DNA from: Ferruginibacter sp. HRS2-29
GTDB taxonomy: Bacteria > Bacteroidota > Bacteroidia > Chitinophagales > Chitinophagaceae
Direction: 5' to 3'
DNA length: 64,000 nt
NCBI RefSeq assembly: GCF_024343615.1
Contig: NZ_RJUB01000124.1
Coordinates: 1 to 64,000 of the forward strand
Each line of letters opens with the position of its first letter. Positions within the stretch are counted from its first letter, which is position 1. The notes beneath the pieces are model-generated. The model did no database searches, was not told the DNA's origin, and saw only the letters and a program-made list of their open reading frames with translations. The position numbers and the translations under genes were made by a program. This document shows positions 1 to 64,000 of this stretch, one piece after another.

Positions 1-94
1 TATGGCAACCAACTACAGCGAAAATAGCTGCGGATCAAGGCGAAGAGAAGTAATGCTTTTACAACCTAACCACATTAGCCAACTTCCCGCCTCG

Positions 95-189
95 AACGCC
101 GGGGCGTGGCCTCCCGGCCAGCCACGATTCCAGTTGATCGATATTTCATTAATGTTGACCGGCTGGCGAGGACGCCATGCCGGGGCGTT
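95..189. repeat. Imperfect 29-bp inverted repeat, GC-rich
   Basis: Two arms of about 29 bp (95-123 and 161-189) are near reverse complements and are separated by 37 bp. Both contain the words GGCTGGC, GCC and GGCGTT. The arms are far more GC-rich than the AT-rich nuclease gene that ends at 252. An open frame crosses the repeat on the minus strand, but it has no recognisable domain and looks like a by-product. It could be a REP-like element or the 3' hairpin of the nuclease transcript; nothing else is seen in 1-251. Confidence 0.6.
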
Positions 190-251
190 GTGATGGCCGA
201 ATATTTTACTGCAATAACAGCGGGTTATCCAAACTGAATTTCGCTTGGTAT

Positions 252-2036
252 TTAACGAACGTTCATTATTTGTAAATTCTTCGCGACCACCTCCACTAGT
301 CTTAGACATATTGCCATCGCTTTAGCATCACCTAAGTCATCTGGCTGCTCAAGTAGTTTTTCAAATTCATGCGCAATCCCAACTTTCGATATTGGTACTT
401 TTTTATCTAGTTCTTTTCCTTCTGGGTCTGTATAAAACTTTAAAATCTCAGCAGCCACCAATACTGAACGCTTATTTCCTTCACCGATTTCAATTTGTAC
501 AAATCCAACGTCCGCCTTTTTTAACGCAATACTTTTTTCATTTAACAAAAATTGCAGATAATTGTTGACGGCTGCCACATACACATCTTTCGGTAATAGA
601 TCTTCAATCGCTATCGCATCACTATTTATATCAGTTATAGTTCCAACATTCAGCATATATTTGTTGTTAACTACTTTTTCTTTTGCCCGTATTCTATTCA
701 AGGCGTTGCTGTCGTCATTGTCCACCAATACAAACATTGGTCTGTTTTCGTCTACCAAAATCTGTACCATCGCAGGCATATTCGACAATGATCCAGAATC
801 AATTATTGACAAAAGATCTGTGTTGAGCGAGATTTCTCCCTTCTGCATAAAATAATTTAGAAGTACCGAAAAATATATTCTGTCCTCAGGGCCCTCCACC
901 AGCAATGTTTTATCTGCATAAAAAAAGCTGTCCGAAATATCCATCCCTAGTGATGCCCTCAACTTTCTCCAATTATGTTGATAAGGTTTATGATTCACAA
1001 ATGTTCCCTTTGCCTTGTTTCTTTCTACTACCCATATTCTCGTTGGTTTATGACGGTTGATGCAAAAAGGCGAGTGCGTTGTATACAGGACAAGATTCTC
1101 CTGTGCCACTTCTTCCAACAACTTTATAAATTTCTTTTGGCTTTTAGGGTGTAATGTTAGAGCTGGTTCATCAAATAGATAAATTGAATTTGAGCGGCCG
1201 AATTTTTGATTATAAAGCTTATTAATCAAAAAAGAGAAAAAGTATTGTAGCCCTGTACTTCGATCGCCCATAAAATTGATGCCTGGGTGAACATCTTTGA
1301 ACATAACCGTAAACACACCATCATGTGATTCGATTTTTATTTGTAAGCCATTCTCTGTATTGTAATATTTTCGTAAAAGTTCATTGATGTTTTCCGCAGC
1401 CAACTCTCGTGCTTGCAAAATATCTTCAGGACTTAATCTTATGAAATCTTTGATATTTTCAATACCCCCGAGACGCAATAATTTTTCAATCGGCAGGGAC
1501 TGTGTGCCATTTTGCTCAATCTCTTTTTGTAGGTTTACTGGGATTAGCAAAAAATCCTCCTTTTCGTAGTATTCAACCAAGGGTCTTAAATCGTCTATTT
1601 TTTTTCGAAATTTATTAGCTAGTTCGTGATTCGGAATATTGTCAATGTCGACTCGAGCGCCATCGTCTGGCAACAAATGATAAGCGTCTGCTGTTTCTAA
1701 ATTATCACTTAGTCTTATTGCTATCCGCCTTATTACTCCGGAATTATAATTGATATTCTGGTGTGATACAGTTGGGTGAATCTTTCCAAGCATTGCCATT
1801 TCCGTTGGGTGAAATTCAAATATTGCTTCGATAGTGGATAATCTCAGTAATTTATTTAGTTTTTTAGTTTCATCATTTGAAATGCCTGGTTTGATAGTAA
1901 ATAGACTCAACGCCTGCAAAATATTTGACTTGCCAACTTCATTTTGCCCCACCAATCCATACATATTATCAGTAAATTTTAGCTCCAACTCTATAATAGA
2001 CTTGAAATTCTTAATGTAAAGACTTTGTATTTTCAT
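252..2036 (-). CDS. OLD-family ATP-dependent nuclease (AAA ATPase plus TOPRIM)
   Basis: This 594-aa protein has an SMC/RecF-type N-terminal strand-loop (KIQSLYIKNFKSI) and a Walker A motif GQNEVGKS at residues 30-37. The signature/Walker B/H-loop region (LFDEPALTLHP, then TTHSPF) lies near residues 290-320. A TOPRIM segment starts near residue 385 with LLVEGPEDRIY, followed by the acidic DNDDS strand. This is the architecture of OLD nucleases, known in phage P2 Old, the Gabija protein GajA and several anti-phage systems. The gene is visibly AT-richer than its neighbours, which suggests acquisition. No UvrD-like helicase (GajB) or reverse transcriptase lies upstream, and only 251 bp are visible downstream, so the system type stays open. 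A stand-alone (class 1) OLD nuclease fits best. Confidence 0.85.
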   Translation of the reverse strand: MKIQSLYIKNFKSIIELELKFTDNMYGLVGQNEVGKSNILQALSLFTIKPGISNDETKKLNKLLRLSTIEAIFEFHPTEMAMLGKIHPTVSHQNINYNSGVIRRIAIRLSDNLETADAYHLLPDDGARVDIDNIPNHELANKFRKKIDDLRPLVEYYEKEDFLLIPVNLQKEIEQNGTQSLPIEKLLRLGGIENIKDFIRLSPEDILQARELAAENINELLRKYYNTENGLQIKIESHDGVFTVMFKDVHPGINFMGDRSTGLQYFFSFLINKLYNQKFGRSNSIYLFDEPALTLHPKSQKKFIKLLEEVAQENLVLYTTHSPFCINRHKPTRIWVVERNKAKGTFVNHKPYQHNWRKLRASLGMDISDSFFYADKTLLVEGPEDRIYFSVLLNYFMQKGEISLNTDLLSIIDSGSLSNMPAMVQILVDENRPMFVLVDNDDSNALNRIRAKEKVVNNKYMLNVGTITDINSDAIAIEDLLPKDVYVAAVNNYLQFLLNEKSIALKKADVGFVQIEIGEGNKRSVLVAAEILKFYTDPEGKELDKKVPISKVGIAHEFEKLLEQPDDLGDAKAMAICLRLVEVVAKNLQIMNVR

Positions 2037-2247
2037 TATTATTTTTTAAGGTTATAATTATGCAAATAAGATGTAGTGACTTAATTTTGTTCTTCAATTT
2101 CAAAATCTCTAACGGCTATTTGTCTCTAAAATATCCACCACAATTGATTCATCAATATATACAACCCTATATCGAATATCAAAAACTCATTTTTTAATAT
2201 CCCTCTAATCAGGTCTAAGAGGTATGATGGGTGTAAGACAATCATCC

Positions 2248-3483
2248 TCACCCCTTCCCGCCCTCCCTCTTCTTCCTCACCACCTCCTTCTGTATCTCCG
2301 CCAGCTTCCCTGCCAGCTTCTCCAGCACCCACTCGCTGTTGGTATAACTCTGCGTGCGCAGGCTATCCGGCTGCAGATCGCCTACGCTGCTTTTTACATA
2401 GGGCGCCAGCAGGCGCACGAGCTCGTTAAAGTTAGCGTCTTCTATCAAGCCGGTGTTTACGGCAAACCGTAAGAATAGCGCTAGTTCGTGGGAGGTAGCG
2501 TTTATCCGGATCTTTGGTGGAGGCTTGCCGCTGCTGTCGTCGTGGGCGGCGGGAGCAGGCACGGCAAGCGGCCCCGCTTTTTCCAGGTATTGTATCCTCC
2601 CGGCCAGCCAGGTATGGATGTCGGCCAGTATGGGTACCCAATGCTCGTCGTGTATATCGCGGTGGAGGAGGAGAGCTTCGGATACATTGCGTACTTCGTG
2701 GTGGTAGAAGGTGAGGTGCTGCTGCACCGTTTCCAGTTTTTCGGCAAAGTGGCTGGCCGTATGGGCATATGCTTCCAGCAGGTTGCGGGTGTGGATGGGG
2801 AGCAAAAAGAAGTTAGCCATCAGCGAACGCTTTATGTAGCGCAGCGAGTGAAAAGCGTGTTTGCCTTTTAATACATACCCTAATATTTCACGCTGCCGCT
2901 TAAACGTAAGCCGGATAGAAGGTATATATACCTGCATGGGAAGCACTGTGAGGGTGCTGATGAGGGAGTAAGGCGCCTCATGCTGTTCGAGTAACTGCGT
3001 GATCTGCCGTACGCCTCGCTTGGTTTCCCGCCAGCGGTGGGCCCGGTAAAAATGCGGGACCAGCAGATCGTGGTTCCAGAAATTTCTATAATACTTCCAC
3101 GCCCCCAGCAGCAGGTTGCGCAGCTCGTTGAATATGGCGTAATAGTGATCTTTCACCGGTGCCTCCATCTTGTCAAAATCATCAGCATAGCGGGTACGAA
3201 AATATTTGTACAATATGTTGAGCGCCCGGGTAGTATCGCGTTGCAGATAGTTCAGCCGGTTTATCAGTGCGGGCATATCCATATCGCTGGCGGCCCTTGC
3301 TGCATTATCCTTTAAGAAAAAAAGCGAATCGAGGGTGATGGTCATCTGAAGCTCTCTGGCGCAGCCGATGATCTTTTCAGCCATGGCACGCAGGTATCGT
3401 TCAGGATGTTCCTTCTGCAAAAGCTGTGCAGGGTGCAGGTGCGTAGACAGTACGCGAACAACATTATCCAACTCATATTTCAT
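2248..3483 (-). CDS. Hypothetical protein with RteC-like C-terminal domain
   Basis: This 411-aa, mostly helical protein lacks a signal peptide or membrane segment. The N-terminal 300 residues are rich in His, Tyr and Arg and are unrecognised. After a Pro/Ala linker (PAPAAHDDSSGKPPPK), the last 90 residues (ELALFLRFAVNTGLIED, then SEWVLEKLAGKLAEI) follow the pattern of the C-terminal helical domain of RteC. In Bacteroides conjugative transposons that regulator has a similar ELIYALYESG segment. The match is by eye only. No conjugation, integration or excision genes surround it, so if the resemblance is real it is a chromosomal relative. The gene ends in a Lys/Arg-rich tail (KKREGGKG). Confidence 0.6.
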   Translation of the reverse strand: MKYELDNVVRVLSTHLHPAQLLQKEHPERYLRAMAEKIIGCARELQMTITLDSLFFLKDNAARAASDMDMPALINRLNYLQRDTTRALNILYKYFRTRYADDFDKMEAPVKDHYYAIFNELRNLLLGAWKYYRNFWNHDLLVPHFYRAHRWRETKRGVRQITQLLEQHEAPYSLISTLTVLPMQVYIPSIRLTFKRQREILGYVLKGKHAFHSLRYIKRSLMANFFLLPIHTRNLLEAYAHTASHFAEKLETVQQHLTFYHHEVRNVSEALLLHRDIHDEHWVPILADIHTWLAGRIQYLEKAGPLAVPAPAAHDDSSGKPPPKIRINATSHELALFLRFAVNTGLIEDANFNELVRLLAPYVKSSVGDLQPDSLRTQSYTNSEWVLEKLAGKLAEIQKEVVRKKREGGKG

Positions 3484-3696
3484 AGTTGCCGGTGGGGATT
3501 AAAAGTAAAAACCAGGGTTAAAGGGTGCTTTGCAAAGCAGTTAAGTACTCCAATTTATTCTAATTCCGGCAAAAAAGCATTTTCACCAAAAACTATTTTA
3601 AAAAATTATTCCCGCGTCCCTACTCACTATTACAGGTGTGGAGGTAATAGTGTAATAGTTTCTGTGAAGTGGCTGGATGATTTTTGTGGTGGGAAA

Positions 3697-3757
3697 GGTT
3701 GAAGGTTGAAGGTTGATGGTTGAAAGTTGAAGGTTGATGGTTGAAAGTTGAAGGTTT
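3697..3757. repeat. Heptamer tandem repeat with 21-bp higher-order period
   Basis: About eight heptamers of the form TGAAGGT, TGATGGT and TGAAAGT run head to tail. The triple TGAAGGT-TGATGGT-TGAAAGT occurs twice, so the array has a 21-bp super-period. It is not in a gene. Similar short-unit arrays occur at 43042-43190 with a different unit. Confidence 0.8.
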
Positions 3758-3808
3758 TGTGGTCAGCCTAAGATGATCGGGATGCGGGATAAAAAAATAT
3801 AAAAATCC

Positions 3809-3893
3809 GTTACAAGATTTTTTTGAAAAAAAATTGTAACAAAAAATAAATCAAAAAACTGTTACACTTTTTTTTAAAAAAAAGTTTGTAACA
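3809..3893. promoter_or_regulatory. Two tandem GTTACA...TGTAAC hairpins before an HTH gene
   Basis: Two inverted repeats of about 32 bp (3809-3840 and 3861-3892) have the same design: an outer GTTACA/TTGTAAC pair around a T7-8/A8 inner stem. They lie 24 bp before the start of a small helix-turn-helix protein. Possible readings are duplicated operators for that protein, or transcription terminators pointing either way (each stem has a T-run on both strands). The repeat of both the outer word and the inner architecture favours a protein-binding or structural role over chance. Confidence 0.5.
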
Positions 3894-3916
3894 AGAACGA
3901 CAAAAACTACCAGGCC

Positions 3917-4486
3917 ATGAAAAAAAAGCAAAGGCAGGATTTTACGCACTTACTGATCAAAGCGTTTAGAGAACAGTATGGATTTACACAGCAGGAATTG
4001 TGCAGGCTGCTGGGAATTGGCAGGGAGCAACTTGCTATGGCAGAAGCGGTATTGCGTCCGTTTCCTAAAACAGGGGCGACAGAATTTATGGCCCTGAAGC
4101 AAAAACTGGATACTGAAAGAACCGTGGGCACTGAGCGGGATTGGGCAGAGTTTGACCGCGAGCCTTTGCGCATCTTCTGGTGGCAGTGCCAGCAACAGCT
4201 GATAGAGATGGAGTACCAGCTGATAGAATTGAACAAAGAACTTTCGCAGATGGAACAGCAGGAAGCGGCACAGCGCAAGGTGATAGAAAGGTGGGATAAT
4301 ATCCCCGAAGAGGTGAGGGCTGCAATAGCCGATGAATACACGATCAAAAACATTTACAGCAGGTGTTTTTCCAAACTTGCCCGGTGCGGTACAGCCGCCC
4401 GGCTCGAAAAACAACTGCAGATAAAAATATTCCTGGCCAGGATAGATGTGCTGAAGGCATTTGTTGCCGACAACCATCGGGCGTAA
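3917..4486 (+). CDS. Small HTH protein with long helical tail
   Basis: This 189-aa protein has an N-terminal XRE-like helix-turn-helix (residues 10-40: LLIKAFREQYGFTQQELCRL then LLGIGREQL). It is followed by a long Gln/Glu-rich helical stretch (WWQCQQQLIEMEYQLIELNK, residues 90-120) likely to form a coiled coil. The combination suggests a DNA-binding dimer. The gene sits just after two tandem hairpins that may be its own operators, and 53 bp before a second small gene on the same strand. No function is recognised; an orphan regulator, or part of a small two-gene cassette, are the alternatives. Confidence 0.7.
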   Translation: MKKKQRQDFTHLLIKAFREQYGFTQQELCRLLGIGREQLAMAEAVLRPFPKTGATEFMALKQKLDTERTVGTERDWAEFDREPLRIFWWQCQQQLIEMEYQLIELNKELSQMEQQEAAQRKVIERWDNIPEEVRAAIADEYTIKNIYSRCFSKLARCGTAARLEKQLQIKIFLARIDVLKAFVADNHRA

Positions 4487-4539
4487 GCTCCTTCGCTTGT
4501 AAACAGGAGCATAATAAATCAACTATTAAATTTAAAAAA

Positions 4540-4950
4540 ATGAAAAATTCTATTCCGGATCTGATGACGGTTGCAGCATGCGACCACCAGATCACGCTGG
4601 CAAAGACTGCGCTGGTAGCCATGCAGTTTGCGCAAAGCCAGGTAGACAAAAAGAACTTCACCGCCATTACCAAAGGCCCCGATTATGAACGGGAGGTGGC
4701 CAGTACGCAACAGCAGATCGCTATGCTCGAAGCCGGCATCCCTGGTATGCCCGAAGGGCCCGGTAAAGTAGATGCCAACAACAACCTGCAGCAGTTGAAA
4801 GCCGACCTTATCAACCTGTTGAAAAAGGAAGGCAGCTATGGCGTAGACAGCCTCTTTGAGCAGCAGGGCGAATACATTGCCCTCGGCGGGAAGATCGAAG
4901 CATTTCAAACGTTCATCGATGCGTTGAACGCGAGGAAAGCGGAACTCTAA
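4540..4950 (+). CDS. Hypothetical protein, 136 aa, partner of the HTH gene
   Basis: The start was placed at the ATG at 4540 (MKNSIPDLMTVAACDHQITL), because the reading frame upstream of it overlaps the preceding HTH gene and shows no protein-like sequence. The product is soluble and helical, with no signal peptide or known motif. A Gly/Pro-rich turn (IPGMPEGPGKVDANNN, near residues 76-91) splits it into two helical halves. It follows the HTH gene by 53 bp and is closed by a strong terminator at 4993-5026, so the two are probably cotranscribed. Function unknown. Confidence 0.7.
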   Translation: MKNSIPDLMTVAACDHQITLAKTALVAMQFAQSQVDKKNFTAITKGPDYEREVASTQQQIAMLEAGIPGMPEGPGKVDANNNLQQLKADLINLLKKEGSYGVDSLFEQQGEYIALGGKIEAFQTFIDALNARKAEL

Positions 4951-4992
4951 TGTATGATGGATGATGTGTGATGTATGATGTGAGCAAGCCGG

Positions 4993-5026
4993 GCGCCTGC
5001 AATATTGCAGGCGCTTTGTTTTTTTT
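4993..5026 (+). terminator. Intrinsic terminator after the HTH cassette
   Basis: A perfect 22-bp palindrome (GCGCCTGCAATATTGCAGGC plus GC, 4993-5014) is followed by a T-rich tract to 5026. It lies 43 bp after the stop of the 136-aa protein. Confidence 0.85.
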
Positions 5027-5069
5027 GCCTGCCGCCCCGCGAATACTGCCGGCAGGTCAATAACCGCTT

Positions 5070-5164
5070 AAGGTCGACCACCTTGGGAACGACGTATAAC
5101 TGTAGCGTCCGTCATTGCGGGAAGTAAGGCCAACTTGAAAGTACTTAATAAGGTGGCCGACCTT
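5070..5164. repeat. 15-bp inverted repeat around AAGGTCGACCACCTT
   Basis: AAGGTCGACCACCTT at 5070-5084 and AAGGTGGCCGACCTT at 5150-5164 are complementary at 14 of 15 positions, with 65 bp between them. It lies just downstream of the minus-strand small membrane protein gene that ends at 5190. Confidence 0.5.
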
Positions 5165-5189
5165 TTAGTGCAAGAGTTTTCCCTATAGT

Positions 5190-5399
5190 TTAGTCTAAAA
5201 ACACGAAGATCAAAAAGAGTGTCGCGGACATTAAGATAAATCCCATTAGCAGGGTAAATTCTCTGCTTAAACTATTCGAATTTTCCCATCCATCCCCCCT
5301 GGATTGGAGTGATTCAAATGGAGGTTTGTCAATAATGCCCGAATAAAGTATGTAAGCGCTCAGCAAGAAAAGAACAATTATTACAGGGAGAAGTATCAT
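5190..5399 (-). CDS. Small two-helix membrane protein
   Basis: The 69-aa product starts with a hydrophobic helix (MILLPVIIVLFLLSAYILY) and ends with another (LLMGFILMSATLFLIFVFL), separated by about 25 polar residues. That pattern is typical of a real small inner-membrane protein rather than a chance frame. The upstream region is AT-rich and free of other genes. No family is recognised, and the neighbours give no hint of function. Confidence 0.5.
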   Translation of the reverse strand: MILLPVIIVLFLLSAYILYSGIIDKPPFESLQSRGDGWENSNSLSREFTLLMGFILMSATLFLIFVFLD

Positions 5400-5635
5400 G
5401 ATTGATTTTAAATTAGGCTGGCTTGCCGACTAAGATAGAAAATAGGCGTAAATAATAAGAAATAAATAAATTTTTCATTGTGTAGCCGGCCACTTTCACT
5501 TTTATCAGTTCTTGTTATCAGGGAATTAAAAATCAATAAATATCATTTTCCTAATCTCAATCGGCGATGATAAACTAAGCCGGTCTTCTAAATACTAACC
5601 GGCATATTTTTACTTACTTTACATAAAACATCACC

Positions 5636-5965
5636 GTGATCACTGATGAAAAAATAGCTTCCATTAAAAAGCGTTTGAAAAACGGCGAGCCTGTCGGGGA
5701 GATCAAAGCCGGGCTGGATGCCGAAGGGTATACCAAAGAAGATATAGAAGCCTGCTTTCCGGCACATACATACGATATGTCGGGCTGGTATCTGCTCTTT
5801 GGAAGCATATTACTGCTTTGGGGGATCATTGTATTTATGGGTTCAGGCAATATTTTCCTGCTGATCTGCGGAGGGGCATTGCTGGTGCTGTATTACGAGG
5901 CAAAGAAGAAGAAAGATAAAAAGAAGGCGGATGATATTGTATCGGATATTGGTTCGGATCTTTGA
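5636..5965 (+). CDS. Small membrane protein, 109 aa, GTG start
   Basis: The start is a GTG at 5636, because an in-frame TAA lies four codons upstream and no ATG precedes the conserved-looking N-terminus (ITDEKIASIKKRLKNGEPVG). That N-terminus resembles a short amphipathic helical domain in which residues 5-40 read like a small recognition or docking motif. One or two transmembrane helices follow (WYLLFGSILLLWGIIVFM, then IFLLICGGALLVLYY). The C-terminus is a Lys-rich cytoplasmic tail. The stop codon touches the large inverted repeat at 5964-6138. Function unknown. Confidence 0.65.
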   Translation: MITDEKIASIKKRLKNGEPVGEIKAGLDAEGYTKEDIEACFPAHTYDMSGWYLLFGSILLLWGIIVFMGSGNIFLLICGGALLVLYYEAKKKKDKKKADDIVSDIGSDL

Positions 5966-6138
5966 TCACGGATTTTAGATGGATTAGGGGATTGCACAGA
6001 TTTTTCACTTCGTGAAAATAAAATGCAGTTCGCAAAAGCTTCCATAACTATTGTATGTGCAAGTTTTTGCGAACTGCATTTTATTTTTGCTTTAGCAAAA
6101 AAATCCGTGTAATCCCCTAATCAATTTTAATCCGTGAT
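5964..6138. repeat. Large inverted repeat shared by two convergent genes
   Basis: Two arms of about 78 bp (5964-6041 and 6061-6138) are imperfect reverse complements at roughly 85 percent by eye. The left arm begins inside the stop codon of the 109-aa membrane protein gene. The right arm contains the stop codon and last six sense codons (SRIKID) of the convergent FAD dehydrogenase gene. Each arm carries a small nested hairpin at the same place, but with different sequence: TTTTCAC/GTGAAAA in the left arm, and a TTTTTTGC/GCAAAAA type in the right. A bidirectional terminator or structured 3' element is likely. Confidence 0.8.
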
Positions 6139-7751
6139 CCTATCTTCTCCACGATCACCTTCGCTACCCGCTCCCCATCCATCGCCGCACTCACGATCCC
6201 GCCCGCATATCCCGCTCCTTCACCCGATGGATAGAGGTTGCTGATCTGCGGATGTTCGAGCGCTTCGTTGCGGGGGATGCGCACCGGGCTGCTGGTACGG
6301 CTTTCGGTAGCTACCACCACGGCTTCATTGGTGAGGTAGCCGCGGAGCTTTTTGCCGAAGGCTTTAAATCCCCCCACGAGGGTGTCGTATATAAATGAAG
6401 GCAATACAGTAGTAAGGTCTGCCGATTTCAATCCCGGCAGGTAAGAGTTCTTTGGCAGGCTGGCAGAAACTTTCCGGTTGATAAAATCCTGCATGCGTTG
6501 TGCCGGGGCTACAAAATTGCCGCCACCGGCTTCAAAAGCCGCCTGCTCAACCATCTGCTGAAACTTTAAAAAAAGCAGCGGGTCATCTGCAGAAACTTTC
6601 GTGTCGGAAGAACCTTTTGAACCTTTGAACCCTTGAACTTTTGAACCATTCAAGTACTCCAAAGCATCACGTTGCTCCACCTGCACTACCATGCCGCTAT
6701 TAGCAAACGGGTTGTTCCTCTTCGAGGGGCTCCACCCATTTACCACCAGTTCGCCGGGAGACGTTGCCGCCGGGGCGATGATGCCACCCGGGCACATGCA
6801 AAACGAGAAAACCCCACGGCCTTCTACCTGCTGCACCAAAGAGTAGGAGGCGGGTGGAAGATGTTCGTCGCGGTCGGTAGCGTGGTATTGTATGCCGTCG
6901 ATGAGTTGCTGCGGGTGTTCGATGCGCACGCCGAGGGCGAACGGTTTGGCTTCTATCAGGATACCTTTGCTATGCAGGAGTTCAAATATGTCGCGGGCCG
7001 AATGACCGGTAGCCAATATATAGGCATCACCGGAAAAACGGTCGCCGTCGGCGGTGAGCACTTCTTTGATCGTTCCTTTTTCCACCACAAGATCGGTCAC
7101 TTTTTTCTCGAAGAGAAATTCGCCGCCATGATCGGTGATGACTTTGCGCATGGCAGTGATGATATGCGGCAGTTTGTTGGTGCCGATATGCGGATGGGCA
7201 TCGTATAATATATTATCGGGTGCGCCAAATTGAACGAAGAGCTGAAGTATGCGGTCGATGTCGCCGCGTTTGCTGCTGCGGGTATATAATTTACCATCGC
7301 TGTACGTACCGGCGCCCCCTTCGCCGAAGCAATAATTGCTCTCGCTGTTTACGATGCCTTCCTTGTTGAGAATGGCCAGGTCGCGGCGGCGGCTTCGCAC
7401 ATCTTTTCCCCTTTCGAGCAGGATGGGTTTGATGCCATATCCGAGTAGCTGAAGGGCGGCAAAAAGCCCGGTTGGTCCGGCACCGATGATGACCACTTTT
7501 TTGGAAGCATCGGTCACGTTTTGGAAGGTAAACTGCTTACCGTTAACCGGTTGCGATGGTTCGCCGATGAAGGCATTTACCGTGAGGTTGATATACACGG
7601 TTTTTCCCCGGGCATCGATGGATTTTTTCAGGGGGGTAAATCCGTAGATATCCGTCTCTTTTTTGGCCGCGGATTTCGCTATCTTTTTTTTGATGACGGC
7701 GTCGTCGGCGGCTTCTGCGGGCGATAATTTTAAAGAGATCTTTTGTTGCAT
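6117..7751 (-). CDS. FAD-dependent dehydrogenase (COG2509-like)
   Basis: This 544-aa protein has a Rossmann FAD-binding motif VVIIGAGPTGLFAALQL at residues 86-102. A conserved NYCFGEGGAGTYSDGKLYTR segment follows near residue 140, and a C-terminal FAD loop (NLYPSGEGAGYAGGIVSAAM) near residue 510. These are hallmarks of the conserved FAD-dependent dehydrogenase family related to BaiN/GltD-like flavoproteins; the physiological substrate is unknown. Two oddities are visible. Residues around 367-381 (NGSKVQGFKGSKGSS) are encoded by a GTTCAAAAG-type minisatellite found elsewhere between genes. The last six residues come from a dispersed inverted repeat. Confidence 0.85.
   Translation of the reverse strand: MQQKISLKLSPAEAADDAVIKKKIAKSAAKKETDIYGFTPLKKSIDARGKTVYINLTVNAFIGEPSQPVNGKQFTFQNVTDASKKVVIIGAGPTGLFAALQLLGYGIKPILLERGKDVRSRRRDLAILNKEGIVNSESNYCFGEGGAGTYSDGKLYTRSSKRGDIDRILQLFVQFGAPDNILYDAHPHIGTNKLPHIITAMRKVITDHGGEFLFEKKVTDLVVEKGTIKEVLTADGDRFSGDAYILATGHSARDIFELLHSKGILIEAKPFALGVRIEHPQQLIDGIQYHATDRDEHLPPASYSLVQQVEGRGVFSFCMCPGGIIAPAATSPGELVVNGWSPSKRNNPFANSGMVVQVEQRDALEYLNGSKVQGFKGSKGSSDTKVSADDPLLFLKFQQMVEQAAFEAGGGNFVAPAQRMQDFINRKVSASLPKNSYLPGLKSADLTTVLPSFIYDTLVGGFKAFGKKLRGYLTNEAVVVATESRTSSPVRIPRNEALEHPQISNLYPSGEGAGYAGGIVSAAMDGERVAKVIVEKIGSRIKID
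6610..6652. repeat. GTTCAAAAG minisatellite inside a coding gene
   Basis: Five units of the GAACCTTTT/GAACCTTTG/GAACTTTTG type lie in frame within the FAD dehydrogenase gene and encode a Lys/Gly/Ser-rich insert. The same unit forms the intergenic array at 43042-43190 and the hairpin at 26887-26953. Confidence 0.75.
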
Positions 7752-7821
7752 AATATTTCACGCAAAGGCGCAAAGAAAACGTAAAGGCGCAATTTTTTTT
7801 ATATCTGCATTTTAAACAAAA

Positions 7822-7900
7822 CTGTCAGGCTGAGCTTGTCGAAGCCGGTCCGAATTAATCTTCTATTTGGAATAGCCTTCGACAAGCTCAGGCTGACAGT
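7822..7900. repeat. REP-like palindrome, copy 1
   Basis: CTGTCAGGCTGAGCTTGTCG at 7822 pairs with its complement ending at 7900 (GCCTTCGACAAGCTCAGGCT). The CTTCGACAAGCTCAG word is known as a dispersed repeat in many bacterial genomes. Copies 1 and 2 bracket the DUF3127 gene. Confidence 0.85.
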
Positions 7901-7922
7901 ACTATTAAAATGAGTCGTTATA

Positions 7923-8312
7923 TTAAAACGGCAGATCATCCAGCTCTTCCGGATTGGTGGCCGTGAAGTTATCGATCGGTTCCATCTGGTCGTTGGCAGC
8001 GCCGGCAGTTCCTGCGTTTGGCAGGATCTGTTCTATGCGCCATGCATCGAGGTTGGTGATGTAATTGGTTTTGCCATCCTTTTCCCACTTGCTTCCTTTG
8101 ATGTTGAAATATACTTTGATATCGTCGCCGATGTTTACGCGGTCGATGATAGCAGTCTTATCCTGTACACATTGAAATTTTGCATAATTAACAATCGTCC
8201 TTCCGTTGATGTCGTCTGTTTTTTCTACGGCAAATTCCCTGGTCTGAAAAGTTGCTGTTCTTTGCACGGTATCATATTTGGCTACCAGTTTGCCTGTAAG
8301 TTCGTAACTCAT
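7923..8312 (-). CDS. DUF3127 domain protein
   Basis: The 129-aa protein begins MSYELTGKLVAKYDTVQRTA and continues with REFAVEKTDDINGRTIVNYA, which is the pattern of the DUF3127 family common in Bacteroidota. The family has an OB-fold-like, single-strand-binding-protein-like appearance, and its C-terminal acidic tail (EPIDNFTATNPEELDDLPF) closely resembles the SSB tail that docks replication and repair partners. A nucleic-acid-binding role is therefore plausible but unproven. The gene is alone, bracketed by two REP-like palindromes 22 bp after its stop and 120 bp before its start, with dnaA on the other side. Confidence 0.85.
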   Translation of the reverse strand: MSYELTGKLVAKYDTVQRTATFQTREFAVEKTDDINGRTIVNYAKFQCVQDKTAIIDRVNIGDDIKVYFNIKGSKWEKDGKTNYITNLDAWRIEQILPNAGTAGAANDQMEPIDNFTATNPEELDDLPF

Positions 8313-8431
8313 GTGTTTATTTTTAGAGCATCAAAAGTAGGGTTAATTTGCGTAATTGGGGTATGGGAAAATAAACTAAGAAATTGGTTGCTTTAAACAC
8401 CGATTTCTTAGTACTAATTTTTAGGAAACAA

Positions 8432-8500
8432 CTGTCAGCCTGAGCTTGTCGACGGCGGAATAAAAAAGGACTGCGCCTTCGACAAGCTCAGGCTGACAGC
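8432..8500. repeat. REP-like palindrome, copy 2
   Basis: ACTGTCAGCCTGAGCTTGTC and its complement near 8475-8499 enclose a short spacer. It is the same family as the copies at 7822, 46534 and 60562. Confidence 0.85.
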
Positions 8501-8576
8501 AAAGGAGTTTTAAGCAATTTCTTTTAATCTATAACCATATAAATCTGAACAAAAAAATTTGTGTAAAGAAATATTT

Positions 8577-8585
8577 TGTGGATAA
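8577..8585 (-). promoter_or_regulatory. Consensus DnaA box
   Basis: TGTGGATAA is the exact complement of the high-affinity DnaA box TTATCCACA. It lies 276 bp upstream of the dnaA start. Confidence 0.6.
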
Positions 8586-8860
8586 CCCCGCAGGGTGAAA
8601 AAAATGGGTAAAAAAACCTGGAATGCAACCCTGTATTGACTTTGATTTTTCGGGGATTTTTGGAAAGTTTTTTTCAGGGCTCCAACTGTTATTACGCCGG
8701 AAAAAACAAATGAATAAAAAATTTTTTTTTCAACAATTTCTTTTGATATTCGCTGTCCCGCCAAATAATTTTTTTATTGTTCCAATAATTCAATTTTTGG
8801 CTTACCAATTCCCAAGAAAGAAAATAACACACTCAGTATATATAAATTGCTTAAGGTATA

Positions 8861-10294
8861 ATGGAGAAAGTATTTGATAAAGTATGGTCTAATTGTTTGG
8901 AGATTATCAAAGACATCGTAGAATGGCAACATTTTAAAACGTGGTTTGAGCCCATCAAGCCAGTGGCATTAAAAGAAAAAATTCTTACTATCCAGGTACC
9001 AAGTCAGTTTTTTTATGAGTATCTTGAAGAGCATTATGTTTCTCTCCTCGCAAAAACGTTGAAAAGGGAATTAGGGAAAGAAGCAAGGTTGGAGTACCGT
9101 ATTATGGTAGACAGTGGCAACAGTAAGAACAAGCCGCTGACGATGGATGTACCGGGACATGGCTACAAATCATATTCAAATAACGAAATGGATTTTCCGC
9201 TGGTTATAAATAATCCTGTTAAAAACCCCTTTGTAATTCCGGGGTTGAAAAAGATGCAGATCGATCCGCAGCTGAACCAGGCTTATACCTTCGAATCTTT
9301 CATCGAGGGAGATTGTAACCGGGTAGCCCGCAGGGCCGGAAAAACCGTGGCCGAAAAACCAGGTGCCACCTCTTTTAACCCCCTTGTAATATATGGCGGT
9401 GTCGGTTTGGGTAAAACTCACCTCGCCCAGGCAATCGGCAATGAAGTAAAACGCCTGCACCAGAATAAGGTGGTATTATATGTAAGCTCCGAAAAATTCA
9501 TCAACCAGTTCATTGATCATGGCCGCAACAATGCGATCAATGACTTCATACATTTTTACCAGCTGATAGACGTATTGATCATCGACGATATCCAGTTCTT
9601 CAACAGGGCTGAAAAATCGCAGGATGCCTTCTTCTCTATCTTCAATCACCTTCACCAGAGCGGCAAACAGCTTATCCTTACCAGCGATAAGAGCCCTAAA
9701 GACCTGGAAGGCGTACAGGAAAGATTACTGAGCAGGTTCCGTTGGGGCTTAAGCGCCGACCTTCAGACACCGGATTACGAGACCAAGATCGAGATCCTGG
9801 AAAACAAGATGAAGGCCGATGGATTGGAGATGCCCAGGGAAGTAGTAAAATATATTGCCTATAATATTAACAGCAATGTCAGGGAGTTAGAGGGTGCTTT
9901 GATCTCATTATTGGCACAATCTTCGCTTAATAAGAGGGAAATAGACCTTGAATTGGCAAAGAAAGTACTTAGAAATTTTGTTAAATCGTCGAGCAAAGAA
10001 ATCACGATAGACGCTATCCAGAAAATGGTTTGCGAATATTTCGATGTACCTTACGATAAACTTTTGCAGAAAACGCGTAAGCGTGAAATAGTACAGGCCA
10101 GGCAGATCACGATGTACCTTTCAAAAGCATTTACAAAGAATTCGCTGAAGACGATCGGGGAGCATTTCGGTGGCCGCGATCACACCACGGTGATCCACAG
10201 TTGCCAGACGGTGAAAGACCTGATGGATACGGATAATTTGTTTAAGGAAAGCGTGCTGGAATTGCAGCAAAAAGTGCAGTTGGCAGCCATGTAG
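8861..10294 (+). CDS. dnaA: Chromosomal replication initiator DnaA
   Basis: This 477-aa protein has the full DnaA order. Domain I at the N-terminus includes WFEPIKPVALKEKILTIQVP. The AAA+ core has Walker A GGVGLGKTH near residue 180 and Walker B LIIDDIQFF near residue 240. The C-terminal DNA-binding domain ends with the signature GGRDHTTVIHS near residue 437-447. It binds ATP and DnaA boxes to open the origin and load the replicative helicase. The start ATG at 8861 gives the usual domain I. The gene is monocistronic and followed by a small terminator at 10378. Confidence 0.98.
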   Translation: MEKVFDKVWSNCLEIIKDIVEWQHFKTWFEPIKPVALKEKILTIQVPSQFFYEYLEEHYVSLLAKTLKRELGKEARLEYRIMVDSGNSKNKPLTMDVPGHGYKSYSNNEMDFPLVINNPVKNPFVIPGLKKMQIDPQLNQAYTFESFIEGDCNRVARRAGKTVAEKPGATSFNPLVIYGGVGLGKTHLAQAIGNEVKRLHQNKVVLYVSSEKFINQFIDHGRNNAINDFIHFYQLIDVLIIDDIQFFNRAEKSQDAFFSIFNHLHQSGKQLILTSDKSPKDLEGVQERLLSRFRWGLSADLQTPDYETKIEILENKMKADGLEMPREVVKYIAYNINSNVRELEGALISLLAQSSLNKREIDLELAKKVLRNFVKSSSKEITIDAIQKMVCEYFDVPYDKLLQKTRKREIVQARQITMYLSKAFTKNSLKTIGEHFGGRDHTTVIHSCQTVKDLMDTDNLFKESVLELQQKVQLAAM

Positions 10295-10377
10295 TCAATG
10301 GTGAATAGTCAATGGTGAAATCTTCGAAGTTTTAATGTTTTATCGATTACATAAATTCAACTATTTATAATATACAG

Positions 10378-10399
10378 ATCCCGCTTCGCGGGATTTTTT
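10378..10399 (+). terminator. Intrinsic terminator after dnaA
   Basis: ATCCCGCTTCGCGGGAT forms a short GC stem with a TTCG-like tetraloop, followed by a T run. It lies 84 bp after the dnaA stop. Confidence 0.8.
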
Positions 10400-10400
10400 A

Positions 10401-10500
10401 TTTTACCGCAGAGTAACAGGAGTTTTTTTACCGAGTAGCAAGGGGTTAAAAAAACAGTCTTCTCTCTGTGAAAAAAAACTCCTGTTACTCTGTGGTAAAA
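10401..10500. repeat. 29-bp inverted repeat with CAGAGTAACAGGAG core
   Basis: Arms 10401-10429 and 10472-10500 are near-perfect complements (TTACCGCAGAGTAACAGGAG and its complement), with a 42-bp spacer. The wording resembles other dispersed repeats in this window that contain CTCTGCG or ACAGAGAG. Confidence 0.85.
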
Positions 10501-10586
10501 ATTATTTTCAATAATTCTTCATTTTCATTTGGCTGTTAAAATATACAATTGTATTTTTGCTGCCCCTAACAAAGGGCAGGTTAAAC

Positions 10587-10675
10587 GGAGAGGTGCCTGA
10601 GTGGCCGAAAGGAACGGTTTGCTAAATCGTCGTACGGGTTAAACTGTACCGTGGGTTCGAATCCCACCTTCTCCG
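10587..10675 (+). tRNA. tRNA-Ser (anticodon GCT)
   Basis: The acceptor stem GGAGAGG pairs with CTTCTCC with one G-T wobble. The anticodon stem ACGGT/ATCGT encloses loop TTGCTAA, giving anticodon GCT. A long variable arm (CGTACGGGTTAAACTGTACCG) and the T arm GTGGGTTCGAATCCCAC complete a class II serine tRNA. CCA is not encoded. It reads AGC and AGT codons. Confidence 0.97.
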
Positions 10676-10709
10676 CAAAAAAAGATCTTTACTAACTGTT
10701 TTACTCGTT

Positions 10710-10784
10710 CGGGATGTAGCGTAGCCCGGTTATCGCGCCTGGTTTGGGACCAGGAGGTCGCAAGTTCGAATCTTGCCATCCCGA
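10710..10784 (+). tRNA. tRNA-Pro (anticodon TGG)
   Basis: The acceptor stem CGGGATG pairs with CATCCCG, followed by discriminator A. The anticodon stem CCTGG/CCAGG encloses TTTGGGA, giving anticodon TGG. The T arm is GCAAGTTCGAATCTTGC. CCA is not encoded. It lies 34 bp after tRNA-Ser and is probably cotranscribed with it. Confidence 0.97.
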
Positions 10785-10803
10785 CAAACAAATCCCAGCA
10801 AAA

Positions 10804-10830
10804 AGCCTTTCAATAATGAGAGGCTTTTTT
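10804..10830 (+). terminator. Intrinsic terminator after the tRNA pair
   Basis: AGCCTTTC pairs with GAGAGGCT and is followed by TTTTT. It sits 19 bp after tRNA-Pro. Confidence 0.85.
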
Positions 10831-10953
10831 GTGTCCTGAGTCTGGTTCAGGCGGTCGTCCGCACATTTACATTTTTGTTCGAAAACCCTTTTTTGCGATC
10901 ACAGATAAACTTATATACGACCCGATTTCAACTATATATTTAAAACCATTATT

Positions 10954-13947
10954 TTATTTCAAAGGGATTATTATTATCATTTTGCAGCCTGCACCAGGAT
11001 TTGACTCAAAATTAATTTCAGCGCCAAGTAAAGTGGCCCTGCTGATTATGTTGTTTAAGCCCAAACCTCTTTTAACGGTGTTGATGTCAAATCCGACACC
11101 ATTATCAGTAATGCTTAAACATAAATGAGAATGGTTTTCCTCGCAATTAATATCTACACGCGTTGCTTTTGCATGTTTTATAATATTATTTAATTGCTCC
11201 TGAATAATTCTATAAATAGCAGTTTTATTCTCTGAGGATAATAGGGATTCGAGTCTCTCACCATCAGGAATGCCCAGATTTATCTTAAATGGGCTTATAT
11301 CATTTAATTTAGATGTTAATTGTTTTACAGCTTTACATAAACCATCTTCCTGAAAAGCTGCCGGAGTAAGCTTATGGGAAATATTTCTTATTTCATCAAG
11401 TGCATTGACTAATAAATCAAGGCAGTCTTTTAGCCAATGATTGCTTTTATCCTTCTTTACACACATGTCGATATACAATTTGCAGGTTGCCAAAATCTGG
11501 CATACATTATCATGCAATTCATCGGCTATTTCCTTCCTTTCTCTTTCCTGGGCTTTAATAGTTTCTTTCATCAGTTCCCGCTTCCGGCTAATCACATCAT
11601 CCACAATTTTCTTTTCCATCTTTCTTTGATTGGTCACATCCTGCATAGCGCCAATCATCCTGATACCTTTCAGGTTGGTATCCCTTATAATATATGCTGT
11701 ATCAAAAATGGTTTTGTAATTATTTTCAATATCCTTAAAGTCATATTCTAATTGCCAGTATTCACTATTACCTTCCAACGCTACTTCTATTGATTCAATA
11801 TATCTGCTCCTGTCTTTGGGATGAATATGGGCTACTCTTGTGTTCATAGGAATGGTCAGATTTATACATCCAAATAATCTTGTAGACGACTCCCCCAGAA
11901 AAATTTCATTTTTCTCAATATCCCAGTCCCAAATAGCATCGGAAGTAGCTTTTGCGGCATATTGGTAACGTTCATTTAGAATTGAGAGTTCTTTTTTGGT
12001 ATTCTCTAATTGCGTAATATCTACCGCAATACCTCCTATAAGCCTGCATCCCTTATGGTCGGTTCCTAATAAGAACCTGACCACATGCTGAATGCGGGTT
12101 TCGCCATTTGGGTCAATTGCAGTTTCCGTTGTTTCCAGAGGTTTATTGGTATCCAGAACTATTTTATTATTATTGATATATTGACCGGCAATCTCGTCAG
12201 GAAAAATATCTTTTATAGGTTGGCCAATCGCTTCATTCTTCAATCCATAAGAAATCAGCCCTAGCGGATTCAGGAATTTTAAAGTATTATACTCATCCGC
12301 TATCCAGGCACATGATGGGGTATTTGCCATGAATGAACTAAACTGCAATTCCTTATTAAGCAGTTCCCGTTCAATTTTTCGCTGTTCATCAATTAACCTC
12401 CCTTCAACAATTAAAAATTTACAATTACCTGGTGAATCGTATATTGGTTTTATAGAAATATCTACCAGGGCTGGTATATTTGTTTTACCATTTATTTCGG
12501 TCTCGTACCGAATCATATTCCCCCCGGATGCTTCGGTTATATTTTTTTTGAGTGTCTCTTTTCCTTCTTCAGAAGCATTCCTGCAGTAATTATCCCAGAA
12601 AAACTTACCCTGTACCTTCTCTCTCTTAATCCCTGTGAAATTATTAAACGTGTCATTTAATTCCACGATTCTTCCTGAAGGATCCAGGATGGCCATAAAC
12701 TGGTAGGTAGAATTGAATATTGACTGAAAGCGCAGGCGGGTCATTCTCAATGATTCAGCGTTTGCTTTTTCGGTGGTAATGTCCTTTACAATATTATAAA
12801 TCCCTATTACCTGATGTTTTTCATCCCAAACGGGGCGGAAAATTATTTTGAAGTATTTACCCGGCCCCAACTCTGGGATTAGCAAGTCATGCTCTTCCAC
12901 CTTTCCCTGAACGGCATTATTAAGCATTTTGGCAATAAACTTCTTGTGTTTGAGTGGTACAAAATTTATATAAAGTTCATTTTTAAGTTCAGTTTTTCCG
13001 GATATTGTATGGTAGTAATCTGCTGCTGTAGTATTATGCATTATTACCGTGTAATTTAAGTTAAGCAGGCAAAATGCACTATTGGTGGATGAAAGAATCA
13101 GTCGTTGTATTCTCTCTGAGTTTTTTAAATCAATTTCAGCTTTTTTCTGTTCTGTAATGTCGGTAAAAGTACATACCACCTGATCGGGTTCGCTTGATCC
13201 CTTTAAGAATAAAGGCTGAGAGTTAATAGTTATCCAGCTTATTTCTAAAGAAGGTTTGGATACTCCCATAATTACATTTCTGCATGGTATTCCAGTATGT
13301 AATGTAACCACCGAAGGATGGTCTTCCGGATTAAAATATGACCCATCTTCATGTATTGGATTCCATCGCTGGTCAAATGAAGTCCGGCCCTTTATATTTT
13401 TTTTGGGTAACCCAAGAATAGCCTCCGAAGATTTATTGGCATATACAATCTCTCCTTTTTTATTAAACACTACAACACCTTCATGCAATGAATCAATAAA
13501 GCTTGAATTGGTTAAAATATTATCTTTTATTCCCTCTTTAACCCTACCATCCAATAAGTTCTTTTTTCCAAAAGAACTTGTTCCGGATACTGTATTTATT
13601 TCAGTGCCTGTAAAGATTATGGTATCTTCATTATTCTTTCTGTGATTTTTTTTTGCTTCCCAGTAAAAAACCGTATGAGGATTTTGAAGTTTTTTTATAC
13701 GGGCTTCAAAGTTTATGCTCTTATTGGCTTTGAGAGCGCTCAGAACTATTTTTTTTTCATTGGCCGACAATGAAAGGATACTTAACATCGGCTTTTCTTC
13801 TACAGATATTCCGGAACTACTGAAATCATTCTTAAGGATTTTACCTGGGTTAATGATACTTAGTTTTTCGTCTGCAGAACAAATGACCCGAACGCTTATG
13901 CTTTTTTTAATAAAGTTACCTACCAGCTTTTTCTTTTCCATTAGCAA
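10954..13947 (-). CDS. Multi-PAS sensor histidine kinase (HisKA_3 type)
   Basis: This 997-aa protein has several PAS modules in tandem, each recognisable from its core. Examples are EGVVVFNKKGEIVYANKSSE, MAILDPSGRIVELNDTFNNF and SCAWIADEYNTLKFLNPLGL. A PAS domain of the PAS_3 type (AIWDWDIEKNEIFLGESSTR) follows. The transmitter is HisKA_3: the phospho-accepting His is in EIADELHDNVCQILATCKLY near residue 811. A HATPase domain with DNGVGFD and GLGLNNIISRA closes the protein. This class normally partners with NarL/FixJ response regulators; none is adjacent. No transmembrane segment or signal peptide is seen, so it probably senses inside the cell. Confidence 0.92.
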   Translation of the reverse strand: MLMEKKKLVGNFIKKSISVRVICSADEKLSIINPGKILKNDFSSSGISVEEKPMLSILSLSANEKKIVLSALKANKSINFEARIKKLQNPHTVFYWEAKKNHRKNNEDTIIFTGTEINTVSGTSSFGKKNLLDGRVKEGIKDNILTNSSFIDSLHEGVVVFNKKGEIVYANKSSEAILGLPKKNIKGRTSFDQRWNPIHEDGSYFNPEDHPSVVTLHTGIPCRNVIMGVSKPSLEISWITINSQPLFLKGSSEPDQVVCTFTDITEQKKAEIDLKNSERIQRLILSSTNSAFCLLNLNYTVIMHNTTAADYYHTISGKTELKNELYINFVPLKHKKFIAKMLNNAVQGKVEEHDLLIPELGPGKYFKIIFRPVWDEKHQVIGIYNIVKDITTEKANAESLRMTRLRFQSIFNSTYQFMAILDPSGRIVELNDTFNNFTGIKREKVQGKFFWDNYCRNASEEGKETLKKNITEASGGNMIRYETEINGKTNIPALVDISIKPIYDSPGNCKFLIVEGRLIDEQRKIERELLNKELQFSSFMANTPSCAWIADEYNTLKFLNPLGLISYGLKNEAIGQPIKDIFPDEIAGQYINNNKIVLDTNKPLETTETAIDPNGETRIQHVVRFLLGTDHKGCRLIGGIAVDITQLENTKKELSILNERYQYAAKATSDAIWDWDIEKNEIFLGESSTRLFGCINLTIPMNTRVAHIHPKDRSRYIESIEVALEGNSEYWQLEYDFKDIENNYKTIFDTAYIIRDTNLKGIRMIGAMQDVTNQRKMEKKIVDDVISRKRELMKETIKAQERERKEIADELHDNVCQILATCKLYIDMCVKKDKSNHWLKDCLDLLVNALDEIRNISHKLTPAAFQEDGLCKAVKQLTSKLNDISPFKINLGIPDGERLESLLSSENKTAIYRIIQEQLNNIIKHAKATRVDINCEENHSHLCLSITDNGVGFDINTVKRGLGLNNIISRATLLGAEINFESNPGAGCKMIIIIPLK

Positions 13948-14130
13948 ATCTTATGTTAAACAAAAATATGATTTACGTGATTTATGGCTTATAGGATTCG
14001 GGATTAACTATTTGTAGTATTTTTTCTATAGATGTCGCCCGCAGTTTTTTTTTAGGGTTTAACATTCAATTACTTAGGTTGATTCAGGTGCTCTCCGGAT
14101 GATATTGCTTAACCTTACTATTGCGCATAC

Positions 14131-16140
14131 TTAGAATACCAGGGTACACTTTGTGCCATCACTTCCCGATTCCACCTGTATATCACATCCTATCACGTTT
14201 GCCAGGTCTTTCACAATGTGGAGGCCAAGGCCATTGCTGTTGCTGTAAATCCTGGTATACTCAAACAAGCCATGTAATTTTTCTTTATCGATACCCGGGC
14301 CGTTGTCGGTAATGGATAAAACGGTGTGGTTATTTTCAACAAACGCCTTCCATTCTATCTTCGCCTGTGCTGTATCTTGCAAAGCTTTGATGGCATTGCT
14401 GGTAAGGTTTCGCATGATACTCTGCAGGTAGTTGATATCGGTTTCAAGCACCAGGTCTTCCGCTACCGAAAAATGGAATGCCACATTGCCTTTATCCGTA
14501 AAAAATTTATCGATATAAGTAAAGAGGCCGGATACTTTTACCGCAGCTATCTCGGGGGTAAAGTTTTCCATCTGCCCTTTACTCCACAATAAAACTCCTT
14601 CGATGGTTTGTAAAAGGTTTTCTGCAGATTCTGTTATTTTATTTTCATGTTCTTCCACCTGCGCCGGGCTCAGGAGGCCGGGATTTCTTTTTTGAAGCAG
14701 TAAAAAACTAAGCAGGTTGGCCACCGGCGTACGCAGGTCGTGGCTAAGGATACCAAAGAATTTCGCCTTTATTTTATTGGCCTCATCCAGCTCGTTATTA
14801 AGTTTAAGTAATGCGGTGTTTGTTTTTTTACGCGTCAGGCTTTGGCGGTAAAATACAGCCCCGAGTACCGTTAAAAACAGAATCCCCGCCAGCAACAACC
14901 ACATCCTGTTTTTTTGATCATTGATGGTTAGCTGTTTGATAGCGATCTCCTCGTTCTTTTTCGCTATTTCATATTTGCTTTCGGCTTCGGCTATCTTGTT
15001 TTTATTTTCCTGCGAAAAAATGGAATCGTGCAACTCCGTGGAGGTCTTGAAGCGTAGGTAAGCACTTTTAAAATCGTTGTTGTGATTGTCCAGTTCGGAA
15101 ACAAACCCGTTTATCTCAGCGATGTGGGCTTTATTCTTCAGCTGGATGCTGTAATGAAGCGCCTTATTGTAATAGTTCCTTGCCAATGCCAGGATAGCGG
15201 CAGTATCTTTCGGTATAGAATGATCAGCAGCTGTTTCTGCAAAGCGGTTATCTTTTACGATCGAAAAATACAATTGCCCCAGGCTGGTAAGGTTGCTGAT
15301 GGAAGTGAGGTCGCCGGCATTGAATTTTTCGAGGTATGCCTGGGCTTTCCTGCGCATGGCAATAGCAGATGGAATGTTCTTTTCCATTTCTGCGGCGCTG
15401 GAATAAGCGCTACCCATAAATCGCTCGTCATTATTTTTAATGGAAGCCTCAATTCCTTTTTTTAAATAGAAGGAAGCATTTACGGTGTCTTTTAATTTTG
15501 CATAACACAGGCCCATCCCGGTGTACGCGTTAGCCAGCCTTGTATTTGTGCCTGCTTTTTGTTGTACGAGCAGGCATCTTCTCCAGTTCTCAAGGCTTTT
15601 GATATAATTGCTATGTTGAAAATATACCAAAGCGATATTCGCGAGCGTAGAAACTATTACGGAAGTGTCTTTATAATCTTCTGCATTGTTGAGTGCGAAT
15701 GTAAAATATTCGATGGCTCTTGTATAATTGCCCGCTCCCTGGTACACTACGCCGATATTGTTGAGCACAGTATTAGCCTGCGGCTTAAAATTATTTTTAT
15801 CAAACAGGTCGTAGCTGATCTTGTAATAAAATATAGCCGAATCATTGTTGGAGGAAATGCCCTGGTGATTGCGCCCCATATTAAGGCTGAAAGCTGCTAT
15901 GCCTTTTATCCAGTTCATTTGTTTGGACAGTACCAGGCCGGCACGGGTGTATTCCATAGCCCTGGAGGGCAATGTAGCAAAACATTCATCGGATAAAGCT
16001 TTATACATTCTTGCCCGGATAGTATCGTTCGCCGCTGTTGGCAGCAAAGCGGCAACAGAATCTACAAATGCCTGGCCATGCTTTTGCGAAAAGCCGTTGA
16101 ACTGTAATAACAGAAAAAAGAATAAAAAATATTTTTTCAT
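14131..16140 (-). CDS. TPR-containing sensor histidine kinase
   Basis: The 669-aa protein starts with a signal peptide (KKYFLFFFLLLQFNGFSQ). It continues with tetratricopeptide-like repeats in the periplasm (residues about 60-370; for example ANTVLNNIGVVYQGAGNYTR). A coiled coil and a transmembrane helix (MWLLLAGILFLTVLGAVFY, near residue 412) come next, followed by HisKA with the phospho-His in FFGILSHDLRTPVANLL. A HATPase domain (DNGPGIDKEK, SNGLGLHIVKDL) ends it. It overlaps the upstream LytTR regulator gene by 4 bp, so the two form a translationally coupled two-component pair with an extracytoplasmic sensor. Confidence 0.92.
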   Translation of the reverse strand: MKKYFLFFFLLLQFNGFSQKHGQAFVDSVAALLPTAANDTIRARMYKALSDECFATLPSRAMEYTRAGLVLSKQMNWIKGIAAFSLNMGRNHQGISSNNDSAIFYYKISYDLFDKNNFKPQANTVLNNIGVVYQGAGNYTRAIEYFTFALNNAEDYKDTSVIVSTLANIALVYFQHSNYIKSLENWRRCLLVQQKAGTNTRLANAYTGMGLCYAKLKDTVNASFYLKKGIEASIKNNDERFMGSAYSSAAEMEKNIPSAIAMRRKAQAYLEKFNAGDLTSISNLTSLGQLYFSIVKDNRFAETAADHSIPKDTAAILALARNYYNKALHYSIQLKNKAHIAEINGFVSELDNHNNDFKSAYLRFKTSTELHDSIFSQENKNKIAEAESKYEIAKKNEEIAIKQLTINDQKNRMWLLLAGILFLTVLGAVFYRQSLTRKKTNTALLKLNNELDEANKIKAKFFGILSHDLRTPVANLLSFLLLQKRNPGLLSPAQVEEHENKITESAENLLQTIEGVLLWSKGQMENFTPEIAAVKVSGLFTYIDKFFTDKGNVAFHFSVAEDLVLETDINYLQSIMRNLTSNAIKALQDTAQAKIEWKAFVENNHTVLSITDNGPGIDKEKLHGLFEYTRIYSNSNGLGLHIVKDLANVIGCDIQVESGSDGTKCTLVF

Positions 16141-16844
16141 GAAGTAAGGGCTTTAAGGGCATCTTTAAAGCTTCTGCCCACAGGCAGTACGATATCATGG
16201 ACCTGTATTTCCACAGAAGTCATTTTTTGTATAAAATGTTTTTGAACGGCATAGCTTCGATGGATCCGGACAAAACTGCTGAAGGTTTTTTCTTTGATCA
16301 GTGTGCCCAGGGGAGACAGGACAGAATATTTTTTTGTAGCAGTTACAATACGGGTATAATCTTTCAGGGCTTCCAGGTAAATGATATCACTGAGGTGGAG
16401 CTTTATCTGCTCAATACCGTCTTTTATAAAAATGGTATCTGCACCCAATGTATGCTCCAGCAGGCGTGCCTTTTGCCGTACCGTGGCATGCTCTGCCACC
16501 CGTTCCATCGTTTTCGAAAAACGTTCCGCCGTTAAAGGTTTTAATAAAAAATCGAGTGCGGCCATGTCAAAAGCTTCCAGCGCATAATCGGGATAAGACG
16601 TAATGAATATACAGGCAGGTATATGAAGCAATTGCCTGCGTAGTTCCAGTCCATTCATGGCAGGCATATCAATATCCACGAACAGCACGTCTGGCGCCTG
16701 TGCCCGGGCAGCATCCAGAGCCGGTAAAGGTGAATCGAAAACAGCCTGGCATTTCATGAAGGGGTAATCGTGTAAAAAAGATGCCAGCATCAACCGGTCG
16801 ATCTCGTAATCGTCCACCACCATATACGTGATTGTATTGTCCAT
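16137..16844 (-). CDS. LytTR-family response regulator
   Basis: The 235-aa protein has a receiver domain with acidic pocket DD (residues 11-12), phospho-acceptor D57 (PDVLFVDIDMPAMNGLEL) and the conserved Lys in FLLKPLTAERF. A C-terminal LytTR DNA-binding domain follows (FIKDGIEQIKLHLSDIIYLE, then FVRIHRSYAVQK). It is the first gene of the pair; its stop overlaps the start of the kinase. LytTR regulators usually bind direct repeats near their targets, and none was recognised in front of this operon. Confidence 0.93.
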   Translation of the reverse strand: MDNTITYMVVDDYEIDRLMLASFLHDYPFMKCQAVFDSPLPALDAARAQAPDVLFVDIDMPAMNGLELRRQLLHIPACIFITSYPDYALEAFDMAALDFLLKPLTAERFSKTMERVAEHATVRQKARLLEHTLGADTIFIKDGIEQIKLHLSDIIYLEALKDYTRIVTATKKYSVLSPLGTLIKEKTFSSFVRIHRSYAVQKHFIQKMTSVEIQVHDIVLPVGRSFKDALKALTS

Positions 16845-17002
16845 CCGCGATCAGTGTTGTAATGGTAATTGTTTTTTCAAATATAGAGCATAAACTGATA
16901 AGCCGTTATTCGGCGAGTTTTTTTGTAACTAAGCGATTGTGCCTTTTTATTCGAAAACAGTAAGTGTAGGTTTGTCTGGTCAATTATAAAAAACAATACA
17001 AA

Positions 17003-17914
17003 ATGAATATCCGTTGTACCAGTTCCATTCTTACATTCATCGCTTTGGGTATAGTATTCCTTTCCTGTAAAAAAGATACGGTTACCGGCGGCCCTGGAAA
17101 CGGCGGAGGAAATGCCGCTGCCAGCCATCCCAATTTTGTATGCCAGCACCAGCCGGGCTCAGCCTCGCTCAACGGGCAGTTTGTGATCTTCGATCTTGAC
17201 CATGATGCCAACGCGGATAAAAAATATTTCATTGTTTCCGCGTTGCCCGACGGCAATGAATTTTCAGACAGCTTCCAGGTTTTGCAACTGCCCAGGCCGA
17301 TCGATAGCCTGGCAACAGGTTGGCCTGCGCAGATCAAAACAGCCGCTATGGGAACAACGCGTACTATATTGACCGATGCTAAAAATGCGGTAACAAGTAC
17401 AGCTTACGACCCGTGGAGCTATGCTCCTATCTCTACCGGTACCAACCTGTACCGCAAACTGAACGATCCGCAATATGCCGCCGGTAAAGCGGGACAAAAA
17501 CCATATGGAAGCAATTACTTCAGCCCGGTATATTATCCACCACCGGCTTACAGCCCCTATAACAGGATCTACCGGGAGATCACGTATTATTTCAAAGATG
17601 GTGTGTACACGGAGAATATCCCCGGCGGAGGATTGAAATCGCTGGATACATTGTTTGTAGGTGCCGGCGCTATTAACTGGCGCACGGTTGATCAAACAGT
17701 GTACATCGATTTTGAACGCACCAACAATTACACCCGTTACTACAGGAAATATTTTTATTTCGACTGGACAAACTGGAAATATTATGCCGTAACCGAAACG
17801 GAACAGCGGGTAGATTACCTGAGTTATTCACCGGTATATTATATACGCTGGGATGTAAAGCAGTATAGCCTGGACCATTTTTGCAAATGGCCTGCAGGCT
17901 GGGGCAAAAAATAG
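17003..17914 (+). CDS. Hypothetical lipoprotein rich in Tyr and Pro
   Basis: The 303-aa product has a signal peptide with a lipobox (LGIVFLSC, Cys 22, followed by KKD). It has a Gly-rich linker (GGPGNGGGNAAA) and a mature part unusually rich in Tyr, Asn and Pro (SNYFSPVYYPPPAYSPYNR; NNYTRYYRKYFYFDWTNWKY). The lack of Asp directly after the lipid Cys and the KK pair fit outer-membrane lipoproteins in Bacteroidota. A TAGGTTTG element 29 bp upstream matches the Bacteroidota -7 consensus TAnnTTTG, but no good -33 TTTG accompanies it. No family is recognised. It is the first of six exported proteins on this strand. Confidence 0.75.
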   Translation: MNIRCTSSILTFIALGIVFLSCKKDTVTGGPGNGGGNAAASHPNFVCQHQPGSASLNGQFVIFDLDHDANADKKYFIVSALPDGNEFSDSFQVLQLPRPIDSLATGWPAQIKTAAMGTTRTILTDAKNAVTSTAYDPWSYAPISTGTNLYRKLNDPQYAAGKAGQKPYGSNYFSPVYYPPPAYSPYNRIYREITYYFKDGVYTENIPGGGLKSLDTLFVGAGAINWRTVDQTVYIDFERTNNYTRYYRKYFYFDWTNWKYYAVTETEQRVDYLSYSPVYYIRWDVKQYSLDHFCKWPAGWGKK

Positions 17915-17971
17915 CCCTTGCAGATCAACGGATCATTTATTAAACGCACAGGTTTCTGTCAATAATTTTTT

Positions 17972-18619
17972 ATGGAACAACAACAACAACCTTCCCGCAG
18001 GCTTGCCATACAGCAGATGCTGCTGGCCACTGCGGGGTTAAGCATGCTTTCGCTGCCATCGCTGGCAGCAGGTAAAGCACAGTCAGCTCCAAAGGGCGAA
18101 AACTTACAGCCTTTTTATTTGCCGCCGATGGAACCGCTGCAGCCTGGTCCGGGTGGCATCGACATACGCACCTGGGTAAAAAGCGCCCAGACCAATATGC
18201 AGTTCAGTTGTGTGGAGTTTGCGGTAGCGGCAAAAAAAATGGGCCCCGCTCCGCATTACCATAAAGACCTGGATGAGCTGATGTATGTATTGGATGGCAC
18301 CGCTACGGTAATGGTGGAAGAGACTATCTACGAGATCCCCGCCGGAGGATGGCATTTCCGGCCGCGGGGTATGGTGCATACCTTTTTTAATAATACCGAT
18401 AAACCTTTCAGGGGTATAGACATGTATTTCAACCAGAATTTTGAAGACTACCTGGAAGAGCTTTTTCACCAGATCATCCCGGAGATACAGGCTAAAAAAC
18501 TTGGCCCCAATGATCCCGGTATTGCGAAACGCATTCAACAGCTCCACGAAAAATTCGGCATGGTGGGGTTCCCCGAAAAACGAAAAGCCATTATAGATAA
18601 GTATGGGTTGATTCCTTAA
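17972..18619 (+). CDS. Tat-exported cupin protein
   Basis: The 215-aa protein begins with a twin-arginine-like signal (SRRLAIQQMLLATAGLSM then PSLAAG, residues 8-32), suggesting export in folded, metal-loaded form. The mature part is a single cupin barrel. Motif 1 has the metal ligands in APHYHKDLDELMYVLDGTAT, and motif 2 the His in FRPRGMVHTFFN. The pattern fits the cupin_2 group of sugar-, quercetin- or AraC-like sensors and enzymes; the substrate cannot be told. It is 57 bp after the lipoprotein gene and 9 bp before the lipocalin-like gene, so it is probably part of one transcript. Confidence 0.85.
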   Translation: MEQQQQPSRRLAIQQMLLATAGLSMLSLPSLAAGKAQSAPKGENLQPFYLPPMEPLQPGPGGIDIRTWVKSAQTNMQFSCVEFAVAAKKMGPAPHYHKDLDELMYVLDGTATVMVEETIYEIPAGGWHFRPRGMVHTFFNNTDKPFRGIDMYFNQNFEDYLEELFHQIIPEIQAKKLGPNDPGIAKRIQQLHEKFGMVGFPEKRKAIIDKYGLIP

Positions 18620-18628
18620 AAAAATGAA

Positions 18629-19072
18629 ATGAAAAAAATACTCCTCCTCGCAATTTCTACAACACTTTACACGGCGGGGTTTTGCCAAAGCATTACCGGC
18701 TCCTGGAAACGCGTTTCCACCACACTTGAATACAAGAATGGCAAAAAGGAAGACATGCAAAAAAACGTGCAGTCGGGATTGCCCTGTACAGCCGGAACAA
18801 AATATTATTTTAAAGCAGATGGCACCCATTATACCCAATCGCCTGCCGGCTGCGAAGTAGTAGATAAAATGAGCAAAGCTACCTGGAAGCAGGTGGGGAG
18901 TACTTTAACCGTAGTTACCGGCACCGATCTCAAACTTAAAACCGGCGGCACCACCTACATACTTTCCTTCAGCGGGAATACGGTCACCCTGGTGCATGTG
19001 TATACCGATGCTGAAAATAAACAGACCGGTACCAAAGTAAAAAAGATCAGCATTGTTTATCAAAAAATTTAA
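18629..19072 (+). CDS. Lipocalin-like secreted protein
   Basis: The 147-aa protein has a signal peptide (LLLAISTTLYTAGFCQ). Its mature region begins SITGSWKRVSTTLEYKNGKK, the G-x-W-(K/R) start typical of lipocalin-like domains in Bacteroidota, and is followed by alternating beta strands. Two Cys (GLPCTAG and AGCEVV) may form a disulfide. It starts 9 bp after the cupin gene. The next gene probably begins 10 bp after this stop. Ligand unknown. Confidence 0.75.
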   Translation: MKKILLLAISTTLYTAGFCQSITGSWKRVSTTLEYKNGKKEDMQKNVQSGLPCTAGTKYYFKADGTHYTQSPAGCEVVDKMSKATWKQVGSTLTVVTGTDLKLKTGGTTYILSFSGNTVTLVHVYTDAENKQTGTKVKKISIVYQKI

Positions 19073-19082
19073 CGCTACAGCT

Positions 19083-19613
19083 ATGCGGAATTTATTTAAT
19101 CCCTGTTTTTTATGGGCGCTTGTTATGGCAGCTTTAACCGGGTGCAGTTCGGCTGATACAAAGGACAGTAAAACTGTCACTCCAGCCATTGCCGCCGAAG
19201 CGCCCCACCCAAATTTACTTTCCATGAAAGTGAACGGCACGGTTTGGCAGGCCGACCATGAGGTTACCGGTATCGTTCATCCCAACGGGTACAATAACGC
19301 TATCCTTATCGGTGGCAAAAAAGGCCCGAAGGATAAAACAGAGCAGACGTTTAACCTTAACCTGTATAATGCTGCCGGTACAGGTATATTCGATTTTGTA
19401 TCGGGTAATAAAGACAACAGCGAAGTGCAACTGGCCAATTTAAGCGACGAAAAGTACCTGTATGGCAACGTACTGGGCTTTGCTTTTCATGCAAAGATCA
19501 CCCGTGCTGAAAAAAATCCAACGGTACTGGAAGCCAGTTTTGAGGGCGTGTTGACAGGCAACACGGGCGATTCTGTAAAGATCACGGACGGTAAATTTTA
19601 TTATCATGAGTAA
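19083..19613 (+). CDS. Hypothetical lipoprotein (DUF6252-like)
   Basis: The start was placed at the ATG at 19083, giving MRNLFNPCFLWALVMAALTG followed by CSS. That is a proper signal peptide with lipobox; an in-frame start at 19053 would only add residues encoded in the preceding gene. The 176-aa product contains SMKVNGTVWQADHEVTG and NLNLYNAAGTGIFDF, the layout of small Bacteroidota lipoproteins with a beta-sandwich of the DUF6252 sort. It overlaps the following ricin-lectin gene by 8 bp, which supports cotranslation. Confidence 0.72.
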   Translation: MRNLFNPCFLWALVMAALTGCSSADTKDSKTVTPAIAAEAPHPNLLSMKVNGTVWQADHEVTGIVHPNGYNNAILIGGKKGPKDKTEQTFNLNLYNAAGTGIFDFVSGNKDNSEVQLANLSDEKYLYGNVLGFAFHAKITRAEKNPTVLEASFEGVLTGNTGDSVKITDGKFYYHE

Positions 19614-21222
19614 AATAATCATCTGGTTTTGCTGCCTGTGCATGGCATCATCGGTACATGCGCAATCCCTCACAGATGGGGAGTATTTTATTAAGGTTAA
19701 CCAGACGGGAAAATATATGGCCATAGCGGGTGCTGCCACCAACAACGGGGCATGGCTCATCCAATGGGATAATGAATACAAGGCGCATTTTAAATTTATG
19801 TTGAAAAGCCTGGGCAACAATATCTATTCCATCAGGTCTTCGCACAGTGGCCGCTATATCAGCACAGAAGGAAACGCGGTACGTGGAGCAAAGATCATAC
19901 AGTGGGACTGGCTCAACCAGGATAACCAGAAATGGCGCATTGAAAAAACCGCTACCGGGTACAGCATCACCTGTGTGCAGAATGGCCAGCGAATCTATTT
20001 GTCGGGGGCTAACGCAGCTACTGCTACTCCTGCCAACGGCAGCTATTTCATTTGCAACAGCGATGATAAGGCCATGAACTTTAGTTTCCTGAAAAATGAG
20101 ACCGGCCAGGAGCTCATCAAAACGAGGCCCGGTAATAAACTTACAAAAGTAAATAACGGTACACCCGTAATTGCGGGGCAGGTAACCGTAGATATACCCG
20201 ATGGTATTTACAAGATACGCATCAATGAAAGCGGTAAGTACCTGGCTATAGCAGGCGAAGAAGACCTGAGAAATGGTATGCGCCTCATACAATGGGATAT
20301 GCTTCCCCGCAACAATCACCTGTTTGAGCTGAAGCGTATGGATAACGGCAATTATACCATTAAAGCCATCCACAGCGAAAAAGTGCTGGATGTAGTGGAC
20401 CGTCAGACAGCAGATGGCACGCAGGTACAGCAATGGGACGACCTGCAGGGCAACAACCAGCAATGGAAAATTTATGGCACCGCCAATAATTATAAGATCG
20501 TAAGTGCCGCAAGCAACAAGGGGTTGCAATTGTCTTCCGGGCCCGCCAACAACAACAATGGTACAGCTTTGGTGATAACGGGCAGCAATACGCAAACTTT
20601 TTCCCTGCTACCCGCCAGGGCCAATAAATTTACGGAATACATCAGCATTACCAATCTTCAGTTTACGGTGCCCCATGGTGGTGACCTGGATATTTTCGGG
20701 AAGATACAGGTGTTCGTGACCGACCGTTATGGCAACAGCTATAACCGGTATTATGACGGTACAGATGAGCTGTTTGGCTTGCCCGAAAGCAGGCCGCTGG
20801 ACATGGATAAGCTGCGTACTTTTTTCTCGACCGCCAAACTGCATTTTAAAATGCGATCAGACGAATTGCTGGGCGCTAAAATTACCATCGTGTATGGGAT
20901 CAATGAGAATGACGGGGATGTGGCAAGCCCCTTCTCGCCATTTGGTATTGCAGGGTTCCCTGTCAGCAGCGATCCAAATGCGAAACGTTATGTGAATACG
21001 GATCCTTACAAAGCCGGCGGCAACGACGATTATTATTTGCTCAAACATTCTTTTAACGACTGCCTGAAAAGTGACCTGCTGGTGACCTATAAAAATAATT
21101 GCCAGAGCTTTTACATTACCGATATACCGAAAGAATGTAATGTGCATGTGAACCTGCAGGACGAAGACGGCAGCGACAACTGGCTCGATATACTTTTTAC
21201 CATTACCAAAGAAAGAAAATAG
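19606..21222 (+). CDS. Secreted protein with two ricin-type lectin domains
   Basis: The 538-aa protein has a signal peptide (IIIWFCCLCMASSVHAQS). Two ricin B-like beta-trefoil regions follow at about residues 23-180 and 200-340. Both carry the repeated QxW-type signature: WLIQWDNEYK, IIQWDWLNQDNQKW, LIQWDMLPRN and VQQWDDLQGNNQQW. Residues 350-538 form a separate unrecognised domain beginning TEYISITNLQFTVPHGGDLD. Ricin-type domains bind galactose- or other sugar-containing glycans. Its last domain may carry the effector activity. It lies 3 bp before the astacin gene, which has a close copy of the lectin unit. Confidence 0.85.
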   Translation: MSKIIIWFCCLCMASSVHAQSLTDGEYFIKVNQTGKYMAIAGAATNNGAWLIQWDNEYKAHFKFMLKSLGNNIYSIRSSHSGRYISTEGNAVRGAKIIQWDWLNQDNQKWRIEKTATGYSITCVQNGQRIYLSGANAATATPANGSYFICNSDDKAMNFSFLKNETGQELIKTRPGNKLTKVNNGTPVIAGQVTVDIPDGIYKIRINESGKYLAIAGEEDLRNGMRLIQWDMLPRNNHLFELKRMDNGNYTIKAIHSEKVLDVVDRQTADGTQVQQWDDLQGNNQQWKIYGTANNYKIVSAASNKGLQLSSGPANNNNGTALVITGSNTQTFSLLPARANKFTEYISITNLQFTVPHGGDLDIFGKIQVFVTDRYGNSYNRYYDGTDELFGLPESRPLDMDKLRTFFSTAKLHFKMRSDELLGAKITIVYGINENDGDVASPFSPFGIAGFPVSSDPNAKRYVNTDPYKAGGNDDYYLLKHSFNDCLKSDLLVTYKNNCQSFYITDIPKECNVHVNLQDEDGSDNWLDILFTITKERK

Positions 21223-21225
21223 ACC

Positions 21226-22707
21226 ATGAAATCATTTCTCATTTTAAAGTTTACCCTGCTGCTTTTTATTAAAGTATCGTTTGCCCAAAACGGGTATGTT
21301 CAAAAGACCTTTCAGTTGCCGATGAGTAATGAGGCGAAACCGTATTTTGTAAAGCTGGTGGGCACGGATTATTTATTGAATGGCGATATCGTGGTGGGCA
21401 ATACGCTTCAGCACACACGCCTTTATCAAACCAGCGACCGCAATAGTTTTATCTGGCCCAAGGGAAATGTGCCGGTTGAAATTGATGAGAACATACAACA
21501 GACCAGCAGTGTAAAGGATAAGAGCAATATGAGCCTGTACGACCATGTAGTGAGGGCTATATCATCGCTCAACTCTACCAACCTGCGTATAGTGCGGCAT
21601 ACCAACGAAAAAGATTATATCCGTATAAAGATGGTGGGGCCACAGGATCTGGGATATAACGGTGGTAGTTCGCCGGTAGGCAAACAGGGAGGGGAGCAGG
21701 TAATAAAAGTAACTTACGATGTTACCTCCAGGGTAATTGCCCACGAGTTGCTTCATTCGCTTGGGTTCTGGCACGAGCAAAGCCGCTACGACCGCGATAA
21801 CTATATCGTGATTGATACTTCCAACATCGAGGAAAAGAACCGGCACAATTTCCAGATAGAACCCGGTACCCCTTTGGGTGAATATGACTACAAATCTATC
21901 ATGCACTATGATGCATATGGGTTCGCGAAAGATCCGGAGAAACCTGTTATCAGGTGCAAGAATGGCAATACCATAAGTGATTGTAAATTTGGCCCCGGAC
22001 CTTACCTTTTTAGCGATGCTGATATTAAAGCCATCAATACGGCGTATTATTTTAACGCCGGGTTGGCCAAAGCGGTTTACAGGGAATATATGGTAAAACC
22101 TGCCGGTACGGCATTTCAGAATAGCACCGGCAACCAGGACCGGCTCACCAACGTGGGGGTTGTTCCCATCACCACAGGCTGGTATAAAATAAAAGTTAAC
22201 CAAACCGGCAAATACCTTGCCATCGAAGGCATCAGCATGGATAATGGAGCACGGCTGGTGCAATGGGATTTTGTAGACCAGGGCAACCATAAATTTTTCG
22301 TGCAGGAATTGGGTGGCGGCGACTACCAGCTGAGCGCCTTGCACAGCAATAAATATATCAATGTTGCGGGGCAATCCAAAGCAGATGGCAGTGCGGTGAT
22401 CCAGTGGGACTGGGCTAACCAGGATAATGTAAAGTGGAAAATTATTTACCGGGCAAAGAATGAAGGCGGCCTGGGCGGCTGGGAAATCAAAAATAAAAAT
22501 TCCGGTTCACCCTTGTGCCTCAACAACATGTTCAGTAAAAACAACGGTGAATTTTTTATTGTTAAAAACCCTGTATACGAAGATGGTGCTTATGAACCTG
22601 TACAAACCTTCAGCTTTGAACGCATCACTGAGCAGCAACCTAAACTACGAGAGGAAAAATTGTATGAAAAATCGCCGGGGATGTTGAAGCAGGTAAAGAA
22701 AAATTAG
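21226..22707 (+). CDS. Astacin (M12A) metalloprotease with ricin-type lectin domain
   Basis: The 493-aa exported protein has a signal peptide (FTLLLFIKVSFAQN) and a zinc site HELLHSLGFWHEQ with H173 as first ligand. The astacin-specific E-Q-S-R-Y-D-R-D follows, and the Met-turn SIMHYDAYGFA near residue 225. After a linker, a ricin B-like domain (residues about 320-480) carries LVQWDFVDQGNHKF and VIQWDWANQDNVKW. It probably degrades a glycoprotein or other protein substrate to which the lectin tethers it. It starts 3 bp after the lectin protein stop; the two lectin regions are clearly paralogous. Confidence 0.94.
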   Translation: MKSFLILKFTLLLFIKVSFAQNGYVQKTFQLPMSNEAKPYFVKLVGTDYLLNGDIVVGNTLQHTRLYQTSDRNSFIWPKGNVPVEIDENIQQTSSVKDKSNMSLYDHVVRAISSLNSTNLRIVRHTNEKDYIRIKMVGPQDLGYNGGSSPVGKQGGEQVIKVTYDVTSRVIAHELLHSLGFWHEQSRYDRDNYIVIDTSNIEEKNRHNFQIEPGTPLGEYDYKSIMHYDAYGFAKDPEKPVIRCKNGNTISDCKFGPGPYLFSDADIKAINTAYYFNAGLAKAVYREYMVKPAGTAFQNSTGNQDRLTNVGVVPITTGWYKIKVNQTGKYLAIEGISMDNGARLVQWDFVDQGNHKFFVQELGGGDYQLSALHSNKYINVAGQSKADGSAVIQWDWANQDNVKWKIIYRAKNEGGLGGWEIKNKNSGSPLCLNNMFSKNNGEFFIVKNPVYEDGAYEPVQTFSFERITEQQPKLREEKLYEKSPGMLKQVKKN

Positions 22708-22737
22708 GAGCCTGCATCATCACTCCGGGGTTTGAAC

Positions 22738-22826
22738 CACAGAGACAGGAAGGGCACAGAGTTACACAGAGAGGTGTAGGATGAGGTATTCTCTCTGTAT
22801 AATGCTGTGCCCTTCCTGTCTCCGTG
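22738..22826. repeat. 36-bp imperfect inverted repeat with GACAGGAAGGGCACAG core
   Basis: Arms 22738-22773 and 22791-22826 both carry the word GACAGGAAGGGCACAG or its complement and end in ACAGAGAG/CTCTCTGT. A hairpin just after the astacin gene could end its transcript. Confidence 0.8.
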
Positions 22827-22911
22827 CATGCCCCGCCGAATGGCTGGGGGCTCAAATCGGTTTTACCAATTGCCCCGCAAAGGATATATTTGCTGCTCAA
22901 CTACCATCAAC

Positions 22912-23193
22912 ATGTCTGACACAAATAAATGCCCGCTCTGCAACCGCGAATTGGCCGAACCCATCGTTCGCCACCACCTGATACCCCCGAGCAAAGGCGG
23001 CAAGGATACCGATACGGTACTGATGCATAAGATTTGCCAGGCCAAAGTACATGCCGTGTTTACAGAAACAGAACTTAAGAATTATTATAACACGGTAGAG
23101 CGGCTGAAAGAGCATGAAGACATCGCCAAATTCATCAAATGGGTGAGTAAAAAGGAAGGCGGTTTTTTTGATACCTCTATTAAGAAGAAATAA
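22912..23193 (+). CDS. Small HNH-type nuclease-like protein
   Basis: The start is the ATG at 22912 (MSDTNKCPLCNRELAEPIVR); a longer frame upstream has Cys-rich, repeat-derived sequence and is rejected. The 93-aa product has a CPLC zinc knuckle, then HHLIPPSKGGKDTDTVLMHK and CQAKVHAVFTE, which is the HNH fold pattern (His-His, Asp/Asn, and a second Cys-x2-3-His). It matches small stand-alone HNH proteins common in Bacteroidota; their function is not well established. The second knuckle retains only one Cys (ICQAKVH), so whether zinc is bound as in classic HNH is unclear. Confidence 0.75.
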   Translation: MSDTNKCPLCNRELAEPIVRHHLIPPSKGGKDTDTVLMHKICQAKVHAVFTETELKNYYNTVERLKEHEDIAKFIKWVSKKEGGFFDTSIKKK

Positions 23194-23204
23194 GCCTTAC
23201 GTAT

Positions 23205-23244
23205 GAGTTGACTACTTACATGAGTTGTCAACTCCCGGGAGTTG
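23205..23244. repeat. GAGTTG/CAACTC palindromes
   Basis: GAGTTGAC and GAGTTGTCAACTC are followed by the perfect 16-bp palindrome CAACTCCCGGGAGTTG at 23229-23244. The same words form the 21-bp repeat at 52765-52820. Confidence 0.6.
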
Positions 23245-23284
23245 TTTAAATAGGCGTGTGGGCTTATGTAGTGCCTGTTGCAGG

Positions 23285-23974
23285 TTACCAAACCAGCTTA
23301 TATCCTACTCCGCGGGCATTGATGATCTGCACCCGTGGATCCTGTTTTAGTAATTTTCTGAGGCGGGTAATGAATACATCGAGCGTGCGGGCATTAAAAA
23401 AATTATCATCCCCCCAAATGGAGATCAGCAGCTGCTGCCTGGGAAGCAGTGTTTGAGTGTGTTGGTACAGCATCCATAAAATTTCGCTCTCCCTGGCGGT
23501 CAGCTTGCAAATTTCTGTACCGAATATTAATTGTTGCTTTACCGGATCAAAATGGTATTTTCCTATTTGCGCCGTGGTGGGCAGTGCCGCATATTCGGGC
23601 AGGCGGTTAAGGCCTAAGAGCGCCTTCATGCGTACTACGAGCTCCAGCATGCTGAATGGCTTTTTTATATAATCATTGCCACCGCTTTCAAAGCCTGTTA
23701 CCACATCGTGCGGCATAGTTTTGCTGGTAAGAAATAAAACGGGTAAGCGAAGATTATTCAGGCGCAGCTGACGGGCAATTGTAAAACCATCCATGCCGGG
23801 CATCATTACATCTAAAATGGCCAGCGAAAAGCTTCCGTTGAGCAACAATTCAAGGGCTTCATTTCCATTGGTAACATGCGTTACGGAAAAGCCGCTTACA
23901 GTAAGGCTTTCGGAGATAATGCTGCCTAAAGATTCTTCATCTTCCGCTAATAATACAGAGGGTGCTGTTGTCAC
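23285..23974 (-). CDS. OmpR/PhoB-type response regulator
   Basis: The 229-aa protein has a receiver with D55 as phospho-acceptor (LAILDVMMPGMDGF), acidic residues at 11-13 and the conserved Lys in YIKKPFSMLEL. A winged-helix output domain follows (LTARESEILWMLYQHTQTLL, then NARTLDVFITRLRKLL and GVGYKLVW). Its start is 5 bp after the stop of the kinase gene upstream, so the two are one transcription unit. Target genes are unknown; the adjacent divergent TlpA-like gene is the closest candidate. Confidence 0.95.
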   Translation of the reverse strand: MTTAPSVLLAEDEESLGSIISESLTVSGFSVTHVTNGNEALELLLNGSFSLAILDVMMPGMDGFTIARQLRLNNLRLPVLFLTSKTMPHDVVTGFESGGNDYIKKPFSMLELVVRMKALLGLNRLPEYAALPTTAQIGKYHFDPVKQQLIFGTEICKLTARESEILWMLYQHTQTLLPRQQLLISIWGDDNFFNARTLDVFITRLRKLLKQDPRVQIINARGVGYKLVW

Positions 23975-23979
23975 TGGTT

Positions 23980-25479
23980 TTAATTGACAGGTAAAATAAT
24001 CCGGAATATTGTTCCCCGGTTTTGTCCGCTGCTCACATGAATGCTGCCATTGTGTTGTTCAATTATCTGCTTTGCATAAAATAATCCAAGGCCAAACCCT
24101 TTTACGTTCTGAATATTCCCGGAGGGAATACGGAAAAATTTTTCAAAAAGCCGGGGTAAATGTTTGGCATCTATTCCGTCGCCATTATCCTGTACGGCTA
24201 TCACAATATGGTCATCATCGTCCTTATGCACCGAAAAGCTAAGGTGCAGTTTTGCCGGAACATATTTTATGGCATTATCCACTAAATTATACAATACATT
24301 TTTAAGGTGTGTTTTATCCGCTACCACGCTGATGCCGGGCGGCTGGCATTGAAGGGAGCAGGAGAAGGCGGCGCCTTTTATTTCGAATGCCTGTATCAGG
24401 TGTTCGAGTAATTGCTTTACCGCGATGGGTTCTTTATGAAGTACGATGCGCTGTTGTTCGTATATGGACATATCCAGCACTTTTGAAACAATGTCATCCA
24501 GCCTTTGTAATTCTGTACGCGATATATCGAAGTAACGCTCTGCCTTATCCGCATTTGCAAGCCCTTTAAAATATTGTAACCCGTCTATAGCAGCAGTAAC
24601 GGTAGCTATGGGGGTTTTCAGTTCGTGGGTCATATTGCCTATGAAATCATTTTTTAATTCATGCAGCTGCTTTTGCTGTAGTATGGTGCGGTACATCCTG
24701 TACAGGCAATAAAAAGTTAAGGATAACAATAACACTGCCATCAGCAAAGCCATGCCTACCCTGCTGAATAACAAGGCGGCCGGGTTGTACGCGCTGGCCG
24801 TAACAACATATTTTTTATGCGTATCATTTACTGTGGCGTAGTTAATGCTTACCGGCCTTGCGTTGAAAGCGTTTCGTGTACCCGAAACCGGTAGCGGGTT
24901 CCTGCTGGTATCTGTGTAAGTGATTATAAAAGGCGACCGGATGTTCCTGCCGGATAATTCTCTGGCAAAGATCTTTTGCAGGTATACACTATCCACGCTA
25001 AGGTGCTTCATCTTTTCTGACCAAAGGGTTCCGAATTTTTGTGTGTAAAAGAAAATGATGTCATCCTCTACATTTTTAATCACGTTGTTAAGAACATAAT
25101 TTTGAATGATGAGCTTTTTTTGCCCGCGGGTTAATTCAGGTCCTATCGGAATATCTTCATTGCTCCAGGAAGAATAATCTTTCCTGTTTCCTGCATCGTA
25201 CATATTTATGATCCATTTGCCTTCTTTTTTATTATACCTGGTATTAATATCTATAAGCGTGGTGTCCGATAATATTTCTTCAAGATAATTTTTCAGCACA
25301 TCCTTTCTTTTTACCAGCTCGCTGTCTACCGATGCCTGAAGGGAATAGTCTACCTGCCGCTGAAGAATATCAGCAGTATTCTGCCATTCCTTATGTATCC
25401 AGTATGCCTGAAGGACAAGCAGGCCAAGGCCTGCAGCGATAGCCAACACGAATAATCTTCTTAATGATGATGCGCCCAT
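23980..25479 (-). CDS. Membrane sensor histidine kinase
   Basis: The start at 25479 gives MGASSLRRLFVLAIAAGLGL, a proper N-terminal membrane helix; an ATG at 25563 would add 28 residues of non-helical leader. A periplasmic domain of about 200 residues follows. The second helix is near residues 235-255 (GMALLMAVLLLSLTFYCLY). HisKA has the phospho-His in NMTHELKTPIATVT, and the HATPase has NLVDNAIKYV, DNGDGIDAKH and FGLGLFYAKQI. The gene pairs with the OmpR-type regulator 5 bp downstream. The divergent gene starts at 25608. Confidence 0.92.
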   Translation of the reverse strand: MGASSLRRLFVLAIAAGLGLLVLQAYWIHKEWQNTADILQRQVDYSLQASVDSELVKRKDVLKNYLEEILSDTTLIDINTRYNKKEGKWIINMYDAGNRKDYSSWSNEDIPIGPELTRGQKKLIIQNYVLNNVIKNVEDDIIFFYTQKFGTLWSEKMKHLSVDSVYLQKIFARELSGRNIRSPFIITYTDTSRNPLPVSGTRNAFNARPVSINYATVNDTHKKYVVTASAYNPAALLFSRVGMALLMAVLLLSLTFYCLYRMYRTILQQKQLHELKNDFIGNMTHELKTPIATVTAAIDGLQYFKGLANADKAERYFDISRTELQRLDDIVSKVLDMSIYEQQRIVLHKEPIAVKQLLEHLIQAFEIKGAAFSCSLQCQPPGISVVADKTHLKNVLYNLVDNAIKYVPAKLHLSFSVHKDDDDHIVIAVQDNGDGIDAKHLPRLFEKFFRIPSGNIQNVKGFGLGLFYAKQIIEQHNGSIHVSSGQNRGTIFRIILPVN

Positions 25480-25607
25480 AAGATGCAAATGTATCCAGCC
25501 GGGATGTAACACGGGTATTTCATTAACAAACATTAACACACATTCGTTTGCATTAACCGTCATTGGGGATAATTGCCGGTAATTTTATTTCATAAAAAAA
25601 ACGATAT

Positions 25608-26810
25608 ATGAAACTGATGGTAACCATTTTATTGACTGCCGGGTATATGGCAGCCGGCGCACAGGAACTACATGTAGGGGATAGACTGCCGGAAATTAAG
25701 ATAAAGAATATGATTAACGGCCCGGGCAAAAGCCTGTCTGTCGGGCAGCTGAAAGGCAAAGTAACCATTATTGACTTTTGGGCTACCTGGTGCAGCCCCT
25801 GCGTTAGTGCCCTGGGCAAACTTGAGCAATACAAGCGGCAGTTTGGAGATAAACTCGTTGTACTTGCCCTGTCTGATGAAGCAACCGGCAGGCTGAAGCA
25901 GTTTATTCATAACAGGCCTGTGGGCCTTTTAGTGAGTAACGATACTGCCGCAGGCCTGCAAAGGATTTTTCCGCATCGTATCATTCCACATACGGTATTG
26001 ATTGGCATTGACGGAAAAATTAAAGCCATTACCGAGCCGGATAATATCACCCCGGAAATAATAGAACTGGCACTAAACAATGCGCCGTTTGATCTTCCGT
26101 TGAAAAACGACCTGATTAATTTCAGCGTCGAAGAGTATTTTAAAACAGATACTACCGCACAGCAATCTTTTCGTATGCTTCCGCCGGTGGAGGGTTTTGG
26201 CAGTATGAGCAGGCGGTACCCGACAGGTTTTTTTAAGGACAGGCGGATGACCATGGTGAATATGACCATGGACGGCCTCTACAGGCTGGCCTATGACAGG
26301 TCTTATTACCTGCTTAAAAATGAATATGATACAACCGTGCGTTCCTACAAGGATGAAAAAAAGTATTGTGTCGATTTTTGGCTCCCGGTGGGGCAAAGCG
26401 ACCAGTTACTGCCTTATTTTCAGCAAAAGCTGAAAGAACAGTTTTTGGATGTGGAGGCGGTGCCGGAAAAAAGAAAAATGAAAGTGCTGGTAATAAAGGC
26501 AGACAGTACAGCCAGCCAAAAATTAAAAAGCTCCCGCGAATCAAACAACCTGTTTAACGCCGGTGGAAGCCATTTTGAAGGAAATGGTGTGAGGCTGCAA
26601 TCGCTGGCAGAATATATAGAAGATTTCGGGTTGTATGCGGGTAAAGTGATGGACGAAACAGGCTTAACCGGCAGGTACGATATCTTTTTTGAATGGCAGC
26701 CGGAAAAACCAGCTTCCCTGAAAGCAGCTTTTGCCAGCCTTGGCCTGTATTGGGAAGTTGCAGAAAGAGAAGTGGAAATAATGGTGCTGAAAAATAAAAA
26801 CAACCGGTAA
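25608..26810 (+). CDS. TlpA-like thioredoxin protein with DUF3738-type C-terminus
   Basis: The 400-aa protein has a signal peptide (TILLTAGYMAAGAQ). A TlpA/AhpC-TSA thioredoxin domain with active site FWATWCSPC follows near residues 57-65 (CxxC). The C-terminal half has GLTGRYDIFFEWQPEKP and a final EREVEIMVLKN. This is the pattern of the DUF3738/Soli_cterm region often fused to M56 peptidases or TlpA proteins in soil bacteria. It likely acts in periplasmic thiol reduction. It is divergent from the OmpR-type two-component pair (about 130 bp apart). Confidence 0.85.
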   Translation: MKLMVTILLTAGYMAAGAQELHVGDRLPEIKIKNMINGPGKSLSVGQLKGKVTIIDFWATWCSPCVSALGKLEQYKRQFGDKLVVLALSDEATGRLKQFIHNRPVGLLVSNDTAAGLQRIFPHRIIPHTVLIGIDGKIKAITEPDNITPEIIELALNNAPFDLPLKNDLINFSVEEYFKTDTTAQQSFRMLPPVEGFGSMSRRYPTGFFKDRRMTMVNMTMDGLYRLAYDRSYYLLKNEYDTTVRSYKDEKKYCVDFWLPVGQSDQLLPYFQQKLKEQFLDVEAVPEKRKMKVLVIKADSTASQKLKSSRESNNLFNAGGSHFEGNGVRLQSLAEYIEDFGLYAGKVMDETGLTGRYDIFFEWQPEKPASLKAAFASLGLYWEVAEREVEIMVLKNKNNR

Positions 26811-26886
26811 TTCAATCCTTCAAGTGTGCAGGCTTCTATTGATGCAGCCTGCACACTTTATATATTTCCGGGCCCGCGGCGGGGTA

Positions 26887-26953
26887 GGTTCAAGAGGTTC
26901 AAGAGGTTCAACAACGTTTTGAACCTCTTGAACCTTTTAAACCTTTTGAACTA
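26887..26953. repeat. GGTTCAAGA hairpin touching the Lrp gene stop
   Basis: GGTTCAAGA units on the left and TTGAACCTC/TTGAACCTTTT units on the right form a hairpin between 26887 and 26953. The right arm runs into the TAG stop of the Lrp/AsnC gene (26951-26953). It belongs to the GTTCAAAAG minisatellite family. Confidence 0.7.
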
Positions 26954-27424
26954 TTTAAGCAGCTTCAGATCCGGCTGCGCATACTTGTACACTTTAAAAT
27001 AGATCGTCGTCTTGGTCTGGTTTACTCCTTCTATCTTGCTGATGTCGTTTACGAAATTCACCAGGTGATTGTTATCACGGCACATCACATCCACTTCCAG
27101 GTCGTAGTCGCCGGAAGTCATGGCCAGGAAACTGACTTCGGGTAGTTTCGCGATTTTTTGCGCCACTTTCTCCTTGAGCGTAGCCGGCCTTACATACACC
27201 GCTATGTGCGCATAACATCGAAAGCCCACTTTGTCGGGATCCACCCTGCCGATGATGTTGATGGTGCCATCTTCTATCAGTTTGTTGAACCTTGTTCGTA
27301 TAGTACCGATCGATACTTTCAGGCTTTCAGCGATCACGGTGAAAGACATCCTGCCATCTTTTTGCAGAAAAGATAATATCTCGAAGTCAAGGTCATCCAG
27401 CGTTATAGTATCATTTTGCGCCAT
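26951..27424 (-). CDS. Lrp/AsnC-family transcriptional regulator
   Basis: The 157-aa protein has an N-terminal winged HTH (LDDLDFEILSFLQKDGRMSF, then SIGTIRTRFNKLIEDGTI). A RAM/AsnC ligand-binding domain follows (SFLAMTSGDYDLEVDVMCRD, residues about 95-130). It is transcribed away from the pyrimidine catabolic operon across a 115-bp AT-rich gap with a 16-bp palindrome. It is the obvious candidate regulator of that operon, perhaps sensing beta-alanine or another pathway amino acid; this is inference from position. Confidence 0.93.
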   Translation of the reverse strand: MAQNDTITLDDLDFEILSFLQKDGRMSFTVIAESLKVSIGTIRTRFNKLIEDGTINIIGRVDPDKVGFRCYAHIAVYVRPATLKEKVAQKIAKLPEVSFLAMTSGDYDLEVDVMCRDNNHLVNFVNDISKIEGVNQTKTTIYFKVYKYAQPDLKLLK

Positions 27425-27471
27425 TTTAGATAGTCAGGATTTATTTCGAAAAATGAAAATTAAATTTATTT

Positions 27472-27487
27472 TGTATTTTAAAATACA
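27472..27487. promoter_or_regulatory. Perfect 16-bp palindrome, candidate Lrp-family operator
   Basis: TGTATTTTAAAATACA is a perfect inverted repeat in the middle of the divergent gap, 48 bp before one start and 53 bp before the other. AT-rich palindromes of this length are typical of Lrp/AsnC sites. Confidence 0.5.
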
Positions 27488-27539
27488 TTATTTTTAGTTT
27501 TAGCCTAAAATAATGCAAAATCTTTAGTGCGGTAAAATT

Positions 27540-28997
27540 ATGAAATATAATGCAATTCAAAATTATGTTGGTGGAAACTTCACAGATGCTTCTTCCGGCA
27601 GATCGATGGATGTGATATCTCCCATTGATGGTAATCATTTATCTACGGTGCCTTTATCGTCGTCCACCGACCTGGATGCTGCGGTAATGGCCGCAAAAAA
27701 AGCATTTCCTTCCTGGAGCAAAACGCCCATTAAAGAAAGGGTGCAGGTGTTTTTTAAATATAAGACACTGTTGGAAAAAAACCTGAAAGAGCTGGCGGAA
27801 TTGTGCAGTGAAGAAAACGGGAAAACCTATAGTGAATCGGTTGCAGAAATAGAAAAATGCATCGAGCTTACGGAGTTTGCTACGTCGCTGCCCCAACTGG
27901 TTACCGGCGAAATACTTGAAGTGAGCAAAGGCGTGGAATGCCGCACGGAGCATGTACCGCTTGGTGTGGTGGCATCCATCGTGCCCTTCAATTTTCCAAG
28001 TATGGTGCCCAACTGGACCTTACCCAACGCCATCGCATTGGGCAATTGCATGATCATGAAGCCATCGGAAAAAGTGCCGCTCAGTGTAGGTCGGCTGGCG
28101 GAATTACTCAAAGAAGCAGGTTTGCCGGATGGGGTGTTTAATGTGGTGCATGGCGATGTAGAGATCGTGAACGCAATCTGCGATCATCCGGATATAGAAG
28201 CGGTGTCGTTCGTAGGTTCTACCAAAGTGGCGAAGATCGTTTACCAGCGTGCCACTTCAAATTACAAACGTTGCCTGGCATTGGGTGGAGCAAAAAATCA
28301 CCTCATGGTGTTGCCGGATGCGATACCGGGAATGACGGCGCAGAATGTGGCGGCCAGCATGAGTGGCTGTGCAGGCCAGCGTTGTATGGCAGCGAGTGCT
28401 ATGATAGGTGTAGGAAATGTGGATGCCATCATTGATAAGATCTGCGAAGAAGCAAGAAAAATAGTGCCGGGCGAAAACCTGGGAGCCGTGATCAATAAAG
28501 AATCACAGCAAAGGATCGAGCGATTTATCAGCGAAGCGGAAAAAGACGGCGCGAAGATCCTGGTCGATGGCCGTAATACAAAAGTGGCCGGTAAAGAAAA
28601 CGGAACGTACGTTGGGCCAACGGTGATTGATTTTGTAAAGCCGGGAATGAGCGTCGCTACCGAAGAGATTTTCGGGCCGGTGATCTCCATCATGCGAACC
28701 AATACGGTAGATGAAGCCCTGGCAATTGAAAACGCCAATCCTTATGGAAATGCAGCCAGCGTATTTACGCAGAATGGTGGTATGGCACGCTACATCATTG
28801 ATCGCGCCAGCGCGGGAATGATCGGTGTAAATGTCGGCGTACCCGTTCCCCGTGAGCCTTTCAGCTTTGGCGGCTGGAACGAAAGCAAATTCGGCGTAGG
28901 CGATATCACCGGGAAAAGCTCGATAGAATTCTGGACGAAATTAAAAAAATCAACCACCAAATGGAACGCGGAAGCGGGAGTGAACTGGATGAGTTGA
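27540..28997 (+). CDS. mmsA: CoA-acylating (methyl)malonate-semialdehyde dehydrogenase
   Basis: The 485-aa protein is an aldehyde dehydrogenase with the MmsA-specific catalytic segment MSGCAGQRCMAASAMIG near residue 275-290 (Cys in QRCMA). NAD-binding FVGSTKVA lies near 225, and VPVPREPFSFGGWNESKFG near the C-terminus. The family oxidises malonate or methylmalonate semialdehyde to acetyl- or propionyl-CoA with CO2 release. As the first gene of the pyrimidine operon it most likely handles malonate semialdehyde from beta-alanine; valine or inositol catabolism genes are not nearby. Confidence 0.93.
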   Translation: MKYNAIQNYVGGNFTDASSGRSMDVISPIDGNHLSTVPLSSSTDLDAAVMAAKKAFPSWSKTPIKERVQVFFKYKTLLEKNLKELAELCSEENGKTYSESVAEIEKCIELTEFATSLPQLVTGEILEVSKGVECRTEHVPLGVVASIVPFNFPSMVPNWTLPNAIALGNCMIMKPSEKVPLSVGRLAELLKEAGLPDGVFNVVHGDVEIVNAICDHPDIEAVSFVGSTKVAKIVYQRATSNYKRCLALGGAKNHLMVLPDAIPGMTAQNVAASMSGCAGQRCMAASAMIGVGNVDAIIDKICEEARKIVPGENLGAVINKESQQRIERFISEAEKDGAKILVDGRNTKVAGKENGTYVGPTVIDFVKPGMSVATEEIFGPVISIMRTNTVDEALAIENANPYGNAASVFTQNGGMARYIIDRASAGMIGVNVGVPVPREPFSFGGWNESKFGVGDITGKSSIEFWTKLKKSTTKWNAEAGVNWMS

Positions 28998-29064
28998 CCC
29001 CTGACCCCTAAAGGGGCAACTAAGATTAAACTTTTAACATCAATGAACTTTTTTAAATATTGTT

Positions 29065-30483
29065 ATGTCAAATACAACTTTAATACAAGAGCAAATCAAC
29101 AAAACTAACAAACCAAATCCCCCCTTGGGGGGTGGGGGGGCTGGAGCTGCAGTTGTCAAGGACAATATGGATTATACGCTCTTCAGCTGGAGCAAACAAA
29201 AAGGCCATAACCCCATCGCGGTTAAATACGCCGAAGGTGTTTATCTCTATGATTACGATGATAAAAAATACATCGACTTCAGCAGTGGATTGATGAACGT
29301 AAACATAGGCCATGGCAATCAGCGTATAACCCAGGCCGTTATGAAGCAGATGCAGGAAGTAGCTTATGTTACGCCGAGTTGTGTTACAAAAGTGAGAGGA
29401 GAGTTGGGCAAAAAACTGGCGGAAATTTGCCCGGGAGATCTCAACAAATCCTTCTTCACATTATGCGGTGCCACCAGTATCGAAAATGCCATCAAGCTGG
29501 CGCGGTTGTATACAGGCCGTCATAAGATATTAACGCGTTACCAGTCTTATCACGGTTCTTCCAATGGCGCTATGACCGCCAGCGGTGATCCACGTAAGCT
29601 TCCGGTAGATAGCCAGCAGGCGCCCAACTTCGTACACTTCGATCTGCCTTATTTGTATCGCTGGGAATATGGCGAGGAAAATTTGCTGAAAGAAACCGTC
29701 GCCAGCCTCGAAAGAGTGATCGCTTACGAAGGCCCTGCAAACATTGCGGCAATTTTACTGGAGGGCGAAAGTGGTTCTTCCGGTTGCCTTCAATATCCGA
29801 AAGGATACCTGAAAGCGGTTCGGGAGATCTGCGATAAAAATGGTATATTACTCATCATGGATGAGGTGATGAGCGGCTTTGGCCGTACCGGTAAATGGTT
29901 TGGCTTTGAAAATCACGGTATCATCCCCGATATGATAGCGATGGCAAAAGGGCTTACCTGCGGATATCTCCCATTCGGCTGCCTGCAGGTGAGTGATAAG
30001 ATATCAGCGAAATTTGATGATACGGTATTGGCGCTCGGGCTCACGTATTCCGCTCACCCGGTGAGCTGCGCTGCCGCACTCGAAACATTGAAAATTTATG
30101 AAGACGAAGGCCTGATAGAAAACACGGTTGCGATGAGCAAATATGTAAACGAACAGGTGGAGCTATTAAAACAAAAACACCCCAGCATCGGCGATTTCAG
30201 GAATACAGGGCTTTTAGGTTGCATCGAACTGGTGAAAAACCGTGACACGAAAGAGCCGATGGCTCCATTCAATGCAAAGCCGGACGAAATGCTGGTGATG
30301 AATAAAGTGGCCGCAAAGATCCGTGAACTGGGCATGTATACGTTTGTGCGCTGGAGTTATATATTTATTGCACCGCCATTGTGTGTTACCAAAGAGCAGA
30401 TAGATGAAGGGCTGGCTATCATAAGTGAGGCGATTACTATTGCTGATGAAAGCCTCCCCAACCCCTCCAAAGGAGGGGCTTAA
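29065..30483 (+). CDS. Class III aminotransferase, probable beta-alanine:pyruvate type
   Basis: The 472-aa PLP enzyme has the PLP-contacting Asp in LLIMDEVMSGFGRTGKWFG and the Schiff-base Lys in MIAMAKGLTCGYLPFG near residue 300. The fold and length match beta-alanine or omega-amino-acid:pyruvate aminotransferases, which yield malonate semialdehyde. It follows mmsA by 67 bp. Both ends contain repeat-derived residues: NPPLGGGGAG near residue 18-27, and LPNPSKGGA at the very C-terminus are encoded by a C-run/G-run palindrome. Confidence 0.9.
   Translation: MSNTTLIQEQINKTNKPNPPLGGGGAGAAVVKDNMDYTLFSWSKQKGHNPIAVKYAEGVYLYDYDDKKYIDFSSGLMNVNIGHGNQRITQAVMKQMQEVAYVTPSCVTKVRGELGKKLAEICPGDLNKSFFTLCGATSIENAIKLARLYTGRHKILTRYQSYHGSSNGAMTASGDPRKLPVDSQQAPNFVHFDLPYLYRWEYGEENLLKETVASLERVIAYEGPANIAAILLEGESGSSGCLQYPKGYLKAVREICDKNGILLIMDEVMSGFGRTGKWFGFENHGIIPDMIAMAKGLTCGYLPFGCLQVSDKISAKFDDTVLALGLTYSAHPVSCAAALETLKIYEDEGLIENTVAMSKYVNEQVELLKQKHPSIGDFRNTGLLGCIELVKNRDTKEPMAPFNAKPDEMLVMNKVAAKIRELGMYTFVRWSYIFIAPPLCVTKEQIDEGLAIISEAITIADESLPNPSKGGA
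29115..29150. repeat. C-run/G-run palindrome in the aminotransferase 5' end
   Basis: AATCCCCCCTTGGGGGGTGG encodes NPPLGGGG in frame. The related sequence AACCCCTCCAAAGGAGGGG occurs at 30461-30479, encoding the C-terminus, and CCCCCTTGGGGG at 30549 encodes part of the next N-terminus. Confidence 0.75.
30453..30483. repeat. CCCCTCC/GGAGGGG palindrome at the aminotransferase stop
   Basis: AGCCTCCCCAACCCCTCCAA followed by AGGAGGGGCT encodes the last residues, SLPNPSKGGA, and ends at the TAA. It is a hairpin that could form over the stop codon. Confidence 0.75.
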
Positions 30484-30504
30484 CCACCATATTTCAAGAC
30501 CCGG

Positions 30505-32001
30505 ATGTTAATGCCTGACTCAACAGCTAAAATATTGACCGCTGCCAGTTCCCCCTTGGGGGATCAGGCGGCTTCATCCCTGATCAACGAGGATCTTGCG
30601 CCCATTCCGCAAAACAAGCGGAGCTGGGGTACATGGAACTATGCGGCCCTGTGGATCAGCATGTGCCTGTGCATTCCTACGTACCTGCTCGCGGGTTCGT
30701 TGATAAAAGGCGGGATGAACTGGTGGCAGGCGATCCTTACCATCCTCATTGGAAATGTAGTGGTGTTGATCCCCATGATATTGAATGGCCATGCCGGCGC
30801 TAAATATGGAATTCCATTCCCCGTTTTTGCAAGAGCGAGTTTTGGTACAAAAGGCGCCAACATCCCGGCAATGCTCAGGGCGATAGTAGCCTGCGGTTGG
30901 TTTGGTATACAGACATGGATCGGCGGCGACTCCATTTACAAGATGCTCGTGCTTTGGTTCCCTTCTCTCGGCACATTACCACAGATCTTTCCCGATTCAT
31001 TCGGCCTGGCAACCGGCCCGGCCATCTGCTTTTTTCTCTTCTGGCTGCTGAACATGTGGGTGATCTACCTGGGTGTCGACAGCATAAAAAAATTACTGGT
31101 CTTCAAAGCATTCTTCCTGCCATTGGCTGCACTGGCGCTGCTTTTCTGGGCAATATCATCCGCCAATGGGTTGGGGAATATATTAAATCAAACATCTTCC
31201 TTTGTTTCTTCAAAAGAATTCTTCAGGTTCTTTTTTCCGGCACTAACCGGTGTGGTGGGCTTCTGGGCAACGGTTTCGTTAAACATCACTGATTTTACGC
31301 GTTATGCAAAAAATCAAAAAGCGCAGATCAACGGACAGATCATTGGCCTTCCCCCGTCCATGACATTGTTTTCTTTTATCGCCATCGTGGTTACCCTGTC
31401 CACCACCATCATTTACCAGAATACCATCTGGGATCCCATGGAACTGGCAGGGCATTTTACCAATAAACTACTCATCAGTTTTGTGATGGTCGCCATCGCG
31501 ATCTCTACACTTGCTACCAACATCGCAGCAAATATTGTGAGCCCGGCAAATGATTTTGCAAACCTTGCTCCCGCAAAGATAAATTTCCGCACCGGCGGAT
31601 ATATCACCGGCATCATCGGCATACTGATCTTTCCCTGGAAACTGATCGCCGATCCCAATGGTTATATTTTTACCTGGCTCATCGCATACTCCAGCCTGCT
31701 CGGTCCTGTTGGAGGCATTATGATAGCAGATTATTTTTTTATCAGGAAACAACAGCTTGCAGTAGATGAATTGTACAGCCACAAAGGAATGTATGGATTT
31801 GGCAACGGCTACAACAACGTAGCGTTGATCGCATTGGTGCTGGGTATATTGCCCAACGTTCCCGGTTTTCTGCTGCAGATAAAAGTCATCTCCGCCACCG
31901 CATTTCCCCAGTGGATTGCGCATTTATATAATTATGCGTGGTTTGTGGGTTTTGCCGTGAGTGGAATAGTTTATTGGCTCTTGATGAAAAGAAAAAGTTA
32001 A
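30505..32001 (+). CDS. NCS1-family nucleobase permease
   Basis: The 498-aa protein has about 12 hydrophobic helices. The family pattern appears in SWGTWNYAALWISMCLCIPT (helix 1), FGIQTWIGGDSIYKML (helix 3) and SLNITDFTRYAKN (helix 6-7). NCS1 carriers import uracil, allantoin, hydantoin or cytosine with Na+ or H+. The position between the aminotransferase and dihydropyrimidinase genes points to uracil or a dihydropyrimidine. Two close ATGs (30505 and 30511) are possible starts. A C-run/G-run repeat (about 30546-30565) encodes SSPLGD near the N-terminus. Confidence 0.9.
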   Translation: MLMPDSTAKILTAASSPLGDQAASSLINEDLAPIPQNKRSWGTWNYAALWISMCLCIPTYLLAGSLIKGGMNWWQAILTILIGNVVVLIPMILNGHAGAKYGIPFPVFARASFGTKGANIPAMLRAIVACGWFGIQTWIGGDSIYKMLVLWFPSLGTLPQIFPDSFGLATGPAICFFLFWLLNMWVIYLGVDSIKKLLVFKAFFLPLAALALLFWAISSANGLGNILNQTSSFVSSKEFFRFFFPALTGVVGFWATVSLNITDFTRYAKNQKAQINGQIIGLPPSMTLFSFIAIVVTLSTTIIYQNTIWDPMELAGHFTNKLLISFVMVAIAISTLATNIAANIVSPANDFANLAPAKINFRTGGYITGIIGILIFPWKLIADPNGYIFTWLIAYSSLLGPVGGIMIADYFFIRKQQLAVDELYSHKGMYGFGNGYNNVALIALVLGILPNVPGFLLQIKVISATAFPQWIAHLYNYAWFVGFAVSGIVYWLLMKRKS

Positions 32002-32093
32002 CCGGCATATTTTTCCTGATGAAAATGTTTCAAGGAAAGGCGCAGAGAAAACAAAGGGCAAAGAAAGAGAAAAAAGCAAATAAAAATTATGGT

Positions 32094-33476
32094 ATGTCAG
32101 TATTGATCAAAAACGGAAGGATTATAACAGCTACGGACGATTATATCGCCGATATTTTCATTGAAGGGGAAACCATCAGGTCTATCGGGAAAAAACTGGA
32201 CGTGAAAGCCGATAAAGAAATTGATGCTACAGGTAAACTTGTTTTTCCGGGTGGCATAGATCCGCATGTGCATCTCGATATGCCATTCATGGGCACTTTC
32301 AGCAGCGATAGTTACGAAACCGGCACCCGTGCTGCATTGTACGGCGGTACTACCATGCTCATAGATTTTATTTTACAAAAACAAGGCAATACCCTTAAAG
32401 ATGCTTTAAAAGAATGGAAAGGCAGAAGTGATCACAATTGCGTGGGAGATTATAGTTTCCACATGGCCGTTACGGATTTTAACGACAACACCAAAAAAGA
32501 GATCCGCCATTTTATTGAAGAAGAAGGGATCACTTCGTTTAAAACCTTCATGGCTTATAAAGGTGCATTGATGATCGATGATCGCCAGATGATCGGGTTG
32601 ATGGAAGAAGTGAAACAGCATGGCGGGTTGATAAATGTACATGCTACTAATGGCGACATGATCGATTACCTTACTCAAAAAAACCGGGAAGAAGGAAAGC
32701 TGGCTCCGCTTTATCATTATCTCTCGCAGCCCGAAGTGACGGAGGCCGAAGCCAGTGAACGTTTTGTAGACATGATCAATTATACAAAATGCCCGGGCTA
32801 CATTGTACACCTTACCTGCGAAGGTGCACTGAATGCAGTTCGCAACGCCACCCGCCGCAATCAGAAAGTGTTTGTAGAAACCTGCATACAGTACCTGATC
32901 CTTGATGCATCCTTGTATGAAAAAGATTTTGAAGGGGCCAAATGGGTGATGAGCCCGCCGCTCCGCGAAAAGAAAGACCAGGAGACTTTGTGGGCGGGCA
33001 TCAATCAGGGTATTGTAAATGTGGTGGCCACAGATCATTGTCCATTCATGTGGGAACAAAAACTGATGGGACGTGATGATTTCAGTAAGATACCAAATGG
33101 GCATCCGGCAGTAGAAAACAGGATGGAGCTATTGTATAGCGAAGGAGTAGCGAAAGGCCGCATCACGCTCAACAAATTTGTGGAAGTTGCGTGTACAAAT
33201 CCGGCAAAAATATTCGGCATGTTCCCCCGCAAGGGAACGATCGCTGTCGGGAGCGATGCAGATATCGTGCTCTTCGATCCCAATGAAAAACATTCACTCT
33301 CTGCGGCTACACACCACATGAATGTAGATTATAGTGGCTATGAAGGCTGGGAAGTAACAGGCAAAGTGAAAACGGTTTTGTTGCGTGGTACGATCGCTAT
33401 TGATAATAACGAATGCCTGATCGGTAAAGGGTTTGGTAAATTCATTAAAAGAAATAAGGTTTCACAGGTAATTTAA
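32094..33476 (+). CDS. hydA: Dihydropyrimidinase (D-hydantoinase)
   Basis: The start at 32094 (MSVLIKNGRIITATDDYIAD) gives the standard N-terminus; an upstream in-frame extension runs back over the end of the permease gene and is rich in Lys. The 460-aa enzyme shows the metal ligands HVHLD in GGIDPHVHLDMPF, the carboxylated Lys in FMAYKGALMID, and His residues in VHATNGD and VHLTCEG. The final Asp is in VATDHCPF. It opens dihydrouracil to N-carbamoyl-beta-alanine. Gap to the permease stop is 92 bp. Confidence 0.94.
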   Translation: MSVLIKNGRIITATDDYIADIFIEGETIRSIGKKLDVKADKEIDATGKLVFPGGIDPHVHLDMPFMGTFSSDSYETGTRAALYGGTTMLIDFILQKQGNTLKDALKEWKGRSDHNCVGDYSFHMAVTDFNDNTKKEIRHFIEEEGITSFKTFMAYKGALMIDDRQMIGLMEEVKQHGGLINVHATNGDMIDYLTQKNREEGKLAPLYHYLSQPEVTEAEASERFVDMINYTKCPGYIVHLTCEGALNAVRNATRRNQKVFVETCIQYLILDASLYEKDFEGAKWVMSPPLREKKDQETLWAGINQGIVNVVATDHCPFMWEQKLMGRDDFSKIPNGHPAVENRMELLYSEGVAKGRITLNKFVEVACTNPAKIFGMFPRKGTIAVGSDADIVLFDPNEKHSLSAATHHMNVDYSGYEGWEVTGKVKTVLLRGTIAIDNNECLIGKGFGKFIKRNKVSQVI

Positions 33477-33546
33477 TTTCACTCTGGAGAACTCTGCGTA
33501 AACTCCGTTTTCTCTGTTCTCTGCGGTAAAAAATCAAATTTTACAA

Positions 33547-34413
33547 ATGCCAAGATTAGTAAAGTCAGGACTCATTCAGATGTCGCTTCCCAAAACGGAA
33601 GGCGAAGGAACGATCGCGGAGATCATGCAGGCGATGGAAGAAAAACACATTCCGTTGATTGAAGAGGCGGGCAGACAAGGTGTGCAGATATTGTGTTTCC
33701 AGGAAATATTCAACACGCCGTATTTCTGTCCCGGGCAGGATGCGGCCTGGTACGCTTCCGCAGAAACTGTTCCCGGGCCAACCACTGACCGTATGGCTGC
33801 TTACGCAAAAAAATACAACATGGTTATCATCGTTCCTGTTTATGAAAAAGAACAGGCCGGGGTGTTGTACAATACAGCAGCAGTGATAGATGCCGATGGC
33901 ACTTATCTCGGCAAGTACCGGAAGAATCATATTCCGCATACGGGCGGCTTCTGGGAAAAATTCTTTTTCAAACCCGGAAACCTTGGTTATCCGGTATTTG
34001 AAACGAAGTATGCCAAAGTGGGAGTATACATCTGTTACGACCGCCACTTCCCCGACGGGGCAAGATGCCTCGGGCTGAATGGCGCGGAAATAGTTTACAA
34101 TCCTTCGGCGACAACTGTTGGCCAGTCGCAGTATTTATGGAAACTCGAACAGCCTGCACATGCCGTTGCTAACGGTTATTTTATGGGATGTATCAATCGT
34201 GTAGGTACAGAAGCGCCATGGAACCTCGGCAGGTTTTATGGCACTTCTTATTTTGTAAACCCTTTGGGGGAGATCATCGCAAGCGCATCGGAAGACAAAG
34301 ACGAATTGCTGGTGGCAGAATTTGATCTCGACGTGATTGAGCAGGTACGCAGCAAATGGCAATTCTTCCGCGATCGTCGTCCGGAAACTTATGGAAAAAT
34401 AACAGAATTATAG
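33547..34413 (+). CDS. Nitrilase-fold N-carbamoyl-beta-alanine hydrolase
   Basis: The 288-aa protein carries the E-K-C triad of the nitrilase superfamily: Glu in LCFQEIFNTPYF, Lys in GKYRKNHIP and Cys in VGVYICYDRHFPD. The sequence around them (FFKPGNLGYPVF, RRPETYGKITEL) fits beta-ureidopropionase or N-carbamoylputrescine amidase. Its place between dihydropyrimidinase and preTA supports the beta-ureidopropionase activity: N-carbamoyl-beta-alanine to beta-alanine, CO2 and ammonia. A gap of 66 bp separates it from preT. Confidence 0.92.
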   Translation: MPRLVKSGLIQMSLPKTEGEGTIAEIMQAMEEKHIPLIEEAGRQGVQILCFQEIFNTPYFCPGQDAAWYASAETVPGPTTDRMAAYAKKYNMVIIVPVYEKEQAGVLYNTAAVIDADGTYLGKYRKNHIPHTGGFWEKFFFKPGNLGYPVFETKYAKVGVYICYDRHFPDGARCLGLNGAEIVYNPSATTVGQSQYLWKLEQPAHAVANGYFMGCINRVGTEAPWNLGRFYGTSYFVNPLGEIIASASEDKDELLVAEFDLDVIEQVRSKWQFFRDRRPETYGKITEL

Positions 34414-34479
34414 TTTAGAGCTTAGCGTTTAGGAGTACTTAAATGCTAAACTCTAATCTCTGATCCCTAAACTTTTTAT

Positions 34480-35832
34480 ATGATTAAAGCAAACAGACTT
34501 TCACCTGAACAATACCAGGAGAATTTCTCTGATATTCATCCGCCTTTCGAAACGAAGGATGCAGCTATTGTGGAAGCCAACCGTTGTCTTTTTTGCTATG
34601 ATGCTCCTTGTATCAAAGCATGTCCGACCAGCATCAACGTGCCAAAATTCATCAAGCAGATCGTGACCGATAATGTAAAAGGAAGTGCGCATACCATTTT
34701 TCTATCCAACATAATGGGGGCGGGGTGCAGTAAAGTTTGCCCGGTAGAAAAATTATGCGAAGGCAGTTGCGTTTACAACCTGATGGATGAGCCGCCGATA
34801 CCGATCGCGAAACTTCAGCGATACAGTACGGAGATCGCTATGAAGAACAAATGGCAACTGTTTCAACGTAAAGAAACCACAGGCAAAAAAGTAGCGGTGA
34901 TAGGTGCCGGGCCGGCAGGATTGAGTTGTGCGCACATGCTTAGCCGTGAGGGGGTGGATGTAACGGTCTTTGAAAAAGAAAAACTCGGTGGCGGACTGAT
35001 GACTTACGGAATTGCCGCATACAAAGTGACGCCACAGTTTTGCGAAGATGAAGTGGATTATATCACCTCCATCGGCGGAATTTCCATAAAATACGAACAG
35101 GAACTGGGAAGGAATATTACCCTGCAGGAATTGCGGGAAAAATTTGATGCCGTTTTTTTAGGGTTCGGAGTAGGCCTTGCACGGCAATTGGAAATTCCGG
35201 GGGAGGAATTTGAAGGAGTAGAAGATGCGATCAGTTTTATTTATAATATCCGCAACAAGGGTTTTGAAAATGTTGCCGTAGGCGATAAAGTTGCGGTGAT
35301 CGGAATGGGCATGACGGCCATTGATGCCGCTACGCAGGCCAAACGCCTTGGAGCAAAGGAAGTAACGATGCTCTACCGGCGTACGCAGGAAGAAATGCCC
35401 TGTACCCAGGCCGAACTGGATATTGCAAAACTCGATGGCTGCAATGTGATCTGGCTGACTGCGCCAAAAGAAATACTCGGTACGGAGGGCAAAGTGACTT
35501 CACTCATCGCGGAAGTGATGGAATTAGGGGAGCCCGATGCAAGTGGCCGCCGTTCGCCGGTTCCCACCGACAAACAATTTATCCTGGAAGTGGATATGGT
35601 GATAAAAGCCGCAGGGCAAATGCCGTACGAATACGTGGTGATGAAACATCAGCTGGAAAATAAAAATGGAAAGATCAGCGTAAACAATGCTGCTACAAAC
35701 TTAGAGGGCGTTTTCGCCGGCGGCGATTGTGTGAACGGCGGCAAAGAAGTAGTGGATGCAGTGCAGGCAGGAAAGGATGGAGCAACAAGCATTCTCGAAT
35801 ACATTGCCACGAATGCACGAATGAAAAGTTGA
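34480..35832 (+). CDS. preT: NAD-dependent dihydropyrimidine dehydrogenase, PreT subunit
   Basis: The 450-aa flavoprotein starts with Fe-S-type Cys clusters (CLFCYDAPCIKACPTSINVP, then GAGCSKVCPVEKLCEGSC). An FAD-binding VAVIGAGPAGLSCAHML follows at about residue 132, and a second Rossmann motif VAVIGMGMTAIDAATQA near 270 for NAD(P)H. A final C-terminal FAD segment is EGVFAGGDCVNGGKEVVDAV. It passes electrons to PreA for reduction of uracil or thymine. The last eight residues (ATNARMKS) come from a dispersed repeat: the 19-bp arm at 35804-35822. Confidence 0.95.
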   Translation: MIKANRLSPEQYQENFSDIHPPFETKDAAIVEANRCLFCYDAPCIKACPTSINVPKFIKQIVTDNVKGSAHTIFLSNIMGAGCSKVCPVEKLCEGSCVYNLMDEPPIPIAKLQRYSTEIAMKNKWQLFQRKETTGKKVAVIGAGPAGLSCAHMLSREGVDVTVFEKEKLGGGLMTYGIAAYKVTPQFCEDEVDYITSIGGISIKYEQELGRNITLQELREKFDAVFLGFGVGLARQLEIPGEEFEGVEDAISFIYNIRNKGFENVAVGDKVAVIGMGMTAIDAATQAKRLGAKEVTMLYRRTQEEMPCTQAELDIAKLDGCNVIWLTAPKEILGTEGKVTSLIAEVMELGEPDASGRRSPVPTDKQFILEVDMVIKAAGQMPYEYVVMKHQLENKNGKISVNNAATNLEGVFAGGDCVNGGKEVVDAVQAGKDGATSILEYIATNARMKS

Positions 35833-36338
35833 ATCTAATGACGGATATTTTATATAAGGATGAATATTATCAGATTGTTGGATTGTGCATGAGAATACAT
35901 AATGAGTTGGGGCATGGATTTTCTGAGATAGTTTATAAAGATGCTTTAACGATTGAACTTCTTTCGAATAAGATATTTTTTGAAAGAGAAAAAGAATACC
36001 TGGTGCATTATTTCGGTGTTCCATTAGAGCATACTTTTTATGCCGATTTTGTTGTAATGGAAAAAATAATATTGGAGATAAAATGCGTAAAAGGATTAAC
36101 GGACGAACATATATCGCAGGCGATAAATTATTTGAAAGTCTCAGATTTAAAACTTGCCATATTGATAAATTTCGGCAGAGATAAGTTAGAATGCAAGAGA
36201 ATACTATACTAGGCGTAAACATATTTCCAGGAATGCACGAATAAATACCAGGAAAAAATAATTATCATAATAATATATACTTAAATAAATAGTCACTCAT
36301 AACGAATTTATAAAATATTATTCGTGCATTCGTGGCAA
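35804..36338. mobile_element. Candidate GxxExxY insertion bounded by 19-bp inverted repeats
   Basis: TTGCCACGAATGCACGAAT at 35804-35822 and its exact complement at 36320-36338 enclose 497 bp containing only the GxxExxY gene. A shorter copy of the core (GAATGCACGAAT, 36231-36242) lies just after that gene. The element separates preT from preA, which are normally adjacent. No transposase is present, so if mobile it depends on other factors. Mobility is inference from the repeats and the interrupted operon. Confidence 0.4.
35838..36212 (+). CDS. GxxExxY protein (PD-(D/E)XK-like)
   Basis: The start ATG at 35838 gives a 124-aa protein (MTDILYKDEYYQIVGLCMRI). It contains the family motif GFSEIVY (GxxExxY) at residues 26-32 and ends with KLAILINFGRDKLECKRILY. 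Known members (TIGR04256, PF13366) belong to the PD-(D/E)XK nuclease-like fold. The needed acidic pair is present here as FYADFVV and LEIKCVKG. The gene lies between preT and preA inside a 19-bp inverted repeat. It starts 5 bp after the preT stop, so it may be cotranscribed. Its role is unknown; it is unrelated to pyrimidine degradation. Confidence 0.9.
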   Translation: MTDILYKDEYYQIVGLCMRIHNELGHGFSEIVYKDALTIELLSNKIFFEREKEYLVHYFGVPLEHTFYADFVVMEKIILEIKCVKGLTDEHISQAINYLKVSDLKLAILINFGRDKLECKRILY

Positions 36339-36350
36339 AAAAATAGCAAC

Positions 36351-37619
36351 ATGGCAGACATATCTTCAGATTTTCTCGGCATCAAATCTCCCAATCCATT
36401 TTGGCTGGCGAGTGCACCGCCGACGGATAAAAAAATCAATGTGCTCCGTGCATTCGAAGCAGGGTGGGGCGGAGTAGTATGGAAAACATTGGGCTCGCAG
36501 GTGAAAAATGTTTCATCGAGGTATTCGGCGGTAAATTATGGCGGACAAAAAGTGATGGGCTTCAACAACATCGAGCTCATCAGCGACAGGCCCCTGCACA
36601 TCAACCTGCGGGAGATTGAAGAATGTATAAAATTATTCCCCGACAGGGCGATGGTGATTTCCCTCATGGCCGATAACGACCGCGATAGCTGGCATGAGTT
36701 GATCAGGAAAGTGGAAGATACCGGTGCTCATGGAGTTGAATTGAATTTCGGTTGTCCCCACGGAATGACGGAACGTGGCATGGGAGCGGCTGTAGGGCAG
36801 GATCCGGAGATAGCGAAAATGGTAGTGGAGTGGGTGATGGAAAAAGCGACGATCCCTGTCATAACCAAACTGACGCCCAATGTTCACTCTGTGGTGCCAA
36901 CCGGTAAAGCAGTAGTGCAAGCAGGAACGAATGGCCTGTCGTTGATCAATACCATACAATCTGTTACCGGCGTGGATCTTGATACATTGGTGCCGAATCC
37001 TTATGTGGCCGGCAAAAGTGTTTTTGGGGGGTATTGTGGCCCGGCTGTAAAACCGATCGCGTTGAAATTCCTGACCACCATTGCACAAAATGAAGTGACG
37101 AATAAAGTGCCGATATCTGGCATCGGTGGCGTAAGCACCTGGAAAGATGCCGTGGAGTTCATGCTGCTGGGCGCTTCCAATGTACAGGTATGCACGGCGG
37201 CCATGAAACATGGTTTCCGCATCGTGGAAGATATGTGTGAAGGGATGATCAACTGGATGGATGATCGCGGATTTAAAAAGCTGGATGATTTTATCGGGAA
37301 GTCGGTAAACAATATCACCCATTGGGAAGACCTGGATATCAATTATCACCACATCGCTCATATCAACCAGGATAAATGTGTGCACTGCGGACTATGTTAT
37401 ATCGCCTGTGAAGACACGTCACACCAATCGATCAACCTCGAATATGGCAAGCCATATAATACTTATACCATCAAGGAAGAAGAATGTGTGGGTTGCAATC
37501 TTTGCCAGCTGATGTGCCCTGTTACGGATTGTATCACAATGGAAGAACATCGCGTAGCGCCCGAATACCTCAACTGGAAACAGTTCCAGGAGAAAGGGTT
37601 GCCATTGAATGATCATTAA
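36351..37619 (+). CDS. preA: NAD-dependent dihydropyrimidine dehydrogenase, PreA subunit
   Basis: The start at 36351 (MADISSDFLGIKSPNPFWLA) matches the family; a longer in-frame start lies in the repeat. The 422-aa product has the FMN-binding dihydroorotate-dehydrogenase-like barrel (LNFGCPHGMTERGMGAAVGQ; GIGGVSTWKDAVEFMLLGAS). A C-terminal ferredoxin domain has two 4Fe-4S motifs: CVHCGLCYIAC and CVGCNLCQLMC. It reduces uracil or thymine to the 5,6-dihydro form using electrons from PreT. The start codon lies 13 bp after the right arm of the inverted repeat. Confidence 0.95.
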   Translation: MADISSDFLGIKSPNPFWLASAPPTDKKINVLRAFEAGWGGVVWKTLGSQVKNVSSRYSAVNYGGQKVMGFNNIELISDRPLHINLREIEECIKLFPDRAMVISLMADNDRDSWHELIRKVEDTGAHGVELNFGCPHGMTERGMGAAVGQDPEIAKMVVEWVMEKATIPVITKLTPNVHSVVPTGKAVVQAGTNGLSLINTIQSVTGVDLDTLVPNPYVAGKSVFGGYCGPAVKPIALKFLTTIAQNEVTNKVPISGIGGVSTWKDAVEFMLLGASNVQVCTAAMKHGFRIVEDMCEGMINWMDDRGFKKLDDFIGKSVNNITHWEDLDINYHHIAHINQDKCVHCGLCYIACEDTSHQSINLEYGKPYNTYTIKEEECVGCNLCQLMCPVTDCITMEEHRVAPEYLNWKQFQEKGLPLNDH

Positions 37620-37684
37620 ATAATGGATAATGGATAATTGACAATAGTTCCTTTGGATAGAAAATACTATTGGTTATTGTACAA

Positions 37685-38656
37685 TCATTCTGCAATAAAA
37701 TTCAAGGATTGTGATTTGTTGGTTTTTGCGTCAGTTATTTTTATTACATAATGTCCTGCCTGCAACAAATTCAGGTTGATTTTTTCCTGTGAACTTTTAT
37801 TGTTGATATGCCTTATTTCCGACTGAACCAATTTGCCTGAAATATCATAGATTTCAATGTACTGATCGCTCTTTACCAGGCTATCCCATTTAATAGTAAG
37901 AAAGCCGGCAGCTTTAGCAGGATTTGGATAGATGAAAATGATGTTATCTTTTTTGACAGGAGTGGCTGCTATCTTTCTAGCTTTCTTTCGATAATATGAA
38001 GGTGATATGCCCCCCACAACTACTACTTCAGTCAGTTTTTCAAAATTCCTCTTAAGAGTGATTACAATGCTATCTTCTGTTTTTGGTAAAGCGATTTGTG
38101 TTTCGAAAAATCCATAGGCATTTGCTGAAAGGCTGTCAAAGTCATTTTTAATTGAGATGGAAAATTTTCCATAAAAATCCGAAACAACGATATTCTTCGT
38201 GCCAGAAACGCTTACGGTTGCAAATGATATAGCATTCGAACTGGAATCTTTTACTATCCCCGAAATTACCCGTTGTGTGTTTTCTGCCTCAACAAGTAAA
38301 TTCTTTTTGAATGGAAAGGCCTCTGTTTTTATCAGCGGCAATGAATGTTTACCCTGTGCAGATGCTTTAAAAGAAAACAATAAAGCAGGTAACGTGAATT
38401 GAAAGAAGTATTTCAGAAAGTGGATCTTTTTTGCGGGGATCTCCAGTTCCTTATCCAGCTGATGCCGGTACAATCTGCCGCATACATTTTCCTTCTTATT
38501 CTGGAAAAAATTGACCAGTTGCTGATCCGTCATCCGGGTAAAATCTATGACAGTTTTTTGGCAAGAATCACAAAAGCGGCCATCCTGCTGCGGGGACATA
38601 GCATCCCAGTTTTCGTGGCATTTGCCGGGAATATCAAGTTTCAGGGCTTTAGGCAT
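37685..38656 (-). CDS. T9SS-type surface protein with carboxypeptidase-like domain
   Basis: The 323-aa protein starts with a Cys-rich segment (CHENWDAMSPQQ then GRFCDSCQKTVIDFTRMTD, and VCGRLY) that recurs at the N-terminus of a Bacteroidota protein family of unknown role. A hydrophobic segment (FLKYFFQFTLPALLFSFKAS) follows near residue 80. A carboxypeptidase-regulatory-like domain (RVISGIVKDSSSNAISFATV) comes next. A C-terminal T9SS type A sorting domain (IFIYPNPAKAAGFLTIKWDS; YEIYDISGKL style; AGHYVIKI) closes it. The two ends imply cytoplasmic recognition before export, an odd combination. Confidence 0.82.
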   Translation of the reverse strand: MPKALKLDIPGKCHENWDAMSPQQDGRFCDSCQKTVIDFTRMTDQQLVNFFQNKKENVCGRLYRHQLDKELEIPAKKIHFLKYFFQFTLPALLFSFKASAQGKHSLPLIKTEAFPFKKNLLVEAENTQRVISGIVKDSSSNAISFATVSVSGTKNIVVSDFYGKFSISIKNDFDSLSANAYGFFETQIALPKTEDSIVITLKRNFEKLTEVVVVGGISPSYYRKKARKIAATPVKKDNIIFIYPNPAKAAGFLTIKWDSLVKSDQYIEIYDISGKLVQSEIRHINNKSSQEKINLNLLQAGHYVIKITDAKTNKSQSLNFIAE

Positions 38657-38782
38657 AATTATTTTTTATGACAATGAAGATGTTTTTTTTGTTGCTTTCC
38701 ATATGAAGCTATCTTGTATGCCCATGTTTTTCTTTTTTGGTTTGATTTGTGTATTTCATTTCTAAATTAAAATCTTAATGGT

Positions 38783-39334
38783 ATGAACACGAACAGGCTT
38801 TCACCCGCAATAGAAGCAGCGCTTAACGAACAGATGACCAGGGAAGCGAGCGCTTCCCAGATATACCTTGCATATGGCTCCTGGGCCGATGCCAACGGAT
38901 ACGGAGGGATATCCAATTTTTTATTCCGGCATGCGCATGAAGAAAGAAACCATATGATGAAGATCCTGGAATATATTCTCAAGCGTGGCGGTAAGGTAAC
39001 TATCACGGCTATTCCTGCGCCGCCATCTGATCCGACAAGTGTAAATAATTGTTTTGAAAAAGTTTTTCAGCATGAAGTAGATAATACAACTTCCATTTAT
39101 AAGATCGTAAAGCTGAGCCACGACCAGGAAGATTGGGCTACATGGAATTTCATGCAATGGTTTGTAAAAGAACAGACAGAAGAAGAAAATCTCGCTATCA
39201 GCTTGCTGGATAAGATCAAGATCGCCGGTGGCGAAAATGCAAAAGATGAGGCATTGTATTCATTGGATCGCGACCTGGAGACCACACCTGATGATGCAAG
39301 ATTAGCTCAGGATGTGACCACAGATAACCCATAG
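38783..39334 (+). CDS. ftnA: Non-haem ferritin
   Basis: The 183-aa four-helix protein shows ferroxidase residues in ALNEQMTREASASQIYLAYG (Glu in the first helix), HAHEERNHMMKILEYI (ExxH) and QTEEENLAISLLDKI (Glu). It oxidises Fe2+ and stores iron in a 24-mer shell. A C-terminal acidic stretch (TTPDDARLAQDVTTDNP) is unusual and may be a species-specific tail. It is monocistronic and shares a bidirectional terminator with the convergent M1 peptidase. Confidence 0.95.
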   Translation: MNTNRLSPAIEAALNEQMTREASASQIYLAYGSWADANGYGGISNFLFRHAHEERNHMMKILEYILKRGGKVTITAIPAPPSDPTSVNNCFEKVFQHEVDNTTSIYKIVKLSHDQEDWATWNFMQWFVKEQTEEENLAISLLDKIKIAGGENAKDEALYSLDRDLETTPDDARLAQDVTTDNP

Positions 39335-39343
39335 GTTTTACAT

Positions 39344-39391
39344 AAAAAAGCAAGAGTGGCAAAGAATATTCCTTGCCACTCTTGCTTTTTT
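39344..39391. terminator. Bidirectional terminator between ferritin and M1 peptidase
   Basis: AGCAAGAGTGGCA pairs with TGCCACTCTTGCT around a 12-nt loop, with A's on the left and T's on the right. It serves both convergent genes. Confidence 0.9.
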
Positions 39392-39415
39392 CTTTGCGCC
39401 TTTGCGTGAAATTTT

Positions 39416-41692
39416 TTATTTATTCTTGATCAATTTTACTGTCATCGTTTTTCCCCGCTCATCCTGCACATTTAAAAAATACGTGCCCGCGGCAAATTTT
39501 TGGAATACAGGTAGTGAGAATTTATTTTCTCCCGCATTCAACAACCTTGTTTCGCTGTGAACTTTTTCTCCTAAAGCATTTGTAATCCAGATGGTTGACC
39601 TTCCCTGAGTTGCAATTGTTACCGAAAGGTTCAATGGCCCCGAAGATGGTATCGGGCCTGCTTTTACAGAGAATGCAGGCTGGCAGTAGCCTTGTAATTT
39701 TAGAATATTACTGTAGGAAAAATCCCCGTTTTTATCCATCGTCTTTAACCTGAAATAGTAAGTGGTAGCCGACGGTAAGGAATAATTTGAGTTGTAATCT
39801 GCAGACAAATTATTTTTTGCAGGAACAATTGCTGCAGTTTTAAAAACACTATTGTCTATGCTGTATTCGAGCGTGTAACCAGCTACGTTTATTTCATTAG
39901 CTGCAGACCATTTTAATAGCGCATTACAGTTTTTATCAACTTCGCCTTCAAATTTTACCAGTTTCACTGGCAACACGGTCCCGGCATTGATGATGCTGCC
40001 GGTGGTGTTCAACACCCAGTTATTGGGATCTACGATGATACCTGTCGGGGTCTTGTTGTAATTGAACCTGAAAGTCTGGTTGTTTGCCGTGAGGTTCACT
40101 TTTACAGTAGTATCACCTGCAGCTGATGTGATGGTGAATTCGTACAATCCTTTGAAGAAAGGTGTGATCGATGGAGCGCTCACCGTTTGATTCACGATCA
40201 AAGCGATCGTGCCCGTTCCTTCTTTCAGGAAAGTGATGTTAAATGTCGGGTAACCTTCACCGTAATACCATTGATTGAAAAAGTCAGTAAGGTTTTTGCC
40301 GCTGGTAGCTTCCGCAATATTTTTAAAATCGGTGGCAGTAGCTACATTATATTTATAGGTGTCCTGGTAGTTCTTTAACGTCTGAAAAAATAATGCATCA
40401 TTCTGCATTTCGAAGCGCAGTGTGTGAATGATGGCGGCGCCTTTATTATAACTCAGCCTGCTGCTGAAAATCCTGTTTTCGTCGAAGATAGAAGCCTGTG
40501 GAACATACACGCTCCCGGTAGCAGACGACAACACATTGGTGTGCATACTTTGCATATATGCTGCTGCGGTAGTGGTAGTAAACAACGCCGGTAAGGTTTC
40601 TATCGCCAGATATTCGCTGTAGGTAGCAAAGCCTTCGTTCAGCCAGATGTCATTCCAGGTGGCACAGGTAACGTGATCGCCAAACCACTGGTGGGCTAGT
40701 TCGTGTGCGATGAGGGTAGAGCCAAAACTATTCATCGTGCTCATCGTCTGATGCTCCATGCCACCTCCGATAGAAGCATGTGCATGGCCATATTTTTCAT
40801 TTTTGAAAGGATATAATCCATACAGCTCACTGTATTTTTCAATGAAAGCCGGGGTCTTGTCAAGATTCGTTTTTACCGAATTGAAATAAGTGGGATTGTC
40901 TACGATGTAATGCTGTACCAGGATCGAATCGGGGGCCATCGCTGCCGGCTTAGCATAATTTTTATATTCCATATAGTTTCCAATGGAAAAACTGGGCATG
41001 TAATAACTCATCCCATAATTGGTTTTCCATTGAAATTGCTGGCGGTTGCCCGAAAGTGCCACTACGGTCTTTAATGTTCCGTTGGAACCAACCCTGTTGT
41101 TCAGGCCGGTTGTGGTGATCCAGATATCTGCGGAATCTATCTTATCGTACAATAATTGTTTTGCAGGAAACCATTCCCTTGCCTGGTAACTTTCGGAAAG
41201 TGTTGCGGTGTAAGAAAGCCCGTTGCTGGCAACCGTACCTGCATAAACACCGGCGCTGCTGGCTGTGCCATTGTAAAATATTTTTGCCTGCACCATTGTG
41301 CCTGCGGCCAGGGCTGGGGCGATAGGGATGAAGATATGATCCTGCCCGCGGGTGAACGGTAATTTAATACCATTGATGAAAACGGAATCCACGATCATAT
41401 TGCTACGCAATTCCGTTACAAATGAATCCAGTGGTTGCAGCACTTTTGCTACAGTTAACGCACTGCCGGAAATATACCTGCTACCCGGCTCGGCACTCAG
41501 GTCGAGTTTGAGATATTTTACATCATATTTATCCATGGTGGAATATTGCAGAAAGTCTGCAGTGGTGCTGTTACTGCTGCTGCCCTGGTGAAAAATGCCC
41601 TTCCTGCTGCATTCATGGATCGTTTCTTCCGTCTGTGCAAAACCAACTTGTATAAACAACACATTCAAAAGAATAAATAAAACTGCTTTCAT
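39416..41692 (-). CDS. M1-family zinc metallopeptidase, T9SS cargo
   Basis: The 758-aa protein has a signal peptide (LFILLNVLFIQVGFAQ) and GGMEHQ, the exopeptidase-type motif with a His-Gln change relative to GAMEN. The zinc site is HELAHQWFGDHVT, with the third Glu in NEGFATYSEYL. The C-terminal part after about residue 560 consists of an Ig-like region and a T9SS sorting domain (AGPIPSSGPLNLSVTIATQG, ending TMTVKLIKNK). It is probably an exported aminopeptidase. The convergent ferritin gene shares the terminator. Confidence 0.94.
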   Translation of the reverse strand: MKAVLFILLNVLFIQVGFAQTEETIHECSRKGIFHQGSSSNSTTADFLQYSTMDKYDVKYLKLDLSAEPGSRYISGSALTVAKVLQPLDSFVTELRSNMIVDSVFINGIKLPFTRGQDHIFIPIAPALAAGTMVQAKIFYNGTASSAGVYAGTVASNGLSYTATLSESYQAREWFPAKQLLYDKIDSADIWITTTGLNNRVGSNGTLKTVVALSGNRQQFQWKTNYGMSYYMPSFSIGNYMEYKNYAKPAAMAPDSILVQHYIVDNPTYFNSVKTNLDKTPAFIEKYSELYGLYPFKNEKYGHAHASIGGGMEHQTMSTMNSFGSTLIAHELAHQWFGDHVTCATWNDIWLNEGFATYSEYLAIETLPALFTTTTAAAYMQSMHTNVLSSATGSVYVPQASIFDENRIFSSRLSYNKGAAIIHTLRFEMQNDALFFQTLKNYQDTYKYNVATATDFKNIAEATSGKNLTDFFNQWYYGEGYPTFNITFLKEGTGTIALIVNQTVSAPSITPFFKGLYEFTITSAAGDTTVKVNLTANNQTFRFNYNKTPTGIIVDPNNWVLNTTGSIINAGTVLPVKLVKFEGEVDKNCNALLKWSAANEINVAGYTLEYSIDNSVFKTAAIVPAKNNLSADYNSNYSLPSATTYYFRLKTMDKNGDFSYSNILKLQGYCQPAFSVKAGPIPSSGPLNLSVTIATQGRSTIWITNALGEKVHSETRLLNAGENKFSLPVFQKFAAGTYFLNVQDERGKTMTVKLIKNK

Positions 41693-41799
41693 GTAAATTT
41701 TTTATTATTTTCAAAGGTAGGTGGACTGGATATATAATAATTGTTTTTGATAGAAAATACCACAATTTACAGCCACATCACCTGGTAAAAGTGTTTGTT

Positions 41800-43038
41800 A
41801 TGAAAATTAATGCAACCCGCCTTGAACAGCATTTTGAAGCTATGAGCCTGATCGGTAAGATCGGCGAAACGGGCACCTGCCGGCCGGCACATACCGCTCT
41901 TGAAAAACAGGGGTTTGAACTGGCAGCCTCCTGGATGCAGGAAGCCGGCATGACAACAAGGATAGACAATTTCGGTAATCTCATCGGTACGCTTAAGGGG
42001 AAAGACCCCTCGCAGCCTGTATTGATGATGGGTTCACACCTCGATTCGCAGCCATATGGCGGAAGGTTTGATGGCGTGGCAGGCGTTCTATGTGCCATTG
42101 AAGTGGTGACCACGCTTTCGGAAAATGGTATTCAGCCCGACCGTACGATAGAAGTAATTTCTTTTGCGGATGAAGAAGGCTGGCGTTTTAACAAAGGCCT
42201 TTTCGGATCAAGGGGCATATTAGGGAAACTGGAAGAGGGAGAATTGCAGCGTGCCGATAAAGACGGCATCACCAGGGAACAGGCATTGAAAGACTTCGGG
42301 TGTGATACCGGCAAATTTGGTGAAAGCGAATACGCGAAAGGCCGTATTTTTTGTTTTCTCGAATTACATATTGAGCAAGGCCCGGTGCTGGACATTGCAC
42401 TAAAACCTGTTGGTATCGTTACAGGCATATCCGGGCCTCTATGGCTAACGGTTACGCTTAAAGGCATGGCAGGGCATGCAGGCTCTGTGCCGATGCCGCT
42501 TCGGAAAGATGCATTGTTGGGTGCTGCGGAAATAGTAGTGGCTTTGAATAAGATCGCCACACAGGTGCCTGGCAACCCTACTGTAGGAACGGTAGGTACG
42601 ATGAATGTGTTTCCTGCCAGCAGGAACATCATAGCCGAAGAAGTGACTTTTACAATCGACTTACGCGATATCGACCTCGGCAGGCGGCATCGTTACGAAA
42701 AACAATTGATGGAAGAAATTGAAGCGATCACCCAAAAGCATCAGCTTACGTACACTATTTCGGAAGATACCAACAGCGAACCGCGGTACTGTGCCGATTG
42801 GATTAAAGATATTATCCGGTCAAATTGCGAAAAGCAACAGCTGGAGGCGCCAGAACTGATGAGCGGCCCTTTTCATGATGCCCTGGCTTTGTCTTATGCG
42901 TGTGATTATGGAATGATATTCATCCGGTGCAAAGATGGCATCAGCCACAATCCGCTGGAATATGCCTCTTACGAAGATCTGTCAATTGGGGCCGAAGTGA
43001 TGTACGGTACGGTCCTGGATATCCTTGCGAAAGTTTAA
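41800..43038 (+). CDS. M20-family hydantoinase/carbamoylase-type amidohydrolase
   Basis: The start ATG at 41800 was preferred over the GTG at 41791. The 412-aa protein has bimetal residues in MGSHLDSQPYGGRFDGVAGV (His, Asp), FADEEGWRF (Glu-Glu) and LELHIEQGPVLD. It also has FHDALALSY, with the final His ligand typical of N-carbamoyl-L-amino acid hydrolase, allantoate amidohydrolase and beta-ureidopropionase (bacterial type). It may give the cell a second hydrolase for N-carbamoyl-beta-alanine, or act on allantoate. The gene ends at the edge of a minisatellite. Confidence 0.9.
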   Translation: MKINATRLEQHFEAMSLIGKIGETGTCRPAHTALEKQGFELAASWMQEAGMTTRIDNFGNLIGTLKGKDPSQPVLMMGSHLDSQPYGGRFDGVAGVLCAIEVVTTLSENGIQPDRTIEVISFADEEGWRFNKGLFGSRGILGKLEEGELQRADKDGITREQALKDFGCDTGKFGESEYAKGRIFCFLELHIEQGPVLDIALKPVGIVTGISGPLWLTVTLKGMAGHAGSVPMPLRKDALLGAAEIVVALNKIATQVPGNPTVGTVGTMNVFPASRNIIAEEVTFTIDLRDIDLGRRHRYEKQLMEEIEAITQKHQLTYTISEDTNSEPRYCADWIKDIIRSNCEKQQLEAPELMSGPFHDALALSYACDYGMIFIRCKDGISHNPLEYASYEDLSIGAEVMYGTVLDILAKV

Positions 43039-43041
43039 AAC

Positions 43042-43190
43042 GTTCAAGAGGTTCAAGAGGTTCAAGAGGTTCAAGAGTTCAAGAGTTCAAGAGTTCAAGA
43101 GTTCAAAAGTTCAAAAGTTCAAAAGTTCAAAAGTTCAAAAGTTCAAAAGTTCAAAAGTTCAAAAGTTCAAAGGTTCAAAAGGTTCAAAAT
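43042..43190. repeat. GTTCAAGAG/GTTCAAAA minisatellite array
   Basis: Nineteen GTTC-start units lie in a row: four at 9-bp spacing (GTTCAAGAG), then about thirteen at 8-bp (GTTCAAGA and GTTCAAAA), then 9-bp again. It begins four bases after the M20 stop. The complementary words TTGAACTTTTGAACC occur at 43219-43245, so the locus can also fold as a large hairpin. Confidence 0.95.
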
Positions 43191-43267
43191 GTTCGAACCC
43201 ATCAGGCTTTCAACAACTTTTTGAACTTTTGAACCTCTTGAACCTTTTTAACCTTTTAAACGGTTCA

Positions 43268-43296
43268 CAAAAAAGCCTCCCGAAATTGGAAGGCTT
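43268..43296 (-). terminator. Terminator of the DUF2383 gene
   Basis: On the minus strand the stem AAGCCTTCC/GGGAGGCTT is followed by TTTTTT. It lies 22 bp after the stop. Confidence 0.85.
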
Positions 43297-43317
43297 CTTG
43301 TTCAAGCTATGCACTCA

Positions 43318-43788
43318 TCAAGCGTTTACTGCTTTATGTGCATCTCTAAGTTTTTTGATCGTATCGTGCGATGATTTCAGATCTGCTTTTTGTGAAGTGA
43401 TCAATTGCCTCGTATCCGCACTCATTTCGGCATCGGAACCCAAAGCATCACGATAAGCTTTTTGTGCAGCATCTTCACCATACTCACAGGATTCCAGTGC
43501 ACTCTGGCGGTCATTGCCCGTAAATGTTGCTTTCACATCCATCCACACCTGGTAAATTTTTCCAAGGCCGGTATTTCCTGTGGCTATTTCTCCACCCAGG
43601 CGGGTTACTTCTTCTGACAGTTCGGTTTTGTATTTGCGGCTGTCATCGGCCATTTTACTGAAAATAGCCTGCAGATCCACATCAATATCTTTGGTTTCAT
43701 TTCTGGCTTTTTCATAACCTGTGATCCTGTCGTTGTTGATAAGGATAAGGTCGTTCAGCACTTCTACTAATTTGTCGTTCGTTGCCAT
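43318..43788 (-). CDS. PA2169-family four-helix-bundle protein (DUF2383)
   Basis: The 156-aa protein (KLVEVLNDLILINNDRITGY; VTRLGGEIATGNTGLGKIYQ; CEYGEDAAQKAYRDAL) matches the DUF2383 helical-bundle family, which is ferritin-like in fold. Glu/Asp residues of this family could hold a metal pair, but activity is not known. The N-terminus matches the family well from the ATG at 43788. It is monocistronic, with its own terminator at 43268. Confidence 0.9.
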   Translation of the reverse strand: MATNDKLVEVLNDLILINNDRITGYEKARNETKDIDVDLQAIFSKMADDSRKYKTELSEEVTRLGGEIATGNTGLGKIYQVWMDVKATFTGNDRQSALESCEYGEDAAQKAYRDALGSDAEMSADTRQLITSQKADLKSSHDTIKKLRDAHKAVNA

Positions 43789-44034
43789 GGCGTTTTCTTT
43801 TATGTTTTAATAAATTGGTTAACATCCTTCCGGGATTCATGTTTAATATCCGGATTGTTATGCTACATCAGACAATTCCCACGCCATAACAAAAATGAAT
43901 TTTTATTTGCACCGTAATAAGCGATTTTTTAAGTGTAAATCACCCATAATTCAACTATTTGAAAGAAGTATTTAGCTTTTTTAAAACAGCATATCCTGTA
44001 GAAAAATTTCCCAAAAGTGAACAATTTTCGCTGC

Positions 44035-44063
44035 AAAAAAAAGCACCCCGATAACCGGGGTGC
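44035..44063 (-). terminator. Orphan intrinsic terminator on the minus strand
   Basis: GCACCCCG and CGGGGTGC form a perfect 8-bp stem (44043-44063) followed on the minus strand by eight T residues. No annotated gene ends upstream of it on that strand; the next is a 30-codon open frame at 44115-44207. Confidence 0.85.
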
Positions 44064-44114
44064 CGCGTGGATAAGCATCTTCAAAGGTTTTTCTTTAAAA
44101 GGAGAACGATCCGG

Positions 44115-44207
44115 TCAATATTCCTTCTTTACTTTCTTGAAAAAACATGACTTCATAAAAACAGTTTGACGTGGAGATGCAGCCATGTCATGGATTGCAC
44201 ACGTCAT
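44115..44207 (-). CDS. Possible 30-aa peptide or small RNA, minus strand
   Basis: An ATG at 44207 opens a 30-codon frame (MTCAIHDMAASPRQTVFMKS then CFFKKVKKEY), with a second in-frame ATG at 44156 giving 13 residues. It stops 52 bp before a strong terminator on the same strand. The terminator implies a transcript of up to about 170 nt. It may encode a short basic peptide or a non-coding RNA; no promoter consensus was found. Confidence 0.3.
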   Translation of the reverse strand: MTCAIHDMAASPRQTVFMKSCFFKKVKKEY

Positions 44208-44231
44208 TTATTTAGTAATTAAATTTGCCTT

Positions 44232-44810
44232 ATGAAAAAGATCCTTCTATTTGTTATCATATGTTCAATTGCTTCCTGTACGGCAAAAAAATACAAAGAG
44301 CCGCACGTACTCATCAGCACTACCGCAGGCGATATTGAAGTAGAACTTTACCCGGATAAAGCACCGAAAAGTGTTGCGGGCTTCCTGTCAAATGTGGATA
44401 AAGGCATCTACAAGGACGCGGCTTTTTACCGGGTATTAAAAAATGAAGACCTCGATGCCGATCACAATGAAGGTTTGATACAGGGTGGGGTTTACAAAAC
44501 AGATCCTTCAAAGGCCACGCAGCCATTCATCGATCATGAATCGCCCAGACAAACAGGCTTATCGCACACCAGCGGCGCCATTTCACTGGCACGGACCACC
44601 CCGGGCTCAGCCAGCACGGAATTTTTCATTTGCATCGGCAATCAGACCCAATTCGACAGCAGCAGACGAACCAATCCTGATGGACTGGGCTATGCGGTCT
44701 TTGGAAAAGTATTTAAAGGGATGCCCGTGGTGCGTTCCATCCAATCGGGAAAAAATAAGGGCGACCAGATGATCGATTTCGTTAAGATACTTGATATTAA
44801 AAGGTTGTAG
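44232..44810 (+). CDS. Cyclophilin-type peptidyl-prolyl isomerase, lipoprotein
   Basis: The 192-aa protein has a lipoprotein signal (LLFVIICSIASC, then TAKK). The cyclophilin core includes VLISTTAGDIEVELYPDKAP and FIGGVYKTD-like QGGVYKTDPS. The later region reads FFICIGNQTQFDSSRRTNPD, GYAVFGKVFKGMPVV. It isomerises Xaa-Pro bonds in exported proteins at the cell envelope. A TAAATTTG element at 44220-44227 resembles the Bacteroidota -7 box but is too close to the ATG for a normal leader. Confidence 0.92.
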   Translation: MKKILLFVIICSIASCTAKKYKEPHVLISTTAGDIEVELYPDKAPKSVAGFLSNVDKGIYKDAAFYRVLKNEDLDADHNEGLIQGGVYKTDPSKATQPFIDHESPRQTGLSHTSGAISLARTTPGSASTEFFICIGNQTQFDSSRRTNPDGLGYAVFGKVFKGMPVVRSIQSGKNKGDQMIDFVKILDIKRL

Positions 44811-44813
44811 CAA

Positions 44814-44847
44814 TAAAAAACGGGAAGTGTTTAGCTTCCCGTTTTTA
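44814..44847. terminator. Bidirectional terminator between PPIase and lipoprotein
   Basis: ACGGGAAG pairs with CTTCCCGT around a 7-nt loop, with A-run and T-run flanks. It lies between the two convergent stop codons. Confidence 0.9.
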
Positions 44848-44861
44848 TTTTAAAAAATTAT

Positions 44862-45299
44862 TTAGTAAGGCTGCACATATCTTTTTCCGAAGATCAGCAC
44901 GTTGGCCCGGCCTTTTAAGATATTGCCGGTTGAGCGGAATTTGAAATCCACACTCCTGATCGACTTGCCTTCCGGCCCCAATTCAATTACGCGGCTGTAT
45001 TGATCTGCAACAACCTTATCATCCATGGTCGGAGAAAGTTTATCTCCATTCTGGTACACAACTTTGAGATCCTTGATATAGATATCTTTTTTCTCCACTT
45101 TAAACCGGATGGCCGTGTATTTGTTGGTATTGTAAACGGTCACCACATCCTTATCGCGTACAAAATTCACTTTTTGTTCGCCCAGCAGGTCCCAGCCTTC
45201 TTCGATGGGAATACTTTTACGGGTGTTGCTGCAGGAGATATTGGCCGCCAGCGTAAGGAAGGCAAGGGCAGCGATCATTAATTTTTTCTTAAGCATCAT
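44862..45299 (-). CDS. Hypothetical lipoprotein (DUF2541-like)
   Basis: The 145-aa product has a lipoprotein signal (LKKKLMIAALAFLTLAANIS, lipid Cys in ISCS). A beta-rich mature part follows: WDLLGEQKVNFVRDKDVVTV then KDLKVVYQNGDK and LKGRANVLIFGKR. This reminds of the small DUF2541 family; the resemblance is only by eye. Function unknown. Confidence 0.65.
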   Translation of the reverse strand: MMLKKKLMIAALAFLTLAANISCSNTRKSIPIEEGWDLLGEQKVNFVRDKDVVTVYNTNKYTAIRFKVEKKDIYIKDLKVVYQNGDKLSPTMDDKVVADQYSRVIELGPEGKSIRSVDFKFRSTGNILKGRANVLIFGKRYVQPY

Positions 45300-45496
45300 A
45301 ATCTTTTATTTATAAGGTGTAGGTTTTGTTTCCATGTTCTGCCATTAAGCAGCAAATATAACTGCTATATCTGGATAACATGTCTGTCCACTAAAGACTG
45401 CCCGGGAACACAAAGTGTTGCTCAAAAAACAAAAAAATACATATCAGAAATAAAAAGTATTTTAGCATAAACAATCAACTGCTTAATAACCAACGT

Positions 45497-45811
45497 TTGA
45501 AAAAAAGTATTATCAATATTTCTTTTCTTTTGGCCTGGCTCAAAAATAACCTGGAACTTGTATTCTGGGGCGCCGCCTTGCCGGTGCTTTTTTTCATGAA
45601 TACAGATTCAGCCTCCTCTTCGTTGTGCCTTTTTCGCTTTGCAGGATTTAACAGTTGCCCCGGTTGTGGCATCGGGCATAGTATTCACGAAGCGCTTCAC
45701 CTCAATTTTGCCCGTTCGTTTTCGGAACATATTTTTGGTATTCCCGCGGTGCTGATCATTTTGTACCGGATAAAACAACTTCTTTTTACCCCAAAACAAT
45801 TCGCCTCATGA
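45497..45811 (+). CDS. DUF2752-type small membrane protein
   Basis: The 104-aa product starts at a TTG (45497) and contains LFRFAGFNSCPGCGIGHSIH, with the Cys-Pro-x-Cys-Gly motif that marks DUF2752, followed by a membrane helix (IPAVLIILYRIKQLL). The first helix (VFWGAALPVLFFM) lies at residue 22. Its stop overlaps the start of the next gene by 4 bp (ATGA), so they are translated together. Confidence 0.8.
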   Translation: MKKSIINISFLLAWLKNNLELVFWGAALPVLFFMNTDSASSSLCLFRFAGFNSCPGCGIGHSIHEALHLNFARSFSEHIFGIPAVLIILYRIKQLLFTPKQFAS

Positions 45812-46155
45812 GTACAGTATTAGCAACTTCCATCCCCGCAATAGAGCCAGATGAACTGGCTTACCTACAGGCTTTCACCAGCGACCTGAGTGAAGAAAAA
45901 CTGAAACTTTTCATTTCTGTGTACAATGGGAAAAGACAAAAAACAGAAACCGTCCTCATCTGTTGCCTGCTTGGTTTCGTTTGTGCTGCAGGTATTCAGC
46001 GCTTCATCACCGGGCAGATCGGAATGGGCATCCTGTATTTTTTTACCGGCGGGCTTTGCCTGGTGGGAACCATCATTGATACGGTGAACCATAAAAAACT
46101 GGCTTTCGAATTCAATCAACGTATGGCAGTAGAGTCTATGACATTGATAAAATAG
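45808..46155 (+). CDS. TM2-type membrane protein
   Basis: The 115-aa protein has an N-terminal soluble part (DELAYLQAFTSDLSEEKLKL). Two hydrophobic helices follow (VLICCLLGFVCAAGIQRFI; MGILYFFTGGLCLVGTIID) with the spacing and final Asp of the TM2 domain. TM2 proteins are small membrane proteins of uncertain role. It overlaps the DUF2752 gene and precedes a TTG-started gene by 5 bp. Confidence 0.78.
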   Translation: MSTVLATSIPAIEPDELAYLQAFTSDLSEEKLKLFISVYNGKRQKTETVLICCLLGFVCAAGIQRFITGQIGMGILYFFTGGLCLVGTIIDTVNHKKLAFEFNQRMAVESMTLIK

Positions 46156-46160
46156 TCTTA

Positions 46161-46499
46161 TTGAAACAGGTAAGTGTAATATTATTGATGCTGATGTTTA
46201 CTGTATCGCAGTATGCAACGCAATTCAATTACCTGGAATGTAAGCTGGCCAATACTTTCAGCACCGCGACCATCAAGTGCGATTGCGAAACGGAACTAAA
46301 AAATGTGAGAGCAACAGATAAAGACCTGCCTGCATCAAAAAGCCATGTACATCATTATGTGGATGATCTTTTTACGGGAAATAATTTGATGCCCGTTCAT
46401 GATTTTCCTGAAAATATTTCTACGTCTGTTTTTTCTTCCATAACTACCCGCACGCTCAACGGGCATGGGGATGATCCGTATAAACCTCCGCGTGGGTGA
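46161..46499 (+). CDS. Hypothetical exported protein, TTG start
   Basis: The TTG at 46161 (5 bp after the TM2 stop) is the only in-frame start giving a signal-like N-terminus (MKQVSVILLMLMFTVSQYAT). The 112-aa mature part has two Cys in KCDCETE, a His pair (SHVHHYVDD) and a C-terminal DDPYKPPRG tail. Its sequence resembles no family I know. Cotranscription with the two preceding small membrane-protein genes is likely. Confidence 0.6.
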   Translation: MKQVSVILLMLMFTVSQYATQFNYLECKLANTFSTATIKCDCETELKNVRATDKDLPASKSHVHHYVDDLFTGNNLMPVHDFPENISTSVFSSITTRTLNGHGDDPYKPPRG

Positions 46500-46533
46500 T
46501 CTTTATGCTTTCAGCAGTTTGATTTTAATAAAT

Positions 46534-46602
46534 TGTCAGCCGGGGCTTGCCGAAGGCAAAATCTATTGAAGGTAATCAAGCCTTCAACAGGGTCATGCCG
46601 GC
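46534..46602. repeat. REP-like palindrome, degenerate copy 3
   Basis: TTGTCAGCCGGGGCTTGCCG (46533) and CCTTCAACAGGGTCATGCCG (46581) are a decayed version of the family. Several bases differ from copies 1, 2 and 4, so it is probably an older copy. Confidence 0.6.
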
Positions 46603-46678
46603 AACTATTTTGAATTGCGAAGCACTAGAAAGTTTTATCACTTACAGATTTCATTTATTCATTACTAAAAGAATTCCC

Positions 46679-47566
46679 ATGCTTAAAAATATAAGCCTGC
46701 TGGTACTGTTATTCGTATCAGCGATCTCGAATGCCCAGACAACAAACGATAAGCCTAAAATATTATATGGTGTTTGCACAAAAACTGAATTGGAAACAGC
46801 GCCATACGATGCCTGGTTCAAAAAGAACTATGATGACTATACGCCCAATGCCGCTACGGTGCAGGCGATCAAAAAAGAAAGCCTGAAAGACATCAGTGTA
46901 AAGATATTTTTCGGAACCTGGTGTGGCGACAGCAAACGTGAAGTGCCGCGGTTTATGAAACTGCTGGATGCCGCAGGTTTTCCGCTATCAAAAGTTACAT
47001 TGATCGCAACAGGCGGCGGCGATTCGTTGTACAAACAATCGCCGCAGCATGAAGAAGCGGGATTGGGCATTTACAAAGTGCCTACGTTCATTTTTTACCG
47101 CAATGGAAAAGAGATCCACCGCATAGTAGAATTTCCCGCACTTTCATTGGAAAAAGATATGCTGGTAATAGTACAGGGAAAATCCTACACGCCTAATTAT
47201 GCGGCCTTCATCAACGTTGATAAATGGATAGCAGATGGTACGCTCCTTGATTCCAATATCAGCATCCGCAGTCTTGCACTACAGATAAAACCTTTGGTAA
47301 ATTCCGAGTATGAGCTCAATAGCCTGGGTTATATGCTGCTGGCGCAAAAAAAGATGAAAGAGGCCATCTCCGTTTTTCAAATGAATTATTTCCTGTATCC
47401 TCAATCGTCCAATGTGGCTTCCAGCCTTGGTGAAGGTTATTACGAAAAGGGTGATTACGAGAATGCGGTTTATTATCTTGAAAATGCTTTAGTAAAAAAT
47501 ACAGATCCAAAAGCATGGAGAGGTATTTTGGATATTTTATATAAGGCGAAAAGCCTTGAACGCTGA
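46679..47566 (+). CDS. Thioredoxin-like exported protein with TPR
   Basis: The start at 46679 (MLKNISLLVLLFVSAISNAQ) gives a clean signal peptide; an earlier in-frame ATG starts in the repeat. The 295-aa product has a thioredoxin-like site IFFGTWCGDSKREVPRF with a single Cys in the active-site position (WCGDS), so no CxxC pair. A TPR-like helical region (NSLGYMLLAQKKMKEAISVF, then LGEGYYEKGDYENAVYYLEN) lies near the C-terminus. The role may be peroxiredoxin-like, or binding without thiol-disulfide exchange. Confidence 0.82.
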   Translation: MLKNISLLVLLFVSAISNAQTTNDKPKILYGVCTKTELETAPYDAWFKKNYDDYTPNAATVQAIKKESLKDISVKIFFGTWCGDSKREVPRFMKLLDAAGFPLSKVTLIATGGGDSLYKQSPQHEEAGLGIYKVPTFIFYRNGKEIHRIVEFPALSLEKDMLVIVQGKSYTPNYAAFINVDKWIADGTLLDSNISIRSLALQIKPLVNSEYELNSLGYMLLAQKKMKEAISVFQMNYFLYPQSSNVASSLGEGYYEKGDYENAVYYLENALVKNTDPKAWRGILDILYKAKSLER

Positions 47567-47581
47567 TAGCGATCGGTACAC

Positions 47582-47619
47582 AGAGTTTGCGCAGGGGTTT
47601 CGACCTCTGCGTAAACTCT
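47582..47619. terminator. Hairpin after the thioredoxin gene
   Basis: AGAGTTTGCGCAGG pairs with CCTCTGCGTAAACTCT, with a TTTT tail. It lies 16 bp after the stop. The wording matches the CTCTGCG repeat family. Confidence 0.6.
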
Positions 47620-47665
47620 TTTCAACTCCCGTTCCCAGCGCTTGTCCCGCCGAATGGCGTGAGGT

Positions 47666-47697
47666 TAAAAAAATAAAGGGCCATGAAACCATGACCC
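47666..47697 (-). terminator. Terminator of the hom gene
   Basis: On the minus strand GGGTCATG pairs with CATGGCCC and is followed by TTTATTTTTTT. It lies 28 bp after the hom stop. Confidence 0.85.
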
Positions 47698-47724
47698 GAT
47701 ATTTAATTTCAAACCAAACAAACT

Positions 47725-49008
47725 TTATAACACACCTGCAAGTGCCAGGCTTTTTTTACCTATTTTTCTGTAGTCTACGTTTTCAACAATCGGGTTCTCG
47801 GTGAGGATAAGCGATACCCCGGTTTCTTTCCACCAGTTGCCGGAGAATAATTTCTGCGCATGTATGATGCCCACCACCCAGCTGTTATTACTTTCGTTGT
47901 GCCATTCTTCCAGCCATTCAAACTCGTCTTTTTCGATGAGGTTGATGTCGGTGGCACTTACAAAAACTTTCAGGTAAAAATCATTGGTGAGGCTGATACC
48001 CGACTGTTGCAAATATTTTTTGTACTCGTATTTGTAATTATATCGCAATGCCGCGATGTCGCTCAATACGGCCGCTGCTGTAGGATAAGCGCCTGCCCCA
48101 CGCCCTTTGAAGAAATGTTTATCAGCAAAACTGCTTTCTGTGATGAGCCCATTGAATTCGTTGTTGACATTTGCCAGTTCATCATCCGCTGCCACAAATT
48201 GTGGCAGCACGAATGCGGCCAGTTGTGTGTCGTTTATTTTGCGGGCAGTGGCTACCAGCTTTATCTGCAGGTTCTTTTGTTTGGCTACTTCGGCATCGGT
48301 TTCTTTAATGGGGGTAATGCCATTGTACAATATTTCTGTTGGTTTGGTGATGGTACCAAAACCATGTGCCAGCAGTATCGAAAGTTTATTTGCCGCATCA
48401 TGCCCTTCTATATCAAGAGCGGGATTGCTTTCGGCGAAGCCAAGTTGCTGCGCCTGCAACAAGGCATCTTTGAAAGAAAGGCCTTCTTCAAAAATCTTTG
48501 TAAGAATGAAATTGGTACTGCCATTCACAATCCCTTTTACGGAGGACAACAGATCGTTGTCGTAATATTCTTCCAGGTTGCGGATGATGGGAATGCTGGC
48601 GCAACAAGAGCCTTCATACAGGAACGCCGCTTCGTGCTCGAATTGCAAACGCAGCAATTCTTCAAAATGCGCAGCGATCATTTTTTTATTGGCGCTCACC
48701 ACAGCTTTCCCTTTTTGCAATGCTTCTTTCACGATCGAATAAGCTGCATCCGCATCATCGATCAATTCAACCACTACATTAATTTCTTCATCCTCCAGGA
48801 TAGCCCGTGGATCGGTGGTGAAATGTTCAGCAGGTATGCTTCTTTTTTTATCGGCATTTTTGATACAGATGGTTTTGATGCCAGCCTGCAGCGCCGGTGT
48901 GCTTTGCAATACTTCGTAAAGGCCTTTGCCTACTACGCCGAAGCCGAAAAGCCCGATGGTGAGTTTTTTTGATATTGGTAAAGCGGGAATATTTTTTTTA
49001 GTCGACAT
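47725..49008 (-). CDS. hom: Homoserine dehydrogenase
   Basis: The 427-aa protein has a Rossmann motif LTIGLFGFGVVGKGLYEVLQ at residues 16-35. The catalytic-domain signature follows: VNGSTNFILTKIFEEGLSF then GFAESNPALDIEGHDAANKL. It reduces aspartate semialdehyde to homoserine at the branch to methionine and threonine. The C-terminus (residues 340-427) is not a clear ACT domain, so feedback control by threonine is uncertain. It lies 90 bp downstream of the metB-like gene, both behind the SAM-I riboswitch. Confidence 0.95.
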   Translation of the reverse strand: MSTKKNIPALPISKKLTIGLFGFGVVGKGLYEVLQSTPALQAGIKTICIKNADKKRSIPAEHFTTDPRAILEDEEINVVVELIDDADAAYSIVKEALQKGKAVVSANKKMIAAHFEELLRLQFEHEAAFLYEGSCCASIPIIRNLEEYYDNDLLSSVKGIVNGSTNFILTKIFEEGLSFKDALLQAQQLGFAESNPALDIEGHDAANKLSILLAHGFGTITKPTEILYNGITPIKETDAEVAKQKNLQIKLVATARKINDTQLAAFVLPQFVAADDELANVNNEFNGLITESSFADKHFFKGRGAGAYPTAAAVLSDIAALRYNYKYEYKKYLQQSGISLTNDFYLKVFVSATDINLIEKDEFEWLEEWHNESNNSWVVGIIHAQKLFSGNWWKETGVSLILTENPIVENVDYRKIGKKSLALAGVL

Positions 49009-49040
49009 GTGTGTGGGTTTGTTTTTTGTTTGGTTATGTT

Positions 49041-49101
49041 GTAAGGGAGGAGATTAGGGATTAGGGTGTAGAACATCCTAAACCCTAATCTCTAAACCTT
49101 A
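49041..49101. repeat. GAGATTAGGG inverted repeat between metB-like and hom genes
   Basis: Arm GAGATTAGGG (49070-49079) pairs with CCCTAATCTC (49083-49092) after extended partial pairing over 49041-49100. The right end touches the TAA of the metB-like gene (49099-49101). Related words (CTAAACTCTAATCTCTGATC) occur at 34445-34464. Confidence 0.5.
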
Positions 49102-50286
49102 CGCTATTTCGTTTGAGAATTTATTTTCTTTTATTTCTATTGATTCAATTTTCCTGAAAGCCTTTTCCAGATCAGCTACCAGGTCTTCCACTTCTTCCAG
49201 CCCTACACTAAGCCTGATCAGGCTATCGGCAACGCCTCCCTGCCTTCTCCTCTCGGTTGGGATCGATTTGTGCGTCATCTGTGCAGGATGGCAAAGCAGG
49301 CTCTTGATGCCTCCAAGGCTTTCGGCGAGCTTGAAAAATTCTGTGCTGGTTACAAAAGCAGTGGCGGCTTCCTGTGTATCGTTTTTCAATGTGAAGGAAA
49401 CGATGCCGCCAAAACCTTTCGATTGTTGTTGGGCGATCTCGTGATTGTGATGCGTTTTCAATCCCGGGTAAAACACTTTATCCACCTGGGGATGTGTTTC
49501 CAGGAATTCCGCAACGATCTGTGCATTGATGCAATGTTGTTTCAGGCGCAGGTGCAGTGTTTCGATGCCGCGGATGGCCAGCCAGCTATCGAATGGCGAA
49601 AGTATGGCCCCGCTTGCATTCTGGATGAATTTTATTCTGGCTCCCAGTTCAGGATCTTTTGCCACCACCAATCCTGCGATGAGGTCGCTATGGCCTCCAA
49701 GATATTTTGTAGCGCTATGCACTACAATATCAGCTCCCAGCGTGAGAGGCTGTTGTAAGGCGGGTGAAGCAAAAGTGTTATCCACGCAAAGCCAACAGGC
49801 ATGGGCCTTTGTGATCTTGGCTATTGCCGCGATATCACTGATCTTCAATGTAGGGTTGGTGGGAGTTTCGAGCCAGATGAGTTTTGTTGCCGGAGTGATC
49901 GCGTTGAAAATATTTTCTGCATCCGTACTGTCGGCGTAGGTTATAGTGATGCCGAATTTTTCGTACACCTGCGTAAACAAACGGAAAGCGCCGCCATAAA
50001 TATCATCTACCGCAATGATCTCGTCGCCGCTTTTCAGCAATTTCAACACCGCATCTATCGCTGCCAGTCCGCTGCCAAACGCAATACCCGTGCTGCCTTT
50101 TTCCAGCTTCGCGATGATGTCTTCCAATGCCGTCCTGGTAGGATTGCCGGAACGGGCATAATCATACCCTTTGTTTACGCCGGGCGCTTCCTGCACAAAA
50201 GTGCTCGTCTGGTAAATGGGAACGCTGATGCTTCCTGTTAACGGGTCTACGGGGATGCTGTGGATCAATTCTGTAGCTGTGCTCAT
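49099..50286 (-). CDS. Cystathionine gamma-synthase-type PLP enzyme
   Basis: The 395-aa protein shows the Cys/Met-metabolism PLP family. It has YDYARSGNPTRTALEDIIAK at residues 41-60, EIIAVDDIYGGAFRLF, and the Schiff-base Lys in VVHSATKYLGGHSDLIAG near residue 200. Members are cystathionine gamma-synthase (metB), cystathionine beta-lyase (metC) or methionine gamma-lyase. The SAM riboswitch and the adjacent hom gene favour a methionine-biosynthetic role, probably MetB. The gene starts 150 bp after the riboswitch and precedes hom. Confidence 0.92.
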   Translation of the reverse strand: MSTATELIHSIPVDPLTGSISVPIYQTSTFVQEAPGVNKGYDYARSGNPTRTALEDIIAKLEKGSTGIAFGSGLAAIDAVLKLLKSGDEIIAVDDIYGGAFRLFTQVYEKFGITITYADSTDAENIFNAITPATKLIWLETPTNPTLKISDIAAIAKITKAHACWLCVDNTFASPALQQPLTLGADIVVHSATKYLGGHSDLIAGLVVAKDPELGARIKFIQNASGAILSPFDSWLAIRGIETLHLRLKQHCINAQIVAEFLETHPQVDKVFYPGLKTHHNHEIAQQQSKGFGGIVSFTLKNDTQEAATAFVTSTEFFKLAESLGGIKSLLCHPAQMTHKSIPTERRRQGGVADSLIRLSVGLEEVEDLVADLEKAFRKIESIEIKENKFSNEIA

Positions 50287-50362
50287 GGTTTCTGATTTAA
50301 ACTATTTTTGTTATGATTTGTATCAGAAAGATGAAGAAGCAGACCGGAAGAGGATTTTGTAT

Positions 50363-50401
50363 AAAACAAAAAAGCTCATCCGATAAGATCAGATGAGCTT
50401 T
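50363..50401 (-). terminator. Riboswitch-controlled terminator
   Basis: On the minus strand, AAAGCTCATCTGATC and its partner GGATGAGCTTT form the stem, followed by TTTTTTG. The 5' half of the stem contains ATCTGATCTTATC, which is complementary, with one bulged T, to the riboswitch strand GATAAGTCAGAT. So termination and antitermination are mutually exclusive. Confidence 0.9.
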
Positions 50402-50436
50402 GAATATGTTTGAATATTTGAAGGCTGTGTATCTGA

Positions 50437-50549
50437 CTTATCTTTCCCGACTTTCGTCAGGATGGAATTGGCACCTTGTTTCAAACCGGAGTCTGCAACA
50501 GGTTGCCAAGGTATCATCGGGCCATAACCCTCCACCTTTCTTGATAAGT
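50437..50549 (-). ncRNA. SAM-I (S-box) riboswitch
   Basis: On the minus strand: P1 starts CTTATC and closes GATAAG. Then AGAAAGGTGGAGGGTTATGG (the conserved GAGGG), CCGATGATACCTTGGCAACC (the conserved GGCAACC) and AGGTGCCAATTCC (the conserved GGTGCxAATTCC). All core S-box elements are present in order. It binds SAM; bound RNA keeps P1 closed, which frees the terminator 36 bp downstream. It controls the metB-like gene and, by readthrough, hom. Confidence 0.96.
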
Positions 50550-50710
50550 AATGTTGTAAAGAACTGCTGCAAAGATAGCAGCACAATTTTCAGATTGCCA
50601 AATAAAATTTGTGAAAATTTATTAAAAGGCTGCCGGGAATATTTTAAAACCCTTGATGGGCAAGGGTTCTGCGGAATAATTATTTTTTTGCTGAAGCAAA
50701 AAAAATAAAG

Positions 50711-50801
50711 ACGCAACGCAGATCTTTATGATGGTTACGATCAGTTAAGACCTGTTTTTTATCATAACATATCATAACCATCATAAAGATCTGCGTCGCG
50801 T
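50711..50801. repeat. 31-bp inverted repeat, GATCTTTATGATGGTTA core
   Basis: Arms 50711-50741 and 50771-50801 match at 29 of 31 positions with a 29-bp spacer. It stands between the riboswitch and the next gene's end. Confidence 0.85.
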
Positions 50802-50805
50802 AACT

Positions 50806-50826
50806 GTTCGCGCCGAAGGCACGAAC
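50806..50826. repeat. GCGCC-nnA-GGCAC hairpin, GTTCG/CGAAC version
   Basis: GTTCGCGCCGAAGGCACGAAC: a stem GTTCG/CGAAC and GCC/GGC separated by a C-A mismatch, loop GAA. It directly touches the TAG stop (50827-50829) of the following gene. It is one of four related hairpins (see 55814, 59170, 59214). Confidence 0.8.
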
Positions 50827-51372
50827 CTACTTCACATTTTTGTCCATCCATTCCTTCTGGGAGTTGGCGGGGATTTCGAGGCTGACTTTCTTTTCGATCT
50901 TTTCCTGCGCATTTTTCACTGATCTTGAAATGAGGGTATGCGATACGGCTTCATCTTCTTTGAGACCCATTTTTTTCATCAGGTCGATAATACGGTCGCT
51001 GCCGAATACAGCAAACAACGGCTCATCCAGCGAATTGTATACGTTGAAATGTGTTTCTTCAAGATCTTTCACCAACGCTGTTTCTTTGCTGGGTAAAGGG
51101 TGGTGCTCCAGGAATACGATCTTTTTTCCGGCTACTTTGGCGCTGTGGAACTGCCGGGTTTCGAGAATGCGGCTTTCGGGTATTCCTTCCCGTGAGAATG
51201 CCTGTTTGTAGCTCATGGCAGTATCCGGAAACCAGGCGAGGAAGATAGTACCAGGTTCTTGCTTAGCCAGCCGCAGCACAGCCTCGCATTTGGCTTTGGC
51301 ACTCATATAATTTATATCTGTAAAATTTATCTTTCTTTCTTTTTTGCCAAACAGGTTGAAAAGCATAGGCAT
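50827..51372 (-). CDS. Hypothetical protein, 181 aa
   Basis: The soluble protein has no signal peptide. It has an alternating helix/strand pattern (AKCEAVLRLAKQEPGTIFLA; GKKIVFLEHHPLPSKETALV; LFAVFGSDRIIDLMKKMGLK) like a small Rossmann-like fold. The segment HHPLPSKE might be a phosphate- or metal-binding loop. The C-terminus is a Lys-rich helix. It diverges from the SGNH gene across a 24-bp palindrome. A Bacteroidota-specific protein of unknown role is the best description. Confidence 0.7.
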   Translation of the reverse strand: MPMLFNLFGKKERKINFTDINYMSAKAKCEAVLRLAKQEPGTIFLAWFPDTAMSYKQAFSREGIPESRILETRQFHSAKVAGKKIVFLEHHPLPSKETALVKDLEETHFNVYNSLDEPLFAVFGSDRIIDLMKKMGLKEDEAVSHTLISRSVKNAQEKIEKKVSLEIPANSQKEWMDKNVK

Positions 51373-51474
51373 AAGTTTGAAACGTGAAGAACGATTTTAT
51401 TGCTGCTTGTAAGGTAATACATTCTGAAACATAGATTTATCTGATGTTGTGCCAGGATTTAAACTGTCATTTGA

Positions 51475-51498
51475 TTTTGGCACAAATCTGTGCCAAAA
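51475..51498. promoter_or_regulatory. 24-bp palindrome in a divergent promoter region
   Basis: TTTTGGCACA-AATC-TGTGCCAAAA is a perfect 10-bp inverted repeat with a 4-bp spacer, about equally far (102 and 110 bp) from the two divergent starts. It has the form of a dimeric repressor operator. A further half-site (GTGCCAGG) lies at 51449. Confidence 0.55.
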
Positions 51499-51608
51499 GT
51501 GAATTTGGAAATCAATTCGGGCACAGCCCGCCGCGAATGAAGTTTTTTATTCATTTCTGCAGTGAACTTTTATCCCCTTAAAAACGTATTTTACAAAAAT
51601 ACCAGGGT

Positions 51609-52388
51609 ATGAGTATTGCTAAAAAACATATGATCACAGTTTTGCCATTGGCCATGGTGATCCTGTTATTCATTTTATCGGCCTGTAAAAAATCTCCCGA
51701 TCCTGTACGGCAGGTTTATACTCCACCCGTTACCCCAACAGTTCCCACAACACCAACTGCCCCCACCGCCCCTGTGGCTTTTCCCACCACCGGTAAAAGT
51801 TTCCTGGCGCTCGGGGATTCGTACACTATCGGGCAATCGGTGACAGCCGACGAACGTTTTCCTTACCAGGCTGCGAGGCTGCTGATCAATGCCGGCATAC
51901 CTGTAAAACAACCGGTGATCGTGGCCACTACCGGCTGGACGACTGCGAACCTGCTGTCGGCATTACAACTCAATCCTCCTGCCACCAACTACGATATCGT
52001 TACGTTGCTTATTGGTGTCAACAATCAATATCAGCAGCGTTCCCTGGATGAATACAAAGCACAATTTCAGCAGCTGCTGACCATGGCGATCACCTACGCG
52101 GCAGGCAAACCGGATCATGTATTTGTGGTATCCATACCGGATTACAGCGTTACACCTTTTGCTTCTAACTCGGATAAGGCCCGGATAGCGATGGAGATCG
52201 ACCAGTTCAATGCAGCCAATAAAACCATTTCGCTGGCGGCTAATGTGCACTATACCGATATTACCCCTATTTCCCGCGAAGGGGCCACAGACCCCACTTT
52301 GCAGGCCAGCGACGGTTTACACCCATCCGGAAAACAATATGCCCGCTGGGCGGAATTATTATTCCCTGTCATAAAGGCGGCGTTATAA
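51609..52388 (+). CDS. SGNH/GDSL-hydrolase lipoprotein
   Basis: The 259-aa product has a lipobox (VILLFILSAC then KKSP) and a Pro/Thr-rich spacer (TPPVTPTVPTTPTAPTAP). An SGNH domain follows: catalytic Ser in LALGDSYTIGQSV, Gly-Asn in LLIGVNNQYQQR, and Asp-His in SDGLHPSGKQYARW. It is probably an esterase of the lipid-anchored envelope set. It lies divergent from the hypothetical gene at 50827. Confidence 0.9.
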   Translation: MSIAKKHMITVLPLAMVILLFILSACKKSPDPVRQVYTPPVTPTVPTTPTAPTAPVAFPTTGKSFLALGDSYTIGQSVTADERFPYQAARLLINAGIPVKQPVIVATTGWTTANLLSALQLNPPATNYDIVTLLIGVNNQYQQRSLDEYKAQFQQLLTMAITYAAGKPDHVFVVSIPDYSVTPFASNSDKARIAMEIDQFNAANKTISLAANVHYTDITPISREGATDPTLQASDGLHPSGKQYARWAELLFPVIKAAL

Positions 52389-52499
52389 ATCTTTTATTCT
52401 CTAAATTGTTATTTGCGAAGCTTGCAGTCGCGACAAAATTTACCAGAATGAAAATTTTCCTGCTTATTTTTTCTTTTTGAATATCTGAGCATCTTCTTT

Positions 52500-52765
52500 T
52501 GCGCAGCAAAAGCCGGAAGGCCGTTACGACCTGGTGCACAAAATTTTCTTTCCAACAGATAAACAAACTGGGTGGAGCCTTTCACGGAAGCCCTTGCAAA
52601 ATATACGTATCGCAACCTTGTCAATAGCGGGGGTATCTGGATGGTAAAGAAGTGATCCCATGCAAATATGAACTCATCAAAGATTTTAAGAACGATGTTG
52701 CCATCGTATCGCTGGAGGGGCAATTGCTTTTTTATAGACCGAAGGGGAAAGTGCTGGTATTTTGA
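52500..52765 (+). pseudogene. Decayed WG-repeat protein gene
   Basis: Three frames hold pieces of one protein: GRYDLVHKIFFPTDKQT, then WVEPFTEALAKYTYRNLVNS with GGIW, and finally LDGKEVIPCKYELIKDFKND followed by VAIVSLEGQLLFYRPKGKVL. The last pieces have the IPCKYE...AxV pattern of WG repeats. At least two frameshifts (about 52570 and 52650) break it and no start codon is found. It is the only trace of that family in the window. Confidence 0.55.
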
Positions 52766-52820
52766 GTTGACCTCCCATGAGTTGATATCTCAATAGATGT
52801 CAACTCATGGGAGGTCAACT
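52765..52820. repeat. Perfect 21-bp inverted repeat
   Basis: Arms 52765-52785 and 52800-52820 are exact complements (starting AGTTGACCTCCCATGAGTTG) around a 14-nt loop. It follows the pseudogene stop and precedes uvrA. Words GAGTTGAC and CAACTC recur at 23205-23244. Confidence 0.9.
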
Positions 52821-52892
52821 GCTTAAAAAATTTGCATTTTGATAAAGAATTTAGCAAAATCTTCTTCGTATCTTTACTCCAAGGAGTAAGAA

Positions 52893-55772
52893 ATGGCAAC
52901 AAAAAAAAGGGAAACCCCCTCAACAACAAATCTCAACGACACTATTGAAGTGTTTGGTGCAAGAGAGCACAATCTCAAAAATATCGATATCAGCATTCCC
53001 AAAAACAAGCTCGTGGTTTTCACCGGGGTGAGTGGCAGCGGGAAATCTTCGCTGGCATTTGATACCATTTACAACGAAGGCCAGCGGCGGTATATGGAAA
53101 GTTTCAGCGCCTACGCCCGGCAGTTTGTAGGCGATATGGAGCGCCCCGATGTGGATAAGATAACCGGGCTATCGCCGGTAATTTCCATCGAGCAAAAAAC
53201 TACCAATAAAAACCCACGAAGCACTGTGGGCACCATTACCGAGATATACGATTTTCTCCGTTTGCTCTATGCAAGGGTGGGAGAGGCTTATAGTTACAAT
53301 ACCGGCAAAAAAATGGTGAAGTTCAGCGAAGAGGAGATCGTACAATCCATTTTTTCGAAATTTAAAAATAAAAAGATCAGCCTGCTGGCACCGCTGGTGC
53401 GTGGGCGCAAAGGCCACTACCGCGAACTTTTTGAAGATGTACGTAAAAAAGGGTTCCTCAAAGTAAGGGTCGATGGCGAAGTGCTCGACCTCAGGGACCG
53501 CATGCAGGTGGATCGTTACAAGATACATGATATAGAAGTGGTGGTAGACAGGATGGCGGTGACGGATGATATGAAAGTACGGCTGAGCCAGAGTGTGCAG
53601 AAGACATTGCAATTGGGCAAAGACCTGTTATTTCTCCTGGTAAACGACGACAATAGCGTAGTGCAGTTCAGCAAGCAGCTCATGTGTATCGATACCGGGA
53701 TAAGTTATGAAGAGCCAAGCCCCAATGCATTTTCCTTCAATTCGCCGTATGGCGCCTGCCCTGTGTGTAAAGGCCTGGGAACGGTTTTCCAGATCAATAT
53801 GGATGCGGTGATACCTGATCATAACGTAAGTGTAAAAGATGGCGGTATCCTCCCGCTGGGGGAGGAACGTGAAGCGCATGTGTTTAAACAGGTGCAGGCA
53901 TTGGCAAAAAAACATAAGATCAACCTCGATAAACCCATCAGGGATCTTCCGCCCAAAGCGCTGAACATATTATTATATGGTAAAGAAGAAATAGATGCTA
54001 CGGAAGCTTCCGAAGTGGAAATGGATGTTGCAGACGATAGCCCGATCTACTACGCTACCGAGTATGAAGGGATCGTAAACATGGTAAAACGTTGGTTCGC
54101 CAGCACCAGCACCACAGATGCTATGCGGGATTGGGTGGAAAAATATTTCCAGTTGAAATCCTGTGATACCTGCCATGGAACAAGGTTGAAAAAAGAAAGC
54201 CTTTGGTTTAAAGTGGATGAAAAAAATATCGCGGAGCTGAGTGAGATGGATCTTGATAAATTATTCGATTGGTTTGATGGAGTTGAAAAAAGACTGGATA
54301 AAAAACAGAATGCGATCGCGAAAGATATTTTGAAAGAAATCAGGGAACGGTTGCAGTTTTTGTTGAATGTAGGACTCACCTATCTCACACTTTATCGCCC
54401 CAGCAGAAGCCTCAGTGGCGGCGAATACCAGCGTATCCGCCTGGCTACACAGATCGGCTCGCAGCTGCAGGGTATCACTTACATTTTAGATGAGCCGAGT
54501 ATCGGCCTGCATCAACGCGATAACCAGCGCCTGATCAGTGCGCTGCAAAACCTCCGCGATATCGGCAATAGTGTGTTGGTAGTAGAGCACGATAAGGATA
54601 TCATGCTGGCGGCAGATTACCTGGTGGATATCGGTCCGCGTGCAGGCATCTACGGCGGACAGATAGTAGCGGCGGGCACTCCGGCAGAAGTATTGAGGTC
54701 AAACTCGGATACCGCACAATACCTTAGCGGCAAAAAGAAGATAGCCCTGCCGGAAGAAACCCGGAAAGGAAATGGGCAGTTCATAGAGCTGAATGGCGCC
54801 AGCGGCAACAACCTTCGGAATGTGTCGGTGAAATTTCCGCTGGGAAAACTGGTGCTGGTCACCGGTGTGAGCGGCAGTGGAAAGAGTACGCTTATCAACG
54901 AAACGCTTTACCCGTTGCTGGCAACCTATTGTTATAATTCAAAAGCGCAGCCCTTGCCTTACAAGAGTATCAAAGGGCTGGAAAATATTGATAAAGTGAT
55001 CGAGATCGATCAGAGCCCGATCGGGCGTACACCACGGAGCAACCCCGCAACTTACTGCGGTTTCTTTACGGATATCCGTACGCTGTTTGCGGCAGTGCCC
55101 GAAGCCAAGATCCGTGGATACAATGCCGGCCGTTTTTCCTTCAATGTAAAGACCGGTCGCTGCGATGTTTGTGAAGGCGGTGGCATGCGGGTAATAGAAA
55201 TGAATTTTCTCCCGGATGTACATGTGCATTGCGAAAAATGTAATGGAAAACGATACAACAGGGAAACACTGGAGATACGTTACAAAGGGAAATCCATCAG
55301 CGATGTGCTGGATATGAGTGTGGATGATGCGGTAGATTTTTTCAGTGCAGTACCCTTCATTTACCGGAAAATAAAAGTGCTGCAGGAAGTGGGGCTTGGC
55401 TACATCACGCTGGGGCAAAGTGCCGTAACCCTCAGTGGTGGCGAAGCGCAGCGTGTGAAACTGGCGACCGAACTTGGCAAACGTGATACCGGTAAAACAT
55501 TTTACATATTGGATGAACCGACCACCGGGTTGCATTTTCAGGATATCAGCCATCTGCTGGATGTGCTGAATAAACTGGTTGACAGGGGAAATACCGTACT
55601 GGTGATCGAACACAATCTCGACATGATCAAAGTAGCCGACCATATCATCGATATCGGCCCCGAAGGCGGAAGCGGCGGCGGAACCGTGTTGTATGAAGGA
55701 ACCCCCGCAAAGATGAAGAACACCAAAAACAGCTTCACCGGAAAATATGTGATGGAGGAAATGAAATCGTGA
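52893..55772 (+). CDS. uvrA: Excinuclease ABC subunit A
   Basis: The 959-aa protein has two ABC ATPase modules. Walker A1 is TGVSGSGKSS near residue 45, and the first signature LSGGEYQRIRLATQIGSQL. Walker A2 is TGVSGSGKST near residue 655, and the second signature LSGGEAQRVKLATELG. Zinc elements CPVCKG, CDTCHG and the pair CDVCEGG...HCEKCNGKRY are present. It is the damage-recognition subunit of nucleotide excision repair. The sequence TTACTCC-AA-GGAGTAA at 52874-52889 just before the ATG could hide the GGAG ribosome site in a hairpin. Confidence 0.98.
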   Translation: MATKKRETPSTTNLNDTIEVFGAREHNLKNIDISIPKNKLVVFTGVSGSGKSSLAFDTIYNEGQRRYMESFSAYARQFVGDMERPDVDKITGLSPVISIEQKTTNKNPRSTVGTITEIYDFLRLLYARVGEAYSYNTGKKMVKFSEEEIVQSIFSKFKNKKISLLAPLVRGRKGHYRELFEDVRKKGFLKVRVDGEVLDLRDRMQVDRYKIHDIEVVVDRMAVTDDMKVRLSQSVQKTLQLGKDLLFLLVNDDNSVVQFSKQLMCIDTGISYEEPSPNAFSFNSPYGACPVCKGLGTVFQINMDAVIPDHNVSVKDGGILPLGEEREAHVFKQVQALAKKHKINLDKPIRDLPPKALNILLYGKEEIDATEASEVEMDVADDSPIYYATEYEGIVNMVKRWFASTSTTDAMRDWVEKYFQLKSCDTCHGTRLKKESLWFKVDEKNIAELSEMDLDKLFDWFDGVEKRLDKKQNAIAKDILKEIRERLQFLLNVGLTYLTLYRPSRSLSGGEYQRIRLATQIGSQLQGITYILDEPSIGLHQRDNQRLISALQNLRDIGNSVLVVEHDKDIMLAADYLVDIGPRAGIYGGQIVAAGTPAEVLRSNSDTAQYLSGKKKIALPEETRKGNGQFIELNGASGNNLRNVSVKFPLGKLVLVTGVSGSGKSTLINETLYPLLATYCYNSKAQPLPYKSIKGLENIDKVIEIDQSPIGRTPRSNPATYCGFFTDIRTLFAAVPEAKIRGYNAGRFSFNVKTGRCDVCEGGGMRVIEMNFLPDVHVHCEKCNGKRYNRETLEIRYKGKSISDVLDMSVDDAVDFFSAVPFIYRKIKVLQEVGLGYITLGQSAVTLSGGEAQRVKLATELGKRDTGKTFYILDEPTTGLHFQDISHLLDVLNKLVDRGNTVLVIEHNLDMIKVADHIIDIGPEGGSGGGTVLYEGTPAKMKNTKNSFTGKYVMEEMKS

Positions 55773-55813
55773 ATGGTGAAAGGTGAAATCCTCAACTGTC
55801 ATTAATTTATGTA

Positions 55814-55836
55814 GGAACGTGCCTGCGGCGCGTTCT
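55814..55836. repeat. GCGCC-nnA-GGCAC hairpin, GAACG/CGTTC version
   Basis: GGAACGTGCCTGCGGCGCGT followed by TCT is the complement-strand form GAACGCGCCGCAGGCACGTTC. It lies 42 bp after the uvrA stop. Confidence 0.8.
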
Positions 55837-55865
55837 TAATTTTTAATTTTTAATTATTTTTTGCC

Positions 55866-56837
55866 ATGCAAAAAATTCAGTGGGGAATAATCGGTTGCGG
55901 CGACGTAACCGAAGTGAAAAGTGGTCCCGCATTCAATAAAGTGCCTGGCTCATCGCTGGTGGCCGTGATGCGCCGCGATGCAGAAAAGGCCGCTGATTAT
56001 GCACGGAGGCACGGGGTGCCCGCATGGTATAGTAATGCGGATGATCTCATCAACGATCCTGCTGTGAATGCGGTATACATCGCCACACCACCATCTTCGC
56101 ATAAAGAACTCAGCCTGTTGGCGCTTGCCGCAGGCAAACCGGTATACGTGGAAAAACCGATGAGTGTGAATGTGGCTGAAGCGGAAGAAATGGCTGCCCT
56201 TGCAAAAGAAAATAATGTAAAGCTCACAGTGGCGCATTACAGGCGTGCTCAGCCAAAGTTTAAAAAGATCAAAGAACTGCTGGCGCAAAATGTGATCGGC
56301 GATATCCGTTTTGTGCAATTGACATTTTGCAGAAAAGCATTGACGGCCGAAGAACTTTCGGTGCCGAAGACAGCCTGGAGGGTAGATGCTACGATTGCCG
56401 GCGGTGGCCTGTTTCACGACATCGCCCCACATCAGCTGGACCTGATGCTGTATTATTTTGGCGAAGCCGAAACGGTCAATGGGACAGCGAAAAATCAGGC
56501 GGGCATTTACAGCGCAGCGGATATCGTGAGTGGACAAATAGCCTTTACATCTGGTACACTGTTCAGCGGCACCTGGTGTTTTGCGGCAGCAAAGGAAGAA
56601 GATGAAATAAAGATCGTGGGAGCCAATGGTTCGCTACGTTTTTCAGCTTTTGGCAGCAACGATATTTTTGTGGACGTCAATGGTAAACCGGAAACGTACA
56701 GCTTCGATGAATTGCAACATGTGCAGCAGCCGATGATAGAGCAGGTAGTGAATTATTTTTCGGGTAATGGAAGCAATCCGAATACGGCTGAAGAAGGGGT
56801 GAGTGTAATGAAATGGCTGGAGGCCATGAGTGGATGA
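55866..56837 (+). CDS. Gfo/Idh/MocA-family oxidoreductase
   Basis: The 323-aa protein begins with a Rossmann motif WGIIGCGDVTEVKSGPAF. It continues with VEKPMSVNVAEAEEM near residue 98, holding the EKP signature of the family. A C-terminal dimer-like sheet has the AGGGLFHDIAPHQLDLMLY signature for the catalytic His. NAD(P)-dependent oxidation of a sugar or cyclitol is likely; substrate unknown. The gene is alone. Confidence 0.92.
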   Translation: MQKIQWGIIGCGDVTEVKSGPAFNKVPGSSLVAVMRRDAEKAADYARRHGVPAWYSNADDLINDPAVNAVYIATPPSSHKELSLLALAAGKPVYVEKPMSVNVAEAEEMAALAKENNVKLTVAHYRRAQPKFKKIKELLAQNVIGDIRFVQLTFCRKALTAEELSVPKTAWRVDATIAGGGLFHDIAPHQLDLMLYYFGEAETVNGTAKNQAGIYSAADIVSGQIAFTSGTLFSGTWCFAAAKEEDEIKIVGANGSLRFSAFGSNDIFVDVNGKPETYSFDELQHVQQPMIEQVVNYFSGNGSNPNTAEEGVSVMKWLEAMSG

Positions 56838-57156
56838 ATAGGGCAATGGGGGAATGTGTGAATATTTCAATGCGTTAAATCAGCTTCGAGCTTCACGACG
56901 TAATCTGTGCAATCGCCTTTAATCCTCCGAATCTGTGATAAAAGAAATCCACGGCTCGTATTCCGTGGATTCAATTTTAATCAACTCTGAAATTTATAAG
57001 GCAAAGCATAGTAACGAAAGCTTTAATAGTGTGGTTTCAGGGGTATCAACCATTCTTCTGAAAAGATATGTTGCACTTCCCGGGGGTTAACCTTCTGTTG
57101 TATACCTTGCGCTTATATTTCAACTCATTATGAAAAGTTTATAGGGTCATTTATCA
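56838..57156. other. Non-coding gap with one hairpin
   Basis: The 319-bp region holds no gene. AATCCACGG (56946) pairs with CCGTGGATT (56963) around an 8-nt loop; a TCAATTTTAATC tail follows. Words GTAATCTGTGCAATCG and TAATCCTCCGAATCTGTG resemble the GGATTACACGGATT-type repeat of 5964-6138. Confidence 0.6.
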
Positions 57157-58149
57157 TCAATAGAAATGAGGGCATCTTGTTTGTTTTCTCATCCGTTTAT
57201 CTTCATTGCTGGTGTAACCCAACCGGATGCCGATCTTTGCCAGTACTGAAAAATAAGCATCGTTGTTCGTGGCGTTCCCGCGCTGTGTACCTGGTTCGAT
57301 CCTGCTTTGCGAACTCGGGTAAATACCCGCGATCACTTTATCATGTATCTTTCTTGCGATAGCAGCATCCGCAGCCGACATATAATTCTGGAAATAAGCA
57401 GGGTCGATATAAGTGGTGCTCACATCATCGATATAATCCGTAAATGTTTTTCTGTACAATAATTCAATGCCGGTCGTCACTTTTTCGCTGATATCATATT
57501 TAAGGCCGACCCCCATCGGGATATTTAACTGCGTGAGTTTGTACTCGGGCCTGTTTGGATATTCAGTCATGCCCTGACCCTCTGTACGCAAGGGTTTCAG
57601 GTCGTACCAGGTTTTTACACCATTGCCATCTGTAAGCGAACCTTGCGGATTGAAATGAAAAATACCACCGCCGATAAAACCATACGGTTTCAATCTTGGA
57701 TCATAATCATCATATTTTCTGAAAAGCATGGTGGGATAAATTTCTATTGCACCATATACTTCCCACATATTACTTCTGAAATCAAGGTCACGCGACTTTC
57801 TATACAACTCATCTTCACCGTCGGTTTTGATCAGGTTGTCCCTTCCTGCCACATAAGTAAATTGTCCGGCCACCCGCAATCCCAACCAATGATTAGGGTA
57901 TACAGTGATAAACCCACCTTTCATGAGTTGCGTTACTTCCAGATTCAGGTCTTTGAGAAATGCGGTGCCTTTACCCCTGTGGCCACCAAGATCGCCAAGG
58001 AAAAAAGTAGGGCCAAAGTTGAGACCGGCTTCCACTTTTAGTTTTTCGCCACCAAAAACGAAATGTTGGGCGTGGGTTTTTGTCAGCATGAAGGTGCATA
58101 CAACCAACAGCAGCAGTCTCCCGCTAGTTTTGGGTAAAATTGATTTCAT
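57157..58149 (-). CDS. Outer-membrane beta-barrel-like protein (DUF6089-like)
   Basis: The 330-aa protein has a signal peptide (RLLLLVVCTFMLTKTHAQ). A mature part of alternating strands follows: KVEAGLNFGPTFFLGDLGGH and GFITVYPNHWLGLRVAGQF; RPEYKLTQLNIPMGVGLKYD; GIELLYRKTFTDYIDDV. This is the barrel pattern of DUF6089-like proteins. Role unknown. The gene stands alone with AT-rich flanks. Confidence 0.78.
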   Translation of the reverse strand: MKSILPKTSGRLLLLVVCTFMLTKTHAQHFVFGGEKLKVEAGLNFGPTFFLGDLGGHRGKGTAFLKDLNLEVTQLMKGGFITVYPNHWLGLRVAGQFTYVAGRDNLIKTDGEDELYRKSRDLDFRSNMWEVYGAIEIYPTMLFRKYDDYDPRLKPYGFIGGGIFHFNPQGSLTDGNGVKTWYDLKPLRTEGQGMTEYPNRPEYKLTQLNIPMGVGLKYDISEKVTTGIELLYRKTFTDYIDDVSTTYIDPAYFQNYMSAADAAIARKIHDKVIAGIYPSSQSRIEPGTQRGNATNNDAYFSVLAKIGIRLGYTSNEDKRMRKQTRCPHFY

Positions 58150-58254
58150 CAGGAATCATTTTGTCTTTCTACAGAAATTGGATAGGATGCTGATTATTAG
58201 ACCAACATCTGTAAAAAAACGCAGACTGTGATGAAATATTGTATTTGCGTAGTA

Positions 58255-58707
58255 TTATTTTGACAAGAGCATCTCGATATGCGGGATATCATCTTCCAGG
58301 TATTGCTCGCTTACCTGCCTGAAACCGAGCTCCGTATAAAATTTTTCGAGGTATAGCTGTGCCCCGATGCGTACCGGCACTTTGCCGTAGAGGGCTTCCG
58401 TTTGGGCGATGGCTTCCTTCATCAGCGATTTGCCCATCCCTTTGCTGCGGAACGATGGATGCGTTAAAACCCGGCCGATGCTTACTTCTTCAAAAGCCAG
58501 TCCTGCCGGTAATATCCTTACATAAGCCGCCAGCTCATCGCCCACCCATCCGCAAAGATGGTAAGAAGCGATGTCTTTGCTATCGGTATCGAGGTAAACA
58601 CAATTTTGTTCTACCACAAAAACTTCACTCCGGGCCTTAAGTAATTTATATAACTCAAGATTGGTAAGTTCTTCAAATGATTTTAACTGCCAGTTGATCT
58701 CGTTCAT
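58255..58707 (-). CDS. GNAT-family acetyltransferase, ElaA-like
   Basis: The 150-aa protein has the ElaA pattern: WQLKSFEELTNLELYKLLKA, RSEVFVVEQNCVYLDTDSKD, and the acetyl-CoA loop RVLTHPSFRSKGMGKSLM. Donor and acceptor are unknown. It overlaps the upstream truncated-haemoglobin gene by 4 bp (ATGA), giving a two-gene operon. Confidence 0.9.
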   Translation of the reverse strand: MNEINWQLKSFEELTNLELYKLLKARSEVFVVEQNCVYLDTDSKDIASYHLCGWVGDELAAYVRILPAGLAFEEVSIGRVLTHPSFRSKGMGKSLMKEAIAQTEALYGKVPVRIGAQLYLEKFYTELGFRQVSEQYLEDDIPHIEMLLSK

Positions 58708-59093
58708 ATGATTGGATTATCGTTGTTCATTTTATGTTGCATCAGCCCCGCAATTCCGGAAGCTCTCTTTTTTGCCAGCGTAGTCACTTCGCCTTCATGA
58801 AGTTCATCCAGCGTTTCATTGAATAATTTCAGCCAGGCATCAAAATGTTCTTTCTTTAATGGAAATATCCGGTTGATCGCATAATGTACTTCCATCGCGT
58901 TTTTTTTGTACACCGGGTGGTCGAGCAAAATTGTTTCCCAAAAATCAGTGATCAATGGAATATGATGTTCCCAATCCAACGGCACAACTTCTGTAAATAT
59001 TTTCCCGATCGTTTCATCCACCACCACTTTTTCATAAAATCTGCGGATGAATGTTTCTATGTCCTGCCGGGTTTGTATGTCACGTTGGTTCAT
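58704..59093 (-). CDS. Group III truncated haemoglobin
   Basis: The 129-aa protein shows the B10 Tyr region (IRRFYEKVVVDETIGKIFTE). The DFWETILLDHPVYKKNAM loop and the proximal His in FPLKKEHFDAWLKLFNE follow. These are the marks of the P (group III) class. It probably deals with O2, NO or related ligands; physiological role unclear. It is the first gene of the pair with the GNAT protein. Confidence 0.9.
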   Translation of the reverse strand: MNQRDIQTRQDIETFIRRFYEKVVVDETIGKIFTEVVPLDWEHHIPLITDFWETILLDHPVYKKNAMEVHYAINRIFPLKKEHFDAWLKLFNETLDELHEGEVTTLAKKRASGIAGLMQHKMNNDNPII

Positions 59094-59169
59094 TCAAATG
59101 CATTTTTTTAGTATTGCGGGTTGCGGGTGAAGGGGCGTTCATTCTCCGGGGATACCCTCCAAAACCATG

Positions 59170-59193
59170 GAAGTACGCGCCACAGGCACGTAC
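59170..59193. repeat. GCGCC-nnA-GGCAC hairpin, first GTACG/CGTAC copy
   Basis: AAGTACGCGCCACAGGCACG then TACC forms a stem GTACG/CGTAC plus GCC/GGC. It is 100 percent identical to the copy at 59214-59237. Confidence 0.85.
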
Positions 59194-59213
59194 CAATTAA
59201 ATCTAAAACCCTT

Positions 59214-59237
59214 CAAGTACGCGCCACAGGCACGTAC
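59214..59237. repeat. GCGCC-nnA-GGCAC hairpin, second GTACG/CGTAC copy
   Basis: Same 24-mer as 59170-59193, 44 bp downstream. It ends 3 bp before the rarA stop codon region (59241), so the hairpin sits at the end of the transcript. Confidence 0.85.
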
Positions 59238-59240
59238 CTG

Positions 59241-60500
59241 CTAATACCCGTATCTATCCTTCCACCGTTCCTTCAAAAATTTTCTCAGTTCCTCTTCCCT
59301 TGCATTTTTCTGTGGCGAATAAAAAACAGTGCCTCTCAATTCATCCGGTAAAAAATCCTGTATCACAAAATTATTTTCGTAGCTGTGAGCATATTTATAA
59401 TCCTTGCCATAGTTCATATTTTTCATCAGCTTCGTTGGGGCATTCCGCAGGTGTAAAGGCACGGGCAGATCGCCATTTTTCTGAACAGCAGCCAATGCAT
59501 CGCCGATGGCCATATAACTGGCATTACTTTTTACAGATGTGGCAAGATAAATGGCACATTGCGAAAGGATGATCCTGCTTTCGGGGTAACCGATCATCGC
59601 TACCGCCTGGAATGTACTCGTAGCCAGCAACAGCGCATTCGGATTGGCATTGCCAATGTCTTCGCTAGCAAAGATGAGCATGCGCCTTGCAATGAATTTC
59701 ACGTCTTCACCACCTTCGATCATTCGCGCCAGCCAGTACACGGCGCCGTTAGGATCGCTGCCCCGCATACTTTTAATGAAAGCGGAAATGATATCGTAAT
59801 GCTGTTCGCCTTGTTTATCATACAAAGCAATTCTTTGCTGCGCAATTTCCATAACAGCTTCATCGGTGATCACCCCTTTTTTACCCAGGGTTTCCGATAC
59901 GAGTTCCAGCAGGTTCAGCAATTTCCTTGCATCACCACCGGAAATATTTATCAGCGCTTCCGTTTCTTTCAGCGTGATCTTATATTCTTTCAATACAGGG
60001 TCATTCGCGAGAGCATAATTCAGCAGTTCCACCAACGCCGCTTGATCCAATGCTTTCAGCACATATACCTGGCACCTGCTCAGCAACGCACTGTTTACTT
60101 CAAACGAAGGATTTTCTGTTGTGGCGCCGATCAACGTCACGATGCCTTTTTCTACGGCACCGAGCAAAGCATCCTGCTGGCCTTTGTTGAAACGATGGAT
60201 CTCATCGATGAACAGTATGGCGCCATTGGTGCTCTTCGCTTCTTCAATCACTTCACGGATATCTTTTACCCCCGAAGAAATGGCACTGAGCGTGTAGAAT
60301 TTTTGTTGTAAAGTGTGCGCAATGATGTTGGCGATAGTGGTCTTGCCAACACCCGGCGGCCCCCATAAGATCATGGAAGGCACTTTGCCGTTTTCAATGG
60401 CAGTCCGCAAAATACTTCCTTTGCCAGTCAGGTGTTGCTGCCCGATCAGCGTGTCTAAAGTAGTGGGACGAAGGCGCTCTGCCAAAGGAGGAAGGTTCAT
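59241..60500 (-). CDS. rarA: Replication-associated recombination protein RarA
   Basis: The 419-aa AAA+ protein shows [19 protein letters not shown] at residues 6-24. Walker A is GPPGVGKTT near residues 47-55 and Walker [19 protein letters not shown]. Sensor 1 is [18 protein letters not shown], and the C-terminal MgsA-type domain has [20 protein letters not shown]. It acts at stalled forks. The start at 60500 fits the family start. Confidence 0.97.
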
Positions 60501-60561
60501 AACACAAAAATACGAAATAAGGAATGGGAAATAAGGAATAAGAAAGTGTGAATTGAAACTA

Positions 60562-60626
60562 CTGTCAGCCTGAGCTTGTCGAAGGCAATCGGAGTTCTAA
60601 TAGCCTTCGACAAGCTCAGGCTGACA
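60562..60626. repeat. REP-like palindrome, copy 4
   Basis: CTGTCAGCCTGAGCTTGTCG and its complement (60602-60626) are separated by a short spacer. It lies between rarA and the following minus-strand gene. Confidence 0.85.
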
Positions 60627-60633
60627 ATAAAAA

Positions 60634-61884
60634 CTACCTCAGGTATTTGAGAATTTCATCAACCGTTACCGCCTGCTTCTCATCGCCGATATTGATCACG
60701 ATCGCATACCCATCGGCGCCACCGGCTTTTATCATGGCATTGATCAGCAATTGCTGATCGCTCTCACTCCTTCTGCCGGTTTCGCCATCCCATATCTCTT
60801 TGGAAGTGAGGCAGCCCTGAGTCGGTGTCATGGGGTAATAAGGCTGACGGATATAGTAATCGGGATTAAGTGTAGTGCCATGAATAATGATCTCGGTACG
60901 CCCCGCCATACCGGCATAATAACTTTGATAGAGCGGGTAATGGTCTTTAAAGCCGTCGGGCAATAGATTGCGGTAACGACGGATATTCCAGCTCGTATCG
61001 CTGATGGACGAATCCGCATAAAAATGCTTCGGCGATCTTTCATACGGCATTGTCAATTGGATGTTCACGGTTGGCCCGATAAAAGTGGAACGAGAGACAT
61101 CGTACCCTTTCATGCGAAAAATCCCTTCAGGTGTATTGCCGTTGCTGAGATAGCCGGGAAGCCCGTTGTTGCTGAGCGCTAGCTGCGGTACCGAAAAAAG
61201 ATTGCCCAGGCTGTCCCTGATAAAATTTCCATACCGGTCCCGTACGATCACTATGCCCGGATAATTCCGGTCTTTTCGCTGAAGGCTCAGCACGAGCACT
61301 TTTCCGGGCAGGTAATCTTTTTGAAAAAATGGTTGCAATGAAGGCGACACTTCCGGTTTTCCCCAATGCGACAAACGATAAGCCAGCTGTTCGGGTATGG
61401 GATTGCCAGGCAAGCTGTCTGAAAATTGTTTTGTCTTTACCGAGAGAAAAGAAAGGTCTTCCCTGGCGTGTGAAGATTGCAGGATGTATTCTGCGCAAAG
61501 CGCAAATGTTTTTGCATCTGTTGTACCCAGCAGAAGAAATTTTACCGGGCGATAATATTTTTCCGGGTAACGTGCATACAGGAGTTCGAGAGCGGATCGC
61601 TGGAATGTAATGGAACGTGTATGCATCCATTCAGCGGCGCTATCGATCCGGCCATCCACCCACATGGATTGATAACGGGTAACTTCCAATGCATTGAAAG
61701 CTTCCTGCCAGTTTTCTTCTGTAGAATCATTCAGCGGCAGTGAAAGATTTTTGTTGATGGATCGCTGCACAAGGTTGCGGTAAAGCTTTTCCTGGTTGGC
61801 TTTCAGGGCCCCTTTAAAATACAGCTGCGAAAAGGCGGGTGTCGATAAAAATAACAGGCATAGTATGTTGAACAAAAATTTCAT
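60634..61884 (-). CDS. L,D-transpeptidase-like exported protein
   Basis: The 416-aa protein has a signal peptide (LFNILCLLFLSTPAFSQ) and a helical N-terminal half. The C-terminal part contains IIIHGTTLNPDYY, then YYPMTPTQGCLTSKEIWDGE, a diverged YkuD-type active site with His and Cys (HGT...TQGCL in place of S-HGCVR). It might crosslink peptidoglycan or anchor proteins to it. The unusual QGCL instead of HGCV leaves activity uncertain. It lies 9 bp after the esterase gene. Confidence 0.7.
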   Translation of the reverse strand: MKFLFNILCLLFLSTPAFSQLYFKGALKANQEKLYRNLVQRSINKNLSLPLNDSTEENWQEAFNALEVTRYQSMWVDGRIDSAAEWMHTRSITFQRSALELLYARYPEKYYRPVKFLLLGTTDAKTFALCAEYILQSSHAREDLSFLSVKTKQFSDSLPGNPIPEQLAYRLSHWGKPEVSPSLQPFFQKDYLPGKVLVLSLQRKDRNYPGIVIVRDRYGNFIRDSLGNLFSVPQLALSNNGLPGYLSNGNTPEGIFRMKGYDVSRSTFIGPTVNIQLTMPYERSPKHFYADSSISDTSWNIRRYRNLLPDGFKDHYPLYQSYYAGMAGRTEIIIHGTTLNPDYYIRQPYYPMTPTQGCLTSKEIWDGETGRRSESDQQLLINAMIKAGGADGYAIVINIGDEKQAVTVDEILKYLR

Positions 61885-61892
61885 GAGGAGTC

Positions 61893-62750
61893 TTACTGCA
61901 CATTTGCTTTCAAAAAGAGTTGTATCCTGTCGAATGAGTTGACAAGATTTGCCCCGACCCAGCCATGCGATTCAGTCGGATAAAAAACATATTCGTTGGT
62001 GACGCCGGCATTATTAAGTTTGGTTTGCAAAGCCGTTTGCTGAGCAGGCCTCACCAGCGGATCAACTCCGCCTTGTAATGTAATGGTAGCCGGTCTTTGT
62101 GCCGCAACATAATTGATGGGGCTGGAAGAAAAATAAAGATCTGCTTTTGAGGCCGGTGTTCCGCCAAATAAAGAAGCGATGGCTGATGCCGGTACAAATA
62201 CAGATGCAGGATTGTTATACATATCTACCATGTCCGACGGACCGAAGAAATTCACGATGGCTTTGGGTTTGATCGTCGAATTTTTATAACCCTGGAGCAA
62301 AGCAAGGTGCCCGCCGGCACTGGCTCCCAGCAAGACCATCTTATCGGAGATATTATATTCCGCACGTTTGCTTACAATAAAATCCACAGCAGCTTTCACA
62401 TCATTTTCCTGGGTAGGGAAAAGATTGCCGGAAGTAGAAACAAGCCTGTAGTTGATATTGAAGATGGCATAATTTGGGAGTCTTCTTTTCAGCGTATCGA
62501 TGTAAGCGGCGAAATCGGTTTTATCTCCTTCGCTCCAGGCACCACCGTGGATCATAATAAGTACTTTGGTGGTATCGTATGACCGCACTGCCGGGAGATG
62601 TACATCCAGCTTTTGTTTTGAATCGGAGCCATAAGCTACATCGTAATTGATTACTGCTCCGCCACCGCCTGTAGCCACATCATCTTTACTGCAGGAGGAT
62701 GAGATAACAATTAGATTTAGCAGTGCAAAAGAAAGTAGGAATAATTTCAT
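61893..62750 (-). CDS. Alpha/beta-hydrolase lipoprotein (esterase type)
   Basis: The 285-aa product has a lipobox (FALLNLIVISSSC, SKDD). An esterase/lipase fold shows the oxyanion motif HGGAWSEGDKTDFA, nucleophile GASAGGHLALL, Asp in LQGGVDPLVRPAQQ and final His in TESHGWVGANL. It resembles bifunctional feruloyl/acetylxylan esterases by layout; substrate unknown. It lies 9 bp before the transpeptidase-like gene and is probably cotranscribed. Confidence 0.88.
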   Translation of the reverse strand: MKLFLLSFALLNLIVISSSCSKDDVATGGGGAVINYDVAYGSDSKQKLDVHLPAVRSYDTTKVLIMIHGGAWSEGDKTDFAAYIDTLKRRLPNYAIFNINYRLVSTSGNLFPTQENDVKAAVDFIVSKRAEYNISDKMVLLGASAGGHLALLQGYKNSTIKPKAIVNFFGPSDMVDMYNNPASVFVPASAIASLFGGTPASKADLYFSSSPINYVAAQRPATITLQGGVDPLVRPAQQTALQTKLNNAGVTNEYVFYPTESHGWVGANLVNSFDRIQLFLKANVQ

Positions 62751-62809
62751 TGTGGAAATTTATTATTAAAAGGTATTCAATTTTACGTTAACGAAAATAA
62801 AAATACGTT

Positions 62810-62971
62810 TTATAAAAGTTTATTACCGATATGCTCTATCTCTTCATCCAATATTTTTGCCACACTTTTCTTTTCCGATTTGAACGAGTATACCCGGACA
62901 TAGCAATTCATAAAAATCAATGCAGAGATCATACTCATGAGCAAGGCGTTTCCCAATAAGCCTTTTTTCAT
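62810..62971 (-). CDS. Small membrane-associated protein, 53 aa
   Basis: The ATG at 62971 opens a 53-codon frame: a hydrophobic N-terminus (GLLGNALLMSMISALIFMNC) and a Lys/Glu-rich tail (KSEKKSVAKILDEEIEHIGN). It starts 9 bp after the stop of the 106-aa membrane protein. The close spacing and single-helix architecture support a real gene, possibly part of one unit with its neighbour. Confidence 0.5.
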   Translation of the reverse strand: MKKGLLGNALLMSMISALIFMNCYVRVYSFKSEKKSVAKILDEEIEHIGNKLL

Positions 62972-62980
62972 TTCGATCAA

Positions 62981-63301
62981 TTAAAAATACAAGACGATCA
63001 GCCATAGTACAAACCATAAAAAAATGGATATTCCAAAGCCTATTGTCACGATTCTGGCAGCGAAATTTCGGGAAGGCATATTGATATTTCCTTTTATTTT
63101 CTTCTGCATTACAAGAAAACCGGTGTGATAGAAGATAAAGAAGAACCCGGTAGAAATAAAACACAAAAAAGTGATCAGTTTTGTATGGCTCCGACGGGCG
63201 GGATAGCGCAGATGGATCTCTGGCCACAACATCCATGCTTCCATAATGATCATCGAAAGGATAATTAGTAGACTGAATATTATGGCAAGCTTACGGTTCA
63301 T
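62981..63301 (-). CDS. Small three-helix membrane protein, 106 aa
   Basis: Hydrophobic stretches lie at residues 4-25 (KLAIIFSLLIILSMIIMEAW), 41-62 (LITFLCFISTGFFFIFYHTG) and 83-105 (IVTIGFGISIFLWFVLWLIV), joined by short basic loops. No family recognised. It begins shortly after the aspS terminator and precedes the 53-aa protein by 9 bp. Confidence 0.65.
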   Translation of the reverse strand: MNRKLAIIFSLLIILSMIIMEAWMLWPEIHLRYPARRSHTKLITFLCFISTGFFFIFYHTGFLVMQKKIKGNINMPSRNFAARIVTIGFGISIFLWFVLWLIVLYF

Positions 63302-63316
63302 GAAAATTGTCTGATT

Positions 63317-63346
63317 ATAAAAAACCTCCCGGAGTTACCGGGAGGG
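63317..63346 (-). terminator. Terminator of aspS
   Basis: CCTCCCGG pairs with CCGGGAGG (63325-63345) around AGTTA; on the minus strand a TTTTTTAT tail follows. It lies 44 bp after the aspS stop. Confidence 0.88.
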
Positions 63347-63389
63347 CTAACATATGCTTGATTGATTCAATGCAGAGCGTTGTTATATA

Positions 63390-64000
63390 TCAGGCTTTCA
63401 GATCCAGTTTTATCTGCAGCTCATCAAACTGTTTGTCGTCAATGGTGCTTGGAGTATCGATCATCACATCACGCCCGCTGTTGTTTTTCGGGAACGCGAT
63501 GAAATCGCGGATGCTTTCGCTGCCCCCAAGGATAGAGCAAAGCCTGTCGAAGCCGAATGCGATACCACCATGCGGCGGTGCGCCATATTCGAAAGCCCCC
63601 AGCAGGAAGCCGAATTTGTGCTGCTGTTCTTCTTCATCCATACCAAGCGCCGCAAACATTTTCTGTTGCAATTCTTTCTGGTAAATACGGATGCTGCCAC
63701 CGCCGATCTCGTTTCCGTTCAATACCATATCGTACGCGTTCGCCTTGATGTTGGCATAAGGATGTTTCAGGTATTCCGCAGGATTTTCAATCACCGGATT
63801 ATTGTTGATCATCGTTTCGATATCGCTCGGTTTCGGCGATGTGAACGGATGGTGACGTGCTACCCAGCGGTTGTCGTCTTCTGCGTATTCAAACAGCGGG
63901 AAATCCAGTACCCACAATAGTTTGAATTCATCAGCTTTGCGCAGGTCAAGCTTGGTACCCATGTACATACGCAGGTCGCTGGCGGCTTTACGGGTTCTTT
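63390..64000 (-). CDS. aspS: Aspartyl-tRNA synthetase, C-terminal part
   Basis: The gene runs off the right edge; only the last 203 residues are seen. They contain the class II motif 2-3 region: [20 protein letters not shown], the conserved [20 protein letters not shown] and the motif 3 [16 protein letters not shown]. It charges tRNA-Asp with aspartate. The frame continues unbroken to the edge ([16 protein letters not shown]). A terminator is at 63317. Confidence 0.96.

Follow-up and report, generated by a model that had tools for sequence, protein, structure and literature searches.

A small, probably mobile RAYT/REP-like element built around a GxxExxY nuclease gene in Ferruginibacter

Introduction

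The closest described counterpart of the locus reported here is the RAYT/REP system of REPtrons and REPINs. As set out in the cited passages of PMC2817692, PMC3116915 and PMC3733652, that system shares with our locus a lone small gene amid inverted repeat copies, a protein and a repeat that co-vary, a gene whose presence tracks the abundance of its cognate repeat, gene-less inverted doublets, and intergenic placement, the last of these at the sites that we read. S23 genes (PF05635), described in an intervening sequence of rRNA that RNase III excises (PMC4990558, in the part drawn on here), are likewise tiny lone genes amid inverted tandem-word arms, and they occupy the same junction as our element in 5 of 26 relatives. 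MITEs resemble it in their short inverted ends, their gene-less copies and their intergenic position. Two nuclease systems are also relevant: homing endonucleases cut long sites in the allele without the gene, and Cas4 (SSO0001, 4ic1) works with Cas1-Cas2.

We found no role assigned to GxxExxY proteins, and, among the papers listed by searches of the open-licence PMC literature, no description of a link between them and repeats. Six repeat strings from other genomes matched a single item in that literature, a primer in a Bacteroides fragilis paper, within the portions of text available. Here we analyze a window of 64,000 nucleotides from Ferruginibacter sp. HRS2-29 (contig NZ_RJUB01000124.1, positions 1 to 64,000). 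At a probability of roughly 0.64, we propose that its GxxExxY locus is a small mobile element, RAYT/REP-like, in which an unrelated nuclease probably recognizes the element's own ends.

Results

The Element between preT and preA

A 124-aa GxxExxY/PDDEXK_3 gene (35838..36212, + strand) that matches both TIGR04256 and PF13366 lies between the upstream host gene preT (34480..35832, +) and the downstream host gene preA (36351..37619, +; NF006183, E 2.8e-195), bracketed by a perfect 19-bp inverted pair. The left arm (35804..35822, +; TTGCCACGAATGCACGAAT), built of the words CCACGAATG-CACGAAT, doubles as the last preT codons and spans residues 442 to 448, the 3′ end of preT being the target junction; the right arm (36320..36338, −) is its exact inverted copy. 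A third word copy follows the gene in direct orientation (36224..36242, +), with 2 mismatches to the 19-mer, and forms with the right arm an imperfect hairpin of 21-nt arms, 90% complementary, around a 73-nt spacer. The original prediction had described the inverted pair, the partial third copy and the arm-encoded preT codons, and was correct on all three. The name preT also comes from it; the product is a flavoprotein with a dihydropyrimidine-dehydrogenase domain II and matches no NCBIfam model at its cut-off. Similarity to preT ends at residue 437-447 for 24 of 26 same-genus relatives (of the remaining two, L094 has a run of Ns and L106 no preT alignment), so the arm-encoded tail is largely not common to relatives.

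Allowing up to 3 mismatches, the 19-mer has three matches in the 64 kb against 0.04 expected, and none of 100 shuffles reached three. Simple chance was rejected as its source on these grounds. Flanks scoring ≥32 were found for one of 51 other ORFs in the window. This sole control ORF lies amid two complete hairpins of another repeat; the CTGTCAGGCTGAGCTTGTCGAAG hairpins at 7826-7900 and 8432-8500 flank a small gene (7923-8312) and look like two lone repeats, not an element. Two lone hairpins around an ordinary gene can mimic an element, as happened once in 51 control ORFs. By eye, word-type repeats are also seen in neighboring intergenic gaps at 33500-33533 (CTCTGTTCTCTGCGG), 34413-34478 (TTTAGAG..CTAAAC) and 37620-37660 (ATAATGGATAATGG), and the preT-preA region therefore gathers several repeat families.

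Arm Pairing at Other GxxExxY Loci

Arms were detected by local alignment of the upstream flank with the reverse complement of the downstream flank, using mismatched flanks of other loci as the control. In a first set, 15 of 35 loci exceeded the 99th percentile of mismatched flanks. An enlarged set of 109 loci included these 35 (112 were given, less one without a recognized gene and two with short flanks); 71 exceeded the 95th percentile and 50 the 99th, with a median of 31 versus 19. The other 38, among them two of the nine loci of the Ferruginibacter genome (L036 and L039), did not exceed the 95th. The arms have a repeat period of 8-10 nt (z 10.3 at lag 8), as measured on 109 arms chosen for pairing. 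The idea that GxxExxY genes commonly lie between such repeats therefore holds for the architecture, with paired arms at 71/109 loci, but not for the exact word, which belongs to one subfamily.

Among the 77 loci with flanks in a named set of 80 from that subfamily, only 14 exceeded the cross-pair 95th percentile and 8 the 99th, a low count because the word shared by most of these loci inflates the cross-pair control. Nine further genomes were reached via named loci (Melioribacter and relatives, Ignavibacteria, Calditrichota, an Acidobacteria MAG and a planctomycete MAG), and there 20 of 30 loci exceeded the 95th percentile and 9 of 30 the 99th; the 30 include the nine query loci themselves, and G415 shares coordinates with G096 of the phylum set, at least L301 and L309 repeating L121 and L141. 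Breadth beyond Bacteroidota comes from named loci, several of which are MAGs.

Words in the Ferruginibacter Genome

The 5.07-Mb assembly has nine PF13366 matches. Two of them, L033 and L034, agree fully in protein and arms, lie close to the ends of two contigs and may represent a single locus. Arm pairing was found at seven of the nine, every set having a word of its own. Read by eye, the arm words are CACGAAT (window), CGGGAAGA, CACAAAG, CGCAGAG (L033/L034), ACGCTGATT and CACGGATT/CACGAATT. At L036 (CACAGAG words) and at the gene fragment L039 (CGCAGATT words), words were seen by eye on one flank and arm pairing was absent. The notion of one word for GxxExxY genes in general was dropped because the nine matches adjoin different words.

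Genome-wide, CCACGAATGCACGAAT at ≤3 mismatches has 75 matches (41 forward, 34 reverse), and its reversed control has 8 and 13. The 19-mer is thus not private to the window's GxxExxY gene. Several gene-less copies of the word are inverted pairs about 43 nt apart, and in places the word forms tandem arrays. The original prediction had named as a warning sign a repeat found at many unrelated sites with no empty sites: gene-less copies are indeed many, but empty sites exist, as described below. Across 1.26 of the 5.07 Mb, all eight words tested had 2-25 copies each at ≤2 mismatches, with 0-1 for reversed controls; this sample leaves out six of the eight source loci, and for the words of the window and of L039 the copies counted include those in their own arms. 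Words from foreign loci (54 seeds, including words from loci with the window's own word) had a median of 0.5 and a mean of 4.8 copies in the same sample. The difference between own and foreign words (Mann-Whitney p 0.004) was obtained with a contaminated control: a filter against foreign words resembling the own ones let 51 of 54 pass, register-shifted copies of the window's word among these.

S23 and Y1 Loci with Similar Anatomy

All eight S23 genes of the Ferruginibacter genome (L068-L075) have paired arms, and by eye each of the eight has a different tandem word. S23 or four-helix-bundle genes amid inverted tandem-word arms were also seen at L082, L083, L088, L090, L094 and L329-L358. In the phylum sample, where a two-sequence S23 profile recognized 15 of 30 fetched PF05635 loci, 10 of the 15 exceeded the 95th percentile of arm pairing, and six S23 arms showed a strict 7-nt period (lags 7, 14 and 21). 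Because this anatomy recurs around the genes of another protein family, S23, anatomy alone is no proof of nuclease-driven spread.

Three Y1_Tnp matches were found in the Ferruginibacter genome, all on contigs other than the window's. A RAYT-like Y1_Tnp gene comes with another repeat of its own (CGTTCCTACGGAACG, downstream flank of L077), which brings the protein families tied to repeats in this genome to at least three. RAYT as mobilizer of the GxxExxY arms was rejected because the three Y1 loci, read by eye, have other words.

Filled and Empty Sites

The preT-preA junction was read by eye in 27 same-genus genomes including our own (27 of 30 fetched loci; one fragment and two distant paralogues were left out). 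Nine junctions are empty, six hold a GxxExxY gene, five an S23 gene recognized by sequence, six a bare hairpin (the call for L092 is doubtful) and one something else. At L103, by eye, a nucleotidyltransferase-like gene accompanied by another small ORF takes the place of a word element. Two of the six GxxExxY-filled junctions have CACGAAT words and four have CGCAAAG. The empty site that the original prediction proposed to look for is therefore present in 9 of the 26 relatives, and with the paired arms at many other GxxExxY loci it bears out the view of gene and repeats as a unit, one that is mobile on an evolutionary scale.

On a preA tree, the junction states take at least 14 changes versus 15.5 for shuffled labels (37 of 200 shuffles as low), and the GxxExxY label 5 versus 5.5. 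S23 is the only label that clusters (3 changes; 5 of 500 shuffles as low). The tree is weakly resolved, with 9 of 24 branches well supported, and because the GxxExxY label is near-random on it, single insertions are not datable. No target-site duplication was definable at the preT-preA or Flavobacterium-like sites, where even the most closely related empty and filled genomes have diverged too far.

A second site lies at the start of a gene that we take, from its sequence and not from a profile library, to be CCA-tRNA-nucleotidyltransferase-like, in a genus that we take to be Flavobacterium. Among the best 30 loci of 148 positive genomes, eight hold a GxxExxY gene, which is broken in one case, and the right-arm TTCGTGGC persists at 21 of the 22 gene-less loci, several with ATTAGTGAATTCGTGGC. 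In all six intact CACGAATT-type loci, the GTG of the arm is the first in-frame start codon of the host gene. L295 keeps what appear to be the last bases of a GxxExxY gene, so loss is likely there; in general, gain and loss at this site are indistinguishable from the sequences compared. L268 and L270 share 93-100% identity across the element and roughly 750 nt on its upstream side, versus 81-92% over the next 1.5 kb, which suggests recent transfer of the element with flanking sequence. Another stretch of this pair is also 95-99% identical; L272 has a similar but weaker block, none is evident in L285/L287, and the block is absent in some of the six pairs compared. By eye, nested hairpins occur in L277, L278, L284 and others of L269-L290, where the loop of a CACGAATT hairpin encloses one of CACAGATT, and their number differs among related genomes.

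Arm Words Track the Protein Subfamily

The window's 17-mer (≤4 mismatches) occurs on both flanks of 55 of 77 subfamily loci versus 3 of 109 loci in the mixed set, to which the window's locus itself and some members of the subfamily belong; no locus had a shuffled or reversed motif on both flanks. Protein and arm similarity were correlated over 174 of 191 loci, 17 having been dropped as near-duplicate, short or N-bearing (Mantel rho 0.397; best of 500 permutations 0.053; reversed-arm control 0.011). The p-values are not literal because pairs are not independent, and since a gene moves along with its arms, some of the correlation reflects linkage alone. Among the 148 of 174 loci with an assigned taxonomic family, arms were in common (score ≥32) in 23% of 1553 pairs from different families with protein identity ≥50%, and in 0.2% of 2810 such pairs with identity <40%; within a genus, pairs with identity <40% had arms in common in 3.7% of 323 cases.

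Within the subfamily, fourfold sites have reached saturation (0.30 identical versus 0.27 at random, 1813 pairs), and the arms in the same comparison are 0.88 alike, an upper view given that arms were preselected within 4 mismatches. Saturated sites beside arms that are still alike suggest selection on arm sequence by an agent that varies with the subfamily, and the GxxExxY protein would most simply be that agent. Other subfamilies have other ends by eye (GNGFQEVIYQRAL with TTGTCTGAA in L045 and L067, a variant in L065), and of seven further subfamily loci read, those without the exact window word keep the same arm build with a variant word. In L266 and L267, the same site in two genomes of one genus with related GxxExxY genes, both arms differ jointly (CACGAATT versus CGCAGATT).

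It could be that an unlinked enzyme, whether a RAYT or some other transposase, mobilizes the arms as a hairpin family, the GxxExxY gene being cargo that chanced to lie between two copies. Off-gene word copies outnumber gene-bearing ones, the genome has its three Y1_Tnp matches, and S23 genes share the anatomy, all of which such a model would accommodate. However, a single unlinked mobilizer does not predict a word that varies with the GxxExxY subfamily yet agrees across taxonomic families, nor that dissimilar GxxExxY proteins within one genus should have dissimilar arms. The other words at the three Y1 loci, read by eye, and the rarity of such flanks around other window ORFs (just 1 of 51) also count against it, and we consider this model unlikely. 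The original prediction saw a non-autonomous element; the subfamily-specific arms point instead, at the sequence level, to the protein as the element's own factor.

Distribution and Repeat Abundance

GxxExxY matches were found in 60 of 118 sampled Bacteroidota genomes, with up to 12 in each. Abundance was compared in 198 genomes of the phylum, 17 with the subfamily protein and 11 with at least four word copies. The protein is present in 6 of these 11 versus 11 of the 187 others (Fisher p 6e-5; thresholds of 138 bits and 4 copies were set after the tables had been seen). All three of the richest genomes (46, 54 and 67 word copies) have it, and in the richest, G090, the arms of the subfamily gene itself hold a related but different word (GCCACAGATT). 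The protein is absent from 5 of the 11 repeat-rich genomes, including G086 with 11 copies, and 11 of the 17 genomes with the protein have fewer than four copies of the exact window word.

With the window protein as the sole query, there were no matches among 50,697 phage records and 8 among 72,556 plasmid records, and a reading of GxxExxY as phage or plasmid cargo was rejected on these counts. One GxxExxY copy was noted on a Bacteroides finegoldii plasmid.

The GxxExxY Protein

The only matches of the window protein in Pfam and NCBIfam are PF13366 PDDEXK_3 (E 4.5e-34, 117.7 bits, cut-off 22) and TIGR04256 GxxExxY (E 1.4e-37, 128.6 bits, cut-off 35). With PF13366 as its sole Pfam match, it has neither a Y1 (HUH) transposase domain nor the S23 domain PF05635. 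It carries G27, E30, Y33, D70, E80 and K82, that is, the GxxExxY motif and a D...ExK pattern, as well as Q94; the subfamily motif is GHGFSEIVYKDA. The GxxExxY and D...ExK positions are near-invariant across 174 proteins, with D70 kept in 173, E80 in 172, K82 in 174 and Q94 in 166.

AlphaFold2 modeled the protein with a pLDDT of 95.5. Foldseek gave five matches at E ≤0.001, four chains of Cas4 SSO0001 (4ic1) and LHK-Exo, followed further down by lambda exonuclease, restriction enzymes and, more weakly, RNA-splicing endonucleases (ranks 15, 16 and 18; E 0.05-0.07). The model is thus similar to solved PD-(D/E)XK nuclease folds. A family-profile sequence search of the PDB found no relative (best E 0.69), and the evidence for the fold therefore comes from the model. 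The window protein models as a compact Cas4-like PD-(D/E)XK nuclease with a near-invariant D/ExK site. Self-targeting, as raised in the original prediction, agrees with this predicted fold and the intact active site.

A different possibility is that the arms act in RNA, folding the transcript into a stem processed by, for example, RNase III, like the intervening sequence of 23S rRNA that bears S23, so that insertion into an operon is harmless and the nuclease fold either acts on RNA or is incidental. The element does sit within a co-directional gene pair and its arms pair, 5 of 26 relatives have an S23 gene at this preT-preA junction, and RNA-splicing endonucleases are among the weaker fold matches. 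But the sole matches at E ≤0.001, Cas4 (4ic1) and LHK-Exo, are both DNA nucleases, and the word is conserved within the subfamily beyond what pairing alone needs. We find this explanation decidedly improbable.

Across all 15 pairs of six orthologues, dN/dS was 0.03-0.14, and the sequences of this one orthologue set indicate strong purifying selection on GxxExxY. Such selection, together with the phage and plasmid counts given above, is what would be seen if GxxExxY were a host nuclease for repair or anti-phage defense and the arms were chance regulatory hairpins or terminators. Off-gene word copies, empty sites and subfamily-specific arms would not be expected of terminators, though, and the gene reaches 12 copies in a genome yet has no match in about half of the genomes sampled. 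This coincidence therefore seems very hard to credit.

Discussion

We favor a mobile element in which the GxxExxY nuclease probably spreads the word repeats. The locus would be one copy of a widespread element consisting of a lone GxxExxY nuclease gene amid two inverted arms, each of a few tandem 8-10-nt words. We infer that the protein recognizes the cognate array of words and cuts there or next to it. An intact copy would then serve as template for repair or replication, by which the element, or its arms alone as a bare hairpin, would reach new intergenic places. Copying may proceed by double-strand-break repair, as for a homing endonuclease, or by action on a folded single strand. In either case, the nuclease would play for words the part that has been proposed for RAYT (TnpA-REP) transposases in the case of REPs.

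The tie between subfamily and word gives a concrete candidate substrate for a common protein family, and word elements offer a source for many of the intergenic hairpins in these genomes. Their arms also become host sequence, as the last preT codons here and as the GTG start codon of the CCA-tRNA-nucleotidyltransferase-like gene in another genus. A broader claim, which we hold at about even odds, is that GxxExxY proteins drive a separate, widespread class of repeat-spreading element in which word and protein co-evolve, and that many Bacteroidota intergenic hairpins are its products. If true, RAYT, S23 and GxxExxY would be at least three unrelated small proteins with one element anatomy, rivals for the same intergenic places.

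The proposed element differs from each of the known systems in a definite way. No transposase gene lies between GxxExxY arms, which sets them apart from MITEs. Unlike homing endonucleases such as I-Bth0305I (3r3p), the nuclease has as its candidate target the short word array of the very element that encodes it. S23 elements have another protein family and words of exactly 7 nt (6 arms) versus 8-10 nt (109 arms) for GxxExxY, and they are best known inside 23S rRNA.

The comparison with RAYT/REP is the closest. Like the features that mark a REPtron, inverted cognate repeats (in the window and at 71 of 109 loci), co-variation of protein and repeat, and a statistical association with repeat abundance were all found here, and within the cited passages of PMC2817692 the argument for RAYT/REP rests on the same legs as ours. 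As those sources describe the system in the parts drawn on, the RAYT enzyme is a Y1 HUH transposase whereas ours is a predicted PD-(D/E)XK nuclease, and REPs are 20-40-bp tagged palindromes whereas the arms here are arrays of 8-10-nt words. The element would thereby add a nuclease-driven counterpart to the RAYT/REP system.
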